Below, piece after piece: positions 1 to 64,000 of a DNA stretch of 64,000 bases. The first letter of the stretch is position 1, and every line of letters starts with the position of its first letter. Under the pieces are notes generated by a model. That model did not search any database. It had not been told where the DNA came from and saw only the letters and a program-made list of their open reading frames with translations. The DNA comes from Acidobacteriota bacterium. Lineage in GTDB: Bacteria; Acidobacteriota; Terriglobia; Terriglobales; Acidobacteriaceae. A program made the translations under genes and the position numbers. The DNA lies in the NCBI GenBank assembly GCA_021778845.1, contig JAJYBU010000001.1:62001-126000 (forward strand). The letters run 5' to 3'.

Positions 1-65
1 TCCGTCGATGGCGCGGTCGTGGAGTGGGAGAGGCAACACGGATCCTTGTAAGGGTGCGGTGGTTT

Positions 66-1823
66 CTAGTAGACGTCACGGTGATAGCGGTTCTGTTCCT
101 GCAGTTCCTGCACAAACTCTTGAGCTGCTTCGGCATCTTTTTGACCATGCTCTTCGATGAGCCGATGGAGAGCTGCGTCGACATCCCGGGCCATGCGTGA
201 GGCGTCACCGCAGACGTAGACGGATGCTCCCTCGTTGAGCCATCTCCAGAACTCTGCTCCAAACTCGATCATGCGGTCCTGCACGTAAATCTTGTGCTCC
301 TGATCGCGGGAGAAGGCCGTGTCAAGGCGGGTGAGATGCCCATCATGGCGCATAGCATCGAGTTCGTCGCGATAGAGAAAGTCGGTGCGGGCGCTGCGCT
401 CGCCGAAGAAAAGCCAGTTGCGGCCGGTGGCGCCTAGCGCGCGGCGCTCATGCAGAAAGGAGCGGAAGGGAGCAATGCCGGTGCCGGGGCCGATCATAAT
501 AACCGGCGCGGTGGGATCAGCAGGGAGGCGGAATTTTCTGTTGGGTTGAATGTAGATGGGCACGCGAGTTCCAAGCGGCGTGCGGTCGCTGAGCATGGTG
601 GAGCAGACGCCGCCGCGGTCACGATTGTGCGAGCGGTAGCGCACAACGGCGATGGTGGTGTGGATCTCGCTGCGGTGAAATGAGGGGCTGGATGAGATGG
701 AGTAGAGGCGCGTGGACAGCTTGGGAAGAATATGGACAAGCTGCGCGGGCGACATGAGCAGGCCGGGGCACTCTTCGATGAGATCGATGAGGCCGCGGCC
801 ATAGATGTAGGCGTCAAGCTCTTTGTGTGCTTCGGCGGAGAGAAGATGCTCGAGCTTGCAGCAATCGCCGAGCGCGGCGTAGGCCTGTACGGTCTTGCGG
901 GTGAGGCGCGAGGGCTCGAGGTGATGCGTGAGGGCCTCGCGCAGCGTGGTTTCGCCGAGCCTGGGCAGCGTGACAATATCGTCGGGCGAGAAGTGCGTAC
1001 GCGTAAGAATTTCCTCGACGACAGCGGGATCGTTCTGCGCAATGATTCCGCACGCGTCGCCGGCTTCATAGTGCACCTCTGAGCCAGCCAGCGAGATGCC
1101 GACGTGCATGGTGAGCTTGCTGGAAACTTCATGCGTGAGCGGACGCTTGTCGATGACTTCAGCGAGATAGGGATTGTCGCGCGTGTGCGTGTGAGGTTTT
1201 GCTGGAGGCACTGCGGCAGACGCTGCGGGCGCGGATGAAGAGGCAACCGGCGTGGCGGAGAGGCTGGCGAACACGGAGTACTTCCATTGCTCAAACGGCT
1301 CATCTACATCGACGCCGGAGTCGACGCGATCGCAGAGGCGGGTGCCACCGAGTGCGTAAAAGCGGGCGTCGAGGTCTGCGCCGAACTTACAGAAATGCTC
1401 ATAGCTGGTGTCGCCGAGCGCGAAGACGGCGTAGCGCAGGTTGTCGAGGCGCGGAGCTGAGAGAAGGTGGAGGGACTCGGCGAAGGCTTGCGCGCCGTCG
1501 GGCGGATCGCCTTCGCCATACGTGCTGGCAAGCACTAGAGCGTGCGTCTGCTCGGCGAGAGACGCCGTGGTGTAGGTGTCGAGCGAAGCTAGTTCGGGCA
1601 CGTGTCCCTGCTGCTTCAGTTCCTTGACGAGCTTCTTTGCAAGACGCTCGCTGGTGCCGCTCTGCGTGGCGAAGAGCACGGCGATATTGAGGGATGGGGT
1701 TGTGGCCTTCGGCGTTGGCGCTTCAGCGGTTGAATAGATTCCGGCTAGAAAGCCGTTGAGCCAAGCGCGTTGCTCCGGCGTGAAGGGTGCGTTATCGGGG
1801 ATGAAGGGGATGGTAGTATTCAT
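66..1823 (-). CDS. CysJ-type diflavin reductase (sulfite/nitrite reductase flavoprotein subunit)
   Basis: A 585-residue cytoplasmic diflavin reductase that should carry electrons from NADPH through FAD and FMN to a sirohaem enzyme. A flavodoxin domain spans roughly residues 45-190 (FATQSGTSERLAKKL, then STYGEGDPPDGA). The FAD-binding part shows RLYSISSSPSFH and GGVCSTML, the NADP-binding part shows GPGTGIAPFRSFLHERR, and the C-terminus ends in an aromatic residue, as in the family. Its ATG overlaps the stop of the upstream reductase gene by 4 bp (ATGA), so the two are translationally coupled and probably form one enzyme. Family knowledge fits CysJ. Because the partner looks NirA-like, the acceptor may be nitrite rather than sulfite. 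Confidence 0.88.
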   Translation of the reverse strand: MNTTIPFIPDNAPFTPEQRAWLNGFLAGIYSTAEAPTPKATTPSLNIAVLFATQSGTSERLAKKLVKELKQQGHVPELASLDTYTTASLAEQTHALVLASTYGEGDPPDGAQAFAESLHLLSAPRLDNLRYAVFALGDTSYEHFCKFGADLDARFYALGGTRLCDRVDSGVDVDEPFEQWKYSVFASLSATPVASSSAPAASAAVPPAKPHTHTRDNPYLAEVIDKRPLTHEVSSKLTMHVGISLAGSEVHYEAGDACGIIAQNDPAVVEEILTRTHFSPDDIVTLPRLGETTLREALTHHLEPSRLTRKTVQAYAALGDCCKLEHLLSAEAHKELDAYIYGRGLIDLIEECPGLLMSPAQLVHILPKLSTRLYSISSSPSFHRSEIHTTIAVVRYRSHNRDRGGVCSTMLSDRTPLGTRVPIYIQPNRKFRLPADPTAPVIMIGPGTGIAPFRSFLHERRALGATGRNWLFFGERSARTDFLYRDELDAMRHDGHLTRLDTAFSRDQEHKIYVQDRMIEFGAEFWRWLNEGASVYVCGDASRMARDVDAALHRLIEEHGQKDAEAAQEFVQELQEQNRYHRDVY

Positions 1824-3598
1824 CGCGCGGACTCCGTGGCGCAGAGCGTGCGCAGTTGGCCGATGCTGCGGCGGCGGGTGAACTGAAGGAAGGATTCGTC
1901 ATCGGCGCGCTGGCTGACGTAGGCGTCGAAGAGGCGGTGGAGCACGGGCGTGAGTTCAGAGAATTTGATCGCCGGAATAAGCTCACGAGCGAGTCCCTGG
2001 TCTGCGTCGGCACCTCCGCCGAGCAGCACTTGATAGCCTTCTTCGCCTGCGACCTTGATGCCCATCAATCCAATGTCTCCGATGTAGTGTTGGGCGCAGG
2101 AGTGGTGGCAGCCGGTGACATGAAGGTTGATGGGCTGCATGATGTTGAAGTGCTTATCCAGTGAGTCTGCGAGCGCGACAGCGTGGGTCTTGGTGTCACT
2201 GGCGGCAAACCGGCAGCCCTGATTACCAGTGCATGCGACGGTGCCGCGGAGCACCGGACCAGCGGTGAAGTTGAGGCCCGCATCGTGAAGGGACTGCTGC
2301 ACAGCTTCGACCTTGTCGATGGGGACGTTGGGAACGATGATGTTCTGCCATACGGTGAGGCGCAGTTCACCGCTGCCAAGTTCCTCTGCGATGCGTGCGA
2401 GGGCGCGCATCTGCGCGGCAGGAAGGCGGCCAACGGGAACAACGACGCCGATCGAGACGAGTCCAGGCTGGGACTGCGGATGGACGCCGATGTGGCCGGC
2501 GCGGTCGATGGCGCGGCGGGGTTGGCATTGCTCGACCGAAAGATACATGAGAGGAAATGCGAGCAGCTTCTCTGTTTCTTCGAGAAACTTCGCGATGCCC
2601 CACTTGTCGATCAGGTATTTCAGACGTGCCTTCTTACGGTCGGTGCGGTCGCCATTGGCTGCGAAGACACGGATCATCGCAACGGCTACGGCTACGGTCT
2701 GGTCAAGGCGGAGGAGCAGGCCGCAGTCGGTGGCAAACTGGCGGTGGCCGGTGATGCCGCAGAGCAGCACGCGGAAGTATATGCCGGGCGGAACGTCCTT
2801 GCCCTCGCTTACCTCGACAGCGACGAAGCCGATATCGTTGGTGTCGGCGACTACGGAGATGGCGCCGCCGTTGTCGAAGGCTACATTGAACTTGCGGGGA
2901 AGGCCGAAGAGGTCGCGGCAGTTTGAGATGTAGTGCTGGAGGGCAGAGGCCAGCGGTTGGACATCGAGCAACTCCGTGGGGTCGAGACCGGAGAGTGGCG
3001 AGGCGGTGATGTTGCGGATGTTGTCTGCGCCAGAGCCGCGCGAGGTCATGGCAAGCGACTCGATTTTATTGAGCACCTGGATGATGTGGCGTGGCTGGAA
3101 TTCGCGGATTTGCAGGTTGGCGCGTGTGGTGAGATCGCAGCGGCCAGCGCCCCAGTCTTCGGCCATGTCGGCCAGGCCGCGCATCTGCGCAGACGTGAGG
3201 ACGCCTCCGGGTGCACGCAGACGCAGCATGAAGGAGTCCTGCGCAGGAGCTACATAGAAGAGACCATGGAACTTGAAGCGGAAGATGTCGGCGGGCTCAG
3301 GCGCGCGATCTTCGCTGGCATGGGCCAGTAGTTTGTCCCATATGTCGAGGCCATTCTGTTCGTATTTCCACATCTCTTCGCGGCAAAGTTCGCTGAGCGG
3401 CGTGCCGAAGTAGAGCGGTTCTGGCTGCTCAGTTGCGAGGTTGGTTGCGCTGGTGGAGGGATCATTCGTGATGCGGCCGTCAGTGAGATGGCCTGCGAAC
3501 GGGACGAGGCTGCGCTGCTGTAGGCCCGCAAAGAAGCCTTGCAAGTACTGCTGCTGCGTTGCGGTGAACGCCGAGTTGTCGATGAAGACGGTGGACAT
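1820..3598 (-). CDS. NirA-type nitrite/sulfite reductase haemoprotein
   Basis: A 592-residue sirohaem and [4Fe-4S] reductase catalysing six-electron reduction of nitrite or sulfite. Two ferredoxin-like half-domains and two 4Fe-4S/sirohaem domains can be followed. The cluster cysteines are visible as CTGNQGC (C-x5-C) and CHHSC (C-x3-C) in the last third. The wording around the first pair (ACTGNQGCRFA) is closer to assimilatory nitrite reductases than to CysI, which usually has a proline-rich version; this is a judgement from memory of the families. It is the first gene of a two-gene operon with the diflavin reductase. The ATG at 3598 has a GGAG about 12 nt upstream. The upstream region carries inverted repeats and no other gene. 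Confidence 0.85.
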   Translation of the reverse strand: MSTVFIDNSAFTATQQQYLQGFFAGLQQRSLVPFAGHLTDGRITNDPSTSATNLATEQPEPLYFGTPLSELCREEMWKYEQNGLDIWDKLLAHASEDRAPEPADIFRFKFHGLFYVAPAQDSFMLRLRAPGGVLTSAQMRGLADMAEDWGAGRCDLTTRANLQIREFQPRHIIQVLNKIESLAMTSRGSGADNIRNITASPLSGLDPTELLDVQPLASALQHYISNCRDLFGLPRKFNVAFDNGGAISVVADTNDIGFVAVEVSEGKDVPPGIYFRVLLCGITGHRQFATDCGLLLRLDQTVAVAVAMIRVFAANGDRTDRKKARLKYLIDKWGIAKFLEETEKLLAFPLMYLSVEQCQPRRAIDRAGHIGVHPQSQPGLVSIGVVVPVGRLPAAQMRALARIAEELGSGELRLTVWQNIIVPNVPIDKVEAVQQSLHDAGLNFTAGPVLRGTVACTGNQGCRFAASDTKTHAVALADSLDKHFNIMQPINLHVTGCHHSCAQHYIGDIGLMGIKVAGEEGYQVLLGGGADADQGLARELIPAIKFSELTPVLHRLFDAYVSQRADDESFLQFTRRRSIGQLRTLCATESAR

Positions 3599-3843
3599 AC
3601 GTCAGAACTCCGGCAAAGCTGGGTCGAGAGAGAGGACGGCTGAGCCGTGCGGAGTTTCAGGAGACTCAATTCAAGAATGAAAGGATCTTCAGGCAAGGAG
3701 AATCTGGACTCGAACGGCACAGAGTGCGGTGAATGCACAGCTCATCACGGAGACTGAAGTTGTAAGGGATTCGATCTTAGGGGACAGGCGCGACAGGGGG
3801 CTCGTCCGGCTACCGACGGCACTTCTGCGAACGAAGCAGGCCA

Positions 3844-3882
3844 GCAGTTATACGGATGTTAGCGCAGGTCCTGCGTAACTGC
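3844..3882. repeat. Nested inverted repeat, possible operator or leader hairpin
   Basis: GCAGTTA at 3844-3850 is complementary to TAACTGC at 3876-3882. Inside lies CGCAG-GTC-CTGCG at 3863-3875. An alternative near-palindrome GTTAGCGCAGG/TCCTGCGTAAC spans 3858-3879. It sits about 250 bp upstream of the reductase operon on the minus strand. It could be a dimeric regulator site or an RNA hairpin; nothing in the sequence decides which. Confidence 0.45.
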
Positions 3883-4078
3883 AAGAAGAGTTTTCCTTCC
3901 CCATCCGGCAGCGCAAAATATCTTCGCGCAATGACGTGAAATTTGCACTGCGTTGAAGGCCATGCTATATCTCACTTAATCCTCTGCTGCGCCGCGCGAC
4001 ACCCCGACGTGACTCGCGCGCATGATGGAATCTTTCGACTGGTCCTCTCCCAGGAGCCACGTAAACCAGGCGATTCCA

Positions 4079-4127
4079 GCAAGCCAATAGCTTGCGCGTT
4101 GAGCAGAACGGCTGCCCTGAAGCAGTC
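4079..4127 (+). promoter_or_regulatory. Two tandem stem-loops in the porin leader
   Basis: Hairpin 1 is GCAAGC-CAATA-GCTTGC (4079-4095). Hairpin 2 is GGCTGC-CCTGAA-GCAGTC (4110-4127, one G-U pair) with a six-base loop. ANTAR proteins bind paired stem-loops with six-base loops having A at position 1 and G at position 4. Hairpin 2 has G at 4 but C at 1, and hairpin 1 has a five-base loop, so the match is incomplete. They are noted because an ANTAR protein is encoded two genes away. Confidence 0.3.
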
Positions 4128-4252
4128 TGGATGCAGCACCCGCCCCACAATGAATGCAATCTCCTGTGGCTGATTCAACCTGTTTGCCACGTGTGCCCCG
4201 ACAACTCCTCGCGACGTTGTGCGAGCATCCTGCCCTTCCGAGGTGAATTCTA

Positions 4253-5725
4253 TTGAACCGATTCGCAGTGCTCTGCGTTACTACTCTCATATGCTTGTCC
4301 AGCGCGGCTCAAACGCCCGCGCAGCACTCGACATCGCCTGTAAGCATCACCGTGTACGACCGCACGCGACTGAATGTATTTCAGTGGTTCACCGCAACGC
4401 CCGACGCAGCGACCTATGCGTATCTCGAATCGTTGTTGAGAGCCGGCATCGCGCAGAAGCGGAAGTCCTACGACTGGGAGCTTGAGCTTACGCAACCATC
4501 GGAGTTGTTTCTTCCGAGCGACGCTGTCTCGCCGGTTGCGGCGCAAGGTCAACTGGGACTGGGCGGAACATATTACGCTTCAAACAACAACCAGACCGAA
4601 GCTGCGGCGGCTGGGTTCAAACAGGGTTTCATTCGTTTTCACGGGAGCACTCCGGACTGGGCCCTGCGCGTCGGGCGTTTTGAATTTTTCGAGGGCCAGG
4701 AGACAACGCCCAAAAATCCTGACCTGCAATTTCTACAGGCAAACCGCATGGCACAGCGGCTTGTCGGAAACTTTGGCTTCTCCAATGCCCAGCGGAGTTT
4801 TGACGGCGTGGATGGTCACTATGACGGCAAGACATGGAACCTGACGGCGATGGCCGCGCGTGCAGACCAGGGCGTCTTCAACATGAATACGAACCCGGAA
4901 CTGAACGTCGATATGCAGTATCTTGCGTATAGCAAATATGACTTCAGCAACCACTTTCTGTGGCGCGTATTCGCGATGGGCTATCACGATGGACGCACCG
5001 GGCTTACGAAGACGGACAACCGAGCGCTCGCCGTGCGTGCCGCGGACCATAAGAATATCCGGCTGGGCAGCTATGGTGCAGACTTCCTGACATCAATTCC
5101 GGCAGGAGCAGGCAAGTTCGATCTGCTGGGCTGGGGCGTGCTGCAAAACGGCAATTGGGGCTTGCTCAATCATCGTGCGGGAGCAATCGCCGTGGAAGGG
5201 GGCTACCATGCGACCCAGCTTCGCACCGCGCCGTGGCTGCGGGCAGGGTTCCTCCGCAGCACGGGCGATAACAATCCCACGGACAATCAGCACACAACGT
5301 TCTTCCAGGTGTTGCCGACGCCGCGCATCTATGCGCGCTTTCCGTTCTATAACATGATGAACAGCAAGGACCAGTTTGTGCAGTTGATGGACATGCCAAC
5401 GAAGCATCTGGCGATGCGGTCGGACATGCATTTTCTGCAACTGACGTCGAACCAGGATTTTTGGTATCAGGGCGGCGGCGCATACGACAACAAGGTCTTC
5501 GGCTTCGTCGGGCGGCCCGCCAATCTGCACGCCAGCTTCTCTTCGGTGTTTGATTTGTCGGCGGACTACGAGGTGTCGAAGAGAATATCCCTGACGGCAT
5601 ATTACGCGCACGCATGGGGCAAGAGCGTCATCGCAGCCATCTATCCGGTTGGGCGATCGTCACAGTATGGCTATCTCGAGATGACATACAAATGGGGCCG
5701 CCCGCAGCGTCCAATGAAGGAGTAA
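4253..5725 (+). CDS. Alginate-export-like outer membrane porin
   Basis: A 490-residue secreted protein with a short signal peptide (MNRFAVLCVTTLICLSSAAQ) followed by alternating-residue strands typical of an outer membrane beta-barrel, for example WALRVGRFEFFEGQ and SLTAYYAHAWGK. The overall pattern resembles the alginate-export/AlgE-like porin family, but the substrate cannot be read from it. The start is TTG with AGGTG about 8 nt upstream. It is divergent from the NirA-type operon and followed by the HemD-GAF-ANTAR gene, so it may import an anion such as nitrate or nitrite; that role is inference from position only. Confidence 0.6.
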   Translation: MNRFAVLCVTTLICLSSAAQTPAQHSTSPVSITVYDRTRLNVFQWFTATPDAATYAYLESLLRAGIAQKRKSYDWELELTQPSELFLPSDAVSPVAAQGQLGLGGTYYASNNNQTEAAAAGFKQGFIRFHGSTPDWALRVGRFEFFEGQETTPKNPDLQFLQANRMAQRLVGNFGFSNAQRSFDGVDGHYDGKTWNLTAMAARADQGVFNMNTNPELNVDMQYLAYSKYDFSNHFLWRVFAMGYHDGRTGLTKTDNRALAVRAADHKNIRLGSYGADFLTSIPAGAGKFDLLGWGVLQNGNWGLLNHRAGAIAVEGGYHATQLRTAPWLRAGFLRSTGDNNPTDNQHTTFFQVLPTPRIYARFPFYNMMNSKDQFVQLMDMPTKHLAMRSDMHFLQLTSNQDFWYQGGGAYDNKVFGFVGRPANLHASFSSVFDLSADYEVSKRISLTAYYAHAWGKSVIAAIYPVGRSSQYGYLEMTYKWGRPQRPMKE

Positions 5726-5873
5726 GAAACAGCAAAGGGCTGCCGTGTACTCCGATCGGATGCCGGCGGCTTTGAAGGCGGAGCGACAGCGTGTATTCTT
5801 TGCAGTAATACGATTCGGTCGAGGCATCTGACCGCATGCCCCTGCCATTGGAGGGCGATCTCCTTAATCCCTT

Positions 5874-5910
5874 CGCAGTGTACCGACTGCGATATCTACA
5901 CGTTTTGTAG
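5874..5910 (+). promoter_or_regulatory. Tandem hairpins directly before the HemD-GAF-ANTAR start
   Basis: CGCAGT-GTACCG-ACTGCG (5874-5891, six-base loop) is followed after four bases by CTACA-CGTTT-TGTAG (5896-5910). The second hairpin ends 13 nt before the ATG and just before the GAGGA ribosome binding site. Both stems are perfect. The loops do not match the AxxGxx ANTAR consensus. Autoregulation at the RNA level is possible but unproven. Confidence 0.4.
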
Positions 5911-5923
5911 AACCCGAGGACGC

Positions 5924-7570
5924 ATGGCACATGCCAGCTTTGACGGTCTCAGGGTGCTCGCTCTTGAGAGCCGTCGTGCAAAGGAAGTTGAGAAGCTGAT
6001 CCGCACCTACCGGGGCGAGCCCTTCGTCGTGCCTTCGATGCGCGAGGTTGCGCTCGAGACGCAGACGGCCGCGCTCGACTTTGTCCATGACCTGCTCGAA
6101 GACAAGTTCGATCTTGTGATCTTCATGACCGGCGTGGGTGTGCGGGCGTTGATGGACATTGCCGCGACGAAATACGATCCTGCCATCGTGATCGATGCGC
6201 TGTGCAAGGTTCGCATTGTGGCACGCGGCCCCAAGCCTGAACAGGTGCTGCGCGATTTGAAGATTCCGGTGCTGGCGACCAGCAACGATCCCAATACGTG
6301 GCGCGAGGTGCTGGGGCTTCTGAAGGATGTCTTCGGGCCGTCGATTGCAACGATGCGCGTCGCACTGCAGGAGTACGGCGCCTCCAACCCGGAGCTCATC
6401 TCGGCGCTAAGCGAAGAGTGTCTTTCGGTGACCAAAGTGCCGGTGTATCAGTGGGCGCTCCCGGAGGACCTGCAGCCGTTGCGCGAGTGCGTGTTGGGCA
6501 TTACGACAGGCTTTGTAGACGTCGTGCTCTTCATGACAGCGGTACAGGTCATCCACCTCTTTCAGGTGGCCGAGCAGATTGGCATGGTCGAACAGTTGCG
6601 AGCCGGCCTGGCCTCCATGGTCGTTCTCTCGATCGGCCCCAACACGACCGAGGAACTCACTCACTACGGCGTCATTCCAGACTTCGAGCCATCGCGGCCG
6701 AAGATGGGCTTCCTCGTGAACGAAGCAGCGCAGTACGCAGGCAAGCTCCTCAAGACCAAACGAGACCATGCCGTAGCAGGCCTCGTTCCCGCGCAGGCAT
6801 CCGCTGCACCAGAGGGCTCCGTGCCAAAGCCAGGCGTGCGTCGCATCGCGGAATCAACCTCGACGATGGCCGGGTTCCGCGACGGCCTGCTGCCCATGGA
6901 ATTTCTTCACGAGCTGAGCAGCCGCATCGCCAAAGCCGACCCCTTCCATGAAGTACTCAAACGCGTGCTGGACTTTGTCACGATGATGATTCCCTGTGAC
7001 TCATGTTTTGTGTACGTACTGCAGGACGAGAAGCTGGTCTTGCGTGCCTCGAAGAATCCGCATGCAGATCTCGTAGACCATCTTGGGCTGAAGCTCGGCC
7101 AGGGCATCACGGGATGGGTAGCGCAACATCGCGAGCCAGTCGCGATTGACTCCAGGGCCTCGGATGATCCGCGTTTCAGCGCCTTCATCAGCCTTCCTGA
7201 GGATCGCTTCGAAGCGATTCTGTGCACGCCTGTACTGTGCGCTGGACATGTCGTTGGCGTCATCACGATGCAGCACCGCCTGCCTTATCAGCACACCGCG
7301 GTCGAAGTGCGATTGCTCTCAACCATCGGCTTTCTGGTTGGCGCAGAACTCGAGCGTGCGCGTCTCGAAACCGAGAACCTGCAACTCTCTGACCGGCTCG
7401 AGACACGCAAACTTCTTGACCGCGCCAAGAGCGTTCTGCAACGCGATTTCCAGTTGACAGAAGAAGAGGCGTATCGCCGCATGCAGCGCGAAAGCCGGCA
7501 ACGCCGCAAGGCTATGCGCGAGGTAGCGGAGGCCATTCTCTTAACCGACGACATGCGCCGCAGTCAGTGA
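5924..7570 (+). CDS. Uroporphyrinogen-III synthase-GAF-ANTAR fusion protein
   Basis: A 548-residue three-domain protein. Residues about 8-275 match uroporphyrinogen-III synthase (HemD fold; FDLVIFMTGVGVRAL, LSIGPNTTEELTHYG). Residues about 340-485 form a GAF sensor (LGQGITGWVAQHREPVAIDS, then ILCTPVLCAGHVVGVITMQ). Residues about 490-540 form an ANTAR RNA-binding coiled coil (LLDRAKSVLQRDFQLTEEEA, then MREVAEAILL). ANTAR proteins act as antiterminators, for example NasR and NasT for nitrate or nitrite genes. A HemD domain fused to such a module suggests a regulator that senses a tetrapyrrole or gates sirohaem supply, rather than a plain biosynthetic enzyme. The neighbouring sirohaem-dependent reductase supports this. 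Whether the HemD part keeps catalysis is unknown. Start: ATG with GAGGA 6 nt upstream. Confidence 0.85.
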   Translation: MAHASFDGLRVLALESRRAKEVEKLIRTYRGEPFVVPSMREVALETQTAALDFVHDLLEDKFDLVIFMTGVGVRALMDIAATKYDPAIVIDALCKVRIVARGPKPEQVLRDLKIPVLATSNDPNTWREVLGLLKDVFGPSIATMRVALQEYGASNPELISALSEECLSVTKVPVYQWALPEDLQPLRECVLGITTGFVDVVLFMTAVQVIHLFQVAEQIGMVEQLRAGLASMVVLSIGPNTTEELTHYGVIPDFEPSRPKMGFLVNEAAQYAGKLLKTKRDHAVAGLVPAQASAAPEGSVPKPGVRRIAESTSTMAGFRDGLLPMEFLHELSSRIAKADPFHEVLKRVLDFVTMMIPCDSCFVYVLQDEKLVLRASKNPHADLVDHLGLKLGQGITGWVAQHREPVAIDSRASDDPRFSAFISLPEDRFEAILCTPVLCAGHVVGVITMQHRLPYQHTAVEVRLLSTIGFLVGAELERARLETENLQLSDRLETRKLLDRAKSVLQRDFQLTEEEAYRRMQRESRQRRKAMREVAEAILLTDDMRRSQ

Positions 7571-7620
7571 TACCTGACTGCGGCCAAGCTCATCACGAAC
7601 GAGGCACATCAGGCCACGGT

Positions 7621-8883
7621 CTAAGTTGAATGAAGTTTCAGCGCCTGTTCGATGAGCTCTGCACCACGTCCTGGCCCGTCCAACTGCTGGATCGCTCGCT
7701 GCAACCTCTGAGCCGCTTCACGGTATGTAGCATCTTCAAGCACGAGGGTGACTGCCTTGCGCAGCCGCGCCGCGTTTAGCCAGTGTGGGGAGACCACCAC
7801 ACAGGCTCCGCGTGCCTTGAGCCTCGCCGCCACGCCGGGCTGGTCGTTGGCGAGAGGCACGACCACCATCGGCACGCCCTCGGACAGCGACTCGAGGACC
7901 GTGTTCAGGCCGCCATGCGTGATGACCAGCGCGGCCCGCTTCAGCAGGTCAAGCTGGGGAGCAAAGCGCACCACCAGCGGATCGCCGGCCAGCGTTCCCA
8001 GCCTTGCCGGATCTAGTCCGCCACCCATCGAGAGGACGAGTTGTGCGTCGAGTCCGGCACACGCCTCCGCAATCGTTTTGAAGATGGCCTCCGAGCCATT
8101 CTGAAGCGTGCCCAGCGATGCATAAATGAGCCGGCGTTCGTCGAGCCGGTCCCACGGAAAGTCGACAGCAGGACGATGTTCAGCTCGTAAGAATGGCCCG
8201 GTGTAGTGCAGCCCGGCTGGCCTCTCGCCGCGAATGTCGAACTCCAGTGCTTCCGGCAACTGAGCAATCTGCACCAGGGGCGATAGCTGGTCCTCGGGAC
8301 GCTTGAAGGGCTTCAATCCCCACGCGCTGCGCTGCTGGTTCACTACGCTGAAGATCGGGGTTGCGATCCACAACAGCACCTGCATCGCAATGCGGTTTCG
8401 CAAACGGCTCAGCCAATCCTGTCCCGCCGCCCAGCCCAGCCAGAACGGCGGAAACCGGTCGTCGGGGAGCAGCGGAGGAAACAAGGCGATCGAGATCCAG
8501 GGCAGGCCCAAATGGTCTGCCACGTTTCCGGCAAACTCCGCCTCGTCGACCAGCAGCGCGCCAACGTTGGCTGCTCGCACCGCCTCGGGCCCATCGCGCA
8601 GGATCATGCTCGTCGAATGCCTCACCCGCTCCAACGTGAATCGAAGGGCCGCGATCCCCTTCAACCGCGCCAGTTGCTCATCCAGCTTCTTGAGTGTGCC
8701 GGGCGGATAGTCTTCCGCGCCAATCCGATGAAACTCGATACCCGCGGCACGCACGCCTGCCTCGGTATCCGCGATCCCGAAGATCACCACCTCGTGGCCT
8801 CTCCGTTGCAAGCAATGAGCCAGCGCGACCATCGGATTGAGATGACCGCTTCCCGGAAAACAAAATACCCCGAACTTTGCCAT
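7621..8883 (-). CDS. GT1-family glycosyltransferase (zeaxanthin glucosyltransferase/MGT-like)
   Basis: A 420-residue GT-B fold enzyme that should transfer a sugar from an NDP-sugar to a small lipophilic acceptor. The N-terminus has the family pattern GVFCFPGSGHLNPMVALA. The C-terminal donor-binding half has VRFAPQLDLLKRAALVITHGG followed by LNTVLESLSEGVPMVVVPL, where the HGG and the E-G-x-P elements belong to the UGT/MGT signature. Closest family impression is CrtX (carotenoid glucosylation) or macrolide-type transferases. No carotenoid genes lie nearby, so the acceptor is open. The ATG is preceded by GAGAGGG. It stands alone between the HemD fusion (convergent) and a permease gene. Confidence 0.8.
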   Translation of the reverse strand: MAKFGVFCFPGSGHLNPMVALAHCLQRRGHEVVIFGIADTEAGVRAAGIEFHRIGAEDYPPGTLKKLDEQLARLKGIAALRFTLERVRHSTSMILRDGPEAVRAANVGALLVDEAEFAGNVADHLGLPWISIALFPPLLPDDRFPPFWLGWAAGQDWLSRLRNRIAMQVLLWIATPIFSVVNQQRSAWGLKPFKRPEDQLSPLVQIAQLPEALEFDIRGERPAGLHYTGPFLRAEHRPAVDFPWDRLDERRLIYASLGTLQNGSEAIFKTIAEACAGLDAQLVLSMGGGLDPARLGTLAGDPLVVRFAPQLDLLKRAALVITHGGLNTVLESLSEGVPMVVVPLANDQPGVAARLKARGACVVVSPHWLNAARLRKAVTLVLEDATYREAAQRLQRAIQQLDGPGRGAELIEQALKLHST

Positions 8884-8988
8884 TGCCCTCTCAGGAATTC
8901 ATTGACCGACGGCGCCAGTAATAACTGCTACGGTATCAGGTGTCCCGCTTCCCGCTGCAGAGGGCGAGCGGCTGCTGTCCGAGCTGCT

Positions 8989-10137
8989 CTAATCGTGCCT
9001 CAGCGCATCCACCGGCGAGAGTTGGCCTGCGCGCCACGCCGGAAGCGCACCGGCGATCAGCCCGGCAACCACCGCGATTCCGAGCGCCTCGGCAAGAATT
9101 TGCCAGTGCAGTGACCCCGAAACGAAACTAGCGGTTTGTGGCAAAGATGCCAGCACCTGCAACGCACACCATCCCAAAGCGATACCGAACAATCCCCCGC
9201 CCAGGCCCAGGATGACGGCTTCAATCTCAATATGTGCTAGCACCAGCCAGCGGTTCCAGCCAATGGCGCGCAGGATGCCGATCTCCCGCGTGCGCTCGAA
9301 GACCGACATGGCCATGGTGTTCGCAATTCCCAGTATCCCGATCAGGATGGCGAGCGACGAGGTACCCCAGGCCGAAGCGTGGGCCAGCTTCACAAACTGA
9401 TTGTCGCTCGCGCGTTCCGCCGCCGGCACAGCGCGCAGTCCCGGCAGAGCCGATTCAATCTCAGCCTGCGCGTGCCTCATGTATTGCTCCGGCGTCTCTC
9501 CGCGAGGCGCTGGTCGCAGCCGGACATCAATCGTCGAAACTTTGCCCTGCAAGCTGCTCAAATTTTGCAACTGATCCAGCGGCATGATCACCGCAGCCGC
9601 CTCCAGCGTTGAAGCACCGTGATAGATGGCCGTAACCGTGAATGGCTTGCCCTGAATTTCAAGCATGTCGCCGGGTGCTTTCTTCAGATCCTGCGCGAGC
9701 AGATCGCCGAGCATGACTTCAGCGTGCCCGTCGCGAAATCTCTGCCCATTAAGAATCTGCAGCGAACGAAACTGAAATGCATCGGCCTTCCATCCATAGA
9801 CCAGCGCATTCACGTCCGGAGTCAGGTCCATCAGATTAAAAATCGTCGGCGAAGCCTGCGCCACATCGGGTAACGCCTTGAGCTTTACCGTCGTCGATTC
9901 GTCCAGCGACGTATTCAGGAACGTCCCACGAATCACGGCAATGTCCGTGCCGCTGCTGGAGTAAATACGCAACCACTGCTGCTCGAACGCACTCGAAAAT
10001 CCGACCAGGCCCACAAACGCGCCCACCGCCGTTCCGATTCCGGCCAGCGTGAGCAGAGTCCTCAACCACCGACGCTTCAGATTCTTCAAAACAAATCCCG
10101 TGAACGACAATGTTTTCGCCATGAACTTGGAATACAT
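8989..10137 (-). CDS. MacB/FtsX-type ABC transporter permease
   Basis: A 382-residue inner membrane protein with the MacB-like layout: one N-terminal membrane helix (about residues 25-50, LLTLAGIGTAVGAFVGLVGF), a periplasmic domain of about 200 residues, then three helices in the FtsX domain (SLAILIGILGIANTMAMSVF, then the REIGILRAIGW loop, and two further helices). The family couples ATP hydrolysis to export or to pulling on lipoproteins or antibiotics. No ATPase or adaptor gene is adjacent, which is unusual for the family. Two starts are possible: ATG 10137 with AAAGG touching it, or ATG 10122 with AAAGGA about 11 nt upstream. Confidence 0.8.
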   Translation of the reverse strand: MYSKFMAKTLSFTGFVLKNLKRRWLRTLLTLAGIGTAVGAFVGLVGFSSAFEQQWLRIYSSSGTDIAVIRGTFLNTSLDESTTVKLKALPDVAQASPTIFNLMDLTPDVNALVYGWKADAFQFRSLQILNGQRFRDGHAEVMLGDLLAQDLKKAPGDMLEIQGKPFTVTAIYHGASTLEAAAVIMPLDQLQNLSSLQGKVSTIDVRLRPAPRGETPEQYMRHAQAEIESALPGLRAVPAAERASDNQFVKLAHASAWGTSSLAILIGILGIANTMAMSVFERTREIGILRAIGWNRWLVLAHIEIEAVILGLGGGLFGIALGWCALQVLASLPQTASFVSGSLHWQILAEALGIAVVAGLIAGALPAWRAGQLSPVDALRHD

Positions 10138-10283
10138 CCTTTGGTCTTCGCGTTGAAGAAAGTTGGGCTGCGAGTTTATCCCGGCGTTATTCTTGGTCCC
10201 GGCGATGTTCGGTGAGCCTCTTCAGAATAGAAGGTCCAGGGTGTTATTTCCAATTTTTCGATCTCCGGCCGCCTGCTGCGTAG

Positions 10284-11159
10284 CTAGGATTCAGCCTGAT
10301 ACCAGCGATAACCGTGCTTCTGCTCCTGGTCGGCATCTTTCAGCCTATCCACAACCTGCTTGCGACGCAGGTTGCCCACCGCGGTGGTGATCAGGTCGAT
10401 CAGTGCGATCGGCGCCACGTAACTGGCGGCGAACGACAGACTGTTGATGGGGACGATCACAAGCTCATTCGAGAACCGCGCCATGGGCGAGAGCACCGAG
10501 TCGGTGATTCCGATGCAGTACGCTCCCTTCTCGCGGCCCTTCTGAATGCCCTCAATGGTCATCCGCAGTCCGCGGCGGAAGCTGACCCCGATGACAACGT
10601 CCTCTTCATCGACAGAACGCACCAGATGCGAGGCTCGACCAGGGTTCACTGCGGCCACCACCGGCAGCCCCGCGATGGTGAGATGGTATTCCATGTACTC
10701 CACCAGGCACGAGGCCATGTCGCCGCCAAGCAGCAGGACACGCTTCGCCTCATGGATTCGTATGGCGATGTTCAGCACCTGGTGGAGATCGATGTGATCC
10801 ATCACGAACTGCAGGTTCTCCTGAATCTGCTTGCGCGATCCCTTCAGGATCTTCGGGGTCTTGGTGTTGCCAACCGATTGCATGCTGTCCAGAATCGTTG
10901 CGCTGGTGACCGAGAGATCGTGGAGATAGTGCTGGAACGCCTTGTAGCTGCCGAAACCCAGGCTCTGGACGATGCGCACGATGGTCGCCGGTGCGGTACC
11001 CAGTCGCGTCGCCATGTCGCGCACATTCAGCAACACGAACTCGCGGGGGCTCTCCAAAACCGGACGGATGATGTGCTGGCGCTTTTCGCTTAGCTCGTTC
11101 AGACGAAGTTCCGGGACGGAGCGCAGTCCCGCACCTCTTAGATCTTTGCTGGCTGACAT
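10284..11159 (-). CDS. MurR/RpiR-family transcriptional regulator
   Basis: A 291-residue regulator with an N-terminal helix-turn-helix of the RpiR type (VRDMATRLGTAPATIVRIVQ, about residues 35-80) and a C-terminal SIS sugar-isomerase-like domain (RVLLLGGDMASCLVEYMEYH, then VVIGVSFRRGLRMTIEGIQK) that normally binds a phosphosugar. The ATG at 11159 is chosen because GAGGTGG lies upstream at good spacing; a longer frame to 11294 has an unlikely Ser/Gly-rich start. It is divergent from a TonB-dependent receptor and may control it in response to a sugar phosphate. That link is inference from gene order. Confidence 0.85.
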   Translation of the reverse strand: MSASKDLRGAGLRSVPELRLNELSEKRQHIIRPVLESPREFVLLNVRDMATRLGTAPATIVRIVQSLGFGSYKAFQHYLHDLSVTSATILDSMQSVGNTKTPKILKGSRKQIQENLQFVMDHIDLHQVLNIAIRIHEAKRVLLLGGDMASCLVEYMEYHLTIAGLPVVAAVNPGRASHLVRSVDEEDVVIGVSFRRGLRMTIEGIQKGREKGAYCIGITDSVLSPMARFSNELVIVPINSLSFAASYVAPIALIDLITTAVGNLRRKQVVDRLKDADQEQKHGYRWYQAES

Positions 11160-11754
11160 AGGCTGACCCACCTCGCGAAACGACGTGACATGCAGATGAA
11201 TATCCCACGGAACATCGGCTCCATGGAACACAGGAGAAGAACTTGCCGTAGAGCCGCAACCGCTGCGACCTACGCACGATCCAGGGGACGGCATCAGCGA
11301 CAGGAGCCCTGAAACATTGGAGCTATGCTAACCGAAAAGATCCGAGATGGAAGGAAACATTTGTTGCACTTGGAAAGAAAATTCGACATCCGAGCCAAAA
11401 AGTGACACATCAAAGCGCGCAGAAGAGCAGCCAGAGCGGGCTTGAACAACTCAGGATATTGCGCTGATAGATGTTCATTTGTGCCCGCTTTGACCTTAAG
11501 CAGTCGACGTATGCCGGCGATCCTGCGAGCTTATCCGCGAAACTACTTGACAATTCGTTCATGTTTCAATACCGTCTCCCATATTCTGAAAAATTTGATC
11601 CGCATGAAACAAACAATTCACAAGCTGCTTCGTTCGTAGATGTTTCGTGATCTCCAAACGGACCGACGGACTGCGAAGCGATGGTCGAGTCTGGGGAGCG
11701 CCATGGTTGCTGCATGGCTCAGAATTCTGCGTCAGTGGCTCAAGGAGGCAAGGT
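11160..11754. promoter_or_regulatory. Divergent regulator/receptor intergenic region with candidate receptor promoter
   Basis: No gene is seen in these 595 bp. A TTGACA lies at 11547-11552 with a weak TACCGT 17 bp downstream, a plausible promoter for the receptor. GAAAC (11539-11543) and GTTTC (11563-11567) bracket the -35 box, and another GAAAC occurs near 11606. The arms form a short inverted repeat that could be a regulator site. The rest is unremarkable. Confidence 0.4.
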
Positions 11755-14700
11755 ATGCATTTGCAATTACGTCGGATCGCATTTCGATTGGCAGTCGTGG
11801 CGCTGGTGGTGATTTCTGTCTGCGCGGCCACATGGGCGCAAACCGTAACAGGCTCTATCCGCGGCAGCGTGATGGATCAGACCGGCGCAGCCATCCCTGA
11901 GGCACAGATATCCGCGCGCAACATTAGCACCGGCGTTGTTACAACCACGGAGTCGGATGCCAGCGGCACCTACAACATCCAGACCCTCCCCATCGGCGCC
12001 TACATTGTTTCGGCCAAGAAGACAGGCTTCAAAATTACGGCTAATCGTCCGTTTTCACTGGAGATCGACCAGATTGCAAGGATCGATCTGAAACTCGAAG
12101 TCGGAGAAGTCACCACGACCGTTGATGTTGCGGCGGACTCCGGATCCATTCTTCAAACCGAGAGCGCGGCGCTGGGAACGACCATTACATCAAACACGCT
12201 GGAGAGCATGCCGCTGAGTGGTCAGAATTTTTCTGCGGCCACAATGTTTGTCCCCGGCGCTGTAGACCCGACCTATGGCTCGATGGGCAGCAGCCAGGGC
12301 ACCGAGCGCGACACGTCGTTCGCCAGTTCCACGCAGCCGTCCTTCAACGGCAACCGCATGCAGACGAACAACTACATCTTCGACGGCACCGACATCAATG
12401 AGCCGCTGCAGAACACCATCGCGTATAACCCCGCTCCCGAAGCCATCGGCCAGATGCGGGTCATCACCGGCAACGCTGAGGCGGAGTACGGCAACGTGAA
12501 CGGCGGCGAGATCATCATGGTCACCAAGTCCGGCACAAACAAATTCCATGGCAGCCTTTACTCTTTCTACGAAAACCAGAGCCTGACAGCGAACACCTGG
12601 AACAACAACTACAACCATCTTCCAAAGGGCGTGTTCCACCAGAACCAGTTCGGCGCCACCTTCGGAGGTCCGGTCTTCAAGGACAAGCTGTTCTTCTTTA
12701 TGGATTACGAGGGCTTCCGCAACACCGCATCCGGACTGGGTGTAGCTTCCGTGCCGACGCGCAGAATGCGCCTTGGCGACTTCTCCGAGTTCCTCGGTAC
12801 GGCGAACGATTTTGGCCAGGTAATCCCCAGCACATCCTACGTGCAGCTCTACAACACCTCCGCAGGCACAGCCACCGTCACGCCCTACGTGAACAATCAG
12901 ATTCCAGTAGATAATCCGGTGGCGGTATATCTCTTTGCACATCCCGAGGTCTACCCGCTGCCAAACCGCGCCAGCACCAACCCCAGGTCACCGGATTCGA
13001 GCGACTACCAGAACACGACCAAGTCCGTCGTCGTAAACAACCAGGGCGATATACGCGTTGACTACGTGCTGAACCAGCATGACAACCTCAACTCCCGCTT
13101 CACTCACGGCGGCTCCTACGATCTAACCCTCAAGCCCGTGCTCCCTATCACCTTCCCGGGCGGCGACGACTATCCCTACTGGGGCGGTGTCATCAACGAA
13201 GTGCACGTGTTCTCGAGCAATCTGCAGAATGAGTTCCGCGCGGGCTACTCGCGGGTCGTGCTGCTGGCGGGCATTCCCGTGGACAGCACCGGGCAGTTCG
13301 GCACTCGCGGCGACGCTGTAGTGGGCATTCCCTTTGCCTCGCAGCCGTACCCCGGCTTCACGCAGATCAACCTCTCCACCGTGGAAACGAACATGGGTAC
13401 CAGAGGCATCGTGCAGAATTACATCGACAATATCTTTGATTATGGCGACACGGTAACGTGGCTGCGCGGCAAGCACATCATCAAGGGCGGAGCCCAGATC
13501 CTGCGCTATCAGGAGAACAACTACTACGCCAGCAACAACGGCAACCTGGGTCAGTTCGCCTACAACGGCCAGTACACCAAGAACGCGAACGGCGTGCATG
13601 GAACCGGCTATGGCTATGCGGACTTCGTGTTGGACGACTCTGAATTGCAAGGAGTAGCCGGAACTGCCGGACGCATCGGTCAACGTCAGTATCGCCTGGC
13701 CTTCTTCGCTGAAGACGAGTGGAAGATCACCCCAACGTTCACCGCCAACATCGGCCTTCGCTACGGCTACGATCAACCGCTCTACGAGGTGAACAACAAG
13801 GAAGTCAACGTCAACGTCAACGACCCGCAGAGCTGCCCGAACTGCCTGCTCTATGCAGGCAAGAACGGCGCAAGCAATGCGCTGTACAACTCTTTTTATA
13901 AAGAGTTCATGCCTCGTCTTTCATTCACATGGCAGGCGAACCCCAGGATGGTGGTCCGTGGCGGCTACGGCATTACCGATGACTTTGAAGGCATGGGAGC
14001 CGCACAGCGTCTCTCCCAGAATCCACCCTTCATCGCGCAGTACCAGTACACCAGCCTCGCGCCAACGGCGACCAACCCGGGAACACCCATCAAGGCCAGC
14101 CAGGGCTTCACCGTAGGAACCTCCGTAGCGGGCTCGAACAAGTACAACGCCTGGGATCCGAACATCAAGCCGGCGTTGATTCAGCAGTTCAACCTCACCA
14201 CGGAGTTCCTGATCGCACCGAAGACGACCTTCCAGATGGGCTACGTCGGCCAACTCGGACAGCACCTCGTCATTCCAGTTCCGGCCAACCAGTACACCAC
14301 GCCTGGGCAGCCAACGACGGGTCCGTACTACGGTCTTGTCGGCGCTGGCGGCCAGGTCTACCTCACCACCGCAGAAGGCTATTCCAACTACAACGGCCTC
14401 CAGATCCAGCTTCGCCAGCGCGAATCGCATGGTCTGGAATACACCCTGAACTACACCTGGTCGAAGGTGATGACCAACAACCCCGGCTACTTCGGAATTG
14501 GCGGAGTGGATGGTGCCAGCGTGTATCCGCAAAACGCATACAACCCGCATGGCGACTACGGTCCCTCAGGTTTCGATACCCGCAACGCTCTAAACTTTGT
14601 CGGCACCTATGCGCTTCCGTTCGGACGTGGTCGCGAGTTTGGAGCCGACGTCAACCGGTTCGTCGACTGGGCGATCGGCGGGTGGAAGATCTCGGGCGAT

Positions 14701-15156
14701 GCCATTCTCTACTCCGGCTTTCCGATCACGCTCACCAGCACGAATGTCTCCAACACCAACAACGGAACGGCCCGCCCGAACCAGTATCAGAAGCTGGTCG
14801 TAACCGGCCGCACCCTGCAACACTGGTTTGGTACGGGTCCAACCGCTACACCCTGCACCGGCGCTTCGAACGGCACCTGCGCCTACGGTCCTGAACTCAT
14901 CAATACGTTTGGTACGGCTCGCGTCGGAACCGAACGCGCTCCGGGCTATCGCATCGTCGACATGTCCGCGTTCAAGGAATTCCGCACCTACAAGGAACAG
15001 ACCATCCTGTTCCGCGCGGACGCCTTCAATGCAGGCAACATCGCTTCCTATTCAGCTCCGGGCGCGGCGGTCACGACGCCCTCTACCTTCGGTCAAATCA
15101 CCAGCACTCTTTCACCGGCGCGTCAGTTCCAATTCTCTCTGAAGTACAAGTTCTAA
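11755..15156 (+). CDS. Oar-like TonB-dependent receptor with carboxypeptidase regulatory domain
   Basis: An 1,133-residue outer membrane protein. The ATG at 11755 has AAGGAGG 6 nt upstream and begins a good signal peptide (RLAVVALVVISVCAATWAQ). Residues about 25-105 form a carboxypeptidase regulatory-like beta-sandwich (GSIRGSVMDQTGAAIPEAQI). A plug domain follows (LESMPLSGQNFSAATMFVPG; NGGEIIMVTKSGTNKFHGSL), then a long barrel ending in aromatic SLKYKF, the usual outer membrane targeting end. Such receptors are expanded in Acidobacteria and usually import glycans, peptides or metal complexes. The ligand is unknown. The divergent RpiR-type regulator suggests a sugar-linked substrate. Confidence 0.88.
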   Translation: MHLQLRRIAFRLAVVALVVISVCAATWAQTVTGSIRGSVMDQTGAAIPEAQISARNISTGVVTTTESDASGTYNIQTLPIGAYIVSAKKTGFKITANRPFSLEIDQIARIDLKLEVGEVTTTVDVAADSGSILQTESAALGTTITSNTLESMPLSGQNFSAATMFVPGAVDPTYGSMGSSQGTERDTSFASSTQPSFNGNRMQTNNYIFDGTDINEPLQNTIAYNPAPEAIGQMRVITGNAEAEYGNVNGGEIIMVTKSGTNKFHGSLYSFYENQSLTANTWNNNYNHLPKGVFHQNQFGATFGGPVFKDKLFFFMDYEGFRNTASGLGVASVPTRRMRLGDFSEFLGTANDFGQVIPSTSYVQLYNTSAGTATVTPYVNNQIPVDNPVAVYLFAHPEVYPLPNRASTNPRSPDSSDYQNTTKSVVVNNQGDIRVDYVLNQHDNLNSRFTHGGSYDLTLKPVLPITFPGGDDYPYWGGVINEVHVFSSNLQNEFRAGYSRVVLLAGIPVDSTGQFGTRGDAVVGIPFASQPYPGFTQINLSTVETNMGTRGIVQNYIDNIFDYGDTVTWLRGKHIIKGGAQILRYQENNYYASNNGNLGQFAYNGQYTKNANGVHGTGYGYADFVLDDSELQGVAGTAGRIGQRQYRLAFFAEDEWKITPTFTANIGLRYGYDQPLYEVNNKEVNVNVNDPQSCPNCLLYAGKNGASNALYNSFYKEFMPRLSFTWQANPRMVVRGGYGITDDFEGMGAAQRLSQNPPFIAQYQYTSLAPTATNPGTPIKASQGFTVGTSVAGSNKYNAWDPNIKPALIQQFNLTTEFLIAPKTTFQMGYVGQLGQHLVIPVPANQYTTPGQPTTGPYYGLVGAGGQVYLTTAEGYSNYNGLQIQLRQRESHGLEYTLNYTWSKVMTNNPGYFGIGGVDGASVYPQNAYNPHGDYGPSGFDTRNALNFVGTYALPFGRGREFGADVNRFVDWAIGGWKISGDAILYSGFPITLTSTNVSNTNNGTARPNQYQKLVVTGRTLQHWFGTGPTATPCTGASNGTCAYGPELINTFGTARVGTERAPGYRIVDMSAFKEFRTYKEQTILFRADAFNAGNIASYSAPGAAVTTPSTFGQITSTLSPARQFQFSLKYKF

Positions 15157-15172
15157 CCGCGCAGCGCATCAA

Positions 15173-15208
15173 GCACAACGGCGTTCGCTTCGGCGAACGC
15201 CGTTGTGC
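15173..15208. terminator. Perfect 16-bp stem with TTCG tetraloop after the receptor gene
   Basis: GCACAACGGCGTTCGC (15173-15188), TTCG loop, and an exact complement at 15193-15208, starting 17 bp after the receptor stop codon. UUCG loops are exceptionally stable. There is no T-tract on either side, so it may work as a Rho-assisted or bidirectional block between the convergent receptor and channel genes. Confidence 0.65.
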
Positions 15209-15340
15209 GTCCAGTGGAAGGTCACCTTGCCATCGGAACTCCATCGCGTGAAAGATGGCGCACCGAATCCACCGCACACGAACCCCGCACCAGTCCTCGC
15301 CCCATCCCCCGGTCCATCCCCCGCTCCATCCCCCGCTCCG

Positions 15341-16555
15341 TCAATTCCTGCCTCTCTCATCGTCCAGATGCGCCGCCGTAGACTGCGCGCTCACATGCGC
15401 CGACAGCCGATCTGCAATCGCGCCGGGCGACCGCAACTCCGCGACAGTCGACCACCCATCCCGCCGCTTTTGCGGATCAGGCAGCGGCGGCGCCCACGCC
15501 GGCAGCCGCAGCCGCAGATAATCTCCCAGCGCGCACGCATGTGGCTCATACAGCGCACGAATCGCCATCAGCCGTTCCCGCGCCCCCAGGTCTCCGCACA
15601 ACGAGAACCCTGCCTCAGCCAGCAGGCTGCACAGTCGCGCATACTCCTCATCGCCCAGCCGCGTGAGCGGCTCCCTGCGCAGCCGCTGCTCGCTGCGCTC
15701 CTGCTGAAACACATGGCCCAGATCCACCAGCGTATGCCGTCCAATCGCAAACGTAAGCTGTGCCTGCCGCGTGCTCGGTCCCTCGATCGTCGTAATCAGC
15801 AAAGCGCACGTATCGAGCACGGCGGTCAGCGCCGCCAGCCAGCTCTGGTTATCGTGCTGCGATCGGTAGTAGCAAAGAATCGGGTACGAGATATGCGTCT
15901 CCAGCATCTCCGCGCACCACCGCTCCCACTCCGCCAGCAGCGCCGTCAGCGCATGGTGGCCGCCGTTGAAGTTGTGCCGGAACAGCAGTTCTCCGGCTGT
16001 CGGGGGCGAGCCTGCGCGCGCATCCAGCAACGCCACGGAGATCTCGCGCGTCGAGAACGCCGTGTACAGCACTGGCAGATAGCCAATCACCAGCGCCACG
16101 AATCCCAGCCCCGTCCCCGCCTCGACCACAATCAGCATCCGCGCCATATGCGTTGTTGGCTGCACGTCTCCGAGGCCCAGCGTAAACAGCGTCGTTCCGC
16201 TCACGTACAGGCAACTCCGCAGCCGCTCGAACGCCGTCACCGGGTGCATCGGATCGTTGAACGGCATGTGCATTCCAAAGTAGATCAGCGCATACGCAGC
16301 CGCCAGCAACGCCGCCCACAGCACAAACAGCAGCAGCAGCGACAGCGGCCCATAGAAGCTGTACATCTGCTCCCGCGTGCGGCGCACCGGCCAGTGGCCG
16401 CTCACCCACCGCCACGGCGACCAGGTAGCCGCGAAGAACACGCGCGTAATCTGGAACCGTCCCACCGGACGCCGCGGCAGAATCACCGTCTGAAAGGCAT
16501 CCAGCAGCACCCCTGCCAGAAACAAACAACCGAAGATGACCGCAGCAGTGTGCAT
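15341..16555 (-). CDS. Two-pore-type potassium channel family protein
   Basis: A 404-residue membrane protein of the ion-channel superfamily. Helices appear at about residues 5-27 (VIFGCLFLAGVLLDAFQTVI), 70-92 (LLLLFVLWAALLAAAYALIY) and 138-160, with a re-entrant pore segment between (CLYVSGTTLFTLGLGDVQP). The filter reads T-L-G-L-G-D instead of the usual T-V-G-Y-G-D. About 240 cytoplasmic residues follow with no domain I recognise. The ATG at 16555 is chosen because the longer frame to 16651 runs through an AT-rich stretch that looks like promoter DNA. Ion selectivity cannot be stated. Confidence 0.7.
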   Translation of the reverse strand: MHTAAVIFGCLFLAGVLLDAFQTVILPRRPVGRFQITRVFFAATWSPWRWVSGHWPVRRTREQMYSFYGPLSLLLLFVLWAALLAAAYALIYFGMHMPFNDPMHPVTAFERLRSCLYVSGTTLFTLGLGDVQPTTHMARMLIVVEAGTGLGFVALVIGYLPVLYTAFSTREISVALLDARAGSPPTAGELLFRHNFNGGHHALTALLAEWERWCAEMLETHISYPILCYYRSQHDNQSWLAALTAVLDTCALLITTIEGPSTRQAQLTFAIGRHTLVDLGHVFQQERSEQRLRREPLTRLGDEEYARLCSLLAEAGFSLCGDLGARERLMAIRALYEPHACALGDYLRLRLPAWAPPLPDPQKRRDGWSTVAELRSPGAIADRLSAHVSAQSTAAHLDDERGRN

Positions 16556-16744
16556 GACAACGACTCTAACGCTATTCGGCCACAAAATATAAATCTTGAA
16601 TAATTTGCATTGCGCGTCTAGCTTTTTTCCGTATGTCGGGTCTAACATCATAGCTAAAGGCTGACGTCGTGTACGGTATTCGGCGTCGCTCTCTCACGCA
16701 AAAGCAACCAGATTTCCTCAGTGCAGCTGGGCCCGAGGTGTCTC

Positions 16745-17119
16745 ATGAAACAGCGTGTTCTAGTCGTCGATGACGACCGTCTGGTAGCCGACACACTTAA
16801 TCTTGTCTTCCAAGCCAATGGCTACGAGTCCGAAGCCGTCTACTCCGCTGCCGACGCCCTTGCACGAGCCCGCACCTTTACGCCGGGACTTCTGCTTTGC
16901 GATATCTCCATGCCCGACGAAAACGGCCTGCAACTCGCCGAGACCCTCCAGCAGGAGATGCCCAGTTGCAAACTCCTGATGCTCACCGCCTACGCCAGCA
17001 ATGTCATCAAGGTCGAGCAGCACGCCTCGCGCACCCAGCGCCCGCTCAAGCTGCTCAGCAAACCCTGCCGCCCCGAGATCCTCCTCCGCGAAGCCCACGA
17101 ACTCCTCCAGACAGCTTAA
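16745..17119 (+). CDS. Single-domain response regulator (CheY-like)
   Basis: A 124-residue receiver domain with nothing attached. The acidic pocket is VVDDD near residue 10, the phosphorylated aspartate is D53 (LLCDISMPDENG), the switch threonine is T81 (MLTAY) and the lysine is K106 (LLSKPCRP). The output must come through a partner protein, or it serves as a phosphate sink. No histidine kinase is nearby. ATG 16745 has GAGGTG upstream, while an earlier GTG at 16721 does not. It is divergent from the channel gene across about 190 bp. Confidence 0.88.
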   Translation: MKQRVLVVDDDRLVADTLNLVFQANGYESEAVYSAADALARARTFTPGLLLCDISMPDENGLQLAETLQQEMPSCKLLMLTAYASNVIKVEQHASRTQRPLKLLSKPCRPEILLREAHELLQTA

Positions 17120-17214
17120 AGCGCACGAAGCAGACAACGCCCAACCGGCCATTGCGGCGCGGCTGGTGAGGTTTGGATTCAGAGGTTGGCGAGGCGTCGT
17201 ACACTCATCACAAG

Positions 17215-18825
17215 ATGCCTGACGACATCCCCAGCCTCGCCGATCTCCGCCGCACCCGCACGCGCCGCACCTCCGCGCGCACGGCCCAGCCCAGCGCGAC
17301 GCCCTCCCTCTTCGACCTCACGCCAGAGGCCAAACCCTCCCCGTCCGCACCGGACTCACCGCAGAACGCAACGCAGGATCAGGACGTCACCGCCGCCGAT
17401 ATCCTCGCCGAGCAATCCCGCGCCCTCCGCACCCCGGCCGCATCACCGGCATCAAAGCCCGCCCCGCCCGCGAAGGCCTCCGCGCAGGATCTCTCGCCCG
17501 CCGCGCAGGGCGTCTTCAGCGTAGGCGAACTCGTCCGGCGCGTCCGCTCGCTCGTCGAGCACACCCACCACCACGTCACCGTCGAAGGCGAAATCTCCAA
17601 CTGGCGGCCAGCGGCCAGCGGCCACTGCTACTTCACGCTCAAGGACGCCGAGGCTCAACTCTCCATCGTCCTCTTCCGCCGTCAGGCGGCGCTGCTCCGC
17701 TTCCGCGCCAAAGACGGCGACGCAGTCCGCATCTCCGGCTCGCTCTCCGTCTATGAGTCACGCGGCCAGCTCCAGCTCGTCGCCGAGACCATGCAGCAAA
17801 CGGGCCTCGGCGCATTGCTCGCCGCCACGCAAGCCCTCAAAGACCGCCTCCGCCGCGAGGGCCTCTTCGAGAACGCGCGACCGCTGCCACCCTTCCCCCG
17901 CTGCATCGGCGTCGTCACCAGCCTGCAGGGCGCGGCGCTGCGCGACATCGTCAAGGTCTGCCGCCGCCGTCACTCCTCGGTCCGCATCCTCATCTATCCC
18001 GCCGCCGTGCAAGGCCCCAACTGCCCCTCCGAAGTCGCCGCCGGCGTCCACTGGTTTTCCACCCATCCTGAGCGCGTTGACGTCGTCCTCGTAGCCCGCG
18101 GCGGCGGCTCCTGGGAAGACCTCCACGGCTTCGACGCCGAGATCGTCGCCCGCTCCATCGCCGCCTGCTCCATCCCCGTCATCACCGGCATCGGTCACGC
18201 CACCGACACCACCATCGCCGACGCCGCCGCCGATCTCCACGCCCCCACTCCCTCCGCCGCCGCCGAACTCCTCACCGCCGCCCAGCACACCATCGCCGAC
18301 CGCCTCACCCGCCTCCACGCCAGCCTCACCCGCGCCAGCCGCTACAACCTCCTCCGCTTCCGCCAGCATCTCGCCAGCCTCACCGCGGACTCCATCCTCC
18401 GCCGCGCCCGCACCACCTTCGAGCGCCGCGCCCAGCATCTCGACGACCTCACCTACCGCGCCGAAACATCCCTCAACCGCACCCTCCGCACCCGCAGCAC
18501 GCGCCTCGCGCAGCTTGAAATGCGCCTCCGCCGCCAGCACATCTCCCTGCGCCTGGCCAACGACGCGCACCGCTTCCAATCCCTCCAGCAGCGCCTGCAA
18601 TCGGCGCGCACCACGCCCTTCCTCAGCGCCCACAACCGCCTGGCCCACGCCACCTCGCAACTCGAAGCGCTCAGCCCGCTGCGCGTCCTCGACCGCGGTT
18701 ACGCTCTCGTGTACGGTCCCAACGGCAAGCTCCTCCGCAACGCCACCGAAGCCCCCGCCGGCACCGCCATCACCGCCCATCTGGCCCACGGCCGTCTCCG
18801 CGCCAAGGTCACCAGCACCGAATAG
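17215..18825 (+). CDS. xseA: Exodeoxyribonuclease VII large subunit
   Basis: The large subunit of exonuclease VII, which degrades single-stranded DNA into oligonucleotides in mismatch repair and recombination. From the ATG at 17215 it has 536 residues. About 95 Pro/Ala/Thr-rich residues precede the OB-fold (FSVGELVRRVRSLVE; VEGEISNWRPAASGHCYFTL), which is a longer N-terminus than in E. coli. The catalytic domain shows VVLVARGGGSWEDL, then GIGHATDTTIAD and APTPSAAAEL, with helical coiled-coil text to the end. The usual GIGHETD is GIGHATD here. No xseB is adjacent. A TTG at 17173 is a less likely start. Confidence 0.9.
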   Translation: MPDDIPSLADLRRTRTRRTSARTAQPSATPSLFDLTPEAKPSPSAPDSPQNATQDQDVTAADILAEQSRALRTPAASPASKPAPPAKASAQDLSPAAQGVFSVGELVRRVRSLVEHTHHHVTVEGEISNWRPAASGHCYFTLKDAEAQLSIVLFRRQAALLRFRAKDGDAVRISGSLSVYESRGQLQLVAETMQQTGLGALLAATQALKDRLRREGLFENARPLPPFPRCIGVVTSLQGAALRDIVKVCRRRHSSVRILIYPAAVQGPNCPSEVAAGVHWFSTHPERVDVVLVARGGGSWEDLHGFDAEIVARSIAACSIPVITGIGHATDTTIADAAADLHAPTPSAAAELLTAAQHTIADRLTRLHASLTRASRYNLLRFRQHLASLTADSILRRARTTFERRAQHLDDLTYRAETSLNRTLRTRSTRLAQLEMRLRRQHISLRLANDAHRFQSLQQRLQSARTTPFLSAHNRLAHATSQLEALSPLRVLDRGYALVYGPNGKLLRNATEAPAGTAITAHLAHGRLRAKVTSTE

Positions 18826-19318
18826 CCCCGCACCCCGATCGCCCCGGCATCTACTTCTTCGCCGCAAACGCCGCACGAAACTCGCTCGCACCCGCAACCA
18901 TGCCAGCAACCACGCGAAGCCCCTCTCCATCCGCGCAGCCTCTCAGGATGTGTCAAGCCCCCTCGACCTCCAGAAGCCACCAAAACCCCTATCAACACTG
19001 GCGATTTATATTTACAGAACCTGGCATACTTACCCCTCCCACATCGGTAAAATAGAAGTAGACCCAAATCCATCCAGCCCGGCACCCCGCGCAACGGACA
19101 GCCACACGAAGCCTCTCGCCGCCCGCGCAGGACTCGGGCTTTCGTCTTTTGCCGCGAGACAGAGAAGCCGGACTGCCACAAGTCCGGCCTCATCCCCCTT
19201 GCGCTCAAGACTTTGAGTCCAAAAGTACCCCGGGGGGAGCCCCCCACCCGGCACTGGCCCTTACCGCGCTCATCCACTAGCATCAGTAGTTAGACATCAA
19301 AGCGCCCAAAGGATCAGC
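18826..19318. repeat. Intergenic region with a degenerate copy of the 49/61 kb repeat block
   Basis: No gene is seen in these 493 bp. CGCGAAGCCCCTC followed by TCCGCGCAG (18913-18938) and TGTCAAGCCCCC (18950-18961) match the order of words at 49137-49192. A following stretch around 19020-19065 (TGGCATACTTACCCC, then AAATAGAAGTAGACC) parallels the 49230-49275 text. A second GAAGCCTCTCGCC/CCCGCGCAGGAC word lies at 19108-19133. A hairpin GCCGGACT-gccaca-AGTCCGGC occupies 19167-19188. TACCCCGGGGGG near 19226 resembles the G/C runs that end the other blocks. Confidence 0.6.
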
Positions 19319-20665
19319 ATGCGGAAGTTGTTTGGCACGGACGGAATACGAGCGGTCGCCGGTGAAGCACCGCTGGACAAGCGCACCATCTACACAGTCG
19401 GCGTCGCGCTCGCCACCAGACTTGGCGAAACGCACCAGCCCGTTCGCATCGTCATGGGCATGGACACCCGCGAGAGCTGTCATTGGATCGCCGCCACGCT
19501 CGCCGCCGGTCTTCGCGCCGCCGGTGCCGACGTCACCTCCGCCGGCATTATCACCACCCCGGCCATCGCCTTCCTGGCCCGCAAGCACGGCTTCTCCGCC
19601 GGCGTCGTCATCTCCGCCAGCCACAATCCCTGGCAGGACAACGGCATCAAAATCTTCGGCCACAACGGCTACAAGCTCCCCGACGAAGTCGAACTCGGCA
19701 TTGAGCAGGAGATCACCCGCGTCCTCGCCACCAACCCAACGCTCCCCGAAGACCCAACCCTGCCCGAGGTCAACGAGGCCTACCGCGCCGACTACATCCG
19801 CTTCCTCCTCGAAGCCGTCCCCAACCTCTCCCTCGACAACCGCCGCATCGTCCTCGACTGCGCTAACGGAGCCGCCAGCGCCGTCGCCCCGCAACTCTTC
19901 GACTCCCTCCACGGCACCGTCGAGGTCACCCACGCTTCGCCCAACGGCCGCAACATCAACGAGCACTGCGGCGCCCTCCACCCCGAGATCGTCGCCGCCC
20001 AGGTTAAAGTCTCCGGCGCCTCCATGGGCATCACCTTCGACGGCGATGCCGACCGCGCCCTCTTCGCCGACGAGCGCGGCAACGTCGTCAACGGTGACGC
20101 CGTCATGCTCGCCTGCGCCCGCGACCTCCAGGCCCGCGGCGAACTCGCCAACAACCTCGTCGTCGCCACCACCATGTCCAACATGGGCCTCGAAGCCGCC
20201 TTCGCCCGCTCCGGCATCCGCATGCTCCGCGCCCCCGTAGGCGACAAGTACGTCCTCGAAGAGATGCGCAACTCCGGCGCCTCGCTCGGCGGCGAGCAGT
20301 CCGGCCATATCCTCTTCCCCGCCATCGCCACCACCGGCGACGGCCTCCTCACCGCCCTCCTGGTCCTCGACCTCGTGCACCGCAGCGGCAAGCCACTCGG
20401 TGAACTCATCGCCGACCTAACCCATTACCCGCAAATAATCGTCAACGTAAAAGTCCGCGAGAAGCTTCCGCTCGACACCTTCCCCGCCATCGCCGCCGCC
20501 ATCGCCGCCGCAGAAGCCGACCTCGCCACCACCGGCCGCGTCGTCATCCGCTACTCCGGCACCGAAGCCCTGGCCCGCGTCATGATCGAAGCCGAAAGCG
20601 CCGAAGCCATGCACCACCACGCCACCACCATCGCTAACGCCATCCGCTCCGAGCTCGGCGCGTAA
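19319..20665 (+). CDS. glmM: Phosphoglucosamine mutase
   Basis: Interconverts glucosamine-6-phosphate and glucosamine-1-phosphate in the cytoplasm, on the route to UDP-GlcNAc for peptidoglycan and LPS. The 448-residue length is standard. It starts FGTDGIRAVAGEAPLD, has the phosphoserine loop VISASHNPWQDNGIK (about residue 100), the metal loop FDGDADRALF (about residue 240), the sugar-binding GGEQSGHILF and the phosphate-binding RYSGTEALARVMIE near the end. The ATG has AAAGGA upstream. It is convergent with polA, with only 31 bp between the stops. Confidence 0.95.
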   Translation: MRKLFGTDGIRAVAGEAPLDKRTIYTVGVALATRLGETHQPVRIVMGMDTRESCHWIAATLAAGLRAAGADVTSAGIITTPAIAFLARKHGFSAGVVISASHNPWQDNGIKIFGHNGYKLPDEVELGIEQEITRVLATNPTLPEDPTLPEVNEAYRADYIRFLLEAVPNLSLDNRRIVLDCANGAASAVAPQLFDSLHGTVEVTHASPNGRNINEHCGALHPEIVAAQVKVSGASMGITFDGDADRALFADERGNVVNGDAVMLACARDLQARGELANNLVVATTMSNMGLEAAFARSGIRMLRAPVGDKYVLEEMRNSGASLGGEQSGHILFPAIATTGDGLLTALLVLDLVHRSGKPLGELIADLTHYPQIIVNVKVREKLPLDTFPAIAAAIAAAEADLATTGRVVIRYSGTEALARVMIEAESAEAMHHHATTIANAIRSELGA

Positions 20666-20696
20666 CCACCGCGTCGGCGTCCTTTCAAAGAATGAA

Positions 20697-23654
20697 TTAC
20701 TTGATGTCTCTCCAGTTCTTTCCCAACCCAACCTCAGCGACAATCGGCACCGAGAACGTCGCTGCCGATTCCATCTCCCGCTTCACCAACTCCTGCATCT
20801 GCTCCGCCTCTTCCGGCACCACATCGAACAGCAGCTCATCATGCACCTGCAGCGTCATCGCCGACTTCAACTTCCGCTCGCGCATCGCCTGATCGATCCG
20901 CAGCATCGCAATCTTGATCAGGTCCGCAGCCGTTCCCTGTAGCGGCGTATTGATCGCGGTCCGTTCCGCAAACCCACGCTGATTCGGATTACGCGACTGA
21001 ATATCCGGGATCGGCCGCACGCGTCCAAACGCAGTCCGCACGGACTGATCGCGCCGCACCCTCTCCAGCGTCCGCTCAATAAACGCGGCAACGCCTTTGT
21101 ACCGCTCGAAGTACCGCTCGATATACTCCTTTGCCGTTCGCTGATCGATGCCCAACTGCGCGGCCAGCCCAAACGGACTGATCCCATAGACGATCCCGAA
21201 GTTTACCGCCTTCGCCCGCGCACGCGTCTCTTTATCCATCGTCTCCGCATCCACCCCGAAGACCTCCGCAGCCGTCAGCGTATGAATGTCCTTGCCTGTC
21301 CGATACGCGTCCAACAGCAGCGGGTCCTGCGAGAAGTGCGCCATCAGCCGCAGCTCAACCTGCGAGTAGTCTGCCGACATCAGCAGATTCCCCGGCGCTG
21401 CAACAAACGCCGCGCGGATCTGCTTCCCCAGCTCTGTCCGCACCGGAATATTCTGCAGATTCGGATTCGTCGACGACAATCTTCCCGTCGCTGTTCCCAC
21501 CTGGTTGAACGTCGTATGAATCCGTCCATTCGCATCCACCAGTGTCGGTAGCGCGTCAAGATACGTACCCTTCAGCTTCTGCAGTTGTCGATACTCCAGC
21601 ACCAGCGCCGGCACCTCATGATGTTGCGCCAGGTCCTCCAAGATATCCTGCGCAGTAGAAATCACCTTGCCCTTGCCATGCTTCATAGGCTTCGGCAGAT
21701 CCATCCTGTTGAACAGCACATCACCCAACTGCTTCGGTGAATTGATATTGAACCGATGACCCGAGCTTGCGTACACGCGCTCCGCCAGGTCATCGATCGT
21801 CACAGCAAGCCGCGAACTCATCTCCCGCAGCACATCACTATCAACCGCAACTCCCACTTCCTCCATCCGCAGCAACACCGGCACCAGCGGCAAATCCAGC
21901 AGCCGATACACATCCTCCAGCGTCGACTCCTCGTTCAACTCACTCGACGCTTCCCGCTTCACCGCAGCAGTCACAGCACTCGCGGCCTTCGGCTCTTTAT
22001 CCGCGAACAACATCCCCGGCGTAATCGCACCACCCAATCCCGGCTCATCGCGTAGTAACTCTCTCGGCTGCGCAACCGCGGCCTCCTCCATCTGCTCGCC
22101 CAACGTCTTCGCCAGCCGCACCACCGCAGCCGCCGCTTCCGCCAGTCGCTTCGGATCGCTGGGATTTTCCTTTGTTGGCTGATGCTTCAACGCCAGACTC
22201 GTAGTCCGCGCGGCCATATCTACCAGCGTGTGCGAACTATGCGTAGGGTTCAGCAGATAGCTCTCCAGCATCACATCCGTAATCGAGCCTGCCAACTCCA
22301 CGCCATGCGGTTCCAGCGCCCGCAGCACCGCCTTCAGATCATGCACCTGCTTCGGCAGCGTGGCATCCTCCAGCGCCTCACGCATCCCCGGCGCATCCAG
22401 CGACACCTCCACCGCATACCCCGCCGTCACCGCCAACCCTACCCGAACCTTCCCATCAGGGAGCATTGCAGCCGACTTCGCAGCTCCCATCGCCGCAGGC
22501 TCCGGCCCTCCAAACAACGACATCGTCTGCGCAGGCTCGGGCTCCACTTCCACCTCCGCATCCGCAGCTTCTGCAATAATCTCTTCCACATTCGCCTGCG
22601 CATTCGCAGCCAGCGCAATCGCCAGATGCCCCGCACTCCGTGCCTCCGCCAACAGCTTCGTCAACTCCTCCGGGCTCGCGTTTACGTTGTAGCTCGTCGC
22701 CACCGCATCCACATCCGGTGCCAGGTCCTTGAGCATCGTCGTAAACTCAAGCTCCGTGAACAGCGCCCGGCATGCAGCATTATCCACCGGCCGCGTTCGC
22801 ATCGCGTCGAGCGAAAACTCAATCGGCACCGACGTATGAATCGTCACCAACTCCTTCGAAAGCAAAATATTCTCGCGATTATTCTGCAGCGATTCGCGAT
22901 ACGTCTTCTTTCTCACCTCAGCCGCATGGTCCAGCGCACCCTCCACCGTGCCGAACTGCTGAATCAACTCCACCGACCCCTTATCCCCTATCCCCGGCGC
23001 ACCCGGAATATTATCGACCGCATCCCCACGCAGCGCCATCACGTCGATCACGCGCTCTGGTGGTACTCCGAGAACGTGCTCTACACCTTTCGCATCGAGA
23101 ATCAGATTGTCTTTCGTCGGATTCAGAATTGACACGCTCTCATTCACAAGCTGCATCATGTCTTTGTCCGACGACACGACAAACACCTTGTGCCCCATCT
23201 CCGCCAGCCTGCAGCTCAGCGTGCCAATCACGTCATCGGCCTCGAACCCTTCGTAGTACAAAATCGGAATCCGAAACGCTTCCAGCGCCCTCCGAATATA
23301 CGGCTGCTGTTGGATCAAATCCGGTGGCGTCTCTGCGCGATTCGCCTTGTAGCCCGCATACTCCACCGTCTCAAACTGCTGCGTCTTGATATTGAACTTC
23401 CGCACGCCCTTCATCTGCATTGCGAGCTCATCGCGCAGCAGCGGCGCCCCCACGTCATACACCGCTGCAAGATATTCGGGCTTGAAATCCGCGCGCAGCT
23501 TATTGATCATGTTCACAAAAACATACGTCGCAGCAGTCGGAATCCCCGTCCGCGTGGTCATCGGTCTCATGCGAGCCATCGCGTGATACGCCCGAAAGAT
23601 AAAGGCCATGGAGTCGAGCAGATAAATCGGTGGTTTGTCGCTGTGTGTTGTCAT
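20697..23654 (-). CDS. polA: DNA polymerase I
   Basis: Fills gaps and removes RNA primers during replication and repair. The 985 residues hold a 5'-nuclease domain (1 to about 290; FEADDVIGTLSCRLAEMGHK, SSDKDMMQL, GVPPERVIDVMALRGD), a degenerate 3'-5' exonuclease-like region (about 330-560) and a family A polymerase domain with motif A (MSADYSQVELRLMAHFSQ), motif B (KAVNFGIVYGISPFG) and motif C (LQVHDELLFDV). The D-x-E, N-x3-D and Y-x3-D proofreading residues are not recognisable, so proofreading is probably lost. ATG 23654 with AAAGAG upstream is preferred over the ATG at 23687, which touches the queA stop. Confidence 0.95.
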   Translation of the reverse strand: MTTHSDKPPIYLLDSMAFIFRAYHAMARMRPMTTRTGIPTAATYVFVNMINKLRADFKPEYLAAVYDVGAPLLRDELAMQMKGVRKFNIKTQQFETVEYAGYKANRAETPPDLIQQQPYIRRALEAFRIPILYYEGFEADDVIGTLSCRLAEMGHKVFVVSSDKDMMQLVNESVSILNPTKDNLILDAKGVEHVLGVPPERVIDVMALRGDAVDNIPGAPGIGDKGSVELIQQFGTVEGALDHAAEVRKKTYRESLQNNRENILLSKELVTIHTSVPIEFSLDAMRTRPVDNAACRALFTELEFTTMLKDLAPDVDAVATSYNVNASPEELTKLLAEARSAGHLAIALAANAQANVEEIIAEAADAEVEVEPEPAQTMSLFGGPEPAAMGAAKSAAMLPDGKVRVGLAVTAGYAVEVSLDAPGMREALEDATLPKQVHDLKAVLRALEPHGVELAGSITDVMLESYLLNPTHSSHTLVDMAARTTSLALKHQPTKENPSDPKRLAEAAAAVVRLAKTLGEQMEEAAVAQPRELLRDEPGLGGAITPGMLFADKEPKAASAVTAAVKREASSELNEESTLEDVYRLLDLPLVPVLLRMEEVGVAVDSDVLREMSSRLAVTIDDLAERVYASSGHRFNINSPKQLGDVLFNRMDLPKPMKHGKGKVISTAQDILEDLAQHHEVPALVLEYRQLQKLKGTYLDALPTLVDANGRIHTTFNQVGTATGRLSSTNPNLQNIPVRTELGKQIRAAFVAAPGNLLMSADYSQVELRLMAHFSQDPLLLDAYRTGKDIHTLTAAEVFGVDAETMDKETRARAKAVNFGIVYGISPFGLAAQLGIDQRTAKEYIERYFERYKGVAAFIERTLERVRRDQSVRTAFGRVRPIPDIQSRNPNQRGFAERTAINTPLQGTAADLIKIAMLRIDQAMRERKLKSAMTLQVHDELLFDVVPEEAEQMQELVKREMESAATFSVPIVAEVGLGKNWRDIK

Positions 23655-23687
23655 GGGTCTCTTTCGATTGGATGCTGCACGTTGCAT

Positions 23688-24818
23688 CTAGAGAATCAGC
23701 ATACAGTCGCCGTACGAAAAAAACCTGTACCGCTGCTCGACCGCGTGGGCATAAGCGGCAAGCACGTTCTCCCGTCCCGCAAACGCCGACACCAGCATCA
23801 ACAGCGTCGACTCCGGCAGATGAAAATTAGTCAGCAGCCCACCTACCACCTTGAACTCCGCGCCAGGCGACAAAAATAAACTCGTACTCCCCGAGTGCGC
23901 CTCAAACGCCGTCTCTATCGGCCTCCCAGCACGCTCTGCTTCGCGAGCCACATGTTCCAGCGTGCGTGTACTCGTCGTCCCCGCCGCGATAATCCGTCGC
24001 CCCTCCACGCGCGCGCGGTTCACCGCCGCCGCCGTCTCCGCAGAAATCGTATAGCTCTCCGCATGCAGCTTGATCTCCTCCGTCCGCTCTGCACGCACCG
24101 GCTGAAACGTCCCCAGTCCCACATGCAGCGTCAGCGTCGCAATCTCCACACCACGCACCCGCAGTTGCTCCAGGATCTCCGGCGTAAAGTGCAGCCCAGC
24201 CGTCGGTGCTGCCGAAGACCCACGAGCCTCTGCGCTCCCCAGCGGCCGAGAATACACCGTCTGATACCGCTCCCGATCCTCCGCCCGATCCGGCGCATCC
24301 TTCGCTCGATGGATATACGGCGGCAGCGGCAGATGCCCAATCCGCTCCAGCGCCGCATGGAAATCATCGACCGCAGCGAACCGCAGCGTCCGCTCGCCAA
24401 ACTCGCCCACGCCGATCACCTCGGCCCGCAACACGGCCTCATCCGACCCCTGCGCAGCAAACAGCAGCATCTCCCCAACCTGCACCTTCTTCGCCGGCCT
24501 CACCAGTGCAGACCACTCGTTCGCCCCCGCCAGTCGCTCGGTCAGCAGCACCTCCACCAACCCGCTCGGCGCCGGTGACTTCTCCTGCGTCATTAACCCG
24601 GCGCGCGTCGCATACAGCCGCGCAGGAATCACTCGCGAATCATTCAGTACCAGAAGATCGCCCGGCTGCAACAGCGACGGCAGATCACCAAAACTCCGAT
24701 CGGCAAACGCCCCCCTGCCGCGATCGAGCGTCAACATGCGGCTCGTCCCCCGCACCTCGGGTGGCCGCTGCGCAATCAATTCTTCAGGAAGGTTGTAGTT
24801 GAACTCCGAGACAAGCAT
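23688..24818 (-). CDS. queA: S-adenosylmethionine:tRNA ribosyltransferase-isomerase
   Basis: Transfers and isomerises the ribosyl part of S-adenosylmethionine to make epoxyqueuosine at the wobble base of tRNAs with GUN anticodons. The 376 residues begin [16 protein letters not shown], a clear QueA start, and include [52 protein letters not shown] and, near the end, [17 protein letters not shown]. It lies just upstream of polA on the same strand, with essentially no gap, and 14 bp downstream of the acyltransferase gene, so it is part of a minus-strand run. Cytoplasmic. Confidence 0.95.
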
Positions 24819-24832
24819 CCGCTCTCACGATC

Positions 24833-25471
24833 CTAAGCACTTTGCGACGAGGACATCGCCACAGCCTCATCCAACGCCCTCTGCACCAACTCCAGCTCCG
24901 GCGCCACATGCGCCGGCCATCCAAACGTCACAGTTGCAAACGGCTTCGGAATCTTAAAACTGTCCCAGCTCTTCAATTGCCACGAACGCGATGGCTCCCC
25001 ATGAAACGCTCCAATCCAGGCCGCCCCCGTCAACTCTGCAAGATGCACCGGTCCAGCCTTCGCTATCCGTGCCGGCCCCTTCGGCCCATCCGCCGTAAAG
25101 GCACATCGATGTCCCTCCGCGTATGCCTGCTGCATTCCACGCAGTGCGCCCGCTCCGCCGCGCGTGCTTGATCCCCGCACCGCACGAAATCCAAGCAGTT
25201 CCACCGTCCGCGCTATCAACTCGCCATCGAACGAATGCGAGATCAGGATGGCAATATCCATATCTCGAAACCGATGCGCACACGTCAGCAGCGCGCAGTG
25301 CCAAAACGCAAAGATCGTTGGACCAGGCAGAGTATCGCCATTCGGTGTCCCCGGCGCATTCACATCGCGATAGCGCAGCGTCACACCAATCACGCGCACC
25401 AACAGCGCCACCATCGGCGGCACCATGGCGAGCAGCAATCTCTGTTTGCGCGTGAACAAATGCACTTCCAA
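24833..25471 (-). CDS. DUF374 lysophospholipid acyltransferase-like protein
   Basis: A 212-residue protein of the LPLAT superfamily, DUF374 branch. The catalytic-type motif is FAFWHCALL (H in place of the H-x4-D start), followed by ISHSFDGELIARTVELLGF, RGSSTRGGAGALRGM and FTADGPKGPARIAKAG, which is the family signature. One hydrophobic N-terminal segment (LLLAMVPPMVALLVRVIGV) should anchor it in the inner membrane. Family members acylate lipid A precursors or lysophospholipids; the acceptor is not evident here. It follows the GMC oxidoreductase gene at 24 bp spacing. Confidence 0.82.
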   Translation of the reverse strand: MEVHLFTRKQRLLLAMVPPMVALLVRVIGVTLRYRDVNAPGTPNGDTLPGPTIFAFWHCALLTCAHRFRDMDIAILISHSFDGELIARTVELLGFRAVRGSSTRGGAGALRGMQQAYAEGHRCAFTADGPKGPARIAKAGPVHLAELTGAAWIGAFHGEPSRSWQLKSWDSFKIPKPFATVTFGWPAHVAPELELVQRALDEAVAMSSSQSA

Positions 25472-25495
25472 GAGTGTATCTGCTGCGCCATCGCG

Positions 25496-27100
25496 TCAGC
25501 GAATTTCACTCGCCAGCCGCCCGATGAGCCGCTCGGCCAGCCTCAGCGACAGCGCCATCATCGTCAGCGTCGGCAACTGCGCGCCACCATCGGGAAACGT
25601 TGATGCACCGGCAATTGAAAGATTTTCCACCCCGTGCACCGTCATCTCCGTATCCACCACGCTGGTGCGCGGATCGCTCCCCATGCACGTCCCACCCATC
25701 GCATGCCGCGCGTCTTCGAGTCCCGCCAGCGGTTCATCCTCGGCGAGCATCTCCGCCGACCATTCCACCCCGCTCAACTCCATCGCCTCAAACTGTGCCT
25801 TCAGATGCGCCGCGTACCTGCGCATCGTTCCCAACTCCTGCGCTGTTACACGCCAGTCCACCACCACCTGCGGCAACCCATACGCATCCATCTCTTGCCC
25901 CAGCGTAATCCGCGACCTCGACGGCACATCCTGCACCACATTGAATTGCAGTTGCAACATCGCTCGATCCGAGATGAACCGCCGATGTTGCAGCTTCGCG
26001 CCCAGAGCCATCCGCGCACCCTCCAGCATTGCTCCCGGAATCTGCAACGCGTGGGCCGCCAGCCCCTTGCGTAGATCGCCTTTCTGCAACGACCTCATCA
26101 GTTGGCGCACCACGGCAATCCCCGATCCCTCCGGCTCGACGATCGCAACGTGCGCCAGGATCGGATTCAACTCCAGTCGCTCCCGCAGCCTGCGCGAGGC
26201 CTCCAGCTTCACGCTGTGCAGCGTGCCGCCACGCATGTCTGTCGCTCCACCGTTGAAGAAAACCCATGGTCGCAACTCGCTCACCACGCGCGCTCGCGCA
26301 GCTCCCTTCAGCGTCGCTGCGGGCAGTGTCACGTGGTCATGAAAGTTGCGCCCCACCTGATCATTCGCATTGCCCACACCCTCGGACGCAACGCTGCGCG
26401 AAGCCAGCAGCAGCCTTGAAGTCTCCACCGTTCCCGCCGCCAACACAAAGTGCTCCGCCTCAAAACGAATCCGCGCACCCGCCCGATTCCGCACGATCAC
26501 AGCCTCGATCCGCGTGCGCGAAGGTGCCAACAGCAACTCCACCACCTGCGCATGCAGGTACACCCTCGCGCGGTCCAGCAGTTCCTTGCCCAGCGTCGGC
26601 GCTAGATTTCGCCGCGGAAACGCCATCCACTTCGAGACTCGCGCGTCCACCTCCTGCAACTCCGTCAGCAGCCTCGGCAGCGGTGAGTGGATTGCAGCAA
26701 AAAAATCTGCCGCCTCAAACGGCAGCTCCCCCACCTCAAGCAACTGCTCGGCCTCTTCTGAAAACGGTACCAGCTCCTCCCACCCCACCGGCCACCCACG
26801 CGCAGCATCGCGCGACATCCCCAGCACCTGTCCGCCCCACCGCACCGACGATCCTCCGAAGACGCGAAACCGCTCCTCCGTGGTCCCCACATGCGTCTGC
26901 CCCTTCAGCGCCGCCGCTGCAAAGAGCCGCTGTTGACGCTCCTCAATTGCGTGCCCACCGGCCTCCAGCACCACCACGTCAATCCCACCGAGCGCGAGCT
27001 TCCGCGCCAGAATCAGCCCCGCAATCCCCGCACCCACCACGCACACTTGCGAGCGAACCGGCTCTATCGGTGCCTCTGTCGCGTCGAGATCGATCTCCAT
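25496..27100 (-). CDS. GMC-family FAD-dependent oxidoreductase
   Basis: A 534-residue flavoprotein of the glucose-methanol-choline family. The FAD-binding Rossmann motif is CVVGAGIAGLILARKL, then VVVLEAGG, near the N-terminus. GGSSVRWGGQVLG follows and FVLAAGTVETSRLLLAS lies mid-protein. The C-terminal part has the conserved NLSIAGASTFPDGGAQLPTL, with MGGTCMGSDPRTSVVDTEM before it, where family members place the catalytic His; the active-site histidine is not obvious here. The substrate, an alcohol or sugar, is unknown. No Tat or Sec signal is seen. ATG 27100 is chosen for its upstream GGGAG; a GTG at 27127 is in frame. Confidence 0.8.
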   Translation of the reverse strand: MEIDLDATEAPIEPVRSQVCVVGAGIAGLILARKLALGGIDVVVLEAGGHAIEERQQRLFAAAALKGQTHVGTTEERFRVFGGSSVRWGGQVLGMSRDAARGWPVGWEELVPFSEEAEQLLEVGELPFEAADFFAAIHSPLPRLLTELQEVDARVSKWMAFPRRNLAPTLGKELLDRARVYLHAQVVELLLAPSRTRIEAVIVRNRAGARIRFEAEHFVLAAGTVETSRLLLASRSVASEGVGNANDQVGRNFHDHVTLPAATLKGAARARVVSELRPWVFFNGGATDMRGGTLHSVKLEASRRLRERLELNPILAHVAIVEPEGSGIAVVRQLMRSLQKGDLRKGLAAHALQIPGAMLEGARMALGAKLQHRRFISDRAMLQLQFNVVQDVPSRSRITLGQEMDAYGLPQVVVDWRVTAQELGTMRRYAAHLKAQFEAMELSGVEWSAEMLAEDEPLAGLEDARHAMGGTCMGSDPRTSVVDTEMTVHGVENLSIAGASTFPDGGAQLPTLTMMALSLRLAERLIGRLASEIR

Positions 27101-27135
27101 GCCAGCGCTCCCATTGCGCCAGAGCACATCCTGCT

Positions 27136-28353
27136 CTAGCTGTACTTCAACCAGCGAAGAATCTCAGGGAGATTGGGTTTCTTGCCGTACATCAGAATAC
27201 CAACGCGGTAGATGCGCGATGAAATCCACAACACCGCGTAGATCGTAATCAGGATCAGCACAATGGACAGCGCGATCTCCCACGGCTGCGGCATCGAGAT
27301 TGAGATCCGCAGGTCCATCAGCAGCGGCGCGCAGAACGGGATCTGCGAGACGATCCGTGACAGCATCGAGTTAGGATTCGTGACGATCGGCACTAGCATC
27401 CCCATGCACAGAAACAGAGGCATCATCAGGAACATATTCAACTGCTGTAGTTCCTGCTCTGAGTTTGTCATCGCTCCCAGCGCCGCCGCGACAGCCGAGT
27501 ACAGCGCATAGCCGAGCGTGAAGTACACCACAAAGAACACCGCCTGCGTCACGCTCAGTGAGACGCCGCTCGTCGCTCCCATCCGCGCCGCAAGAAGCCC
27601 TGCAGTAATCATCCAGATCCCAACCTGCGTCAACCCCACCGCCCCCACGCCAAGGATCTTGCCCGTGAGCAACTCGTCCGGCGTAATCGTCGCCAGCAGC
27701 ACCTCGAACACCCGCGACGTCTTCTCTTCAATAATCGATCGCGCAACGTTCATGCCATACAGCAGCACCACCATGTACATCAACAGGAACAGCACGTAGG
27801 CCACATAGAACGAAGTCTTCGAGTCGCCATGCTCCCCGTTCTTCTCGATAATATTCACGGTCACGGGCTCCATCAGGGCTGCCGTTTCAGCCGCTGAAAG
27901 GCCTCTGCTCTGTAGAGACTCACGCGTGAGGACCGTGTGTAACGCTCCCTCGAGTGCTTCACTGGTCGCCATGTCAGCCGTCGAGCGCGGCTTGAAATCA
28001 AACGTTGGCCGCCGGCCCACAGCCGTCGCCGCCGTGATCACAAGATACCCATCCAGTTGCTTATTCTCCATCTCCTTATCGAGGGCAGCATGTGACGCCG
28101 CAGCCGGCAGAAGATCTACAGTCATACTGCTGTCTTTACCGTTCTCAAGCTCCTTCTTCAAATCCTGCGCAGGCTGCGCCGTCGACGCCAACACCGCAAT
28201 GTGCGAAGTCGTCTTGCTCCGCGACGCAATCGCCGCCACGCCAAAGATTCCCCCGCCCATCAACACCGGGATCAGAATCGTCGCAATCAAAAACGCCTTC
28301 GTCCGAATCCGTTCCGTATACTCGCGCTTCGCAATCAGCCAGATATTATGCAT
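27136..28353 (-). CDS. ABC-2-type transporter permease (NatB-like)
   Basis: A 405-residue inner membrane permease. One helix lies near the N-terminus (AFLIATILIPVLMGGGIFGV) after KREYTERIRTK, a soluble loop of about 150 residues follows, then five to six helices (FYVAYVLFLLMYMVVLLYGM and onward) with ARSIIEEKTSRVFEVLLATI between them. This is the NatB/YhaP layout of sodium or drug exporters. The ATG at 28353 has a GGGGGA ribosome site and overlaps the end of the ATPase gene by 8 bp, so the pair is co-translated. The transported substrate is not readable. Confidence 0.88.
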   Translation of the reverse strand: MHNIWLIAKREYTERIRTKAFLIATILIPVLMGGGIFGVAAIASRSKTTSHIAVLASTAQPAQDLKKELENGKDSSMTVDLLPAAASHAALDKEMENKQLDGYLVITAATAVGRRPTFDFKPRSTADMATSEALEGALHTVLTRESLQSRGLSAAETAALMEPVTVNIIEKNGEHGDSKTSFYVAYVLFLLMYMVVLLYGMNVARSIIEEKTSRVFEVLLATITPDELLTGKILGVGAVGLTQVGIWMITAGLLAARMGATSGVSLSVTQAVFFVVYFTLGYALYSAVAAALGAMTNSEQELQQLNMFLMMPLFLCMGMLVPIVTNPNSMLSRIVSQIPFCAPLLMDLRISISMPQPWEIALSIVLILITIYAVLWISSRIYRVGILMYGKKPNLPEILRWLKYS

Positions 28354-29278
28354 CGACGATCCCCCGTGCCTCTTCGTCGCCAAAACTGGCGCGTACTTGT
28401 TCGATAAAAATCTCTTCCAGCGTAGGCTCCTTCACCTCGAACCGGTTGATCACCGTACCGCGCGCCACCGCCTCAGCCAGCACCTGCTGCGCTCCCGCTT
28501 CATGGTGCAGCTTCAGTTCTGCGACGCCCGCATAGTTCTTCGCCTCCGCAACCTCCGCATGCGTAAGGAATGACTCATCGCCCGAGAACACCACATGCAC
28601 GCGATTCCGCGGATAGCTTGACTTCACCTCGCGCATCGATCCGGCCAGCACCAGCTTGCCTCGCGAGATCAGCGCAATCGAGTCGCACATCTTCTCCACC
28701 TGGTCCATCCGGTGCGTTGAAAACAACACCGCCTTCCCCTCTTTGCGCAGGTCGATCAGTGTATTCTGCAGCAGCTCTGCATTCACCGGATCGAGCCCGC
28801 TGAATGGCTCATCCATGATGATCAACTCCGGCTCATGCAGCAGCGCCGCAATGAACTGGATCTTCTGCTGCATCCCCTTCGACAACTCTTCGGTCTTCTT
28901 GTCGATGGCCTCGGTAATCTGCACCCTCTCGCACCACGCCACCGCCCGCGCCCGCGCCGTCGCCTCCGTCAGCCCATGCAACTGTCCCAGGAACACCAAC
29001 TGGTCCAGCACCTTCATCTTCTTGTAGAGGCCGCGCTCTTCCGGCAGATAGCCCACGCGGTGCAGCGACGCGCGATCGAATGGCTTCCCAAACAGGCTCA
29101 CTCTCCCCGAGTCCGGAACCGTCATCCCGATCATCATGCGAATAGAGCTTGTCTTGCCCGAACCATTTGGCCCCAGCAGGCCAAACATCGTACCCGGTTC
29201 AATGGTCAGCGAAAGGCCTTCCACCGCAACCTTTGTGTCATAAACTTTGCGAATCTTTTCGAGTTCAACAATGGGCAT
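28346..29278 (-). CDS. ABC transporter ATP-binding protein (NatA-like)
   Basis: A 310-residue ATPase that drives the neighbouring permease. Walker A is GLLGPNGSGKTSS (about residue 40), the signature is LSKGMQQKIQFIAALLHEPE, Walker B is LIIMDEPFSGLDPV and the switch histidine lies in LFSTHRMDQVEK. About 80 C-terminal residues carry a DUF4162-like end typical of this branch (EVKEPTLEEIFIE). The first gene of a two-gene operon; the ATG at 29278 is well placed. The exporter could carry sodium, drugs or lipids. Confidence 0.9.
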   Translation of the reverse strand: MPIVELEKIRKVYDTKVAVEGLSLTIEPGTMFGLLGPNGSGKTSSIRMMIGMTVPDSGRVSLFGKPFDRASLHRVGYLPEERGLYKKMKVLDQLVFLGQLHGLTEATARARAVAWCERVQITEAIDKKTEELSKGMQQKIQFIAALLHEPELIIMDEPFSGLDPVNAELLQNTLIDLRKEGKAVLFSTHRMDQVEKMCDSIALISRGKLVLAGSMREVKSSYPRNRVHVVFSGDESFLTHAEVAEAKNYAGVAELKLHHEAGAQQVLAEAVARGTVINRFEVKEPTLEEIFIEQVRASFGDEEARGIVDA

Positions 29279-29356
29279 GCGTGTGGGAGCCTTCTTTCGT
29301 AGCCGCTGCTCGTTAGTCTATCGCAAGCAGATCGAGCGCAAGCGATCGCAAACAAA

Positions 29357-29383
29357 GAGGCGCACCCAATGGATGCGCCTCTC
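29357..29383 (-). terminator. Intrinsic terminator of the alpha operon
   Basis: AGAGGCGCA and TGCGCCTCT flank a nine-base loop, about 25 bp after the rplQ stop codon. Read on the minus strand, the stem is followed by a T-rich TTTGTTTG, as expected for Rho-independent termination. Confidence 0.75.
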
Positions 29384-29407
29384 TTGATCACACAAACAAA
29401 ATCGAGC

Positions 29408-29887
29408 CTACGACTCCTTACCGGGTTCACCCGGCTCGGCCTGGCCACTCTCTTCCATCTGCTTCTGCATCTCTTCGCGGCGCTTGGCGCGAGCCTCTGC
29501 GCGCTTCTCCGCCTTGTCGCTCAGCTCCTGCTCGGCGCCCAGCAACTCGATGTACGCCATCTCCGAAGCATCGCCCTGCCGCGTGCCCGTGCGCACGATC
29601 CGCGAGTACCCTCCCGGGCGCGTCGCATACCGCGGCGCCACCGTCTTGAACAGACGATCCACCGACTCCGGCGTCATCATGTACGCCAGTGCCTGCCGAC
29701 GAGCGTGAACGCTGCCATTCTTGCCCAGCGTAATCATCTTCTCGACGATCGGCCGTGACGCCTTCGCCTTCGTAATGGTGGTGTGAACGCGATCGTTCAA
29801 AATAATCGAGGTAACAAGGTTGCGAAGCAAAGCGCGGCGATGGCTGGTATTGCGACCCAGCTTGAATCCGCCATTACGGTGGCGCAT
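29408..29887 (-). CDS. rplQ: 50S ribosomal protein L17
   Basis: A large-subunit ribosomal protein near the exit tunnel. It begins MRHRNGGFKLGRNTSHRRAL, the L17 signature, followed by RNLVTSIILNDRVHTTITKA and LGKNGSVHARRQALAYM. It has 159 residues, longer than the 120-130 of many L17 proteins because of a charged C-terminal tail (KRAEARAKRREEMQKQMEES). Last gene of the alpha operon, with AAGGAG before the ATG. Confidence 0.95.
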   Translation of the reverse strand: MRHRNGGFKLGRNTSHRRALLRNLVTSIILNDRVHTTITKAKASRPIVEKMITLGKNGSVHARRQALAYMMTPESVDRLFKTVAPRYATRPGGYSRIVRTGTRQGDASEMAYIELLGAEQELSDKAEKRAEARAKRREEMQKQMEESGQAEPGEPGKES

Positions 29888-29946
29888 GATAATCTCCTTC
29901 GACCCGGACTTCTGCCCAGCTCGGATGTTGCATTCGTGCAGTTGTT

Positions 29947-29980
29947 GCGGCGCAGCGGAGAATCAACTTCGCTGCGCCGC
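29947..29980 (-). repeat. GC-rich hairpin between rpoA and rplQ
   Basis: GCGGCGCAGCG (29947-29957) is exactly complementary to CGCTGCGCCGC (29970-29980) around a 12-base loop. It falls between two co-transcribed genes and shares the GCGCAGCGGAGAA core with the hairpin before rpoA. It has no T-tract. It may be an mRNA processing or stability element. Confidence 0.6.
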
Positions 29981-29988
29981 CAGAAACG

Positions 29989-31089
29989 TTAGAAGCTCTC
30001 GGGCTCAATCGCAAGGTCCAGGTCGAGGTCCTCTTCATCCTCATCCTCGTCCTCATCGTCGAAGTTGCCGTAGCTGGCCGCCAGCGTTGCCGCCGGAAGA
30101 ACCGAGGTTGGGCCCGGAACCGGGTTGCCCTGCTCATCGATCTTCATGCCCAGCGAAAGCCCCATCTGCGCAAGAATTTCCTTGATCTCGTTCAGGCTCT
30201 TGCGTCCGAAGTTCTTGGTCTTCAGCATCTCCGCTTCGGTCTTCTGAATCAGCTCGCCGATCGTCGCGATGTTGGCATTCTTCAGGCAGTTGTAGCTCCG
30301 CACCGAGAGCTCAAGCTCTTCCACCGAGCGATTGAGATTCTCGTTGCGAATCGCCAACCCGTCGTGCAGGCCATCAGCGCCCGCCTCCATCTCCTCTTCG
30401 AAGTTGATGAAGATGGTCATGTGGTCCTTCAGCAGCTTCGCCGAAAGGCCCAGTGCATCGGCGGGAAGAACCGTTCCATTGGTCCAGATCTCCAGCGTCA
30501 GCTTCTCGTAGTCGGTAATCTGGCCGAGACGCGCAGCCTCCACCAGATAATTCACCTTGCGCACCGGCGAGTGCACCGAGTCCACCGGAATAAATCCGAT
30601 ACCCAGGTCACTGTCGAAGTTCTTATCGGCCGAAACATAGCCACGTCCGCGCTTCAGGCGCATCTCCATGTCGATGCGTCCACCCTCGGAGATCGTGCAG
30701 ATGTACACATTTGGATCCAGAATCTCGACGTCCGAATCCGCCTCGATCATGCCCGACGTAATCACGCCCGCAGCATCCGCGCGCAGATACAGAGCCTTCG
30801 GGCCCTCTCCATTCAGCTTGAACGGAATCTGCTTCAGGTTCAGGATGATGTCGGTCGCATCTTCTACAACGCCCGTGATCGATTGAAACTCGTGCAGCAC
30901 GCCCTCGATGCGAACGGCCGTGACAGCCGCGCCCTCGATCGACGACAGCAGCGTGCGCCGCAGCGCATTTCCGATAGTAGTACCGAAGCCGCGCTCAAAG
31001 GGTTGCGCGGAAAACTTGCCGTAAAGGTTGGTCAGGCTCTCCTGATCGACGGCGAGACGCTTGGGCTTTTGAAAACCTCTCCAAAGCAT
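29989..31089 (-). CDS. rpoA: RNA polymerase alpha subunit
   Basis: The alpha subunit nucleates RNA polymerase assembly and contacts activators and UP elements. From ATG 31089 (AAAGGATCC upstream; an in-frame extension to 31227 looks non-coding) it has 366 residues. The N-terminal assembly domain shows [20 protein letters not shown] and [18 protein letters not shown]. The C-terminal domain shows [19 protein letters not shown] and [15 protein letters not shown], the DNA-binding helices. The last 30 or so residues form a very acidic D/E-rich tail absent from E. coli RpoA. Confidence 0.96.
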
Positions 31090-31190
31090 GGTGGATCCTT
31101 TCTTCATCGCACACGCGAAGCACTCTGCGTGACTGATGGTGGTGCGGTTGATAGTGCCATTGCGTTTGTTTTTCTGGCTTTCATTCCGCA

Positions 31191-31222
31191 GCGCAGCGGA
31201 GAAATCTGCTTCTCCGCTGCGC
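31191..31222 (-). repeat. Perfect 13-bp hairpin between rpsD and rpoA
   Basis: GCGCAGCGGAGAA (31191-31203), loop ATCTGC, and the exact complement at 31210-31222. It has the same core as the rpoA/rplQ hairpin, so the two flank rpoA on both sides. There is no T-tract, so termination is unlikely; control of rpoA mRNA processing is one possibility. Confidence 0.6.
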
Positions 31223-31237
31223 CGCAAAACTCAATGC

Positions 31238-31870
31238 TTACTTCGAGTAAAGTTCGACGATCAACTGCTCGTTCACCGGCAGGTTTACGTCCTCGCGCTT
31301 CGGCATCGCCATGACCTTACCCGACAGATTGTCGGCAGCCACTTCGATCCACTGCACGCGTGTCTGGCCGGAGATGAAGTCCTTCGCCGTCTCCAGCATG
31401 ACAAGCTGCTTGGATCCTTCACGAATCGCGATCACATCGCCGACCTTGCACTGGAAGCTGGGAATATTCACCTTGCGGCCGTTCACCTGCACATGTCCGT
31501 GACGAACCACCTGCCGTGCCTGGCGCCGGCTCATCGCAAATCCCAGCCGGTAGCACACGTTATCCAAACGTGTCTCCAACTGCTGCAACAGCAACTCGCC
31601 GGTTACGCCGGTGCGGTTCGCAGCCTTCTCGTAGTACGCGCGGAACTGCGTCTCGAGTGTGAAGTAGATGCGCTTGGCCTTCTGCTTCTCGCGCAGTTGC
31701 AGACCATAGCCCACAACCTTCTTGATCTTCTTGGACTGGCCGTGCTGGCCGGGGGGGAAGTTGCGCTTCTCGACGGGGCACTTGTCAGTAAAGCACTTTG
31801 CGCCCTTGAGGAACAGCTTGGTTCCGTCGCGGCGGCAAAGGCGGCAGACGGGTCCTGTATAACGTGCCAT
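31238..31870 (-). CDS. rpsD: 30S ribosomal protein S4
   Basis: A primary 16S rRNA-binding protein and, in many bacteria, the repressor of its own operon. The 210 residues begin [16 protein letters not shown], with CxxC and a later CFTDKC, so this is the zinc-binding (C+) form of S4. The S4 RNA-binding domain appears as [20 protein letters not shown] and [22 protein letters not shown] precedes the ATG. It lies between rpsK and rpoA. Confidence 0.96.
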
Positions 31871-31976
31871 TTTCTATCTCCAATTACTTCGGTTGTCGAT
31901 CGCTTTACACGCAGGCTGCGCTTCATCACGATCCGGTAAAACAGCTTCTAGCTTCTAGCTAAAGCGTCAACATCGA

Positions 31977-32028
31977 ACTTCCAGCTCCCGGCCTTTAGCT
32001 AAAAGCTAGAGGCCAGGAGCTGGAAGCT
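31977..32028 (-). repeat. Long imperfect hairpin between rpsK and rpsD
   Basis: CTTCCAGCTCC with GGCCT at 31978-31994 pairs with AGGCC and GGAGCTGGAAG at 32010-32027 (read from the repeat AGCTAGAGGCC), with small internal mismatches. Upstream, at about 31943-31962, AGCTTCTAGCTTCTAGCT repeats the same words directly. It sits inside an operon and has no T-tract. Confidence 0.55.
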
Positions 32029-32033
32029 CGTAC

Positions 32034-32456
32034 TTATACGCGGCGACGCTTCGGCGGACGGCAGCCGTTATGCGGCATCGGCGTAACGTCCCGAATGCTC
32101 CGCACATCGATACCTGCTGCAGCCAGCGCACGGATCGCGGACTCGCGTCCCGAACCCGGCCCTGAAACCCGCACATCAACCGCACGCAACCCGTGATCGC
32201 GAGCCGCCGTAGCTGCTCCGACCGCCGCCTGCTGCGCCGCAAATGGCGTGCCCTTACGCGATCCGCGGAAGCCGAGCGAACCCGAACTCTTCCAGCTCAG
32301 CGTGTTGCCCTGCTGGTCTGTGATCGTCACGATCGTGTTGTTGAACGTAGCCTGGATAAACACCAGACCAAACGGAACGTTCTTGCGTTCGCGCTTCTTG
32401 AACTTCTTATTCTTGCCGACCTTCGCGCCGGTACCCTTATTCTGTGACTTTGCCAT
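32034..32456 (-). CDS. rpsK: 30S ribosomal protein S11
   Basis: A platform protein of the small subunit, contacting mRNA near the Shine-Dalgarno helix. The 140 residues carry the S11 core: HIQATFNNT-like text ([19 protein letters not shown]), [39 protein letters not shown] and the basic end [18 protein letters not shown]. The N-terminal lysine-rich stretch ([12 protein letters not shown]) is a little longer than in E. coli. It starts 3 bp after the rpsM stop. Confidence 0.96.
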
Positions 32457-32459
32457 GGG

Positions 32460-32840
32460 TTACTTCGTCGCTTTCTTCTTACCGGCAACGGTGCCCTTAC
32501 GGGGGCCCTTGCGGGTACGAGCGTTAGTGTGGGTACGCTGTCCGCGAACCGGAAGGCTGCGGCGGTGGCGCAGGCCACGGTAGGACTGAATCTCAATCAG
32601 GCGCTTGATATTGAGCGAAATCTCCTTGCGAAGATCTCCCTCGATGCCGCCCTGCGTTTCGATGACTTGGCGAATCTTGTTGAGCTGATCCTCATCGAGG
32701 GTCGCCATCTTGGCATTCGGATCGATGCCCGCCTGCTCCAGGATCTTCTTGGCGCGAGGGTCTCCGATGCCGTAAATATAGGTGAGGGCGATACGAGCCT
32801 GCTTGTTTCCTGGCAGGTCGACGCCGGCGATACGGGCCAT
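32460..32840 (-). CDS. rpsM: 30S ribosomal protein S13
   Basis: A head protein of the small subunit that contacts the P-site tRNA and forms bridges to the large subunit. From ATG 32840 (AAAGG upstream) it has 126 residues beginning [20 protein letters not shown] and including [34 protein letters not shown] and [20 protein letters not shown], all diagnostic of S13. The in-frame extension to 32972 is not supported. Confidence 0.96.
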
Positions 32841-33023
32841 GGTGTGCCTTTCGGTTGGGCCTCCAGCTCTAGCTGGATAGGCGGGGTTGACGGTTGTGTG
32901 GCTGACCTGGCTGCTGTCTCCTCCGGGTTCATCGCACGCCTTGACTTCGGCGAACTCGCCCGGTGGGGCCACGTTTGCTAGAGCGTCAGATAGACCAAAG
33001 CAAATACTTCCTGCGGTCTGCCT

Positions 33024-33137
33024 TTATCCCTGTCTCTGCTTGTGCTTCGCGTTCTCACAAATCACGCGAACCACTCCGCGACGGTGAATCACCTTGCACT
33101 TGTCGCAGATCTTCTTTACTGAAGCACGGACCTTCAT
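33024..33137 (-). CDS. rpmJ: 50S ribosomal protein L36
   Basis: A 37-residue zinc-ribbon protein of the large subunit. The start is [20 protein letters not shown], followed by [17 protein letters not shown]. The zinc ligands are C11, C14, C27 and H32, so this is the zinc-binding form. It sits between infA and rpsM, its usual place. It is short enough to be missed by length cut-offs. Confidence 0.95.
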
Positions 33138-33145
33138 TTGATTCC

Positions 33146-33220
33146 TCGGTTCTCAGTTGTTCGTTCCCAGTTCCCAGTTGAATCGTCTGCCGTTCCTGAG
33201 AACTGACGACTGAGAACCGA
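33146..33220 (-). repeat. Long-range hairpin between infA and rpmJ
   Basis: TCGGTTCTCAGTTGT (33146-33160) pairs with ACGACTGAGAACCGA (33206-33220) with one G-T pair, and GTTC/GAAC words inside can extend the fold. The arms read like diverged copies of each other, as does the rpsK/rpsD hairpin, though the words differ. No T-tract follows. Confidence 0.5.
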
Positions 33221-33230
33221 CAACCTGTTC

Positions 33231-33449
33231 TTACTTATAGCGATAGACGATACGGCCGCGGTTCAGGTCGTAGGGGCTCAACTCGATGGCAACCCGATCG
33301 CCGGGGAGGATGCGGATGAAGTTCTTGCGCATTCTGCCCGAAACATGCGCCAGGACCTGGTGCTTGTTCTCGAGCTCTACCTTGAACAACGCATTCGGCA
33401 GCGTCTCTACGACCACCGCCATGACTTCAATTGCATCTTCCTTCGACAA
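33231..33449 (-). CDS. infA: Translation initiation factor IF-1
   Basis: A 72-residue OB-fold protein that binds the ribosomal A site during initiation. It begins [20 protein letters not shown] and continues [40 protein letters not shown] and [11 protein letters not shown], which is IF-1 without doubt. First gene of the infA-rpmJ-rpsM-rpsK-rpsD-rpoA-rplQ unit. secY, adk and map, which often precede it, are not in the window. Confidence 0.97.
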
Positions 33450-33613
33450 ACAGTCTCCTTCGATAGAGTCCGCGTCTTTCGACGCAAAGAAACTCCATCT
33501 GCTTTCCCTTGAACCTGTTTCGTGGGCTTCTGGTAGTCTCCGCTGGCACTCCCCGGCAATCCATCACCAGGCAAGCTAAGCAGAGACGGCGGAAGGTACA
33601 CGCACCATCTGCA

Positions 33614-33642
33614 AGTCTAACGAAAATTACCGGTTTTGAAAA
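33614..33642 (-). promoter_or_regulatory. Candidate sigma-70 promoter of the alpha operon
   Basis: On the minus strand, TTTTCA (-35, at 33637-33642) is followed after 17 bp by TAGACT (-10, at 33614-33619), each matching the consensus at four of six positions. It lies about 165 bp upstream of infA in an AT-richer patch. The rest of the 300 bp between infA and the padR gene shows no gene. Confidence 0.45.
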
Positions 33643-33749
33643 GCCCAGGGGCCGTTTCTCCTCCCCCAAACTTCTTCCTTCCCACTTCACCCAAAATTTC
33701 CTCGACTTCTTCTTTTCAATACCTTGAACCGCGATGTATCATCTCCCCA

Positions 33750-34106
33750 ATGACCCCACGCGACTCCAACCCGAGCTTCATGAACGGCGTCCCCGAACTC
33801 CTCATCCTCCAGCTTCTCCAGCAGCAGGAGATGTACGGCTACGAGATCGTTCAGGCCATCCGCACCCGCACCGGCGCCGTCATCGCCGTCGGCGAAGGCG
33901 TCGTCTACCCGGTCCTGCACAACCTCGAGCGCGATGGAGCCCTCACGGCCCAGCGCAAGCCGGTCAACGGACGCAGCCGCATCTATTACTCCCTCACACC
34001 CGCCGGTGCGCGCCGCCTCTCCGACCTCTCCACCACTTGGACCAACCTCGCCACTGCCATCCAACACATCCTCACCGGAGGCCAACATGCCCAGCCCCTT
34101 GCCTGA
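33750..34106 (+). CDS. PadR-family transcriptional regulator
   Basis: A 118-residue winged-helix regulator. VPELLILQLLQQQEMYGYEI is the PadR opening, followed by GEGVVYPVLHNLERDGALTA, RSRIYYSLTPAGARRL and a short C-terminal dimerisation helix. PadR proteins repress membrane or efflux genes and release DNA on binding a small ligand. The coding end overlaps the next gene by 20 bp, so it is co-translated with a membrane protein, a pairing common in Acidobacteria. No strong ribosome site precedes the ATG; a second ATG at 33780 is possible. Confidence 0.88.
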   Translation: MTPRDSNPSFMNGVPELLILQLLQQQEMYGYEIVQAIRTRTGAVIAVGEGVVYPVLHNLERDGALTAQRKPVNGRSRIYYSLTPAGARRLSDLSTTWTNLATAIQHILTGGQHAQPLA

Positions 34107-34800
34107 ACTTCGCGAACGACTGCTTCGGGCCGGCATCGCTCCACGCCATGCTCGCCGCTACCTCGCCGAACTCACCGACCACCTCTCCGACCTCACCGTC
34201 GAAGAGAGATCTCACGGCCTCTCCCCTTCAGACGCCCGCACCGCCGCCCTCGCCCGCATCGGCACCACCGACAGCCTTGCCGCCGCGATGATCGCCCAAC
34301 CCCAATTCCAATCCTTCACCGCCCGCGCACCCTGGGCCGTCTTCGGCCTCACCCCGTTCATCCTTCTCGCGGCCCTCTGGTTCATCTCCCTCTGTCTGCT
34401 TCGTCTTGGCTGGCATCTCTTTCTGCCTGGAGCCATCACCCCCTTCGGCTCCGTGCCCGGCCAACAGCTCCTCGATCTCCGCAACATCTACTTCCAGGTC
34501 AACCGCGCGCTCTATCTCGGTGCGCCAATCCTCGTCGGCTGGAGCATGATTCTCATCGCCATCCGGCAAAGACGGAGAGCCCTCTGGCCGATGCTCAGCC
34601 TGATTCTCCTTACCCTGCTCGCCGCCACCTCGCATGTTCAGGCCAACCGCCTCGAAGTGCCCACCGGGCTCGGACACATCCGTGTGGACTTCGCGCTCAG
34701 ACCCGCCGCTCAAAACGAATACGCACTCGCCGTCCTCCTCCTCGCGCTGCTGCCCTACATTACCTGGAGATTCCGCAGCCACGCCGAGCTCTCCGCCTGA
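34087..34800 (+). CDS. PadR-linked membrane protein (HAAS/DUF1700-like N-terminus)
   Basis: A 237-residue protein. Residues about 5-60 are a helical region like the HAAS signalling domain (HARRYLAELTDHLSDLTVEE, then LSPSDARTAALARIGTTDSL). Four membrane helices follow (FGLTPFILLAALWFISLCLL; LYLGAPILVGWSMILIAI; LWPMLSLILLTLLAATSHV; YALAVLLLALLPYITWRF). ATG 34087 has GGAGG 5 nt upstream and lies within the padR end. Such proteins are usually controlled by, or signal to, the linked PadR. The function is otherwise unknown. Confidence 0.7.
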   Translation: MPSPLPELRERLLRAGIAPRHARRYLAELTDHLSDLTVEERSHGLSPSDARTAALARIGTTDSLAAAMIAQPQFQSFTARAPWAVFGLTPFILLAALWFISLCLLRLGWHLFLPGAITPFGSVPGQQLLDLRNIYFQVNRALYLGAPILVGWSMILIAIRQRRRALWPMLSLILLTLLAATSHVQANRLEVPTGLGHIRVDFALRPAAQNEYALAVLLLALLPYITWRFRSHAELSA

Positions 34801-34858
34801 CTGCTCTGTGCGGCGCGCAGTACCGCGCACGTCACAGGTTTTCTGCTATCTTCTCCCC

Positions 34859-35545
34859 ATGCAGACCATCCGTCCGGCTCTAGTGCCCCTGCTCCTGCTC
34901 TTCGCCTGCACGATCCCCGTCGCGGCCAAGCCGCCCAGGATTCACACCGTCACACTTGGCCCGCCGCGCAAGGTCCCGTACACTCCGCCGCAGGCCACCG
35001 CCGATACCAAGGCCGACACCACCTCTACCCTCCGCATCCGCCCGCTCGTCGTCGACGGCGTACAGCGTGAGTGGACCCTCGGCGAAGTCCACGACGTCAC
35101 CGACCGCACCTTCGTCGTCCGCCGCGCCCTCCGCATCAACGACTCGCTCCCCGCCGAACCCGTCCGCTGGGCCTGGCAGCCCGGCCCCTGGCTCATGGTC
35201 GACCGCGTCAGCGGCCACGTCACCGCCCTTCACCTCCCAGACTTCGACCCCCTCGTCTCCGATGTCGTCTGGTTCCGCGACGACGCCGCCTACTGCGGCA
35301 TCGCCTCCAACTCCAAAGGCGGCATCGTCGCCGTCATCGCCCAACTCGGTGCGCGCAAGCCCATCGTTCAGAAGGTTCTCGCCCCCTGGCCGCAAACCAC
35401 GCCCGCCAACCCCGTCTGCGCTCCCGCCGTCTGGCAGCGCACCCCCATGCGCGCCACCCTGCAACTCACCGGCGGCCAGCCCGTCACCTACGACGTCGTC
35501 GGCAGCGTCTCCCTCATCGAGGAAAACGACAACTCCGACCAGTAG
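34859..35545 (+). CDS. Exported protein of unknown function
   Basis: A 228-residue protein with a clear Sec signal peptide (MQTIRPALVPLLLLFACTIP, cleaved after VAA-K). The mature part has no domain I recognise. It is rich in beta-type segments (RPLVVDGVQREWTLGEVHDV; RTFVVRRALRINDSLP; WLMVDRVSGHVTALHLPDF), has two cysteines that could pair, and ends with an acidic EENDNSDQ. Probably periplasmic. It follows the PadR-linked membrane gene by 58 bp and may belong to the same unit. Confidence 0.65.
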   Translation: MQTIRPALVPLLLLFACTIPVAAKPPRIHTVTLGPPRKVPYTPPQATADTKADTTSTLRIRPLVVDGVQREWTLGEVHDVTDRTFVVRRALRINDSLPAEPVRWAWQPGPWLMVDRVSGHVTALHLPDFDPLVSDVVWFRDDAAYCGIASNSKGGIVAVIAQLGARKPIVQKVLAPWPQTTPANPVCAPAVWQRTPMRATLQLTGGQPVTYDVVGSVSLIEENDNSDQ

Positions 35546-35758
35546 CGCCGCCACCGTACCACACAAACCGCCTCTCAGGGGGTAACTTCCGAGGCGCCTT
35601 CTCCCCGGAACTCCACAGAACGCCACCATTAACAAAGTAGTATCGTGATTTCAGCACGGGAGCCAACGCTGTGCCACTCGCCGGAATCTCATACCCATTG
35701 GCACAACATCAACTACCGGCATCAAACCCCTCCGACGAGGAAAGGAACAGAAGATTCT

Positions 35759-36259
35759 ATGTGGAAACCCAACCAGCCCGGCCCCACGCCTGCAACCCCA
35801 GAGCCCGTGCGTCCCACCCCTCCCTCCGCAACGCCAGCATTCACTTCTGGTGCAGCCTCTTCCCCCGGGGCCATTCCCAACAGCGAGCAGGCCACCATCG
35901 GCAAGAGCCTCGTCGTCAAGGGTGAGGTCTCCGGTTCCGAGTCGCTGTACATCGACGGCAAGGTCGAAGGCGCGATCAACCTGCCCGGCAATCGCGTCAC
36001 CATTGGCCGCAACGGCCAGGTAGCGGCCAACATCAGCGCCCGCGAGGTCGTCGTTCTCGGTAAGGTTCGCGGCAACTGCCAGGCCTCCGACCGCGTCGAC
36101 ATCCGCAGCGAAGGCTCGCTCACCGGCGACGTCATTGCCGCGCGCATCTCCATCGAAGACGGTGCCTTCTTCAAGGGCGGCATCGACATCCGCAAGCCGG
36201 GCGCCGAGGCCAAGGGCGGCACACCCGCTCCCGCCCCCGAGCCCACCCCCGCAACCTAA
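35759..36259 (+). CDS. Bactofilin
   Basis: A 166-residue cytoskeletal protein that polymerises into membrane-associated filaments. A Pro/Ala-rich N-terminal tail of about 45 residues leads to the bactofilin beta-helix: ATIGKSLVVKGEVSGSESLY, IDGKVEGAINLPGNRVTIGR, NGQVAANISAREVVVLGKV and RGNCQASDRVDIRSEGSLTG, with the regular G-x-[VI] spacing, then a Pro/Ala tail. ATG 35759 has AGGAAAGG upstream. A strong terminator follows directly, so it is the last gene of its unit. Confidence 0.92.
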   Translation: MWKPNQPGPTPATPEPVRPTPPSATPAFTSGAASSPGAIPNSEQATIGKSLVVKGEVSGSESLYIDGKVEGAINLPGNRVTIGRNGQVAANISAREVVVLGKVRGNCQASDRVDIRSEGSLTGDVIAARISIEDGAFFKGGIDIRKPGAEAKGGTPAPAPEPTPAT

Positions 36260-36273
36260 CCCACCAACTTCGC

Positions 36274-36315
36274 CAACAAGCAAAGCCCCGGCAACCGCCG
36301 GGGCTTTGCTTGTTG
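36274..36315 (+). terminator. Strong terminator after bactofilin
   Basis: A perfect 19-bp stem (left arm 36274-36292, right arm 36297-36315) with an AACC loop, containing AAAGCCCCGGC. The downstream text CTCTTGTTTTGTTCTT is T-rich. It separates bactofilin from the convergent GH28 gene. Confidence 0.85.
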
Positions 36316-36412
36316 CTCTTGTTTTGTTCTTGCCTTTGCCTTGCTCTCTGTCATCCGACCCTGAGCGAAGCCCATGGCGAGGAACCTGCTTCCCGCGCAG
36401 CGCGCGCCCGTT

Positions 36413-38068
36413 TTACAGCGTCTGGTTCTCCACCGCCGCAACGTTCGCATCCTTCGCCGCGCGCGACCAAAGTATCCTCAGGTCGCTCACCTTCCGCAGC
36501 GCAAAGTTCGGCTGCACCGGCGCAGTAATCGCGAAGAAGTCAGCGCGCTCCACATCCTCCAGCCAGAACGCCGGCCGCGCATCCGTCGTCTCCGGCGCAA
36601 TCTCCACATGCGACATCTCCAGGTGCTTCAGATGCCGAATGAAGAATCCATTTGCAGGCGTCGGTCCAAACCGCAGCAACTCCGGATACCCATCCACCAA
36701 CTCCGGAACCTCAATCGTCTTCCAGTCCGGCATCGGCTTCGAGCTCTCACCCCAACCAATCAGCGCATCTTTCGGCAGCCCGTGATGTCCGAAGTAACAA
36801 TTCGACAGCTTCACATCCTCAATCGCATTCTCCGGAATCCCCGAAAAGATCGAAGCCGTCGATGACGCCGAGTTGTGCGACACCACATTCGAGATCATTA
36901 CCCGCCGCAGCGTTCCCGGCCGCATCGTCTCCTTGGGCCCGCGGTTGCGCGCATTCAATCGCAGAAACAGCGGCGCATCCACCGTATCTCGCAGCGTGAT
37001 ATTCGAGATCGCCACATCCTCCAGCCAGGCGCCGTCGCTGGTCTCGAGCGAGATCCCCTTCGACCCCTCGCACACGCAGTTCGTAATCGCAATATTCCTG
37101 AACCCGCCATTGGACTCCGTCCCGCACTTGATCCGGCCATTGCGCGGCACATGCGCATCGTCGGCAAACTTCTTCCACGTCCCCGCAATCACCGACCCCA
37201 GCTCATAGGTTCCGCTCACAAAGCAGTTCGCAATCGTCACATTGTCGGTCGGCCGCGCATACCCCAGCGCAAAGCTCGACTTCGGGCAGATCGCATCATC
37301 CCACGGCGAGTTTACCGTGCAGTTACTCACCCGCACATTCCTGCAGCAATCAATATCGAACCCATCCCGATCCGTATCAATCAGCAGATTATCGATCGTC
37401 AGGTTATCCACGCCCGTAGCCAGCAGCGCAAAGTGCCCACCCTTCAGAATCGAAAAATCTCGCAGCAGCACGTTGTGGCAGTTCTTCAGCGCAATCGCCT
37501 TGTTCCCCACGCCCGCCTGCTCTGCCGTAAACGACTTGTTTCCAGCTCCGCGAATCGTCCCCGGCTTGCTGCCATGCGACAGCCCCCGGCCCCAGATCAT
37601 CCCCGGCCCGACAATCGAAACATCCTCTAACCCTTCGCCATAGAACAGCGAATTCGCCCAGTGGTTATGCCCATAATCCTGGTACTGCTCCCACGCCTGC
37701 GCAGGCCCCGCCGGGTCGTACGTTCCCCCGCGATACCCCGTAGCTTCCCCCGGCTGCGGAGAATCCGCCGCTAGCACCACACACCCCCGCGACAGATAAA
37801 TCTCCACATTGCTCTTCAGCCGAATCGTAAAGCAAACATAGGTTCCCGCCGGAAACACCAGCGTCCCTCCACCAGCCGCAGCCACAGCCTCAATCGCCCG
37901 ATTCACTGCTGGCGTATCCACCGTCTTCCCATCGCCCGTAGCTCCATAGCTACGCACGTCAAACAAAACCTTCGCATCACCAGCCTTCGGTGACTCAGCC
38001 TTGGCAACGTAGCCAACCGTTGACGCAAGCGCAATTGGGGAGAGTTTCAATACTTCGCGACGATCCAT
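36413..38068 (-). CDS. Glycoside hydrolase family 28-like pectin-degrading enzyme
   Basis: A 551-residue secreted right-handed beta-helix enzyme. The N-terminus MDRREVLKLSPIALASTVGY fits a Tat signal (RREVLKL), cut near AKA. Helix start: VRSYGATGDGKTVDTPAVNR. GH28 active-site text is seen as DTDRDGFDIDCCRNVRVSNC, SPWDDAICPKS (the paired aspartates) and GRIKCGTES (the R-I-K motif). The usual G-H-G is YELGS here, so the catalytic histidine is not evident. It should act on polygalacturonan or rhamnogalacturonan, periplasmic or secreted. The divergent TonB receptor may import the products. Confidence 0.82.
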   Translation of the reverse strand: MDRREVLKLSPIALASTVGYVAKAESPKAGDAKVLFDVRSYGATGDGKTVDTPAVNRAIEAVAAAGGGTLVFPAGTYVCFTIRLKSNVEIYLSRGCVVLAADSPQPGEATGYRGGTYDPAGPAQAWEQYQDYGHNHWANSLFYGEGLEDVSIVGPGMIWGRGLSHGSKPGTIRGAGNKSFTAEQAGVGNKAIALKNCHNVLLRDFSILKGGHFALLATGVDNLTIDNLLIDTDRDGFDIDCCRNVRVSNCTVNSPWDDAICPKSSFALGYARPTDNVTIANCFVSGTYELGSVIAGTWKKFADDAHVPRNGRIKCGTESNGGFRNIAITNCVCEGSKGISLETSDGAWLEDVAISNITLRDTVDAPLFLRLNARNRGPKETMRPGTLRRVMISNVVSHNSASSTASIFSGIPENAIEDVKLSNCYFGHHGLPKDALIGWGESSKPMPDWKTIEVPELVDGYPELLRFGPTPANGFFIRHLKHLEMSHVEIAPETTDARPAFWLEDVERADFFAITAPVQPNFALRKVSDLRILWSRAAKDANVAAVENQTL

Positions 38069-38131
38069 AGTGCGGAGAACATTAACAGGACCGCGCAGAG
38101 TCAGTCAAGCCAACTCCTCTTCATTTTTTTG

Positions 38132-38159
38132 TTGACAGTGGTCCGACCAGTGGAATAGT
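38132..38159 (+). promoter_or_regulatory. Receptor promoter with embedded GntR/FadR-like operator
   Basis: A TTGACA (38132-38137) and AATAGT (38154-38159) form a promoter with 16-bp spacing for the TonB receptor gene. In the spacer lies TGGTCCGACCA (38139-38149), a perfect palindrome around its central base, flanked by a CAGTGG direct repeat. Operators of FadR-type GntR regulators (PdhR, LldR, UxuR) have TGGT-n-ACCA cores. Binding here would block RNA polymerase. The regulator gene is not in the window. Confidence 0.55.
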
Positions 38160-38206
38160 GTCTGCCCACGATTGATCTCAATTGCCATGAGGCCCAAGAA
38201 TTCACC

Positions 38207-41200
38207 ATGTCGAATAACTATATTGTCATCCACAAGAAGTCAGACCACAAGAAGCCGGAGTCGTACCAGAAGATTGCCATCTTCCTCTTCTGCTGCGTCT
38301 TCGCATTTCTCCTGACCGGCAGGAGTTTTGCCCAGATCGCCGGCACAGCAAGCCTTCAAGGCACCATCACTGACGCCACCGGCGCAGTCATTCCAAACGC
38401 GAAAATCACGCTCATCAACACCGGCACCCAGGTCACCCGCACCGCGCAAAGCGACGGCAGCGGTCTATATAGCTTCCCGAACATTCCCATCGGCGCCTAC
38501 AACGTGAGCGTAGCGGACGCCGGCTTCCAGACCTACACCCAGAGCAACATCGTCCTCGAGGTCGGAAGCAGCATCGCGGTCAACGTCAAAATGACGATCG
38601 GCACCTCGGATCAGAAGATCGAGGTCAGAGCCAATGGCCTACAGTTACAGACCGAAGACACCTCCTTCAAGCAGACCATCGACGAGAAGACCGTCACGGA
38701 GATGCCTCTCAATGGCCGCCTGATGACCTCTCTCATCACGCTGTCTGGAGCATCGGCGCCGGCCCCCGGCAACGATATGGCAACCAGCAAGAACTTCCCC
38801 ACCTCTGTAGCGATCTCCATCGCCGGCGGCATGGGAAATGAAACCACCTATCGGCTCGACGGCGGCGACAACATGGACTACATGACCAACGTCAACCTGC
38901 CGTTTCCCTTCCCTGACGCGGTCAGCCAGTTCAGTGTCGAGACAAGCGCTCTCGGTGCACAGCAAGGCCAGCATCCCGGCGGACTGGTAAACGTCGTCAC
39001 CCGCTCCGGCACCAATCACTGGCACGGATCAGCCTTCGAGTTCATCCGCAACAACTACATCGATGCCACCAATTTCTTCGCCACGAACAAGGACACCCTG
39101 CACCAGAACGAATACGGTGGCACCTTCGGCGGCAAGATCCTTACGAACAAGCTGTTCTTCTTCGTCGGCTATCAGCACCTCAAGGCCGATCAGGCCACGA
39201 ATGCCAGCATCGCCTTTGTCCCGACGGCTGCAAACCTGCTAGGCGACTTCTCCGTCACCGATAGCAGCGCCTGCATCTCGGGCGCCACCCAGCTTCTCAA
39301 TCCCTTGACCGGTGCGGTTCTGGCCAATAACCACATCTCCCCCACGTATTTCAGCCCAGCCGCACTGGCCATCGCGAAGTACCTTCCTCCACCCACGAAT
39401 GGTTGCGGCCAGGTAAACTACACCATCCCGTCGCTTCAAACTGAAAATCAGTTCGTCACCCGCGAGGATTGGACCATCTCGCCCAAGCACAGCTTCTACG
39501 CTCGCTACTTCTTGGACGGATATGTCATTCCCGCCTACTTCTCTCCCACCGACATTCTCATCACCAAAAATTCCGGCAACTATGAGCGCGTCCAGACTCT
39601 CACCTTTGGAGAGACGTGGGCCATCAACTCAAAGATGGTGAACGTATTCCATGCCACCGGCATGCGGCGCCGTGATGATCGTGGACCCGCGGTCGGCATC
39701 AACGCCAAGACCGTCGGCATCAACATCGTCGCTCCCTTCGCCTCTGGCCTCCAACTCACAGCTTCCAACAAGTTCAACATGTACTGCGGCTTCTGCGCTC
39801 CCGGCGTCTTCAACGACAACACCTTCGCCTTCGCCGACGACGTAAATATGGTGCGCGGCAAGCATCAGTTCATCTTCGGCGGCGAGTACGTCCGCAACCA
39901 ACTCAACATCTCCAACGCCTATGAGGCCAACGGTAACTTCAACTTCACCGGCGTCTACAGCCAGTTCGGCCCCTCCGGCACCGCTTCGGCAACAGTCCCC
40001 AGCGGCACCACCCGGGCCGACTCCAACCTCGACTTCCTTACCGGTGCCATGAGCAGCTTCGGACAGAGTCTCGAGCAGCAGAACGCTCTGCGCGCACCCA
40101 TCCCGAGCCTCTACGCGCAGGACACCTACCAGGCCACACCGCGCCTCGTGCTCACTGCCGGCGTCCGCTGGGTTCCAGAGTATGAGCCCGTCGACGTCTT
40201 CAACCGCGGCTCTGTCTTCAACATGAGCAACTTCCTCAGCAACACCATCAGCAAGGTTTATCCAACCGCCCCGGCCGGCATCTCCTTCTACGGCGATCCC
40301 AATGTGCCCCGCGCATTTACGAAAAATCATGCCAATCAGTTCTCGCCAAATGCCGGCATCACCTATGACATGCTCGGAACCGGGAAAACCGTCTTCCGCG
40401 CAGGTGGAGCCTTGGTCTATGACCAGCCAAACTTCTTCACCGCCCAGCGCGTCAACCAGAATCCACCCTTTGCCACCGCCACGGAGAACACTCCGGTAGG
40501 CGTGCCCCTCAGTCTCGACAATCCATACTCGAGTGGCACGATCACGACCAATCCCTACTCGGCAACGGCTTCCAAACCTACCCCAACCACCGCAATCTTC
40601 CCCAACGGCAGCCAGTACATCACGTTGCCGCCGCAGTTCCTTCCCTCCTACACCGTCCAGTGGAATGCCAGCGTTCAGCAGGAGTTCAGTCACGGCTGGG
40701 AGTTTGAAATGCAGTACATCGGCACCCACTCCAGCCACGTAGCGCTTGGTCTGCCCATTAGCCCAGCCATCTTCATCCCTGGAGTCTCGACCGGACCCGG
40801 ATCCTGCGCTCCTCTTGGCGTCGCACCCGCGGCCGGCAAGCCCTGCTCCACCGTCTCCAACTCCGCCGCTCGCTACGCCCTTACCCTCGCTAACCCGGCA
40901 CAGGGCGTCAAGTATGCCGGTGGTGGTGGCGGGTCCGTCACCATTGCCGATGGCGCCACCGCCAGCTACAACGGCCTGGTCACAACCCTCCAGCACCGCT
41001 TGAGCAGCAACTTCACCTTCCTCGCCAACTACACCTGGTCCAAGTGCCTCGATATCGAAGACGCTCAGGGTGACATCGCCTCAACCCAGGTCGAGAATCC
41101 CAACAACATCCGAATGGACTGGGGCCCGTGCGGACAGGACTATCGCAACATGTTCAACAGCACACTCGTTGCTACCAGCCACTTCGCTTTGACCGGCTGG

Positions 41201-41683
41201 AAAGCGCACGTGATCAATGACTGGGAGATCGCACCCTTGGTGCAGATCCGCAGTGGAGCACCCTTCACCGTTCTCGCCGGCCAGGATAACTCCCTCACCG
41301 CGATTGGCAGAGACCGCCCGAACCTGGTCGATCCCAACAACGCCTATACCCATCAGAAAATCGGCACCCTCGCGGCCCAGCGCCAGTACCTCCACACATC
41401 CGCTTTCGCCGAGATCCCAGCGAGCGCGTTTGGCACCTATGGAAACATAGGGCGCAACTCCTTCCGAGGGCCTTCCTACTACGATGTCGACTCCGAAGTG
41501 AGCCGGCTCTTCCCCATCCGCGGCCAGTTGACCCTCGATCTCCGCCTCGAGGCGTTCAACCTGCTCAACCACCCCAACTTCAACCCGCCCAACTCTACTT
41601 TGACTTCCAGCATCTTTGGTCAAATCACCAGTCAAAACGGCAACGCTCGTCTGTTCCAGGGCGCTATCAAAATCCTCTTCTAA
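38207..41683 (+). CDS. Oar-like TonB-dependent receptor, second copy
   Basis: An 1,158-residue outer membrane receptor. A positively charged N-terminus precedes a hydrophobic signal (IAIFLFCCVFAFLLTGRSFA). A carboxypeptidase-regulatory domain follows (GTITDATGAVIPNAKITLIN, GSGLYSFPNIPIGAYNVSV), then the plug (EMPLNGRLMTSLITLSGA; PGGLVNVVTRSGTNHWHGSA) and a long barrel ending GAIKILF. Divergent from the GH28-like gene and under a promoter with a GntR-like operator, it probably takes up pectin-derived oligosaccharides. That substrate is inferred from context. A strong terminator follows. Confidence 0.87.
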   Translation: MSNNYIVIHKKSDHKKPESYQKIAIFLFCCVFAFLLTGRSFAQIAGTASLQGTITDATGAVIPNAKITLINTGTQVTRTAQSDGSGLYSFPNIPIGAYNVSVADAGFQTYTQSNIVLEVGSSIAVNVKMTIGTSDQKIEVRANGLQLQTEDTSFKQTIDEKTVTEMPLNGRLMTSLITLSGASAPAPGNDMATSKNFPTSVAISIAGGMGNETTYRLDGGDNMDYMTNVNLPFPFPDAVSQFSVETSALGAQQGQHPGGLVNVVTRSGTNHWHGSAFEFIRNNYIDATNFFATNKDTLHQNEYGGTFGGKILTNKLFFFVGYQHLKADQATNASIAFVPTAANLLGDFSVTDSSACISGATQLLNPLTGAVLANNHISPTYFSPAALAIAKYLPPPTNGCGQVNYTIPSLQTENQFVTREDWTISPKHSFYARYFLDGYVIPAYFSPTDILITKNSGNYERVQTLTFGETWAINSKMVNVFHATGMRRRDDRGPAVGINAKTVGINIVAPFASGLQLTASNKFNMYCGFCAPGVFNDNTFAFADDVNMVRGKHQFIFGGEYVRNQLNISNAYEANGNFNFTGVYSQFGPSGTASATVPSGTTRADSNLDFLTGAMSSFGQSLEQQNALRAPIPSLYAQDTYQATPRLVLTAGVRWVPEYEPVDVFNRGSVFNMSNFLSNTISKVYPTAPAGISFYGDPNVPRAFTKNHANQFSPNAGITYDMLGTGKTVFRAGGALVYDQPNFFTAQRVNQNPPFATATENTPVGVPLSLDNPYSSGTITTNPYSATASKPTPTTAIFPNGSQYITLPPQFLPSYTVQWNASVQQEFSHGWEFEMQYIGTHSSHVALGLPISPAIFIPGVSTGPGSCAPLGVAPAAGKPCSTVSNSAARYALTLANPAQGVKYAGGGGGSVTIADGATASYNGLVTTLQHRLSSNFTFLANYTWSKCLDIEDAQGDIASTQVENPNNIRMDWGPCGQDYRNMFNSTLVATSHFALTGWKAHVINDWEIAPLVQIRSGAPFTVLAGQDNSLTAIGRDRPNLVDPNNAYTHQKIGTLAAQRQYLHTSAFAEIPASAFGTYGNIGRNSFRGPSYYDVDSEVSRLFPIRGQLTLDLRLEAFNLLNHPNFNPPNSTLTSSIFGQITSQNGNARLFQGAIKILF

Positions 41684-41701
41684 ACAACCACAACCCCAAA
41701 G

Positions 41702-41738
41702 GCCAGGCTCGCGAACCTTCGCGAGCCTGGCTTTTTTT
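41702..41738 (+). terminator. Intrinsic terminator of the second receptor gene
   Basis: GCCAGGCTCGCGAA, loop CC, TTCGCGAGCCTGGC, then seven T residues. A textbook Rho-independent terminator 18 bp after the stop codon. Confidence 0.92.
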
Positions 41739-41914
41739 GCTTCCAGCAGCCTTAGCTTCTACGCACTCAACCGGAAACCAGCCCTTACACCGCGGATCCG
41801 TCTCCTGCCCTCGCGCCAATGTCTGCCGCCTCCAGCACACTCTCAGGCCAGCACGCGCACCGAATACAACCCCAAATTCCTGCACCAAAAGCCAGCCGCC
41901 TATACTCTATCCGT

Positions 41915-42556
41915 ATGTCCTTGGACGACCTCCTTCACGAAGCCGAAATCGCTCATGGCCATCTCTGCGCCGGTCAGGTCCTCGGCGTGCGCATGGCCAT
42001 GCTCGCCCTCAACCATCTCAACATCCACGACCCCCGCGCCCGCCATCTCCCCGACGGCTCGCTCAACCCCGACCGCAAGCGCCTCGTCACCTTCATCGAG
42101 ATCGACCGCTGCGCCACCGATGCCATCGCCGTCGTCACCGGCTGCCGCCTCGGCAAGCGCGCCCTCAAGCATCGCGACTTCGGCAAGATGGCCGCCACCT
42201 TCATCGACCTCAACGCCAAACTCGAGCCCTCATCCCCTGACAGCCACGACTACAAGGCCCTCCGCATCGTAGCCCTCGAAACCTCCAAGGCCCGCGCCCG
42301 CGAGCTCTACCCCTCGCTCGATAAGAACGCGCAGCAGATGAAGGCCTACCGCGAGCTTCCCGACGACGAACTCTTCTCCACCCAATGGGTCCGCGTCGCT
42401 CTTCCGCCCAGCGAGTTCCCCGGCTTCAAAGGCGAGCGCGTAGCCTGCGCCCGCTGCGGCGAAGGCATCAACTTCGACCGCTTCATCGAGCGCGACGGCG
42501 AGCACCTCTGCCTCTCCTGCGCCAACCCCGAAGACCGCTACTACCAACCTCTCTAG
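41915..42556 (+). CDS. FmdE-family protein with C-terminal zinc ribbon
   Basis: A 213-residue protein. Residues about 8-125 match the FmdE family (HGHLCAGQVLGVRMAMLAL; EIDRCATDAIAVVTGCRLGK), named from formylmethanofuran dehydrogenase operons but found alone in many bacteria and linked to molybdenum or tungsten enzymes. The C-terminal part has a CARCGEG ... CLSCANP zinc-ribbon pair. A TATACT at 41901-41906 lies only 8 bp before the ATG, so the message may be leaderless. No molybdoenzyme gene is nearby. The biochemical role is not known. Confidence 0.75.
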   Translation: MSLDDLLHEAEIAHGHLCAGQVLGVRMAMLALNHLNIHDPRARHLPDGSLNPDRKRLVTFIEIDRCATDAIAVVTGCRLGKRALKHRDFGKMAATFIDLNAKLEPSSPDSHDYKALRIVALETSKARARELYPSLDKNAQQMKAYRELPDDELFSTQWVRVALPPSEFPGFKGERVACARCGEGINFDRFIERDGEHLCLSCANPEDRYYQPL

Positions 42557-42610
42557 CCCGCAAACAGCAAGGCCGCCCCCATCGGAGCGGCCTCGCGAAC
42601 CTCGTTCTAC

Positions 42611-43042
42611 TTACCGGCGTTCCCAGCCTCCTTCGCGCCGGTCGCCCCACCCGCGGTTATCATCGCCGCCCCATCCACGGTGGTCATCCCCGCCCCAGCC
42701 GCGGTTATCATCGCCGCCCCACCCGCCATAGCCGTAGTAGCCAACACGGTTTCTCCACCCGTCGCCATCTCCATCGCCATAGCCGTAGTACCCATTCCCG
42801 TACACCATCGGAGCGCCATAGCCCACTCCGCCATACGCTATCACCGGAGGCGCGGGAGCATAGTACCCCGGTCCCCCGATCCCCACTCCCACTCCAAACC
42901 TCCCCACCCCTACAAACCATTGCGCCTGCGCTGCGGGAGCCCCTGCCACAAGCACTCCACCAGCCAGCGTTGCCGCTGCCAGCACCCGCACTGCGTTCAA
43001 CTTCATGCCTCTTACCTTCGCGGTGACATTAGCCAGTTTCAT
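42611..43042 (-). CDS. Small exported glycine/tyrosine-rich repeat protein
   Basis: A 143-residue protein with AGGAGG before the ATG and a signal peptide ending in PAAQA-QW (about residue 40). The mature part is low-complexity: G/Y-rich (GGPGYYAPAPPVIAYGGVGY) followed by three copies of a GWGGDD[NH]R unit and a basic end. It has no recognised domain. Such proteins are often cell-surface or hydration-related, but no function can be assigned. Confidence 0.7.
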   Translation of the reverse strand: MKLANVTAKVRGMKLNAVRVLAAATLAGGVLVAGAPAAQAQWFVGVGRFGVGVGIGGPGYYAPAPPVIAYGGVGYGAPMVYGNGYYGYGDGDGDGWRNRVGYYGYGGWGGDDNRGWGGDDHRGWGGDDNRGWGDRREGGWERR

Positions 43043-43133
43043 GACGTTCCTCCTGCACCGCTCTCACTTCCGCCGTGCATTTAGATAAACGCACCTTCGC
43101 GCACCGTGTTGTGCGCAACTTATTCCCCAACCC

Positions 43134-43610
43134 GTGTTCAACGCGCTCATCCCCTCCGCACTCTGTTACAAAGTAGAATCATGCGCAAGCCGTTCGAGCC
43201 GCTCCACTGCAAGCTCAACCACACTGCACGCAACCCCATCGCCACGGCGAGAAAGAAGGCCTGATCTGCCCGACCTGCTGGCTCGATTCCTCATCGGTGG
43301 TCTCGTCGTCATCGCCTTCTCCGTCATCGGCGATGTCTTCAAGCCCAAAAGCCTCGGCGGCATCTTCGCCGCTGCTCCCACCATCGCCCTGGCATCCATC
43401 ACCCTCACCGTGCACCAGCATGGCGCCGCCTATGTCAGCCTGGAAGGCCGCTCCATGATCGCCGGGGCACTGGCCTTCTTCGTCTACGCCTGCGCTGTCA
43501 GCTCCGTCATGATGCGCTATCGTCCCCGCAGCCTCGCCGCTGCCAGCGCCCTCGCTCCCGTCTGGGCCGGCGTCGCCATCATCCTTTGGACCCTCTGGCT
43601 CAGAAAGTAG
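43134..43610 (+). CDS. DUF3147-like membrane protein, first of a pair
   Basis: A small inner membrane protein. The conserved part runs from about 43266 (LPDLLARFLIGGLVVIAFSV; GGIFAAAPTIALASITLTV), with four hydrophobic segments, and matches the next gene in pattern. The start is unresolved. The in-frame GTG at 43134 gives a Ser/Arg-rich lead that does not look coding, while an overlapping 27-residue frame (43181-43264, ATG to TGA) ends exactly where the conserved part begins. Either translation starts at a rare codon after that small frame, or a frameshift separates them. Function unknown. Confidence 0.6.
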   Translation: MFNALIPSALCYKVESCASRSSRSTASSTTLHATPSPRRERRPDLPDLLARFLIGGLVVIAFSVIGDVFKPKSLGGIFAAAPTIALASITLTVHQHGAAYVSLEGRSMIAGALAFFVYACAVSSVMMRYRPRSLAAASALAPVWAGVAIILWTLWLRK

Positions 43611-43616
43611 ATCCTC

Positions 43617-44036
43617 ATGCGCATCGGCATCAACGTCGCCAAACTCCGCGAAGGCACCCCCGCAGAATACTTCGGACGCTTCCTCTTCGGCGGACTCGTC
43701 ACCGTCGTCGCCAGCCTCATCGCCGGCCGCTACGGCCCCATCATCGGAGGCCTCTTCCTGGCCTTCCCCGGCATCTTCGCCCCCGGCCTCAGCATGACCG
43801 AAAAGCACGCCGTCGAACGCAAAGCCAGCGCTGGTGCTGACGGCACGCTCTTCGCCCGCGCCGAGGCCAGCGTCGAAGCCGCCGGTGCCTCCGAAGGAGC
43901 ACTCGGCCTCGCTGCCTTCGGCCTCACCCTCTGGAAGGGCCTTCCCACCCACCCGCTCACCCTGGTCCTGCCCCTCGCAGGCGCCGCCTGGTTAGCCGTC
44001 TCGCTTCTCTGCTGGTGGCTCCGCAAAAAAATCTAG
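43617..44036 (+). CDS. DUF3147-like membrane protein, second of a pair
   Basis: A 139-residue inner membrane protein starting 6 bp after its neighbour. RFLFGGLVTVVASLIAGRYG and GGLFLAFPGIFAPGLSMTEK parallel RFLIGGLV and GGIFAAAPTI in the first gene, so the two are tandem paralogues. An Ala/Glu-rich soluble loop (residues about 65-95) separates two helices from two more. The paired layout suggests a heteromeric membrane complex. The function is unknown. The ATG is convincing, but no strong ribosome site is visible. Confidence 0.7.
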   Translation: MRIGINVAKLREGTPAEYFGRFLFGGLVTVVASLIAGRYGPIIGGLFLAFPGIFAPGLSMTEKHAVERKASAGADGTLFARAEASVEAAGASEGALGLAAFGLTLWKGLPTHPLTLVLPLAGAAWLAVSLLCWWLRKKI

Positions 44037-44060
44037 CAACCCACCCGATCCTTCCAACCT

Positions 44061-45521
44061 CTATTTTCTATTCCCTGATCCCTCAATCGCCGCACCCACC
44101 CGCAGCATCGTCGCCTCATCAAAGTGTTTCCCCAGCACCTGCACCCCAATCGGCAACCCCGCCGCGGTCTCGCCGCACGGCACGCTCATCCCGCAGATCC
44201 CCGCCAGCGACGCCGCCACCGAATAGATGTCCTCAAGGTACATCTGCAGCGGATCATCCGTCTTCTCGCCCAGCTTGAACGCGGCCGTCGGAGTGACCGG
44301 CGCAACGATCGCATCCACCTTCTCAAACGCCTGCACAAAATCCCGCGTCAGCAGCGCCCTTACCTGCTGCGCCTTGCGGTAGTACGCGTCGTAGTATCCC
44401 GCCGAGAGAACATACGTTCCCAGCAGAATCCTCCGCTTCACCTCCGCTCCAAAACCCTCATCGCGCGTATTCCGGAACATCGCCGCCAGCGTCCCCGCAT
44501 CCTCCGACCGCAGCCCGAACCGCACTCCATCGAATCGCGAAAGATTCGAACTCGCCTCCGCCGTAGCAATCACGTAGTACGTCGGCACCGCATACCGCGT
44601 GTGCGGCAGGCTCACCTTGTGGATCGAGCATCCCGCCGCCCGCAGCCCATCGAGCGCCCTCTCAATCGCCTCCCGAATCTCCGCATTCAACCCTTCGCCG
44701 AAGTACTCCTCCGGCACGCCGATCCGCAACCCCGCAACATCCTTCTTCGCCTCCGCCGCATAGCCCGCGACCGCCTCCTGCGAACACGTCGCATCCATCA
44801 CATCCGGCCCCGCGAGCACCTCCAGCATCACCGCCGCGTCCTCCACCGACCGCGCAAACGGCCCCACCCGATCCAGCGACGAAGCAAACGCAATCAGTCC
44901 ATACCGGCTCACGCGCCCATACGTCGGCAGCACGCCCACCACGCCGCAAAACGCCGCCGGCTGCCGAATCGACCCGCCCGTATCCGTTCCCAAACTCGCC
45001 ACGCACATCCCCGCCGCCACCGCCGCCGCTGACCCGCCCGAGCTTCCGCCCGGCACCCTATCCAGCGCCCTCGGATTCTTCACCGGCCCATACGCCGAGT
45101 TCTCGTTCGACGACCCCATCGCGAACTCATCGCAGTTCAACTTCCCCAGCACCACCGCGCCCGCAGCCTCCAGCCTTGCCACCGCCGTCGCGTCATACGG
45201 CGGCTTGTACCCCTCTAAAATCTTCGACCCCGCCGTCGTCGCCACTCCCTTCACCGTCAGCACATCCTTGATCCCCACCGGCACGCCCGCCAGCGCCCCC
45301 AGCGGCCCGCCCGCCTTCACCGCAGCGTCCACCCTCTCCGCCTGCGCCATCGCACGTTCCCGCGTCAGCGCCAGATAGCTATGAATCTCCGGATCAACTG
45401 CGGCAATCCGCTCATAGTGCTCCTCCGCCAGCGCCGCCGCCGACACACGCCCCGCCACCACCGCCGCCCGCGCCTCCGCCAGCGTCAACCTCTCCAACGA
45501 ACTCTTCCCCGTCTCAACCAT
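44061..45521 (-). CDS. gatA: Asp/Glu-tRNA amidotransferase subunit A
   Basis: The glutaminase subunit of GatCAB, which converts Glu-tRNA(Gln) and/or Asp-tRNA(Asn) into the amidated forms. 486 residues from ATG 45521 (an AAGGAG lies 12 nt upstream). The amidase signature is present: the catalytic lysine in GVPVGIKDVLTVKG, the serine-rich loop PGGSSGGSAAAVAAGM and the nucleophile region GTDTGGSIRQPAAFCG. It also has LLGTYVLSAGYYDAYYRKAQ. gatC lies upstream; gatB is not in the window. Confidence 0.95.
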   Translation of the reverse strand: MVETGKSSLERLTLAEARAAVVAGRVSAAALAEEHYERIAAVDPEIHSYLALTRERAMAQAERVDAAVKAGGPLGALAGVPVGIKDVLTVKGVATTAGSKILEGYKPPYDATAVARLEAAGAVVLGKLNCDEFAMGSSNENSAYGPVKNPRALDRVPGGSSGGSAAAVAAGMCVASLGTDTGGSIRQPAAFCGVVGVLPTYGRVSRYGLIAFASSLDRVGPFARSVEDAAVMLEVLAGPDVMDATCSQEAVAGYAAEAKKDVAGLRIGVPEEYFGEGLNAEIREAIERALDGLRAAGCSIHKVSLPHTRYAVPTYYVIATAEASSNLSRFDGVRFGLRSEDAGTLAAMFRNTRDEGFGAEVKRRILLGTYVLSAGYYDAYYRKAQQVRALLTRDFVQAFEKVDAIVAPVTPTAAFKLGEKTDDPLQMYLEDIYSVAASLAGICGMSVPCGETAAGLPIGVQVLGKHFDEATMLRVGAAIEGSGNRK

Positions 45522-45603
45522 ACGAACGCCCTGCTCCTTGCCAAACTCTTGCCGTTGCCTTTGCCCCATTGGTTATCATCCCGCAGGGATCTGCTTCTAA
45601 CGT

Positions 45604-45933
45604 CTACCGCTCAATCACCTTCGGCACCTTAAAGAACCGCCCATCGCTCTCCGGAGCCTCGGCCATCACCGCTCCCCGGTCCACCGAAGCCCGCACCCCG
45701 TCCACCCGCAGCGTCTCGCCAGCCTCCGCCGGAGCCATCCCCAGCGCTTCGCCCACCTGCGCCATCGGCTCCACAGTCGACGTATCCAGCTCATTCAACT
45801 GCGCAATATGTCCCAGAATCGCATTCAAATCCTTCGCCATCCGCGGCAACTCCTCCGCCGTCAGCTCCAGGTTCGCCAGATCGGCCACATGCCGCACCTC
45901 TTCCAGCGTTACCGCCCCATTCCCCTCACTCAT
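45604..45933 (-). CDS. gatC: Asp/Glu-tRNA amidotransferase subunit C
   Basis: A 109-residue belt protein that holds GatA and GatB together. Signature text: VTLEEVRHVADLANLELTAE, ELPRMAKDLNAILGHIAQL, ELDTSTVEPM and the end GRFFKVPKVIE. It overlaps the DciA-like gene by 4 bp (ATGA) and precedes gatA by 82 bp. Confidence 0.95.
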   Translation of the reverse strand: MSEGNGAVTLEEVRHVADLANLELTAEELPRMAKDLNAILGHIAQLNELDTSTVEPMAQVGEALGMAPAEAGETLRVDGVRASVDRGAVMAEAPESDGRFFKVPKVIER

Positions 45934-46235
45934 CGCTTCTCCTGATACCTGCTTCTTCTCTGCTCCTCAAAGTGTATCCCGGCCAGCCGTACCCCCGCGA
46001 TGCGTCCCAGATCGTTCGCCAGCGCCGACCGCATATGCAGAAACTGCTGCATCCACTCAGCACTGGCGACCCTCACATGCAGCACACCCTCTGCATCCAG
46101 ATACATCACCTGCGCATGCGCCGCCAGCGCACTCCCGCAGGCCACCGGCCACGCCGCCGCCAGCCTGTCTTCATCCGGCAGCTCCCGCAGGCTCCTCCCC
46201 AGCGCCCCGCGCATCAAATCCCGCATCCCCTGCAT
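45930..46235 (-). CDS. DciA/DUF721-like protein
   Basis: A 101-residue protein of the DUF721 family, whose members include DciA, the ancestral replicative helicase loader. LRELPDEDRLAAAWPVACGS, LAAHAQVMYLDAEGVLHVRV and SAEWMQQFLHMRSALANDLG carry the family core. The true start is the ATG at 46235, overlapping the gmhB stop by one base (TGATG), with GGGAGGG upstream. Whether it loads DnaB here or does another job is open; in this run it sits between gmhB and gatC. Confidence 0.72.
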   Translation of the reverse strand: MQGMRDLMRGALGRSLRELPDEDRLAAAWPVACGSALAAHAQVMYLDAEGVLHVRVASAEWMQQFLHMRSALANDLGRIAGVRLAGIHFEEQRRSRYQEKR

Positions 46236-46846
46236 CAATCGCCCTCCCCCTCCTCGTCCGCACCCGCACCCGCCACCTCATCCGCACTCGCCGCCGCGGC
46301 CACCGCCAGCCACTCCTGAACCTCATGCAGCGTCCGCACCGCCTTGTACGCCCCCTTGCAAGCCTCCGTCTCGGTCCCCAGCAGCAAAAACGCCTGCCGC
46401 AGCCCCGCCGCACCCGCCGCCGCCACATCCGAGCACCGATCCCCCACCATCACCGACGCACACAACTCCACACCCAGATCCCTCGCCGCCCGTCGCAGCA
46501 TTCCCGCCCCCGGCTTCCTGTCCTCATGCTCCCGCTTGTACTTCCCCACCCCATGCTCCGGGTGGAACGGGCAGAAGTACACCGCATCCAGCCCCACGCC
46601 CTGCTTCACAAACTCCCCACGCATCCACGCCATCAGCGCCTCAAACTGCGCCTCTGAGTACATCCCCCGCGCAATCCCCGACTGGTTCGTCACCACCACC
46701 AGCCTGTACCCCAACCCCACGGCCGCTCTGCACAGCTCAAAGATCCCCTCCACCCACCGCACCTGCTCCGGCGCATGCAGGTACCCCACCTCATGATTGA
46801 TCACCCCATCCCGATCCAGAAACAGCGCCTTCCGCATCGCACCCAT
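46235..46846 (-). CDS. gmhB: HAD-family heptose-1,7-bisphosphate phosphatase-like protein
   Basis: A 203-residue HAD phosphatase. Family members remove the C7 phosphate of D-glycero-D-manno-heptose bisphosphate for the LPS core. Motif I is FLDRDGVINHEVGYL, motif II is LVVVTNQSGIARGMYSE, and EDRKPGAGM plus VMVGDRCSDVAAA give motifs III and IV. The zinc loop is CPFHPEHG...REHEDRKP; the usual C-x-C before RKP is replaced by H-E-D, so the structural zinc site is altered. ATG 46846 fits a GGGAG 9 nt upstream. Two neighbouring ATGs in frame are alternatives. Confidence 0.82.
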   Translation of the reverse strand: MGAMRKALFLDRDGVINHEVGYLHAPEQVRWVEGIFELCRAAVGLGYRLVVVTNQSGIARGMYSEAQFEALMAWMRGEFVKQGVGLDAVYFCPFHPEHGVGKYKREHEDRKPGAGMLRRAARDLGVELCASVMVGDRCSDVAAAGAAGLRQAFLLLGTETEACKGAYKAVRTLHEVQEWLAVAAAASADEVAGAGADEEGEGD

Positions 46847-46904
46847 CGCATCGCACTCCCGCATCTCTATTGTGAACGCACCGGCCCCATCCTGCGCATG
46901 GACA

Positions 46905-47402
46905 TTACGCTCCGCGTAGCCGCCGCCTCAGGTCAGCCGTCACCTCCCGATGGCAACACAAGCAAAGCGGCCGCAGATTATCCAGGTCGCAATCCCCACC
47001 ACCCTCCGCCACCGGCCTTACATGGTCTGCATCCCACAATGACCTTCGCGCCGTGACCGACCGCATCCCCCAAACCTCCAGCAACTCCGCCCTTACCCGT
47101 CCCCGACTGCGTTTCAATTCCGCGTATGCCGCCACTGTATCGGTCCCACACAACGCGCAAACCCCCTTGTCGCGCAGCAACACCTGATCCCGCAGATACC
47201 CCGGATCCGACCGCAGCCTCCACTGGTGCACGCAGAAATCCGAACAGAACGTCCGCCGCCGTTTGGCCAGAATCTCCATCCGGCACCACCGGCAAAGCGG
47301 CCGCCCCAGCGCCCCCACCTCCGCCGACCCCTCCCCCGCCCAACCAGCCTCCCGCAACCGCCGCCCCGGCAACGCCCGCCCCGCCCTCGTCACATCACCC
47401 AT
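46905..47402 (-). CDS. HNH endonuclease domain protein
   Basis: A 165-residue protein. Residues about 35-60 carry a possible zinc site (CRWC ... TFCSDFC). After RLRSDPGYLRDQVLLRDKGV and CALCG comes the HNH core: LWDADHVRPVAEGGGDCDLD, then NLRPLCLCCHREVTADL. These give the D-H, N and H residues of the betabeta-alpha-metal fold. It has no restriction or phage partner nearby, so it may be a stand-alone nuclease or repair-linked protein. Start ATG 47402 with a G-rich ribosome site. Confidence 0.8.
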   Translation of the reverse strand: MGDVTRAGRALPGRRLREAGWAGEGSAEVGALGRPLCRWCRMEILAKRRRTFCSDFCVHQWRLRSDPGYLRDQVLLRDKGVCALCGTDTVAAYAELKRSRGRVRAELLEVWGMRSVTARRSLWDADHVRPVAEGGGDCDLDNLRPLCLCCHREVTADLRRRLRGA

Positions 47403-47471
47403 CCCCCCATCTTAGCCACCACACACCACCGGGTGCCCCACCACAATCTCCCCAGCCCCGACAAAACCGGG

Positions 47472-47509
47472 TGCCCCATTCATGACATCTTTTCGTCATG
47501 AGTGGGGCA
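47472..47509. repeat. REP palindrome next to the RAYT remnant
   Basis: TGCCCCATTCATGAC (47472-47486) pairs with GTCATGAGTGGGGCA (47495-47509), with one wobble, around an eight-base loop. The words CCGGGTGCCCCA also occur 40 bp upstream. It is related in sequence to the palindromes at 49051 and 61639. Confidence 0.75.
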
Positions 47510-47547
47510 TCGCGCACCAGCGCGACCATCTCCCGTACGATAACCAC

Positions 47548-47832
47548 ATGCCCGTAGGCCTCCAGCGTCTCCAGAACGAAGGCGACCTCCACTTCATCAC
47601 GTTCAGATGTCACGACCGCCGGCCCTTCCTCAACGCCCCAAGATCGAAACAGGTCATCGAAAGCATGATCGAAACCCTCCGAACCCGCCACGACTTCGCC
47701 GTCCTCGGCTACGTTCTCATGCCCGAGCACGTCCACCTCCTCACAACGGAACCAAAGACCGGAAGCGTAGCCTCCACCCTCCCCGTCCTCAAAGGCGGAA
47801 CGTGTCACCGCCCGCGTAGCATCTCACTCTAA
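47548..47832 (+). pseudogene. Truncated REP-associated tyrosine transposase (RAYT, Y1 type)
   Basis: The first 90 or so residues match Y1/IS200-like REP transposases: GDLHFITFRCHDRRPFLNAP, then HDFAVLGYVLMPEHVHLL, where HVH is the HUH metal site. The conserved C-terminal part with the catalytic tyrosine (usually near an HRNPV motif) is missing; the frame ends in TCHRPRSISL after an apparent frameshift or junction near 47800. RAYTs normally mobilise REP palindromes, and one lies immediately upstream. As it stands it cannot be active. Confidence 0.8.
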
Positions 47833-47942
47833 CGTTATGAATATTGTGCGCGGGCCAGTGTCTCCTCACGTAAGGTGTACTGACGGTATCGTGACTGGGC
47901 GGTAAAACGTCTAAAGAAAACGGAGGGATCAGCCGATAAGCT

Positions 47943-47948
47943 TATAAT
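47943..47948 (+). promoter_or_regulatory. Perfect -10 box before the three-gene islet
   Basis: TATAAT at 47943-47948 lies 8 bp before the GTG start of the first islet gene. No good -35 is visible at the proper distance. The closeness implies a leaderless or nearly leaderless message. Confidence 0.4.
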
Positions 47949-47956
47949 GAGCTTCC

Positions 47957-48304
47957 GTGAAAGTCCGCCTGATTACCGAGATTGTAAGTGGTTTGGCTGG
48001 CTTGGCTTTGATGGGAGGGATTGGTTGGTTTATCAGGGCGAAGCTAAAGAGCTTGCTGTTCCGAACGGCGGATTGGTCGATAAGAACCCCTGAGTATTGG
48101 GATCTTCTTGAAACGTTTTGCAATGAAGTTGCGGTACTTTGGTTGGTTTTCCCTTTGTTGGATGACCTTTATGAAAGAAATAAGGATCAGCCATCGCTGT
48201 CCCCTTGGTTGATCCTGATGAGCTTTGCAGTATCGTTCGGATTCTTCGTTGCGGCGCTTTATTCGGCAAAGAAGAAACATAAACTCGGGAGGGAAGCAAA
48301 ATGA
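47957..48304 (+). CDS. Small membrane protein of unknown function (islet gene 1)
   Basis: A 115-residue protein with two clear helices at about residues 8-27 (EIVSGLAGLALMGGIGWFI) and 85-103 (WLILMSFAVSFGFFVAALYS), joined by an acidic/aromatic loop (RTPEYWDLLETFCNEVAVLW) that may form a third. Both ends are basic. No family is recognised. The base composition is markedly more AT-rich than its neighbours. The start is GTG just after a TATAAT. It overlaps the next gene by 4 bp (ATGA), so the three islet genes are translationally coupled. Confidence 0.65.
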   Translation: MKVRLITEIVSGLAGLALMGGIGWFIRAKLKSLLFRTADWSIRTPEYWDLLETFCNEVAVLWLVFPLLDDLYERNKDQPSLSPWLILMSFAVSFGFFVAALYSAKKKHKLGREAK

Positions 48305-48585
48305 CAACCGTTGCACTGTTTTCAGGCGGGGTTCTCTTCCTGATTTTTGGGTTGGGTTTTCTCTCCTCGTATCTCGGCAAACACAAGATGACGAAGACTG
48401 TCGTCATTGCTTACAATGAGGCTTCATGTGCAGCTCGCAGGGAAAGCGGTGAATTGCGAGTAGGAACCCCGACGCCCAATAGGGCTACATCCTCCGGGGT
48501 ATCGTTGGGAGAAACTGCCCTTAGAGGTTTCCCCGCAAATCCGGTCGGAGAACAAGTATCTGCAAGTAGTGGAGATCGAAAATGA
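48301..48585 (+). CDS. Small membrane-anchored protein of unknown function (islet gene 2)
   Basis: A 94-residue protein with a single N-terminal helix (TTVALFSGGVLFLIFGLGFL) and a polar tail of about 60 residues without recognised domain. The tail is Gly/Ser/Thr-rich and ends near the membrane-distal side, so it could be a linker or a small signal-anchored subunit. It overlaps both neighbours by 4 bp (ATGA each time). No homologue is known to me. Confidence 0.6.
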   Translation: MTTVALFSGGVLFLIFGLGFLSSYLGKHKMTKTVVIAYNEASCAARRESGELRVGTPTPNRATSSGVSLGETALRGFPANPVGEQVSASSGDRK

Positions 48586-48905
48586 GTGATGACAAGACCC
48601 CACAAGCCAAGTGGGTCAAATCTCCACTAGGAGTGGCAGAATATTACGTAAACACGTCTGTTGTTATGTGGTCACTTGACGACGTCAGATTCAGATTGGG
48701 CCAACTAGTCAATGCCGAAGACAACTCTTCGAATCAGGACTTCAAAGCAGTTGCCCAAGAGAGAGCCGCAGTGACAATGTCCTGGCGTAACGCCAAATTG
48801 CTTAAAGATCAACTTATCCAGTTGATCCAGCTCTACGAAGAAACCAACGGAGAGATAAAGCTGGATGTAGCCTTACCCGCACCGAAAGCCGAGAAAGCAA
48901 CGTGA
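48582..48905 (+). CDS. DUF3467-like protein (islet gene 3)
   Basis: A 107-residue soluble protein. The pattern GVAEYYVNTSVVMWSLDDVR, then MSWRNAKLLKDQLIQLIQLY and EETNGEI resembles the DUF3467 family, small proteins seen in bacteria and phages, with the aromatic-N start, a middle strand and a final helix plus G-E-I. The family has no settled function. It is the last gene of the coupled islet and lies just before the 49 kb repeat block. Confidence 0.55.
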   Translation: MSDDKTPQAKWVKSPLGVAEYYVNTSVVMWSLDDVRFRLGQLVNAEDNSSNQDFKAVAQERAAVTMSWRNAKLLKDQLIQLIQLYEETNGEIKLDVALPAPKAEKAT

Positions 48906-49050
48906 GCCCATCATCCAAACTTACGATGGAGAGAAACAGAACGGAAAAATAAAGCTCCTGATTCCTCGAAAGAAATTCAGAGCAGATGCGGCCTATTACA
49001 TATGAAGGCTTATGCATCTTGTGCAAAGCTAGTCCGCCGAGTGCCGGGGG

Positions 49051-49085
49051 CCCCATTCCTGACGATCTCATCGTCAGGAATGGGG
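49051..49085. repeat. REP palindrome, perfect 16-bp stem
   Basis: CCCCATTCCTGACGAT (49051-49066), loop CTC, and its exact complement (49070-49085). The flank TTGCAGA follows, as at the 61 kb copy. Confidence 0.85.
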
Positions 49086-49462
49086 TTGCAGAAGCCAGAC
49101 TCACCCATCCCACTCCCCCACCGACCCCACAAGACCCGAGCCACCCCGCGAAGCCCCTCGCCGTCCGCGCAGGACAAATCTTGTCAAGCCCCCAAGCGAC
49201 CTAAACCAAACATTCCAAACCAAATAGAGTTGGCACAACACCCCCACGCGGAAGCCTATAATAACAACAGGTCCAAAATCACAGGGCCAGAGCTAAACCA
49301 GCACACTGCCCACCGCTCTGCCGCAGGCCGGAGTATAGCCGCAGCCGGGGTCTCCGGCAGGCGTTCTCTGGCTGCTGAGGTGGCTGGGAAGGCGAAACAA
49401 CCCGATTGCCCCTTTCACACCACCACCAACACCAGCGCGCCGCGAAACCCGCCCGCGCAGGC

Positions 49463-49665
49463 CTAACCCCAATGAATGGAATATCTTACCCGCAAGCCAC
49501 CTAAAATCAAACGGTTAGCGACGAAGTCCGACTAACCCCAATGAATGCAATATCTTACCTGCAACCCACCTGGAATCATGCGCATAGCAGCGACACAGCA
49601 CCTAACCCCAATGAATGCAATATCTTATCCGCAACCCGCATGAATCCAGCATCTTACAAAAACAA
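49463..49665. repeat. Three tandem 69-70 bp repeats (left array)
   Basis: The core CTAACCCCAATGAATG then AATATCTTACC starts at 49463, 49532 and 49602, so the period is 69 and 70 bp. Each core is followed by CGCAA or GCAACC text and by a degenerate tail that differs between units. It is non-coding and not a CRISPR, as the conserved and variable parts have no spacer-like layout. Confidence 0.85.
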
Positions 49666-49806
49666 CACCGCGTAACTCATTGATTCCACATGCTAGTTAC
49701 TAAGAAGTAACGGGGGGGGGGAGGGGGGTACCCTCAACCATCCCGTTACACGCCCCCTCTGCTCCTTACTCCTTACTCACTACTCCTTACTCACTCACCT
49801 CTGCGC

Positions 49807-50586
49807 CTAACACGGCAGTCGCATGGGAATGCCCGCCGCAGCGACCTCAGCCTTCAGCGCCCGCGAGTCCGTCACGCCGAAGTGGAAGATGCTGGCCGCC
49901 AGCGCCGCGTCGGCCTTGCCCACCAGGAACACCTCGGCAAAGTGCGCCGCCGACCCGGCGCCCCCCGACGCGATCACCGGAATCTGCACCGCCTCCGAAA
50001 CCCGCCTCGTCAGTTCGCAGTCGAATCCGCCCCGCACCCCATCCGTATCCATACTCGTCAATAAAATCTCACCCGCACCGCGCTGCTCGGCTTCCTTTGC
50101 CCAATCGATCACGCGCAAACCAGTAGGTTTTCTTCCTCCCGAAACAAAAACCTCCGCCTCGCCGACAGGATCGCTCGCACCCTTCATCCTCCGCGCATCG
50201 ATCGCCACAATCACCGCCTGCGCTCCAAAACTGGCGCCGATCTCCCCAATCAGCTCTGGTCGAGCGATGGCGCTTGAGTTGATGCTGACCTTATCCGCGC
50301 CCGCATCGAACACCGCCGCAGCGTCCTCCGCCGACCGAATCCCTCCACCAACCGTAAACGGTACAAACAGCTCCGAAGCCGTCCTCTTCACCGTCTCCAG
50401 CAGCGTTCCGCGCCCTTCGTGCGTCGCCGTAATATCCAGCAGCACGATCTCGTCCGCTCCGCCCCGCGCATGCCGATGCGCCAGCTCTGCCGGGTCGCCC
50501 GCATCGACGATGTCCACGAACTGCACGCCCTTGACGACGCGTCCTCCGCGCACATCCAGGCAGGCGATAATCCGCTTCGTCAGCAC
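49807..50586 (-). CDS. hisF: Imidazole glycerol phosphate synthase, cyclase subunit
   Basis: The (beta/alpha)8 cyclase subunit that, with HisH, makes imidazole glycerol phosphate and AICAR. The 259 residues begin [20 protein letters not shown] (catalytic D11) and contain [62 protein letters not shown] (second catalytic Asp) and IASGGAG. The start is GTG directly after the upstream stop, with GGGGAG 9 nt before it. It is the last gene of the his operon, 70 bp from the left repeat block. Confidence 0.95.
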
Positions 50587-51018
50587 CTAGGAACTCCCCC
50601 CCATGTTCATCCCCGGGCACTTCGCCAGCGCCGCGTTGCTGCCCGAAACCCGGGCAAACCCAAGGTCTTCGTCCCCGAGAAAACTCATCCGGTGGTGCTG
50701 CGCCAGTTCCGTCAACGCGCTGTTCGCCCCATCCATCGCCATCTGGATGGCATGCACCGAATCGGCTCCACGAGCAGGCGTAACGTGATCGCTCCCAAGC
50801 GCGCTGATGCGATAAGGGCAAGCCCAACCTTTGCCCTCGATGTGGAACGGCTTGGCGAAACTGACCGTCAGCGTCGTCGTTTGGCCTTCATGCTCTATGT
50901 CGATAAACCGCTCGGCGATGGTCTCGAAAGGAACCAGATCGAGTCCAGTCCAGTTCGCGGCGTCATCCGGCTTGAGCATCTCTACGGTTCCATGAACGAT
51001 TTCGCTGGTATCTCTCAT
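50587..51018 (-). CDS. Small his-operon protein of unknown function (DUF6968-like)
   Basis: A 143-residue protein. The middle reads LTVSFAKPFHIEGKGWACPY, RISALGSDHVTPARGADSVH and AIQMAMDGANSALTEL, resembling the DUF6968 family: a beta strand pair, W-x-C-P and a helix. It has no known activity. ATG 51018 is preceded by a perfect AAGGAG. It occupies the place between hisH and hisF where hisA sits in most his operons. The stop abuts the hisF start. A role tied to histidine synthesis is possible but unproven. Confidence 0.65.
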   Translation of the reverse strand: MRDTSEIVHGTVEMLKPDDAANWTGLDLVPFETIAERFIDIEHEGQTTTLTVSFAKPFHIEGKGWACPYRISALGSDHVTPARGADSVHAIQMAMDGANSALTELAQHHRMSFLGDEDLGFARVSGSNAALAKCPGMNMGGSS

Positions 51019-51056
51019 GTGGTTCTCCTTGCGATGCAATGCCCTGCGACTCCATG

Positions 51057-51668
51057 CTACAGCGCGAGAAAGTTCTTCAACACCTGCAAGCCCGTCTCAG
51101 CGGATTTCTCCGGATGAAATTGCACGCCCATCACATTGTCGCGTTCCACGGCAGCCGTGAACGCACCACCATACATGGTCGCCGCTGCCGTGTCCGCAGA
51201 GACCGGCGCGCGCCACGAATGCGTGTAGTAGACGAAGCTGCCCGGACCAATGCCTGCAAGCAGCCGCGAATCCGCGCGGATATTCTCCAGAGAGTTCCAG
51301 CCAACATGGGGTGACTTCAGGTCATGGCCCTCGAACGTTGCAGGGAATCGCTCGCACTCGCCAGCGAAGTGCCCAAGCCCTGCAGCCTCCGGTGCTTCGG
51401 TAGAGCCCGCATATAACCACTGAAGACCGACGCAGATGCCGAGAAAAGGAGTATCGGTGCGAACGGCTTCACGTGTAGCCTTCGTCAGACCAAGGTCTTC
51501 CAGCAACTGCGTCGAACGGAAGTGTCCAACTCCGGGCAGCACGATCTTGTCGGCGCGCAGGACATCCTGCGGAGACTGCGTGACGACAACATCCTTCGCG
51601 CCAAGAAAGCGCAGCGCCTTCACGACGCTGGTGAGATTGCCCGCCTTGTAGTCGATGATGGCGATCAT
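51057..51668 (-). CDS. hisH: Imidazole glycerol phosphate synthase, glutaminase subunit
   Basis: The class I glutamine amidotransferase subunit that feeds ammonia to HisF. The 203 residues start AIIDYKAGNLTSVVKALRFL, have the oxyanion text VLPGVGHFRSTQ, the nucleophile TPFLGICVGLQWLY (C near 80) and the His-Glu pair in VMGVQFHPEKSAETGLQVL. It overlaps the DUF2164 gene by 4 bp (ATGA). Confidence 0.95.
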   Translation of the reverse strand: MIAIIDYKAGNLTSVVKALRFLGAKDVVVTQSPQDVLRADKIVLPGVGHFRSTQLLEDLGLTKATREAVRTDTPFLGICVGLQWLYAGSTEAPEAAGLGHFAGECERFPATFEGHDLKSPHVGWNSLENIRADSRLLAGIGPGSFVYYTHSWRAPVSADTAAATMYGGAFTAAVERDNVMGVQFHPEKSAETGLQVLKNFLAL

Positions 51669-51934
51669 TTGCTCTTCTTAGCCTTCGTCTTGTGCCAATA
51701 CTGGAAAGGATCTTCGTAGAGCTCGCCTTCAAGGTCTACAACCCTTTGCTGCAGGCGCGCCTGCGCGTCTGCGATGGCCTGGTTGTAGATTGCAGGACCG
51801 ATCTCCTCCACGAAGTAGTTCAGCAATAAACTTGCAGGCAGCTCTCCGAGCCGTTCTGGCAGGTTCCGCTCGAAGTAGCGCTGAATGGAGGCGATCGCAT
51901 CTTCGCGTACCCGCTTGGGAAGCTCAATACTCAC
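51665..51934 (-). CDS. DUF2164-family protein
   Basis: An 89-residue helical protein with the DUF2164 pattern: [40 protein letters not shown] and [18 protein letters not shown], then a Lys-rich end. It starts at GTG overlapping the hisB stop (GTGA) and overlaps hisH at its end, so it is embedded in the his operon. The family is small and uncharacterised; a link to histidine synthesis has not been shown to my knowledge. Confidence 0.8.
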
Positions 51935-52569
51935 AGTAGACCCTTCGTGCTGGGCAGCAGTTCCTTCATGCGCTCGTCGCGCGAGCAGGCTCCACGCAGC
52001 GCTCTTGCAAAGGCCTTGAAGATGGCCTCAATCTTGTGATGATTGCTGCGGCCGTACATGGTCTTGACGTGAACATTGGCCTTGGCGCCGCGCGCGAAGC
52101 CGTCGAAGAAGTCCGTGACGAGTTCGGTCTGGAGATCGCCGACGACAGGAACGTTGACCTGGTCGTCGACCATGTAGGCCACGCGGCCCGAGAGGTCGAC
52201 GGCAGCGACGGCCAAGGTCTCATCCATCGCCATCACGAAGTAGCCCGCGCGGAGAATGCCCTTCTTGTCTCCAAGTGCTTCGGCGAAAGCTTCACCCAGT
52301 GCGATGCCGACATCCTCCACTGTGTGATGCTGGTCGACATCGAGGTCCCCAACGCACTTCAGTTGCAGGTCGAAGCCGCCGTGACGTGTGAAGAGTTCCA
52401 GCATGTGATCGAAGAAGCGGATGCCGGTGGAGACGGTGTAGCTTCCCTGGCCATCGACGTTGAGCCGAAGTGAGATCTTCGTCTCGGTAGTGTTGCGCTC
52501 GATGACGCCGACGCGCTCAGGCCCCGCGGGTCCGGGTGCAACTCCAACTTCGTTGATGATGTCGCTCAT
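51931..52569 (-). CDS. hisB: Imidazoleglycerol-phosphate dehydratase
   Basis: Dehydrates imidazole glycerol phosphate to imidazole acetol phosphate, using two manganese ions. The 212-residue monofunctional form without the phosphatase domain of E. coli HisB. Metal-binding text: [56 protein letters not shown]. It starts at ATG 52569, overlapping the hisC stop by 4 bp; a longer frame upstream belongs to hisC in another frame. Histidinol-phosphatase is not in the window. Confidence 0.95.
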
Positions 52570-53678
52570 GCTCGTCCTCTGCCTTCTGCCGGTGTCCAGC
52601 CAATCTCCGCAAGTGATGCACGCAGCGCCGTGATGCCGCGCGTCACGTGATCTTCGACGCCGATCGTAATGCGCACGTAGCCATCGCAACCAGGGTCGGC
52701 GGAGCGGTCGCGAAGCAGCACGCCGTGCTTGCGCATCGCCTCGCAGAGTTGCTTGTGCTTGGGGCCGATGTCCATGAGGATGAAGTTGGCTGCGCTCGGC
52801 CACGTTCGCACGCCCAACTCTTTCAGAGCGCGGAAGATGCGTTCGCGGCCCTTGCGAACCTGCTCGACGTACCACGCGAGGTAGGTCTCATCCGCAACAG
52901 CCTCGGGCAGCACAGCAAGTGCCACGCCGTTCACGTTGTAGGGCGAGCTGGCCTTGCGTACGTAGCTGATGAGGCGCGCATCGCCGGACAGCATGCCGAT
53001 GCGGAGGTTGGCGAGTCCGTACGCCTTGGAGAACGTGCGCGCAACGATGAGGTTCGGGATTGTGCCGACGTCGCCGAGTGTGGTTTCGCCGTGGAAGTGG
53101 AAGTAAGCCTCATCGACCATCAGGACGGCCTGTGGCGCGGCTGCGGCAATGGCGAGCAGGTGCTCGCGGCTGACTGTCGCTCCGGTCGGATTGTTCGGTG
53201 AGGCCACGATGATCAGCCTGGTCTTCGGAGTGATCGCAGCGAGAAAGCGCTCGAAGGGAAAGCTGAGCGAGTCGTCGGATTGCACGCGCATCAGGCCCGA
53301 GGTCATGAGGCCAATCGATACGTCGTACATGAAGAAGGTCGGCGTGCAGATGAGCGCTTCGTCGCCCTCATCGAGGAAGGTGCAGGCGACTAGATGAATG
53401 GCTTCGTCGACGCCGTTCGTGAGAAGGATCTGGTCATGCGCGAGGCCGAAGTGTTGCGCGACGATGCGCTCGACGGGCTCGCGCTCGGGGTAGATCGTCA
53501 GGCCCTCCGCAGTCAACTGCTGGAGCTTGCGCAGAACAGTAGGACTTGGTGCGAAGGTGTTCTCGTTGAAGTCCAGGCGGAGGGCGTCACGGCCGGCCAG
53601 CGGCGGGTGGTACTCGGGCATGGCCATCACGGCCTTGCGCGGCTGTATGGTTTTCGTCTGTTCAGCTACTGCAGTCAT
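52566..53678 (-). CDS. hisC: Histidinol-phosphate aminotransferase
   Basis: A PLP-dependent enzyme giving L-histidinol phosphate from imidazole acetol phosphate. The 370 residues have the fold-type I pattern: [64 protein letters not shown] and the PLP lysine in [18 protein letters not shown]. It overlaps hisD by 4 bp (ATGA). Cytoplasmic. Confidence 0.95.
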
Positions 53679-54934
53679 CGCATCCTCACGCGCACGCTCT
53701 CGGCGTGGCCGGTTAGTCCTTCTGCTTCCGCAAGCGCGATGGTGTGAGGGCCAACTTCGCGCAACGCATCGAGCGTGTACTGCTGCACGGTAATGATCTT
53801 GACGAAGTCGAGCACGCTGAGGCCGCCGCGCACACGGCCATTGCGGCCCGTCGGAAGGACGTGATTCGGACCGCTGATATAGTCGCCCATGGACTGCGGC
53901 GTGTGGTGGCCGATGAAGATTGAGCCTGCGTTCTTGACCCAGCGAAGATCTGCACCAGCGTCCACAGTGAGGTGTTCCGGCGCAAGTCGGTTGGTGAGTG
54001 CGTGAGCTTCTTCAACAGTCTTGGTTACGAAGGCGAAACCCTGACAGGCGAGCGACTGCTGAGCGATGTCGTTGTTTTGGGACTGACGCTTGACCTCTAG
54101 CACAACCTCTTCGGCTAGGTCGTGCCTGCTGGTGATCAAGATGGCGAGTGCTTCGGGATCATGCTCCGCCTGTGCGACGAGGTCTGCAGCTATGCCGGTA
54201 GCATCTCCGTGCTCGCTGGTCACGATGATCTCGGTGGGTCCGGCTGGCATGTCGATGCCAGTCCGATGCGAGACTGCAATCTTGGCGGCAGTGACATACA
54301 CATTGCCCGGCCCAACGATCTTGTCTACAGCCGCAATTGTATCGGTGCCGAAAGCCAGCGTCGCGATCGCCTGGGCGCCGCCGATGCGGTAGAACTCAGT
54401 GACTCCAGAGAGGTAGGCCGCAGCCATCGTTTCGCGCGCAGGCTTGGGTGAGCACACGACGATGCGCTCGACTCCTGCGACTTGGGCGGGCGTGACGGTC
54501 ATCAGCAGGGTCGAGGGGAGCGGATAACGTCCACCAGGAACATAGCAGCCGACCGATCCGAGAGGCCGAACGATCTGGCCGACTTCCATTCCCTCGGTGG
54601 GGCGAAAACTCCATGCGTGGGGCAGTTGTTTTTCGGCGAAGGCGCGGATGTTGGCCTGCGCGAACCGCATCGCAGCTTTCAGTTCTTCGCTCGTGGAATC
54701 CCATGCAGCCTGCATCTCTGCACGGCTGACAAGCAGTGACTGATCTTCACCGAGGTTGTCGAGCTTGGTGGCAAATTCGCGAACGGCTGAATCTCCGCCA
54801 TTCTCGACTGCAGCGAGAATTTCCTTCACCACAGCGTCGACCTTTGCGGTGTTCACAGCACCGCGCTGCTCCAACTGCTGGAGCGCGGCTTCAGTCGTGC
54901 TCGCGTGCTCACCGAATGTCTTGAGGATCTTCAT
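53675..54934 (-). CDS. hisD: Histidinol dehydrogenase
   Basis: Oxidises histidinol to histidine in two NAD-dependent steps; it uses zinc. The 419 residues show the family text QIVRPLGSVGCYVPGGRYPL, PSTLLMTVTPAQVAGVERIV, KIVGPGNVYVTAAKIAVSHR, GTDTIAAVDKIVGPG, IDMPAGPTEIIVTSEHGD and RLAPEHLTVDAG with ENLEL-type ending GRNGRVRGGLSVLDFVK. It overlaps the 149-residue orf upstream by 4 bp. Confidence 0.95.
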   Translation of the reverse strand: MKILKTFGEHASTTEAALQQLEQRGAVNTAKVDAVVKEILAAVENGGDSAVREFATKLDNLGEDQSLLVSRAEMQAAWDSTSEELKAAMRFAQANIRAFAEKQLPHAWSFRPTEGMEVGQIVRPLGSVGCYVPGGRYPLPSTLLMTVTPAQVAGVERIVVCSPKPARETMAAAYLSGVTEFYRIGGAQAIATLAFGTDTIAAVDKIVGPGNVYVTAAKIAVSHRTGIDMPAGPTEIIVTSEHGDATGIAADLVAQAEHDPEALAILITSRHDLAEEVVLEVKRQSQNNDIAQQSLACQGFAFVTKTVEEAHALTNRLAPEHLTVDAGADLRWVKNAGSIFIGHHTPQSMGDYISGPNHVLPTGRNGRVRGGLSVLDFVKIITVQQYTLDALREVGPHTIALAEAEGLTGHAESVRVRMR

Positions 54935-55380
54935 CTCGCTCCCGGCCGTCCACGATAGGACTGTCTCTGAGCATTCGGTGCGATGCCACGACCAGACTTC
55001 ATCTGACGCCGTTCGCTTCGCGATCCTGTCGGGGTCACACGCTCCGCCGCCAGTGGGCCCGCTGGATAAATGCGTTTGGGGTTCTTCGGGTCGACCACAA
55101 TGACCAGTCGCATGCCCGGCTCAATCGTCTGGCCGGGTTCGATACGGGAGCGTAGGACCACGTTGCGCGTGGTCTTGTCCGGTTCCTGTATCCACAGCTC
55201 AATCTTTGCCATGGGAAGCTGCTTGCCGAAGCGCTTGAGCGGTTCGACGGAGATCACGGTGGCATACAAGGCAAGGCCTTCGCGCTCGGCCTTCGATTGG
55301 CGCCAGCGCTGATAGAAGTAAATAATCGCCGGTATCACCGCCGCGATCAGGATCATCGCCCAAATTACAGTCTTTATCAA
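54931..55380 (-). CDS. Membrane-anchored hypothetical protein in the his operon
   Basis: A 149-residue protein with one N-terminal helix (TVIWAMILIAAVIPAIIYFY) and a soluble domain of beta text (LYATVISVEPLKRFGKQLPM; AKIELWIQEPDKTTRNVVLR; RLVIVVDPKNPKRIYPAG) followed by a basic unstructured tail. It may resemble DUF3592-like single-pass proteins, but I do not assign it. It overlaps hisD by 4 bp and follows hisG by 15 bp. A membrane protein inside a his operon is odd. Confidence 0.65.
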   Translation of the reverse strand: MIKTVIWAMILIAAVIPAIIYFYQRWRQSKAEREGLALYATVISVEPLKRFGKQLPMAKIELWIQEPDKTTRNVVLRSRIEPGQTIEPGMRLVIVVDPKNPKRIYPAGPLAAERVTPTGSRSERRQMKSGRGIAPNAQRQSYRGRPGAR

Positions 55381-55395
55381 ATCTCTTCCTTCTTT

Positions 55396-56277
55396 CTAGA
55401 GCACAACCTTAGAGAGCGGATATTCCACAATTCCAGTTCCACCTGCGGCCTTGAGCCGGGGGATGACGTCGCGGACAAGGTGGGTTTCGAGGATCGTGTT
55501 GAGTGCAACCCAGTGCTCATCACGTAGCTGGGAGATCGTGGGCGAATTGAGTGCCGGGAGAACGCCGATCACCTTGTCAAGATCTGCCTTGCGCACGTTC
55601 AGCATCAGCCCGACCTGAACCTCTGCATCCATCGCACCGTTGAGCATGAGCGACAGTGTCTCGATTTTTGTGCGCTTCCAGTCATTGGCCCACGCGGTCT
55701 TGTTGGCGATGAGCTGCGTTTCGGACTCCATCAGAGTCTCGATGATGCGCAGGCGATTGGCGCGGAGGGAACTGCCGGTCTCGGTGACTTCAACGATGGC
55801 GTCGGCGAGAGTTGGAGGCTTGACCTCTGTCGCACCCCAACTAAACTCCACTTTGACGGGAATATTCTTACCTGCGAAGTAACGCTTGGTATATTCGACT
55901 AGTTCTGTGGCGATGGTTTTGCCGGCAAGATCCTCAGGCTTCTGAAAGGGCGAGTCTTCCGGCACGGCAAGCACCCACTTCACCGGCACGCGGGACTGCT
56001 TGGAGTAGGTGAGCGACGTAATGCGCTCGACATCGGATTGGTTCTCTAGGATCCAGTCGTTCCCAGTGAGGCCGGCGTCGAGAGCACCATGCTCGACGTA
56101 GCGCGCCATCTCCTGGGCACGGACGAGCATGCACTCGATCTCCGTGTCGTCGATGGTGGGGAAGTAGCTGCGGCCACTGGCGTAGATGCGCCAGCCGGCA
56201 CGCTCGAAGAGAGCAATAGTTGCATCCTGCAGGCTGCCTTTGGGAATGCCTAGCTTCAGTTTGTTCTTTTGTGACAT
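55396..56277 (-). CDS. hisG: ATP phosphoribosyltransferase, long form
   Basis: The first step of histidine synthesis, joining ATP and PRPP, and normally the step inhibited by histidine. The 293 residues are the long form with its own C-terminal regulatory domain, so HisZ is not needed. Text: [55 protein letters not shown] and [22 protein letters not shown] 56277 overlaps the hisI stop by one base (TAATG). Confidence 0.95.
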
Positions 56278-56627
56278 TACTTGCTCCCTATTTCGATTGG
56301 CTTGGTAAAGCAACTGACCGTGCCTTCATGGCAGACGAGTCCGTCTCCTTCGACTTCAACACGGAAGAGCAGTGCGTCGTTGTCGCAGTCAGTGGATGCG
56401 GAGATGACGCGCAGGCGATTGCCGCTGGTCTCGCCCTTCATCCATAGCTTGGAGCGCGTACGTGACCAGAAGGTGACGAATCCGGTCTCGTTGGTCTTTA
56501 GGTAGCTCTCTTCGTTCAGAAAGCCGAGCATGAGGACCTCGCCGGTCTTTGCATCCTGCACGATGCCGGCTACCATTCCACCAGCCTTCGCGAAGTCGAT
56601 CGTTATGGGTTCAGCTGTCTTCGTCAT
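56277..56627 (-). CDS. hisI: Phosphoribosyl-AMP cyclohydrolase
   Basis: Opens the adenine ring of phosphoribosyl-AMP, using zinc and magnesium. A 116-residue monofunctional form without the HisE pyrophosphatase domain; hisE is not in the window. Text: [60 protein letters not shown] and CHEGTVSCF. The cysteines and the D-x-D-x-D region are in place. First structural gene after the attenuator. Confidence 0.95.
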
Positions 56628-56690
56628 CCTAATTATTTCCCTTTGTGTGCGGTGAATTGTTGGGTTTGAGACGTGATCAACGCGACACAG

Positions 56691-56725
56691 AAAAAAGCCC
56701 GCTCGCGATGTGCGCGTCGGCGGGC
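56691..56725 (-). terminator. Attenuator hairpin of the his operon
   Basis: On the minus strand, GCCCGCC begins the left arm and GCGGGC ends the right arm, with CGCG/CGCG pairing inside and one small bulge; six T residues follow. The + strand arms are 56697-56707 and 56713-56725, the T-tract 56691-56696. It lies between the leader peptide and hisI, about 70 bp before hisI. Confidence 0.85.
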
Positions 56726-56756
56726 CTGTCGTAAATCCTGGAGTGCGCTCTGTTAC

Positions 56757-56846
56757 TTATTTCGCCGCACCGGACACAGCCTCCAACACGCTATACGCAT
56801 GATGATGGTGATGACCGCGATGATGCAGCTGAATTCTCACTGACAT
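56757..56846 (-). CDS. hisL: His leader peptide
   Basis: A 29-residue peptide with seven histidines at positions 8, 9 and 12-16, interrupted by Arg-Gly, beginning MSVRIQL. The pattern recalls E. coli HisL, which begins with a similar lead into seven His codons. Ribosome stalling at scarce His-tRNA would change the fold of the following RNA and prevent the terminator. The ATG lies only 2 bp after the -10 box, so the message may be leaderless. Too short for length cut-offs. Confidence 0.85.
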   Translation of the reverse strand: MSVRIQLHHRGHHHHHAYSVLEAVSGAAK

Positions 56847-56848
56847 TT

Positions 56849-56877
56849 ACGTTAAAGGTAGTGCCGAGCAATGTCAA
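56849..56877 (-). promoter_or_regulatory. Promoter of the his operon
   Basis: TTGACA (-35; + strand TGTCAA at 56872-56877), 17 bp, then TAACGT (-10; + strand 56849-56854). The -35 is perfect; the -10 is weak. It sits directly before hisL, with the start codon near the expected transcription start. No other promoter-like text was noted between here and the carbonic anhydrase gene. Confidence 0.65.
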
Positions 56878-56961
56878 TCCAAACCTCGCCTCCAGCAGGA
56901 ATTACAGCAAATAGCCGCAATCTCATATGGTTTCAGGATAAGAAGCTATGCCGGTGAAGAG

Positions 56962-57624
56962 TCAGGTGGCCGTCGGAGATTCCAGCCCAACCGCCGTGAA
57001 GGTATGCTGGCCATCTGCCGCGACACGCATTTCTCCTGTTGCGATGCAGTATATCCATCCTGATATTGTGAGATCTCCACTGGCTATCGCACCGGCGACG
57101 GAGGGGTGCGTCTTGAGATGTTGCATTTGAAGTAAAACGTTCTGCTCTGTGAGCACATCGATCAGGCCGTGCTGGTCGGTTTGCGGGGACGCGCGTTCGT
57201 TTAGGGTCTTAGCGACGCTGAGCGCGGCGTGGGCGTTGCGCAGCCAACTCTTGACGGTTGGCATGTTTGCCACGGACTCCGGATCGAGCAAGGCCTGCAT
57301 GGCTCCACAGTGCGTGTGCCCGCAGATGACGACATGGCGGACGCCGAGAGACGTGACCGCAAATTCAATGACCGCGCTTACGCCGCCCAGCATTTCTCCA
57401 TAGGCCGGAACCATGTTGCCGATGTTGCGTGCGACGAATATCTCCCCTGTGGAGGAACTGGTAATAGCCACAGGGTCGATGCGCGAGTCTGCGCAGGTAA
57501 TGAACAGCGTGTGTGGAGATTGCTTTTCGCTTGCTGCCTGCGCGAACATCTCGGCCTGGTGAGGGTAAACCTCAGCCTGGAAGCGTCGCACGCCATCTTT
57601 GAGTTGCTGGAGAATCTCGTTCAC
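56962..57624 (-). CDS. Beta-class carbonic anhydrase
   Basis: Interconverts CO2 and bicarbonate with one zinc ion. The 220 residues show the beta-class zinc ligands: FITCADSRIDPVAITSSSTG (C-x-D-S-R) and VVICGHTHCGAMQALLDPES (H-x2-C). RNIGNMVPAYGEMLGGVSAV and IEFAVTSLGVRHV are also typical. No signal peptide, so cytoplasmic. It is transcribed in the same direction as the his operon but lies upstream of its promoter; a link is not indicated. Confidence 0.92.
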   Translation of the reverse strand: MNEILQQLKDGVRRFQAEVYPHQAEMFAQAASEKQSPHTLFITCADSRIDPVAITSSSTGEIFVARNIGNMVPAYGEMLGGVSAVIEFAVTSLGVRHVVICGHTHCGAMQALLDPESVANMPTVKSWLRNAHAALSVAKTLNERASPQTDQHGLIDVLTEQNVLLQMQHLKTHPSVAGAIASGDLTISGWIYCIATGEMRVAADGQHTFTAVGLESPTAT

Positions 57625-57674
57625 TTAGCCCCCTATGTGTTGGTCTGACTTTAGTCCTTTGCGATGCGTGTTGC

Positions 57675-58304
57675 CTACGAACGGTCGCGCCATTTGATGT
57701 TGCACCCGATGCTGCTGCGTTGCTCTGTTGCGGGAAGTGTACCTGCGATCAGAGCGTCCATGGCTGCACGGAGGTCGTTGCCCGTCACAGGTTCATCGTT
57801 GCCGAAGTCCCCGCGGCGTGGACGGCTGTCGTCGAGTTGGCCTCGATAGACCAGTCGCATCTTGGCGTCGAAGAGAAAGAAGTCTGGAGTGCAGGCTGCT
57901 TCGTAGGCGCGACCAACCTCCTGGGTCGCGTCGAGGAGGTAGGGAAAGCGCCACCCCAGCCGAGTGGCCTGCTCGCGCATAGCTTCCGGGCCATCCTCGG
58001 GATACTGTTCAATGTCGTTGGACTGAATGGCCGCCATAGCGATGGGGCCCTCGCCAGCGTCGCCAAAGTAGTCATGCCCGATGCGGGCCAGTTCCTGCTC
58101 GACGTGCTTGACGTATGGGCAGTGCACACAGACGAACATGATGAGCAGACCGCGCTTCGCGGTCGATCCGATCTCAGACTTCGCGGTATAAGAACCATTA
58201 CAGAGATCGTCGCGGGTTACGGTCTCGCCGGTGACGACATTGAGCAACCGAAATGGCGGCGCAAGCGTTCCCAAGTGCACCATTGAGGACTGCGTTCTGG
58301 ACAT
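57675..58304 (-). CDS. Thioredoxin-like (AhpC/TSA or redoxin) protein
   Basis: A 209-residue thioredoxin-fold protein with LIMFVCVHCPYVKHVEQELA, where CVHC gives the two-cysteine redox pair, and FFLFDAKMRLVYRGQLDDSR, then a G-x-P-region. This matches the redoxin family common in Planctomycetes and Acidobacteria, often annotated as thioredoxin family protein. ATG 58304 has GGAGG 6 nt upstream; a GTG at 58316 is in frame. It has no export signal, so it is cytoplasmic. The partner reductase is not in the window. Confidence 0.85.
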   Translation of the reverse strand: MSRTQSSMVHLGTLAPPFRLLNVVTGETVTRDDLCNGSYTAKSEIGSTAKRGLLIMFVCVHCPYVKHVEQELARIGHDYFGDAGEGPIAMAAIQSNDIEQYPEDGPEAMREQATRLGWRFPYLLDATQEVGRAYEAACTPDFFLFDAKMRLVYRGQLDDSRPRRGDFGNDEPVTGNDLRAAMDALIAGTLPATEQRSSIGCNIKWRDRS

Positions 58305-58437
58305 TATGACCTCCACTAGACATCATATCTAGAACGCCATGGTTGAGTTCCTCATCTGAGGCTTCCCCTTGACGACACAATGACGTAACCTGTGTGGAAT
58401 CAAACGCAGCGTCTTCCTGATGGAAACGCGAGGCCTG

Positions 58438-61029
58438 ATGCTCTCCTGTTTTGCGATCCGTCGTTCTGAAGTTCTCTGCGCCCTGGTGATGGGGCTCGTG
58501 GTGAGCCTCACCGTTCCCGTGCTGTCTGCACAGACGCGCTCGGGAGCGATTGCCGCGCTGAGGCCGGTGAAGCAGGCTGACCGAATTGCCGCAAATCCAG
58601 ACTACGGTCCGATGACAGCTTTGAGCGAGAGGCTGCCAGGGTGGGTCAGGCCAGCGAATCAGATTGCAGGTCAGGGTGTTGATCTGGGGACCAGCGTTCA
58701 TGTTGCTCTGGTGCTGAGCCGGGATGCTGCCGCCCAGGCAGCCTTCGACCAGGTACTCGCGAACCAGCAGAATCCGACCTCCCCGCTATATCACCAGTGG
58801 CTATCGCCGCAGCAGGTGGGGCAACTCTTCGGGCCGACCGCGAAGGACCTGTCGGCTGTGACTACGTGGCTTACAAGCCAGGGGCTCAAGGTCGAGTCGG
58901 TTGCGCCGAGCGGGGTGATTGTCGAGGCCTCGGGTACGGCGGCGGCGGTGGGCGGCGCGTTCCGCACCAGCTTTGGGATGTTTGGTCTCAATGGCCGACC
59001 GCGACTCTCGGCGGTTTCGGATCCGCTCATTCCAGCAGCGCTGAGTCCGCTGATTCGGTCGGTGCAAGGGCTAACCGCAGCGCACTATGAGCCGCAGTCG
59101 AGATTTTCCGTTCACACGCTGCCCGCCGCAGCAAGGCAGCCACAGACAGATCTGGGCTCAGGGACATACGCGATTCTACCGAACGACTTTGCGGTCATTT
59201 ACGACATTGCCAGCGTCTATAGCGGCGGCAACCAAGGTGCGACGACTGGATCGAAGGCACAACGGGTCGCGGTGATCGGCAAGTCACGCGTGGTGGCGTC
59301 GGACATCAGCAATTACGAAGGTCTTGCAGGGCTGCCGAGCGTGCAGCCGAACGTGGTGCTGGCCGGAGTGGATCCGGGGATTGCTACGGGCACGAATGTG
59401 GGCTACGCGAGCGAGGCGACCCTGGATGTCGATCGCGTGATCGGAACGGCTCCCGGAGCGCAGGTTGATCTGGTCATCAGCGCGGACTCGGCCACGGACG
59501 ATGGCGTCGACATTGCGACGGCCTACAACATCAATACGCTCCTTGATCCGGTGATGACGCTTTCGTTCGGAAGCTGCGAAGCAGACAATGGCGCGGCGGA
59601 GACGAATTTTCTGAACTCCGAGTTCGAGACGGCCGCGAGTGAGGGCATTTCCACTTTTGTATCCGCAGGCGATGCAGGCGTTGCGGACTGCGATACGGCG
59701 TTTACTTCGGCTCCTACGACCGCACAGTCCGCAAACATCAATGCGCTGTGCTCCAGCAGTTATGTGACCTGTGTCGGTGGAACCGAGTTCAACGATGTGG
59801 CTGATCCAACCCGTTACTGGTCTGCGGCCAATTCGAATGGTGGTTATGAATCTGCGCTCTCCTACATTCCGGAGGGTGCATGGAATGAGTCGGAGACTTC
59901 GAACAGCAGCGGGCAGACGGTGTACCAGGTGGCGGCCGGGGGTGGCGGGGTGAGCGCTTATATCCGGAAGCCGAGTTGGCAGAACGGTGCGGGCGTGCCG
60001 GCGGATGGGTTCCGTGATGTGCCGGATGTCTCGCTGACCGCTGCGGATCACGATGGGTATATTGGCTGCTTCGCGGCGGGCGGTGGAAGCTGTGCGGCCA
60101 CCAGTACGGGCACGAAGATTACGATGTTCAGCGGGACGTCGGCGGCGGCGCCGGGGATGGCCGGGATTGCGGCGCTGCTGAATACGAAACTGGGTGGAGC
60201 GCAGGGGAATATTAACCCCATGCTCTATGGGCTTGCGACGTCGAATCCGGCGGTGTTTCACGATGTGACGGTGGCGACGTCGGGGGTGGTGGGGTGTTCG
60301 AGCGCGACGCCTTCGATGTGCAACAACAGCGATCCGGGGGCTACCAGCCTGACGGGGGGGCTGGCGGGGTATGTGGTGGGAGCGGGGTATGACCAGGTGA
60401 CAGGGCTGGGGTCGGTGGATGTGGCGAAGTTGCTGGCGGCAGCGGCTTCGGGCGGCAGTGCGGGCGGGACGGGATCGACGGGGAGCTTTACGCTGGCGGC
60501 GAACCCGTCGACGCTGTCGGTGACGCCGGTGGTGAATACGACGACGACGAGTTCGTGGACGATGACGGCGGCGTCGGTGAGCGGGTTCTCGGGAACCGTG
60601 GTGCTGGGCTGCGCGGTGACGCCGGTGAGCAGCCAGCCGCCGACGTGCTCGGTGACGCCGGGGAGCGTGAACCTGGTGGCGGGCGGAACGGGGACGGCGA
60701 CGATTACGGTTGCGTCGGTGGGGCCGACGAGCAACTGCCTGGCGGTGGCGGCGCGGACGGGCTGGCTGGAACGCTCGTCGGGGGCCGCGCTGGCGGGGCT
60801 GCTCATGGTGCTGCTGCCGGTTCGCAGGCGGCGAGGGCTGGCGCTGGGGTGCGTGCTGGCAGCAGGTTTGGGCGCGCTGGGCGGATGCAGTGGGTCGACG
60901 ACTGCCGTGGCTTGCTCGAATGTGGTTTCGGCTGGGACTACGGCGGGAACCTACACGGTGACCGTTACGGGGACCAGCGGGACGCTGACCGCTGCTGCTC
61001 CGGTGGTGTTGACGGTGACCGTGAACTGA
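58438..61029 (+). CDS. S53 peptidase (kumamolisin/pseudomonalisin-like)
   Basis: A secreted acid serine peptidase of about 863 residues. The start at 58438 is taken for its GAGG 5 nt upstream; an ATG at 58420 is in frame. After the signal peptide (ALVMGLVVSLTVPVLSAQT) comes a pro-domain (VALVLSRDAAAQAAFDQVL, YHQWLSPQQVGQLFGPTAKD). The catalytic domain has the Glu/Asp pair in ASEATLDVDRVIGTAPGAQV and the serine in FSGTSAAAPGMAGIAALL. About 170 Ig-like residues follow, with an odd hydrophobic/basic stretch (GLLMVLLPVRRRRGLALGCV). Probably released to the periplasm or outside. Confidence 0.88.
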   Translation: MLSCFAIRRSEVLCALVMGLVVSLTVPVLSAQTRSGAIAALRPVKQADRIAANPDYGPMTALSERLPGWVRPANQIAGQGVDLGTSVHVALVLSRDAAAQAAFDQVLANQQNPTSPLYHQWLSPQQVGQLFGPTAKDLSAVTTWLTSQGLKVESVAPSGVIVEASGTAAAVGGAFRTSFGMFGLNGRPRLSAVSDPLIPAALSPLIRSVQGLTAAHYEPQSRFSVHTLPAAARQPQTDLGSGTYAILPNDFAVIYDIASVYSGGNQGATTGSKAQRVAVIGKSRVVASDISNYEGLAGLPSVQPNVVLAGVDPGIATGTNVGYASEATLDVDRVIGTAPGAQVDLVISADSATDDGVDIATAYNINTLLDPVMTLSFGSCEADNGAAETNFLNSEFETAASEGISTFVSAGDAGVADCDTAFTSAPTTAQSANINALCSSSYVTCVGGTEFNDVADPTRYWSAANSNGGYESALSYIPEGAWNESETSNSSGQTVYQVAAGGGGVSAYIRKPSWQNGAGVPADGFRDVPDVSLTAADHDGYIGCFAAGGGSCAATSTGTKITMFSGTSAAAPGMAGIAALLNTKLGGAQGNINPMLYGLATSNPAVFHDVTVATSGVVGCSSATPSMCNNSDPGATSLTGGLAGYVVGAGYDQVTGLGSVDVAKLLAAAASGGSAGGTGSTGSFTLAANPSTLSVTPVVNTTTTSSWTMTAASVSGFSGTVVLGCAVTPVSSQPPTCSVTPGSVNLVAGGTGTATITVASVGPTSNCLAVAARTGWLERSSGAALAGLLMVLLPVRRRRGLALGCVLAAGLGALGGCSGSTTAVACSNVVSAGTTAGTYTVTVTGTSGTLTAAAPVVLTVTVN

Positions 61030-61144
61030 TGGTCAGCTGCCGGGCCAGGTACCCCCCCCTCCCCCCGTTACCTTCTAGTAAGCAGCATTTGGAATCAGCA
61101 TGTTACGAGATCTTTGTTTCGTAAGATGCTGTATTCAGGCTGGT

Positions 61145-61315
61145 TACGGGTAAGATATTGCTTCCATTGGGGTTAGCTGCTTTATTGCTGCTATATGATT
61201 GATTTCATGCTGGTTACAGGCAAGATATTGCATTCATTGGGGTTAGGCGGATTGTGCCGCTAACCGTTTGATTTGAGATGGCTTACAGGTAAGATATTCT
61301 ATTGATTAGGCTTAG
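61145..61315. repeat. Three tandem 69-70 bp repeats (right array)
   Basis: GGTAAGATATTG then CATTCATTGGGGTTAG ends at 61176, 61246 and 61315, so the period is 70 and 69 bp, the mirror order of the left array. The third unit is degenerate (GATTAGGCTTAG). Confidence 0.85.
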
Positions 61316-61638
61316 AACCGATTGCCATCCGGTGTAGTCGCCGGTTCAAGAAGCAGATTCCTCCGCTTCGCACGGAATGACAACCATCAAACGATTGCGA
61401 CGACACCTGAAAGCGAACGGCTCTAGCTGTGGGTGAAGCGGGCATTTCCCCCTCTTGCCCTGTTTCTATTATAGGTTTCTGTGCGGGGGTACTATGCCAA
61501 CTTTATTTGGTTTGGAATGTTTGGTTTAGGTCACTTGGGGGCTTGACAAGATTTGGGTGGAGCGGCGATGGGTCATGGGTGGCTCGGGTCTTGCGGGGTC
61601 GGTGGAGGTACGGGGGATCTATGGGCTGGGCTCTGCAA

Positions 61639-61673
61639 CCCCACCCTTGACGATGGGACCGTCATGGATGGGG
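61639..61673. repeat. REP palindrome, imperfect copy
   Basis: CCCCACCCTTGACG (61639-61652) pairs with CGTCATGGATGGGG (61660-61673) at 12 of 14 positions around a seven-base loop. It continues into GCACCCGG, as in the 47 kb copy read in reverse. Confidence 0.75.
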
Positions 61674-61720
61674 CACCCGGATTTGTGGAGGGAAGTTCGG
61701 CGATTTGAGAAGATAGAGGG

Positions 61721-62431
61721 ATGTTGATTCCTTCGATTGATTTGATGGGCGGGCGGATTGTGCAGTTGGTGCAGGGCGAGAAGCTGAAGCTCTCGTTTGA
61801 TGACTTCGATTACTGGATTGAGCGGTTTGCGAAGTATCCGCTGGTGCAGTTGATTGACCTGGATGCGGCGATGCGGCAGGGGGATAATCGGGCGCTGATT
61901 GAGATGATCTGCGGGCGGCTGCCCTGCCAGGTGGGAGGGGGGCTGCGAACCGCCGAGGATGGCCGACGGCTGCTGGATGCTGGCGCGAAGAGGGTGATCT
62001 ATGGGTCGTCGCTGTTTGGGGCCGAACCGGAGGATACCGTGGCGGGGAAGCGTCGGCATGCGGTGATTCGGCTGGAGTTTGCGGAGGGGTTGAAGCGGGC
62101 GCTGGGGGAGGATGCGCTGTGCTTCTCGGTGGACACCAAGGGCGGGCGCGTGGCGGTGAAGGGATGGAAGGATTCAGTGGACCTGACGCCGGAGGAGGCT
62201 ATGACGTGGCTGGAGGATTATTGCGCTGCGTTTCTGTATACGCACGTGGATACGGAGGGGACGATGCAGGGGTTTCCGATCGACGTGGCGGCGATTTTGA
62301 GGTCGACGACGGCTCGGCAGTTGATTGTGGCCGGGGGGATTAAGGCGATGGCCGAGGTGGAGGCGCTGGATGCGATGGGCGTGGATGCCGTGGCGGGGAT
62401 GGCGGTGTATTCGGGGGCGATGGAGGCTTAG
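61721..62431 (+). CDS. hisA: HisA isomerase (ProFAR isomerase)
   Basis: Converts ProFAR to PRFAR in histidine synthesis; a (beta/alpha)8 protein of 236 residues. LIPSIDLMGGRIVQLVQGEK holds the first catalytic Asp (D7). VQLIDLDAAMRQGDNRALIE, PCQVGGGLRTAEDGRRLLDA and VIYGSSLF are typical. The second catalytic Asp is likely in YTHVDTEGTMQG, where others have TDVDRDG-type text, so the sequence is divergent. It lies alone, 5 kb from the his promoter and on the other strand, so it escapes the attenuator. Confidence 0.88.
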   Translation: MLIPSIDLMGGRIVQLVQGEKLKLSFDDFDYWIERFAKYPLVQLIDLDAAMRQGDNRALIEMICGRLPCQVGGGLRTAEDGRRLLDAGAKRVIYGSSLFGAEPEDTVAGKRRHAVIRLEFAEGLKRALGEDALCFSVDTKGGRVAVKGWKDSVDLTPEEAMTWLEDYCAAFLYTHVDTEGTMQGFPIDVAAILRSTTARQLIVAGGIKAMAEVEALDAMGVDAVAGMAVYSGAMEA

Positions 62432-62457
62432 GAGCTAGCGGAGACGTTGGGCGTGGG

Positions 62458-63519
62458 CTAGTTGTCGGGAGTGGCGGGGAGGGCGTAGTAGCCCTTGCGG
62501 GCCTGGACCGTGCGGCCGTCGCCACAGTGGATTTCGAGCCTGCGGAACTTGCCGTCGGTGGCCTGGTTGGTGGGAACGTAACTGAGCAGGTACTGGGTGC
62601 GGAGTTCGTTCTGGATCTGGGTGAAGGCGGCTTCGAGTTTGGGGCCGTTGTTGCCGACGTCGATGACGCGGCCGCCGGTGTCGCGCGCGAGGCGCTGCAT
62701 CTGGGATTTGCCGCTGATGGGTGTGGCGAGGGAGTCGAGGTAGGGGTGGTCGGCGATGAGGATGACGTAGACGAGGACGTTGGCCTTCTGGGCAGCCTCG
62801 GTGGCGGAGGCGAGGGTCTCCTGCGAGCCCTGGTCGTTGCCGTCGGTGAGCAGGAGGATGACCTTGCGGCCGGTCTGGGACTGAAGCTTGTCGTGGGCGG
62901 CGAGATAGACGGCGTCGTAGAGGAGGGTGCCGCGGGGATGCGCGGTGGGAAAGGGGCCGGAGCCGATGCCGGGCAGCCCGGAGGCGGCGCTGGCGGTGTT
63001 GATGCTGGCCTGGTTGATGGCGCGGGTGAGTTCGGCGGCGCTGCTGGTGTAGTCGGAGAGAAGATCGACGTTGACGTCGAAGGAGATGAGGAAGGCTTCG
63101 TCCTGTGGCGCGAGGACGGACTTGAGGAAGCGAGCGGCGGATTGCTGCTCGAGGGGGAGAATGCGCTGCTGGCTGCCACTGGTGTCGAGGAGAATCCCGA
63201 TGGTGAGAGGGAGGGATTTTTCCTGGGTGAGGGTCTTGATGGTCTGCGGCTGATGGTCCTCGGAGACCTGACAGTCGGAGGGGGTGAGGTTGAGGATGAA
63301 GCCGGATTTGTCGCGGACGGTGAAGTAGGCGTCGACGAGGTGGATGCTGAGTTGGAGGGTCTGGGCGGGCGGGACGTCGGAGGGCGGGAGGGATGGGGCG
63401 TCGCTGGCGGGCGGAGGAGCGTCGGGGGATGGGGCCTCCTGCGCGTGGAGCGCGGTGGCGACGGCGAGGAAGAGAGCCAGCGGGAGTGTGAGGGGGCGGC
63501 GCGCGGAGACCAGACGCAT
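62458..63519 (-). CDS. VWFA-related acidobacterial-type secreted protein
   Basis: A 353-residue exported protein with a signal peptide (LPLALFLAVATALHAQE), a Pro-rich linker, a beta-rich segment (LSIHLVDAYFTVRDKSGFIL) and a VWFA domain. The metal-ion site is GILLDTSGSQQRILPLEQ (D-x-S-x-S) with the later T and D in HPRGTLLYDAVYLAAHD and VILLLTDGNDQGS. This is the VWFA-related domain named from Acidobacteria. Likely outer-surface or periplasmic; ligand unknown. ATG 63519. Confidence 0.87.
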   Translation of the reverse strand: MRLVSARRPLTLPLALFLAVATALHAQEAPSPDAPPPASDAPSLPPSDVPPAQTLQLSIHLVDAYFTVRDKSGFILNLTPSDCQVSEDHQPQTIKTLTQEKSLPLTIGILLDTSGSQQRILPLEQQSAARFLKSVLAPQDEAFLISFDVNVDLLSDYTSSAAELTRAINQASINTASAASGLPGIGSGPFPTAHPRGTLLYDAVYLAAHDKLQSQTGRKVILLLTDGNDQGSQETLASATEAAQKANVLVYVILIADHPYLDSLATPISGKSQMQRLARDTGGRVIDVGNNGPKLEAAFTQIQNELRTQYLLSYVPTNQATDGKFRRLEIHCGDGRTVQARKGYYALPATPDN

Positions 63520-63794
63520 AGTGAGTATTAGACGCCAGAGGAGAGGCTCGAGGGAAGATTCCGGCGCGCGGAGGTTGGGACGGGAATGTGGCGAGGAGGA
63601 TGCTCGCCGGACTGCGACGTAACGCGCAACGAAGCAGGGGCCAGATGCGTCTGACGGAATGAGGGGGAGCGCAGGAGGGGCGGTTGCAGAGAAGAAACGT
63701 GGAATGGGTGCAGCGATGGCTGCAGACTGGTAGTCTCAAGAGAGCGCCTAATTTGCGCAGCGGGCTGGATGGCCTGCGAAAGAGGAATTAACGG

Positions 63795-64000
63795 ATGAAG
63801 TTGGGTAAGCAAAAGATATGGGTGGGTGGACTGGCGATGGCGCTGGCTGCCGTGGGTGGTCGGGCGATGGCGCAGAGTGCGCCGGCGGAGACGCAGCTGG
63901 CGGACCAGAGTGTTCCCAACGCTCCGCAGCCGCAGATGCTGCCGAATCTGCATTCGATGACACCAGTGGCGGCGGCGGTGCCGGCGGCTCCTGTGGCCGC
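63795..64000 (+). CDS. Exported protein, 3' end outside the window
   Basis: Open frame from ATG 63795 (AGAGGA upstream) to the window edge, 68 codons visible. A signal peptide (IWVGGLAMALAAVGGRAMA-Q) is followed by a Pro/Ala-rich lead with VPNAPQPQM, a phrase common at the start of acidobacterial outer membrane proteins. The family cannot be told from this piece. Confidence 0.6.
   Translation, partial: MKLGKQKIWVGGLAMALAAVGGRAMAQSAPAETQLADQSVPNAPQPQMLPNLHSMTPVAAAVPAAPVA

Follow-up and report, generated by a model that had tools for sequence, protein, structure and literature searches.

In a genome of the Acidobacteriaceae, a single open reading frame joins a domain of the uroporphyrinogen-III synthase type (HemD) to a GAF domain and an ANTAR domain, close to a nitrite reductase operon. 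The question raised by this locus is what such a protein would control, through which target and in response to which signal. A first-pass annotation had proposed a tetrapyrrole-linked RNA antiterminator. The protein, whose HemD-GAF-ANTAR architecture is given the name HGA here, is probably a one-component RNA regulator of nitrate assimilation in the Acidobacteriaceae, with the HemD module most likely serving as a sensor of the sirohaem branch; its RNA binding, ligand and mode of control we infer from the comparisons described below. The features of the window (the whole stretch of 64,000 nucleotides analysed) are collected in Table 1.

Table 1. Features of the window around the HGA gene; loops are in square brackets within sequences.
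Feature	Position	Strand	Evidence or remark
FeS/DmsC-like gene, 526 aa (start only; rest beyond window)	1..39	-	4Fe-4S and DmsC domains
CysJ-like flavoprotein	66..1823	-	4-nt overlap with nirA
nirA, NirA-family nitrite reductase	1820..3598	-	NF007126 'NirA family protein', 807.6 bits, cut-off 523
Candidate dual-hexaloop RNA element, nirA leader	3734..3807	-	R1, 26.9 bits, E 5.6e-6 in window
P1 loop CCTGTC, stem degenerate	3797-3792	-	nirA leader element
P2 loop CGTGAT	3749-3744; arms 3753-3750 and 3743-3740	-	nirA leader element
Candidate porin-side hairpin 1, CAC[CCCGAC]GTG at 4000-4011 plus outer pairs	3993..4019	+	R1, 18.8 bits, E 0.0011 (window)
Candidate porin-side hairpin 2, GGCTGC[CCTGAA]GCAGTC	4110..4127	+	Comparison with L113/L005; MFE fold
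Alginate_exp-family outer-membrane protein (porin)	4253..5725	+	PF13372, 41.1 bits
HGA (HemD-GAF-ANTAR), 548 aa	5924..7570	+	ORF, Pfam, relatives' full-length matches
HemD (HEM4) domain, aa 21-265	5984..6718	+	Pfam, 104.8 bits, E 4.7e-30, cut-off 27.5
GAF domain, aa 340-474	6941..7345	+	Pfam
Long predicted helix from GAF to ANTAR, aa 459-509	7298..7450	+	AlphaFold2
ANTAR domain (PF03861), aa 487-539	7382..7540	+	Pfam, 57.8 bits, E 9.5e-16, cut-off 27.3

The ends of the HGA frame in the open reading frame list are exactly those in Table 1. That three domains share this frame, as the first-pass annotation had read them, was borne out by Pfam, in which HEM4, GAF and ANTAR each exceeded the gathering score; the GAF region was matched by both GAF (51.4 bits, aa 341-476) and GAF_2 (51.2 bits, aa 340-474), and the ANTAR profile recognised the C-terminus. 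No DNA-binding family was found for the C-terminus in the Pfam table, which consists of GAF-ANTAR, and by sequence the last part of the protein matches the ANTAR domains of Rv1626, EutV, NasR and AmiR. The helix predicted between GAF and ANTAR may be coiled-coil-like, to judge from an AlphaFold2 model of HGA based on 12 sequences (mean pLDDT 78.1, pTM 0.44, pLDDT below 50 at 286-337). The top solved match of this model in Foldseek was Thermus HemD (1wd7, E 1.3e-15), followed by PtsP-type GAF domains. As read off the match list, the full-length frame is kept in 92 genomes of the order, and the fusion is therefore not an assembly artefact.

The neighbouring gene, previously labelled a sirohaem reductase, was identified as nirA by its NCBIfam score (Table 1), and its product is presumably sirohaem-dependent, as members of this family are taken to be. 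Beyond the window the operon runs on from the FeS/DmsC gene to genes for a NasA-like molybdopterin oxidoreductase and a NarK-like MFS transporter (L213 = G000:C61:47000-66900). None of the NCBIfam matches of the NasA-like protein (best to a formate dehydrogenase alpha model, followed by two NasA/NasC models) reached cut-off, nor did the transporter's model match; taken with its neighbours, these matches suggest that the oxidoreductase may be a nitrate reductase. The porin gene points away from nirA and precedes HGA, a position from which it may provide an entry route for nitrate or nitrite. Porin-type genes, of the same or another family, lie near HGA in many relatives. No further ANTAR domain was matched at E 1e-3 in the window's own genome (89% complete), HGA being the only one found.

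A search with the HGA protein at E 1e-30 gave matches in 180 of the 397 genomes of the order. Full-length HGA is present in 92 of the 397 and truncated HGA in at least five more, the match list, which reaches to about E 4e-84, being complete for full-length proteins and a lower bound for truncated ones, and many of the other matched genomes encode GAF-ANTAR proteins without HemD. When the phylum was sampled at E 1e-100, 22 of 396 genomes had an HGA match, all of them in the window's family. The architecture is shared by L009, a contig from Candidatus Acidiferrales (47% identity), with HEM4, GAF and ANTAR all above cut-off.

NirA scored above cut-off in 72 of the 397 genomes. Seventy held both NirA and HGA, two NirA only, at least 27 HGA only and 298 neither (Fisher p 1.5e-52, relatedness ignored). 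On rechecking, one of the two exceptions (G267) was found to carry HGA residues 444-548 at a contig edge beside nirA, bringing the count to 71 of 72; in the other (G341), whose genome is 73% complete, nirA lies at the end of a contig. The architecture is thus strongly tied to nirA, and neither of the two outcomes that the first-pass annotation had named as refuting (no ANTAR match, or an architecture never near sirohaem or nitrogen genes) was observed. On the other side, NirA above cut-off is missing from at least 27 of at least 97 genomes with HGA, and a sub-clade of HGA is located elsewhere. Among 98 full-length HGA rows, a nitrate-assimilation gene was present in the fetched stretch for 67; ten form a paralogue clade adjoining SPOR/Band_7 genes, unrelated to nitrate; and 21 have neither, some of these being on short contigs and one (L174, G326) having NirA by genome search. 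The idea that HGA occurs exclusively beside nirA was rejected, given the SPOR/Band_7 clade and the other non-nirA rows. None of 14 GAF-ANTAR-only loci had nirA in the fetched stretch.

The residue counts given below refer to 60 nirA-linked and 38 other HGA rows (excluding L004-L007, L009 and L010) and to GAF-ANTAR-only proteins (excluding L008, L010 and L212). The open reading frame caller missed the HGA frames of L160 and L184 and the GAF-ANTAR frames of L215, L217 and L225-L227, and consequently 98 HGA rows and 14 of the 19 fetched GAF-ANTAR loci were used. The same caller missed nirA in places: the 38 rows classed as not nirA-linked include L115, L140, L168, L174 and L175, in whose genomes (G008, G163, G044, G326 and G178) NirA adjoins HGA by genome search.

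Canonical hexaloops with A1 and G4 on stems of at least 4 bp yielded no consistent element in 64 nirA leaders and were set aside; a C1/G4 loop pattern emerged on side-by-side reading of the leaders. Dual hairpins in tandem (P1 and P2), with 6-nt loops, a closing C:G pair and G4, are present in the leaders of relatives. With no loop letters required, GCTC-N6-GAGC was found 53 times, in 52 of 63 nirA leaders, and its loop has G4 in all 53 cases, C1 in 52 and A5 in 44, positions 2, 3 and 6 being mixed. The window, L004 and L005/L113 fall outside this count because, by eye, their P2 has CTC/GAG arms and a bulge; these arms are identical in the window, L004 and L005, and the loop differs at positions 2-3 only. 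P1 hairpins chosen by stem alone (at least five Watson-Crick pairs, 33-65 nt upstream) all have G4 (11/11), with C in nine and T in two at position 1. Twelve more leaders have P2 and, by the picking rule, no P1.

A strict P2 string, GCTCC..GA.GAGC, which was picked after the leaders had been viewed, occurred 59 times at 62 nirA-linked loci (44 before nirA, 11 before FeS/DmsC genes and four elsewhere), where 1.1 would be expected from composition; this string and covariance model R1 derive from the leaders that they count, unseeded ones excepted. At 39 HGA loci called without nirA the string occurred nine times against 0.6 expected, and at the 19 GAF-ANTAR-only loci it did not occur (0.3 expected).

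The seed alignment, A1, comprises 30 of 35 segments, L005, L141, L146, L173 and L178 having been omitted because their P1 is doubtful or differently formed. Paired cells amounted to 88.7% against 82.1 in shuffled alignments and two-sided changes to 20 cells against 6.4, all of these in P1, and the covariation score was reached in none of 500 shuffles, although relatedness can inflate such figures. Slid by two columns, the alignment scored 0.166 against 0.190. Four pairs show a two-sided change, a number equalled in 62 of 500 shuffles.

Such palindromes might instead be DNA sites of a separate transcription factor, with HGA acting elsewhere, as TGACAC-N6-GTGTCA resembles a dyad operator and GCTC/GAGC, the arms of P2, form a perfect palindrome. 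We regard this as quite unlikely, for the central 6 nt lack symmetry and have the orientation of nirA (the near-invariant C1 and G4 are those of the sense strand), the changes in the P1 stem keep its pairing, and a closing C:G pair with G4 is the signature reported for ANTAR targets (PMC7496416).

The reading as an RNA element was extended with R1, the seed of which does not contain the window. The nirA leader of the window was the top match in its genome (E 3.3e-4), the next being at E 0.05 and the third, at E 0.067, being the porin-side hairpin (window 3993-4026). Across the 397 genomes, at E 1e-3 and with stricter filters, R1 gave 52 matches in 50 genomes, 49 of which have HGA. Forty-six of the matches precede the nirA match by 75-192 nt in sense orientation, 17 of them in genomes outside the seed (the G037 segment being that of a seed row); the six others are in G131, G136, G129, G290 and G019 (two). 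A separate listing of 88 R1 matches had 72 annotated, 50 of these before NirA. At the 19 GAF-ANTAR-only loci R1 found nothing below E 0.16, and at the ten loci of the SPOR/Band_7 clade, searched for an RNA target, it gave no match at E 1 or better. An Rfam scan of the window returned no match.

Similar hairpins were observed in other leaders. The two on the porin side of the window are 113 nt apart, both form in its minimum free energy (MFE) fold, and they differ from those of L113/L005 (one contig) only at loop positions 2, 3 and 6; the second has an unchanged stem there and the loop CTGGAT. Many porin leaders have TGACAC[CTTGAT]GTGTCA, and some also have GCTC[TACGCCT]GAGC, the latter noted by eye. 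Where FeS/DmsC is the first gene of a separate operon, its leader contains hairpins of the type GGCTC[CGCGAA]GAGCC, with a GGC-loop-GCC hairpin, noted by eye, about 40 nt upstream. By eye, the loop length departs from six in that upstream hairpin of the FeS leaders (7 nt) and in the P1 of one clade (8 nt).

In the MFE fold of the window's nirA leader the two hairpins were not formed, and this leader folds less stably than most of its shuffles (z +1.41), 194 of 200 of which equal or exceed its stability. Six stretches were folded, with both hairpins in the MFE structure of three (the window's porin side, L116 and L132) and none clearly more stable than its shuffles. A poor fold of the nirA leader would be allowed if the protein holds the hairpins, but it still counts against reading the leader as an RNA target. 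A terminator after the second hairpin was sought in the window, and none was convincing; among relatives, 25 of 47 leaders have a hairpin and a T-rich stretch after P2, compared with 63 of 235 mononucleotide shuffles (27%), a modest excess. RNA-level control of the nearby leaders, as earlier proposed, thus gains a matching element in the nirA leader and a weaker one in the porin leader, but no convincing terminator in the window.

With no terminator evident there and only a modest excess in relatives, HGA could act on translation or mRNA stability and not on transcription termination, an alternative that we put somewhat short of evenly likely. Many actinobacterial ANTAR targets are reported to have no predicted terminator or to overlap the start region (PMC8164766). 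The distance of the elements from the nirA match, well clear of its start, and the hairpins with T-rich stretches in relatives count against this alternative.

As regards the signal, T69, G70, R101, G102, K104, Y175, Q208, G238 and P239 of the HemD module are invariant in the 60 nirA-linked rows, and T241 is kept in 59; these are residues of the pocket type. The module falls below the NCBIfam equivalog cut-offs for the synthase (NF004584, 123.9 against 233; NF005568, 111 against 273). In a tree of 21 HemD domains, Thermus HemD fell together with HGA and L305, a mycobacterial protein of the NnaR type (HEM4 and Trans_reg_C domains; 535 bits with NF005568, cut-off 273), and apart from the HemC-linked and CobA-linked HemD and the genome's own stand-alone HemD (split 100/100, with long branches). 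An exclusive clade of HGA and NnaR HemD (p-AU 0.12, long branches) was not supported because Thermus HemD falls inside it. NnaR is reported to be needed for the use of both nitrate and nitrite, with a HemD domain described as lacking synthase activity, and M. smegmatis to have another HemD besides it (PMC6277429).

It is conceivable that HGA is bifunctional, an active uroporphyrinogen-III synthase that feeds the sirohaem of NirA and to which GAF-ANTAR has been added. Y175 and GPxT are kept, and Thermus HemD, solved as a synthase, is on the HGA side of the tree. This is nevertheless unlikely, since the one other HemD of the genome (89% complete) scores higher (181.5 against 106.7 bits), the module is far below the synthase cut-offs and the related domain of NnaR is reported as inactive (PMC6277429).

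The signal need not enter through HemD. The regulator and its RNA target could stand as described, with GAF sensing nitrate, nitrite or redox state and HemD being structural or serving dimerisation, which we consider a real possibility while leaning against it. GAF residues C358, C361 and H380 are present in 60 of 60 nirA-linked rows. A precedent is offered by GAF receptors that bind nitrate, such as NreA. The reported inactivity of NnaR HemD would fit as well (PMC6277429). The same cysteines and H380 are equally present, however, in all 14 GAF-ANTAR-only proteins, none of them nirA-linked, and the pocket-type residues of HemD are invariant in 60 of 60 rows. Tetrapyrrole sensing by HemD is the reading favoured here, tentatively, and GAF could carry the signal instead.

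Domain order, genetic linkage to nirA, conservation and covariation of the RNA element and the residues for G4 contact, all read from sequence, suggest how HGA may work. The ligand sensed by HemD would most likely belong to the sirohaem branch (uroporphyrinogen III or some related tetrapyrrole), and GAF would supply a second input. The ANTAR domain would recognise small tandem hairpins with a closing C:G pair and a C1-N-N-G4 loop in 5' leaders: that of nirA-cysJ, probably also that of the porin transcript running the other way and, where relatives have FeS/DmsC-nasA as an operon of its own, the leader of that operon. Most likely as a dimer, HGA would attach to the hairpin pairs of nitrate-assimilation transcripts while these are being made, and increase expression by letting the leader be read through or translated; antitermination is the precedent for such action. 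As HGA adjoins nitrate genes and target-like leader hairpins, nitrite reductase may track the supply of its cofactor at the RNA level. If this is true, a sirohaem precursor would gate the expression of the sirohaem enzyme NirA.

To our knowledge, little gene regulation has been worked out in this soil phylum, and HGA with its leaders offers a candidate protein-RNA pair for a nitrogen pathway of Acidobacteriota that is open to test. No description of a HemD-ANTAR fusion appeared among the papers listed in literature searches, which cover few subscription journals; the domain combination may have an entry in family databases. The findings also bear on the role of the HemD domain in nitrate regulators, NnaR included.

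The targets of EutV, NasR and AmiR are reported as dual hairpins with hexaloops bearing A1 and G4 (PMC3369931), and SELEX with NasR returned a closing C:G pair, A1 and G4 (PMC7496416). In actinobacterial targets A1 and G4 are given as conserved only at the level of more than 50% (PMC8164766), so that departures from A1 are already on record there. Since the architecture, closing pair and G4 are shared, the element described here agrees with the ANTAR class, and it departs consistently at position 1. In the reported EutV-RNA structure G4 makes the sole base-specific contact, through Y164, E160, R142 and K149, A1 is uncontacted, and M172A abolishes binding (PMC8934654). The equivalent residues R495, K502, E513 and Y517 of HGA are kept in all 60 nirA-linked rows, and Y517 in 37 of the 38 others; the register comes from an ungapped alignment to EutV 6wsh, in which the chain index appears to be the EutV numbering + 2. 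The Met plug (EutV M172), present in the four solved ANTARs matched (Rv1626, EutV, NasR and AmiR), is replaced by R525 in 98 of 98 HGA rows and in 14 of 14 GAF-ANTAR-only proteins. On this comparison of sequences, C1 together with Arg for the Met plug would be a variant form of the RNA code established for ANTAR proteins. R525 might be the answer to C1, as a hypothesis, though it is not specific to HGA. Because A1 is uncontacted in the EutV complex (PMC8934654), natural variation of the loop and of the protein alike could reveal how ANTAR specificity is set.

NasR and NasT, as reported, share with HGA an ANTAR output and nitrate-assimilation targets, and NasR targets also have tandem hairpins, a closing C:G pair, a hexaloop and G4 (PMC7496416, PMC3369931). 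NasR senses through NIT and NasT works with NasS, whereas HGA has HemD and GAF; here, moreover, the loop has C1 and not A1, Arg replaces the Met plug and the window has no clear terminator. EutV, as described, likewise has a long helix before ANTAR, besides the Glu and Tyr residues for G4 contact (PMC8934654). It carries a REC domain and is phosphorylated, in place of which HGA has HemD and GAF, and it differs at M172 (R525), R168 (Q521) and R177 (A530 in HGA, Ser in 54 of 60 rows). Within the order, the GAF-ANTAR proteins without HemD are 54-65% identical to the GAF-ANTAR part of HGA in the rows read.

On the HemD side, Thermus HemD (1wd7, 3d8n) has its fold and many pocket-type residues in common with HGA. 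Unlike the HemD of uroporphyrinogen-III synthases, the module of HGA is fused to regulatory domains and falls below the NCBIfam cut-offs. The NnaR proteins of Streptomyces and mycobacteria, as far as they are described, are closer in task: both NnaR and HGA have a HemD module in a nitrate-linked regulator and a second HemD in the genome, and the two modules are 30% identical (E 2e-27). NnaR-type L305 ends in a DNA-binding Trans_reg_C domain, whereas HGA ends in GAF-ANTAR. We tentatively propose, giving it somewhat less than even weight, that a HemD sensor has been used twice for one task, with a DNA output in NnaR and an RNA output in HGA, the latter with a changed ANTAR code and a sirohaem precursor gating NirA. 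HGA is similar to NnaR as regards HemD module and task, and to NasR as regards output.

All 60 of the HemD-GAF-ANTAR (HGA) proteins called nirA-linked retain two cysteines of a CDSC motif and a histidine in the GAF domain (C358, C361 and H380), and the same residues occur in 14 of 14 relatives in the order that carry GAF and ANTAR without HemD. These residues perhaps form a metal, Fe-S or redox site.

The first hairpin (P1) of the nirA leader was seen by eye to carry an 8-nt loop, of the type GCAC CTCCTGAT GTGC, in place of the hexaloop at six loci (L134, L139, L141, L143, L145 and L146). A further hairpin, GAAC[CNNGAN]GTTC, lies close to the called narK start in nine loci (L147, L155, L163, L164, L165, L167, L168, L175 and L178) and is a possible additional HGA site.

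A single clade of 10 HGA proteins (L154, L157, L158, L161, L162, L169, L176, L177, L180 and L181) adjoins genes for SPOR-domain and Band_7 proteins, with a GH63-like gene also present at several of these loci. The fetched stretches of all ten lack nirA, and searching them with R1, the covariance model of the nirA-leader element, found no RNA target at an E-value of 1 or better.

L307, from the order's other family, may carry a split or pre-fusion version of HGA: an HGA-type HemD stretch and an HGA-like GAF stretch are matched apart from each other, on opposite strands, and an R1 match falls in the interval. On the window's own contig, a 4Fe-4S/DmsC-like fusion seems an unusual electron-transfer partner for the neighbouring NasA-like reductase.

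Positions of features in the window and fetched loci
Feature	Location	Position	Remark
CDSC (C358, C361) and H380	window	6995-7063	HGA aa 358-380, GAF domain
HGA-type HemD stretch	L307 (G019)	4639-5451	strand opposite to GAF stretch
R1 match	L307 (G019)	8336-8394	
HGA-like GAF stretch	L307 (G019)	9371-9832	strand opposite to HemD stretch
Fused 4Fe-4S and DmsC-like membrane protein	L213	13460-15040	beside NasA-like reductase
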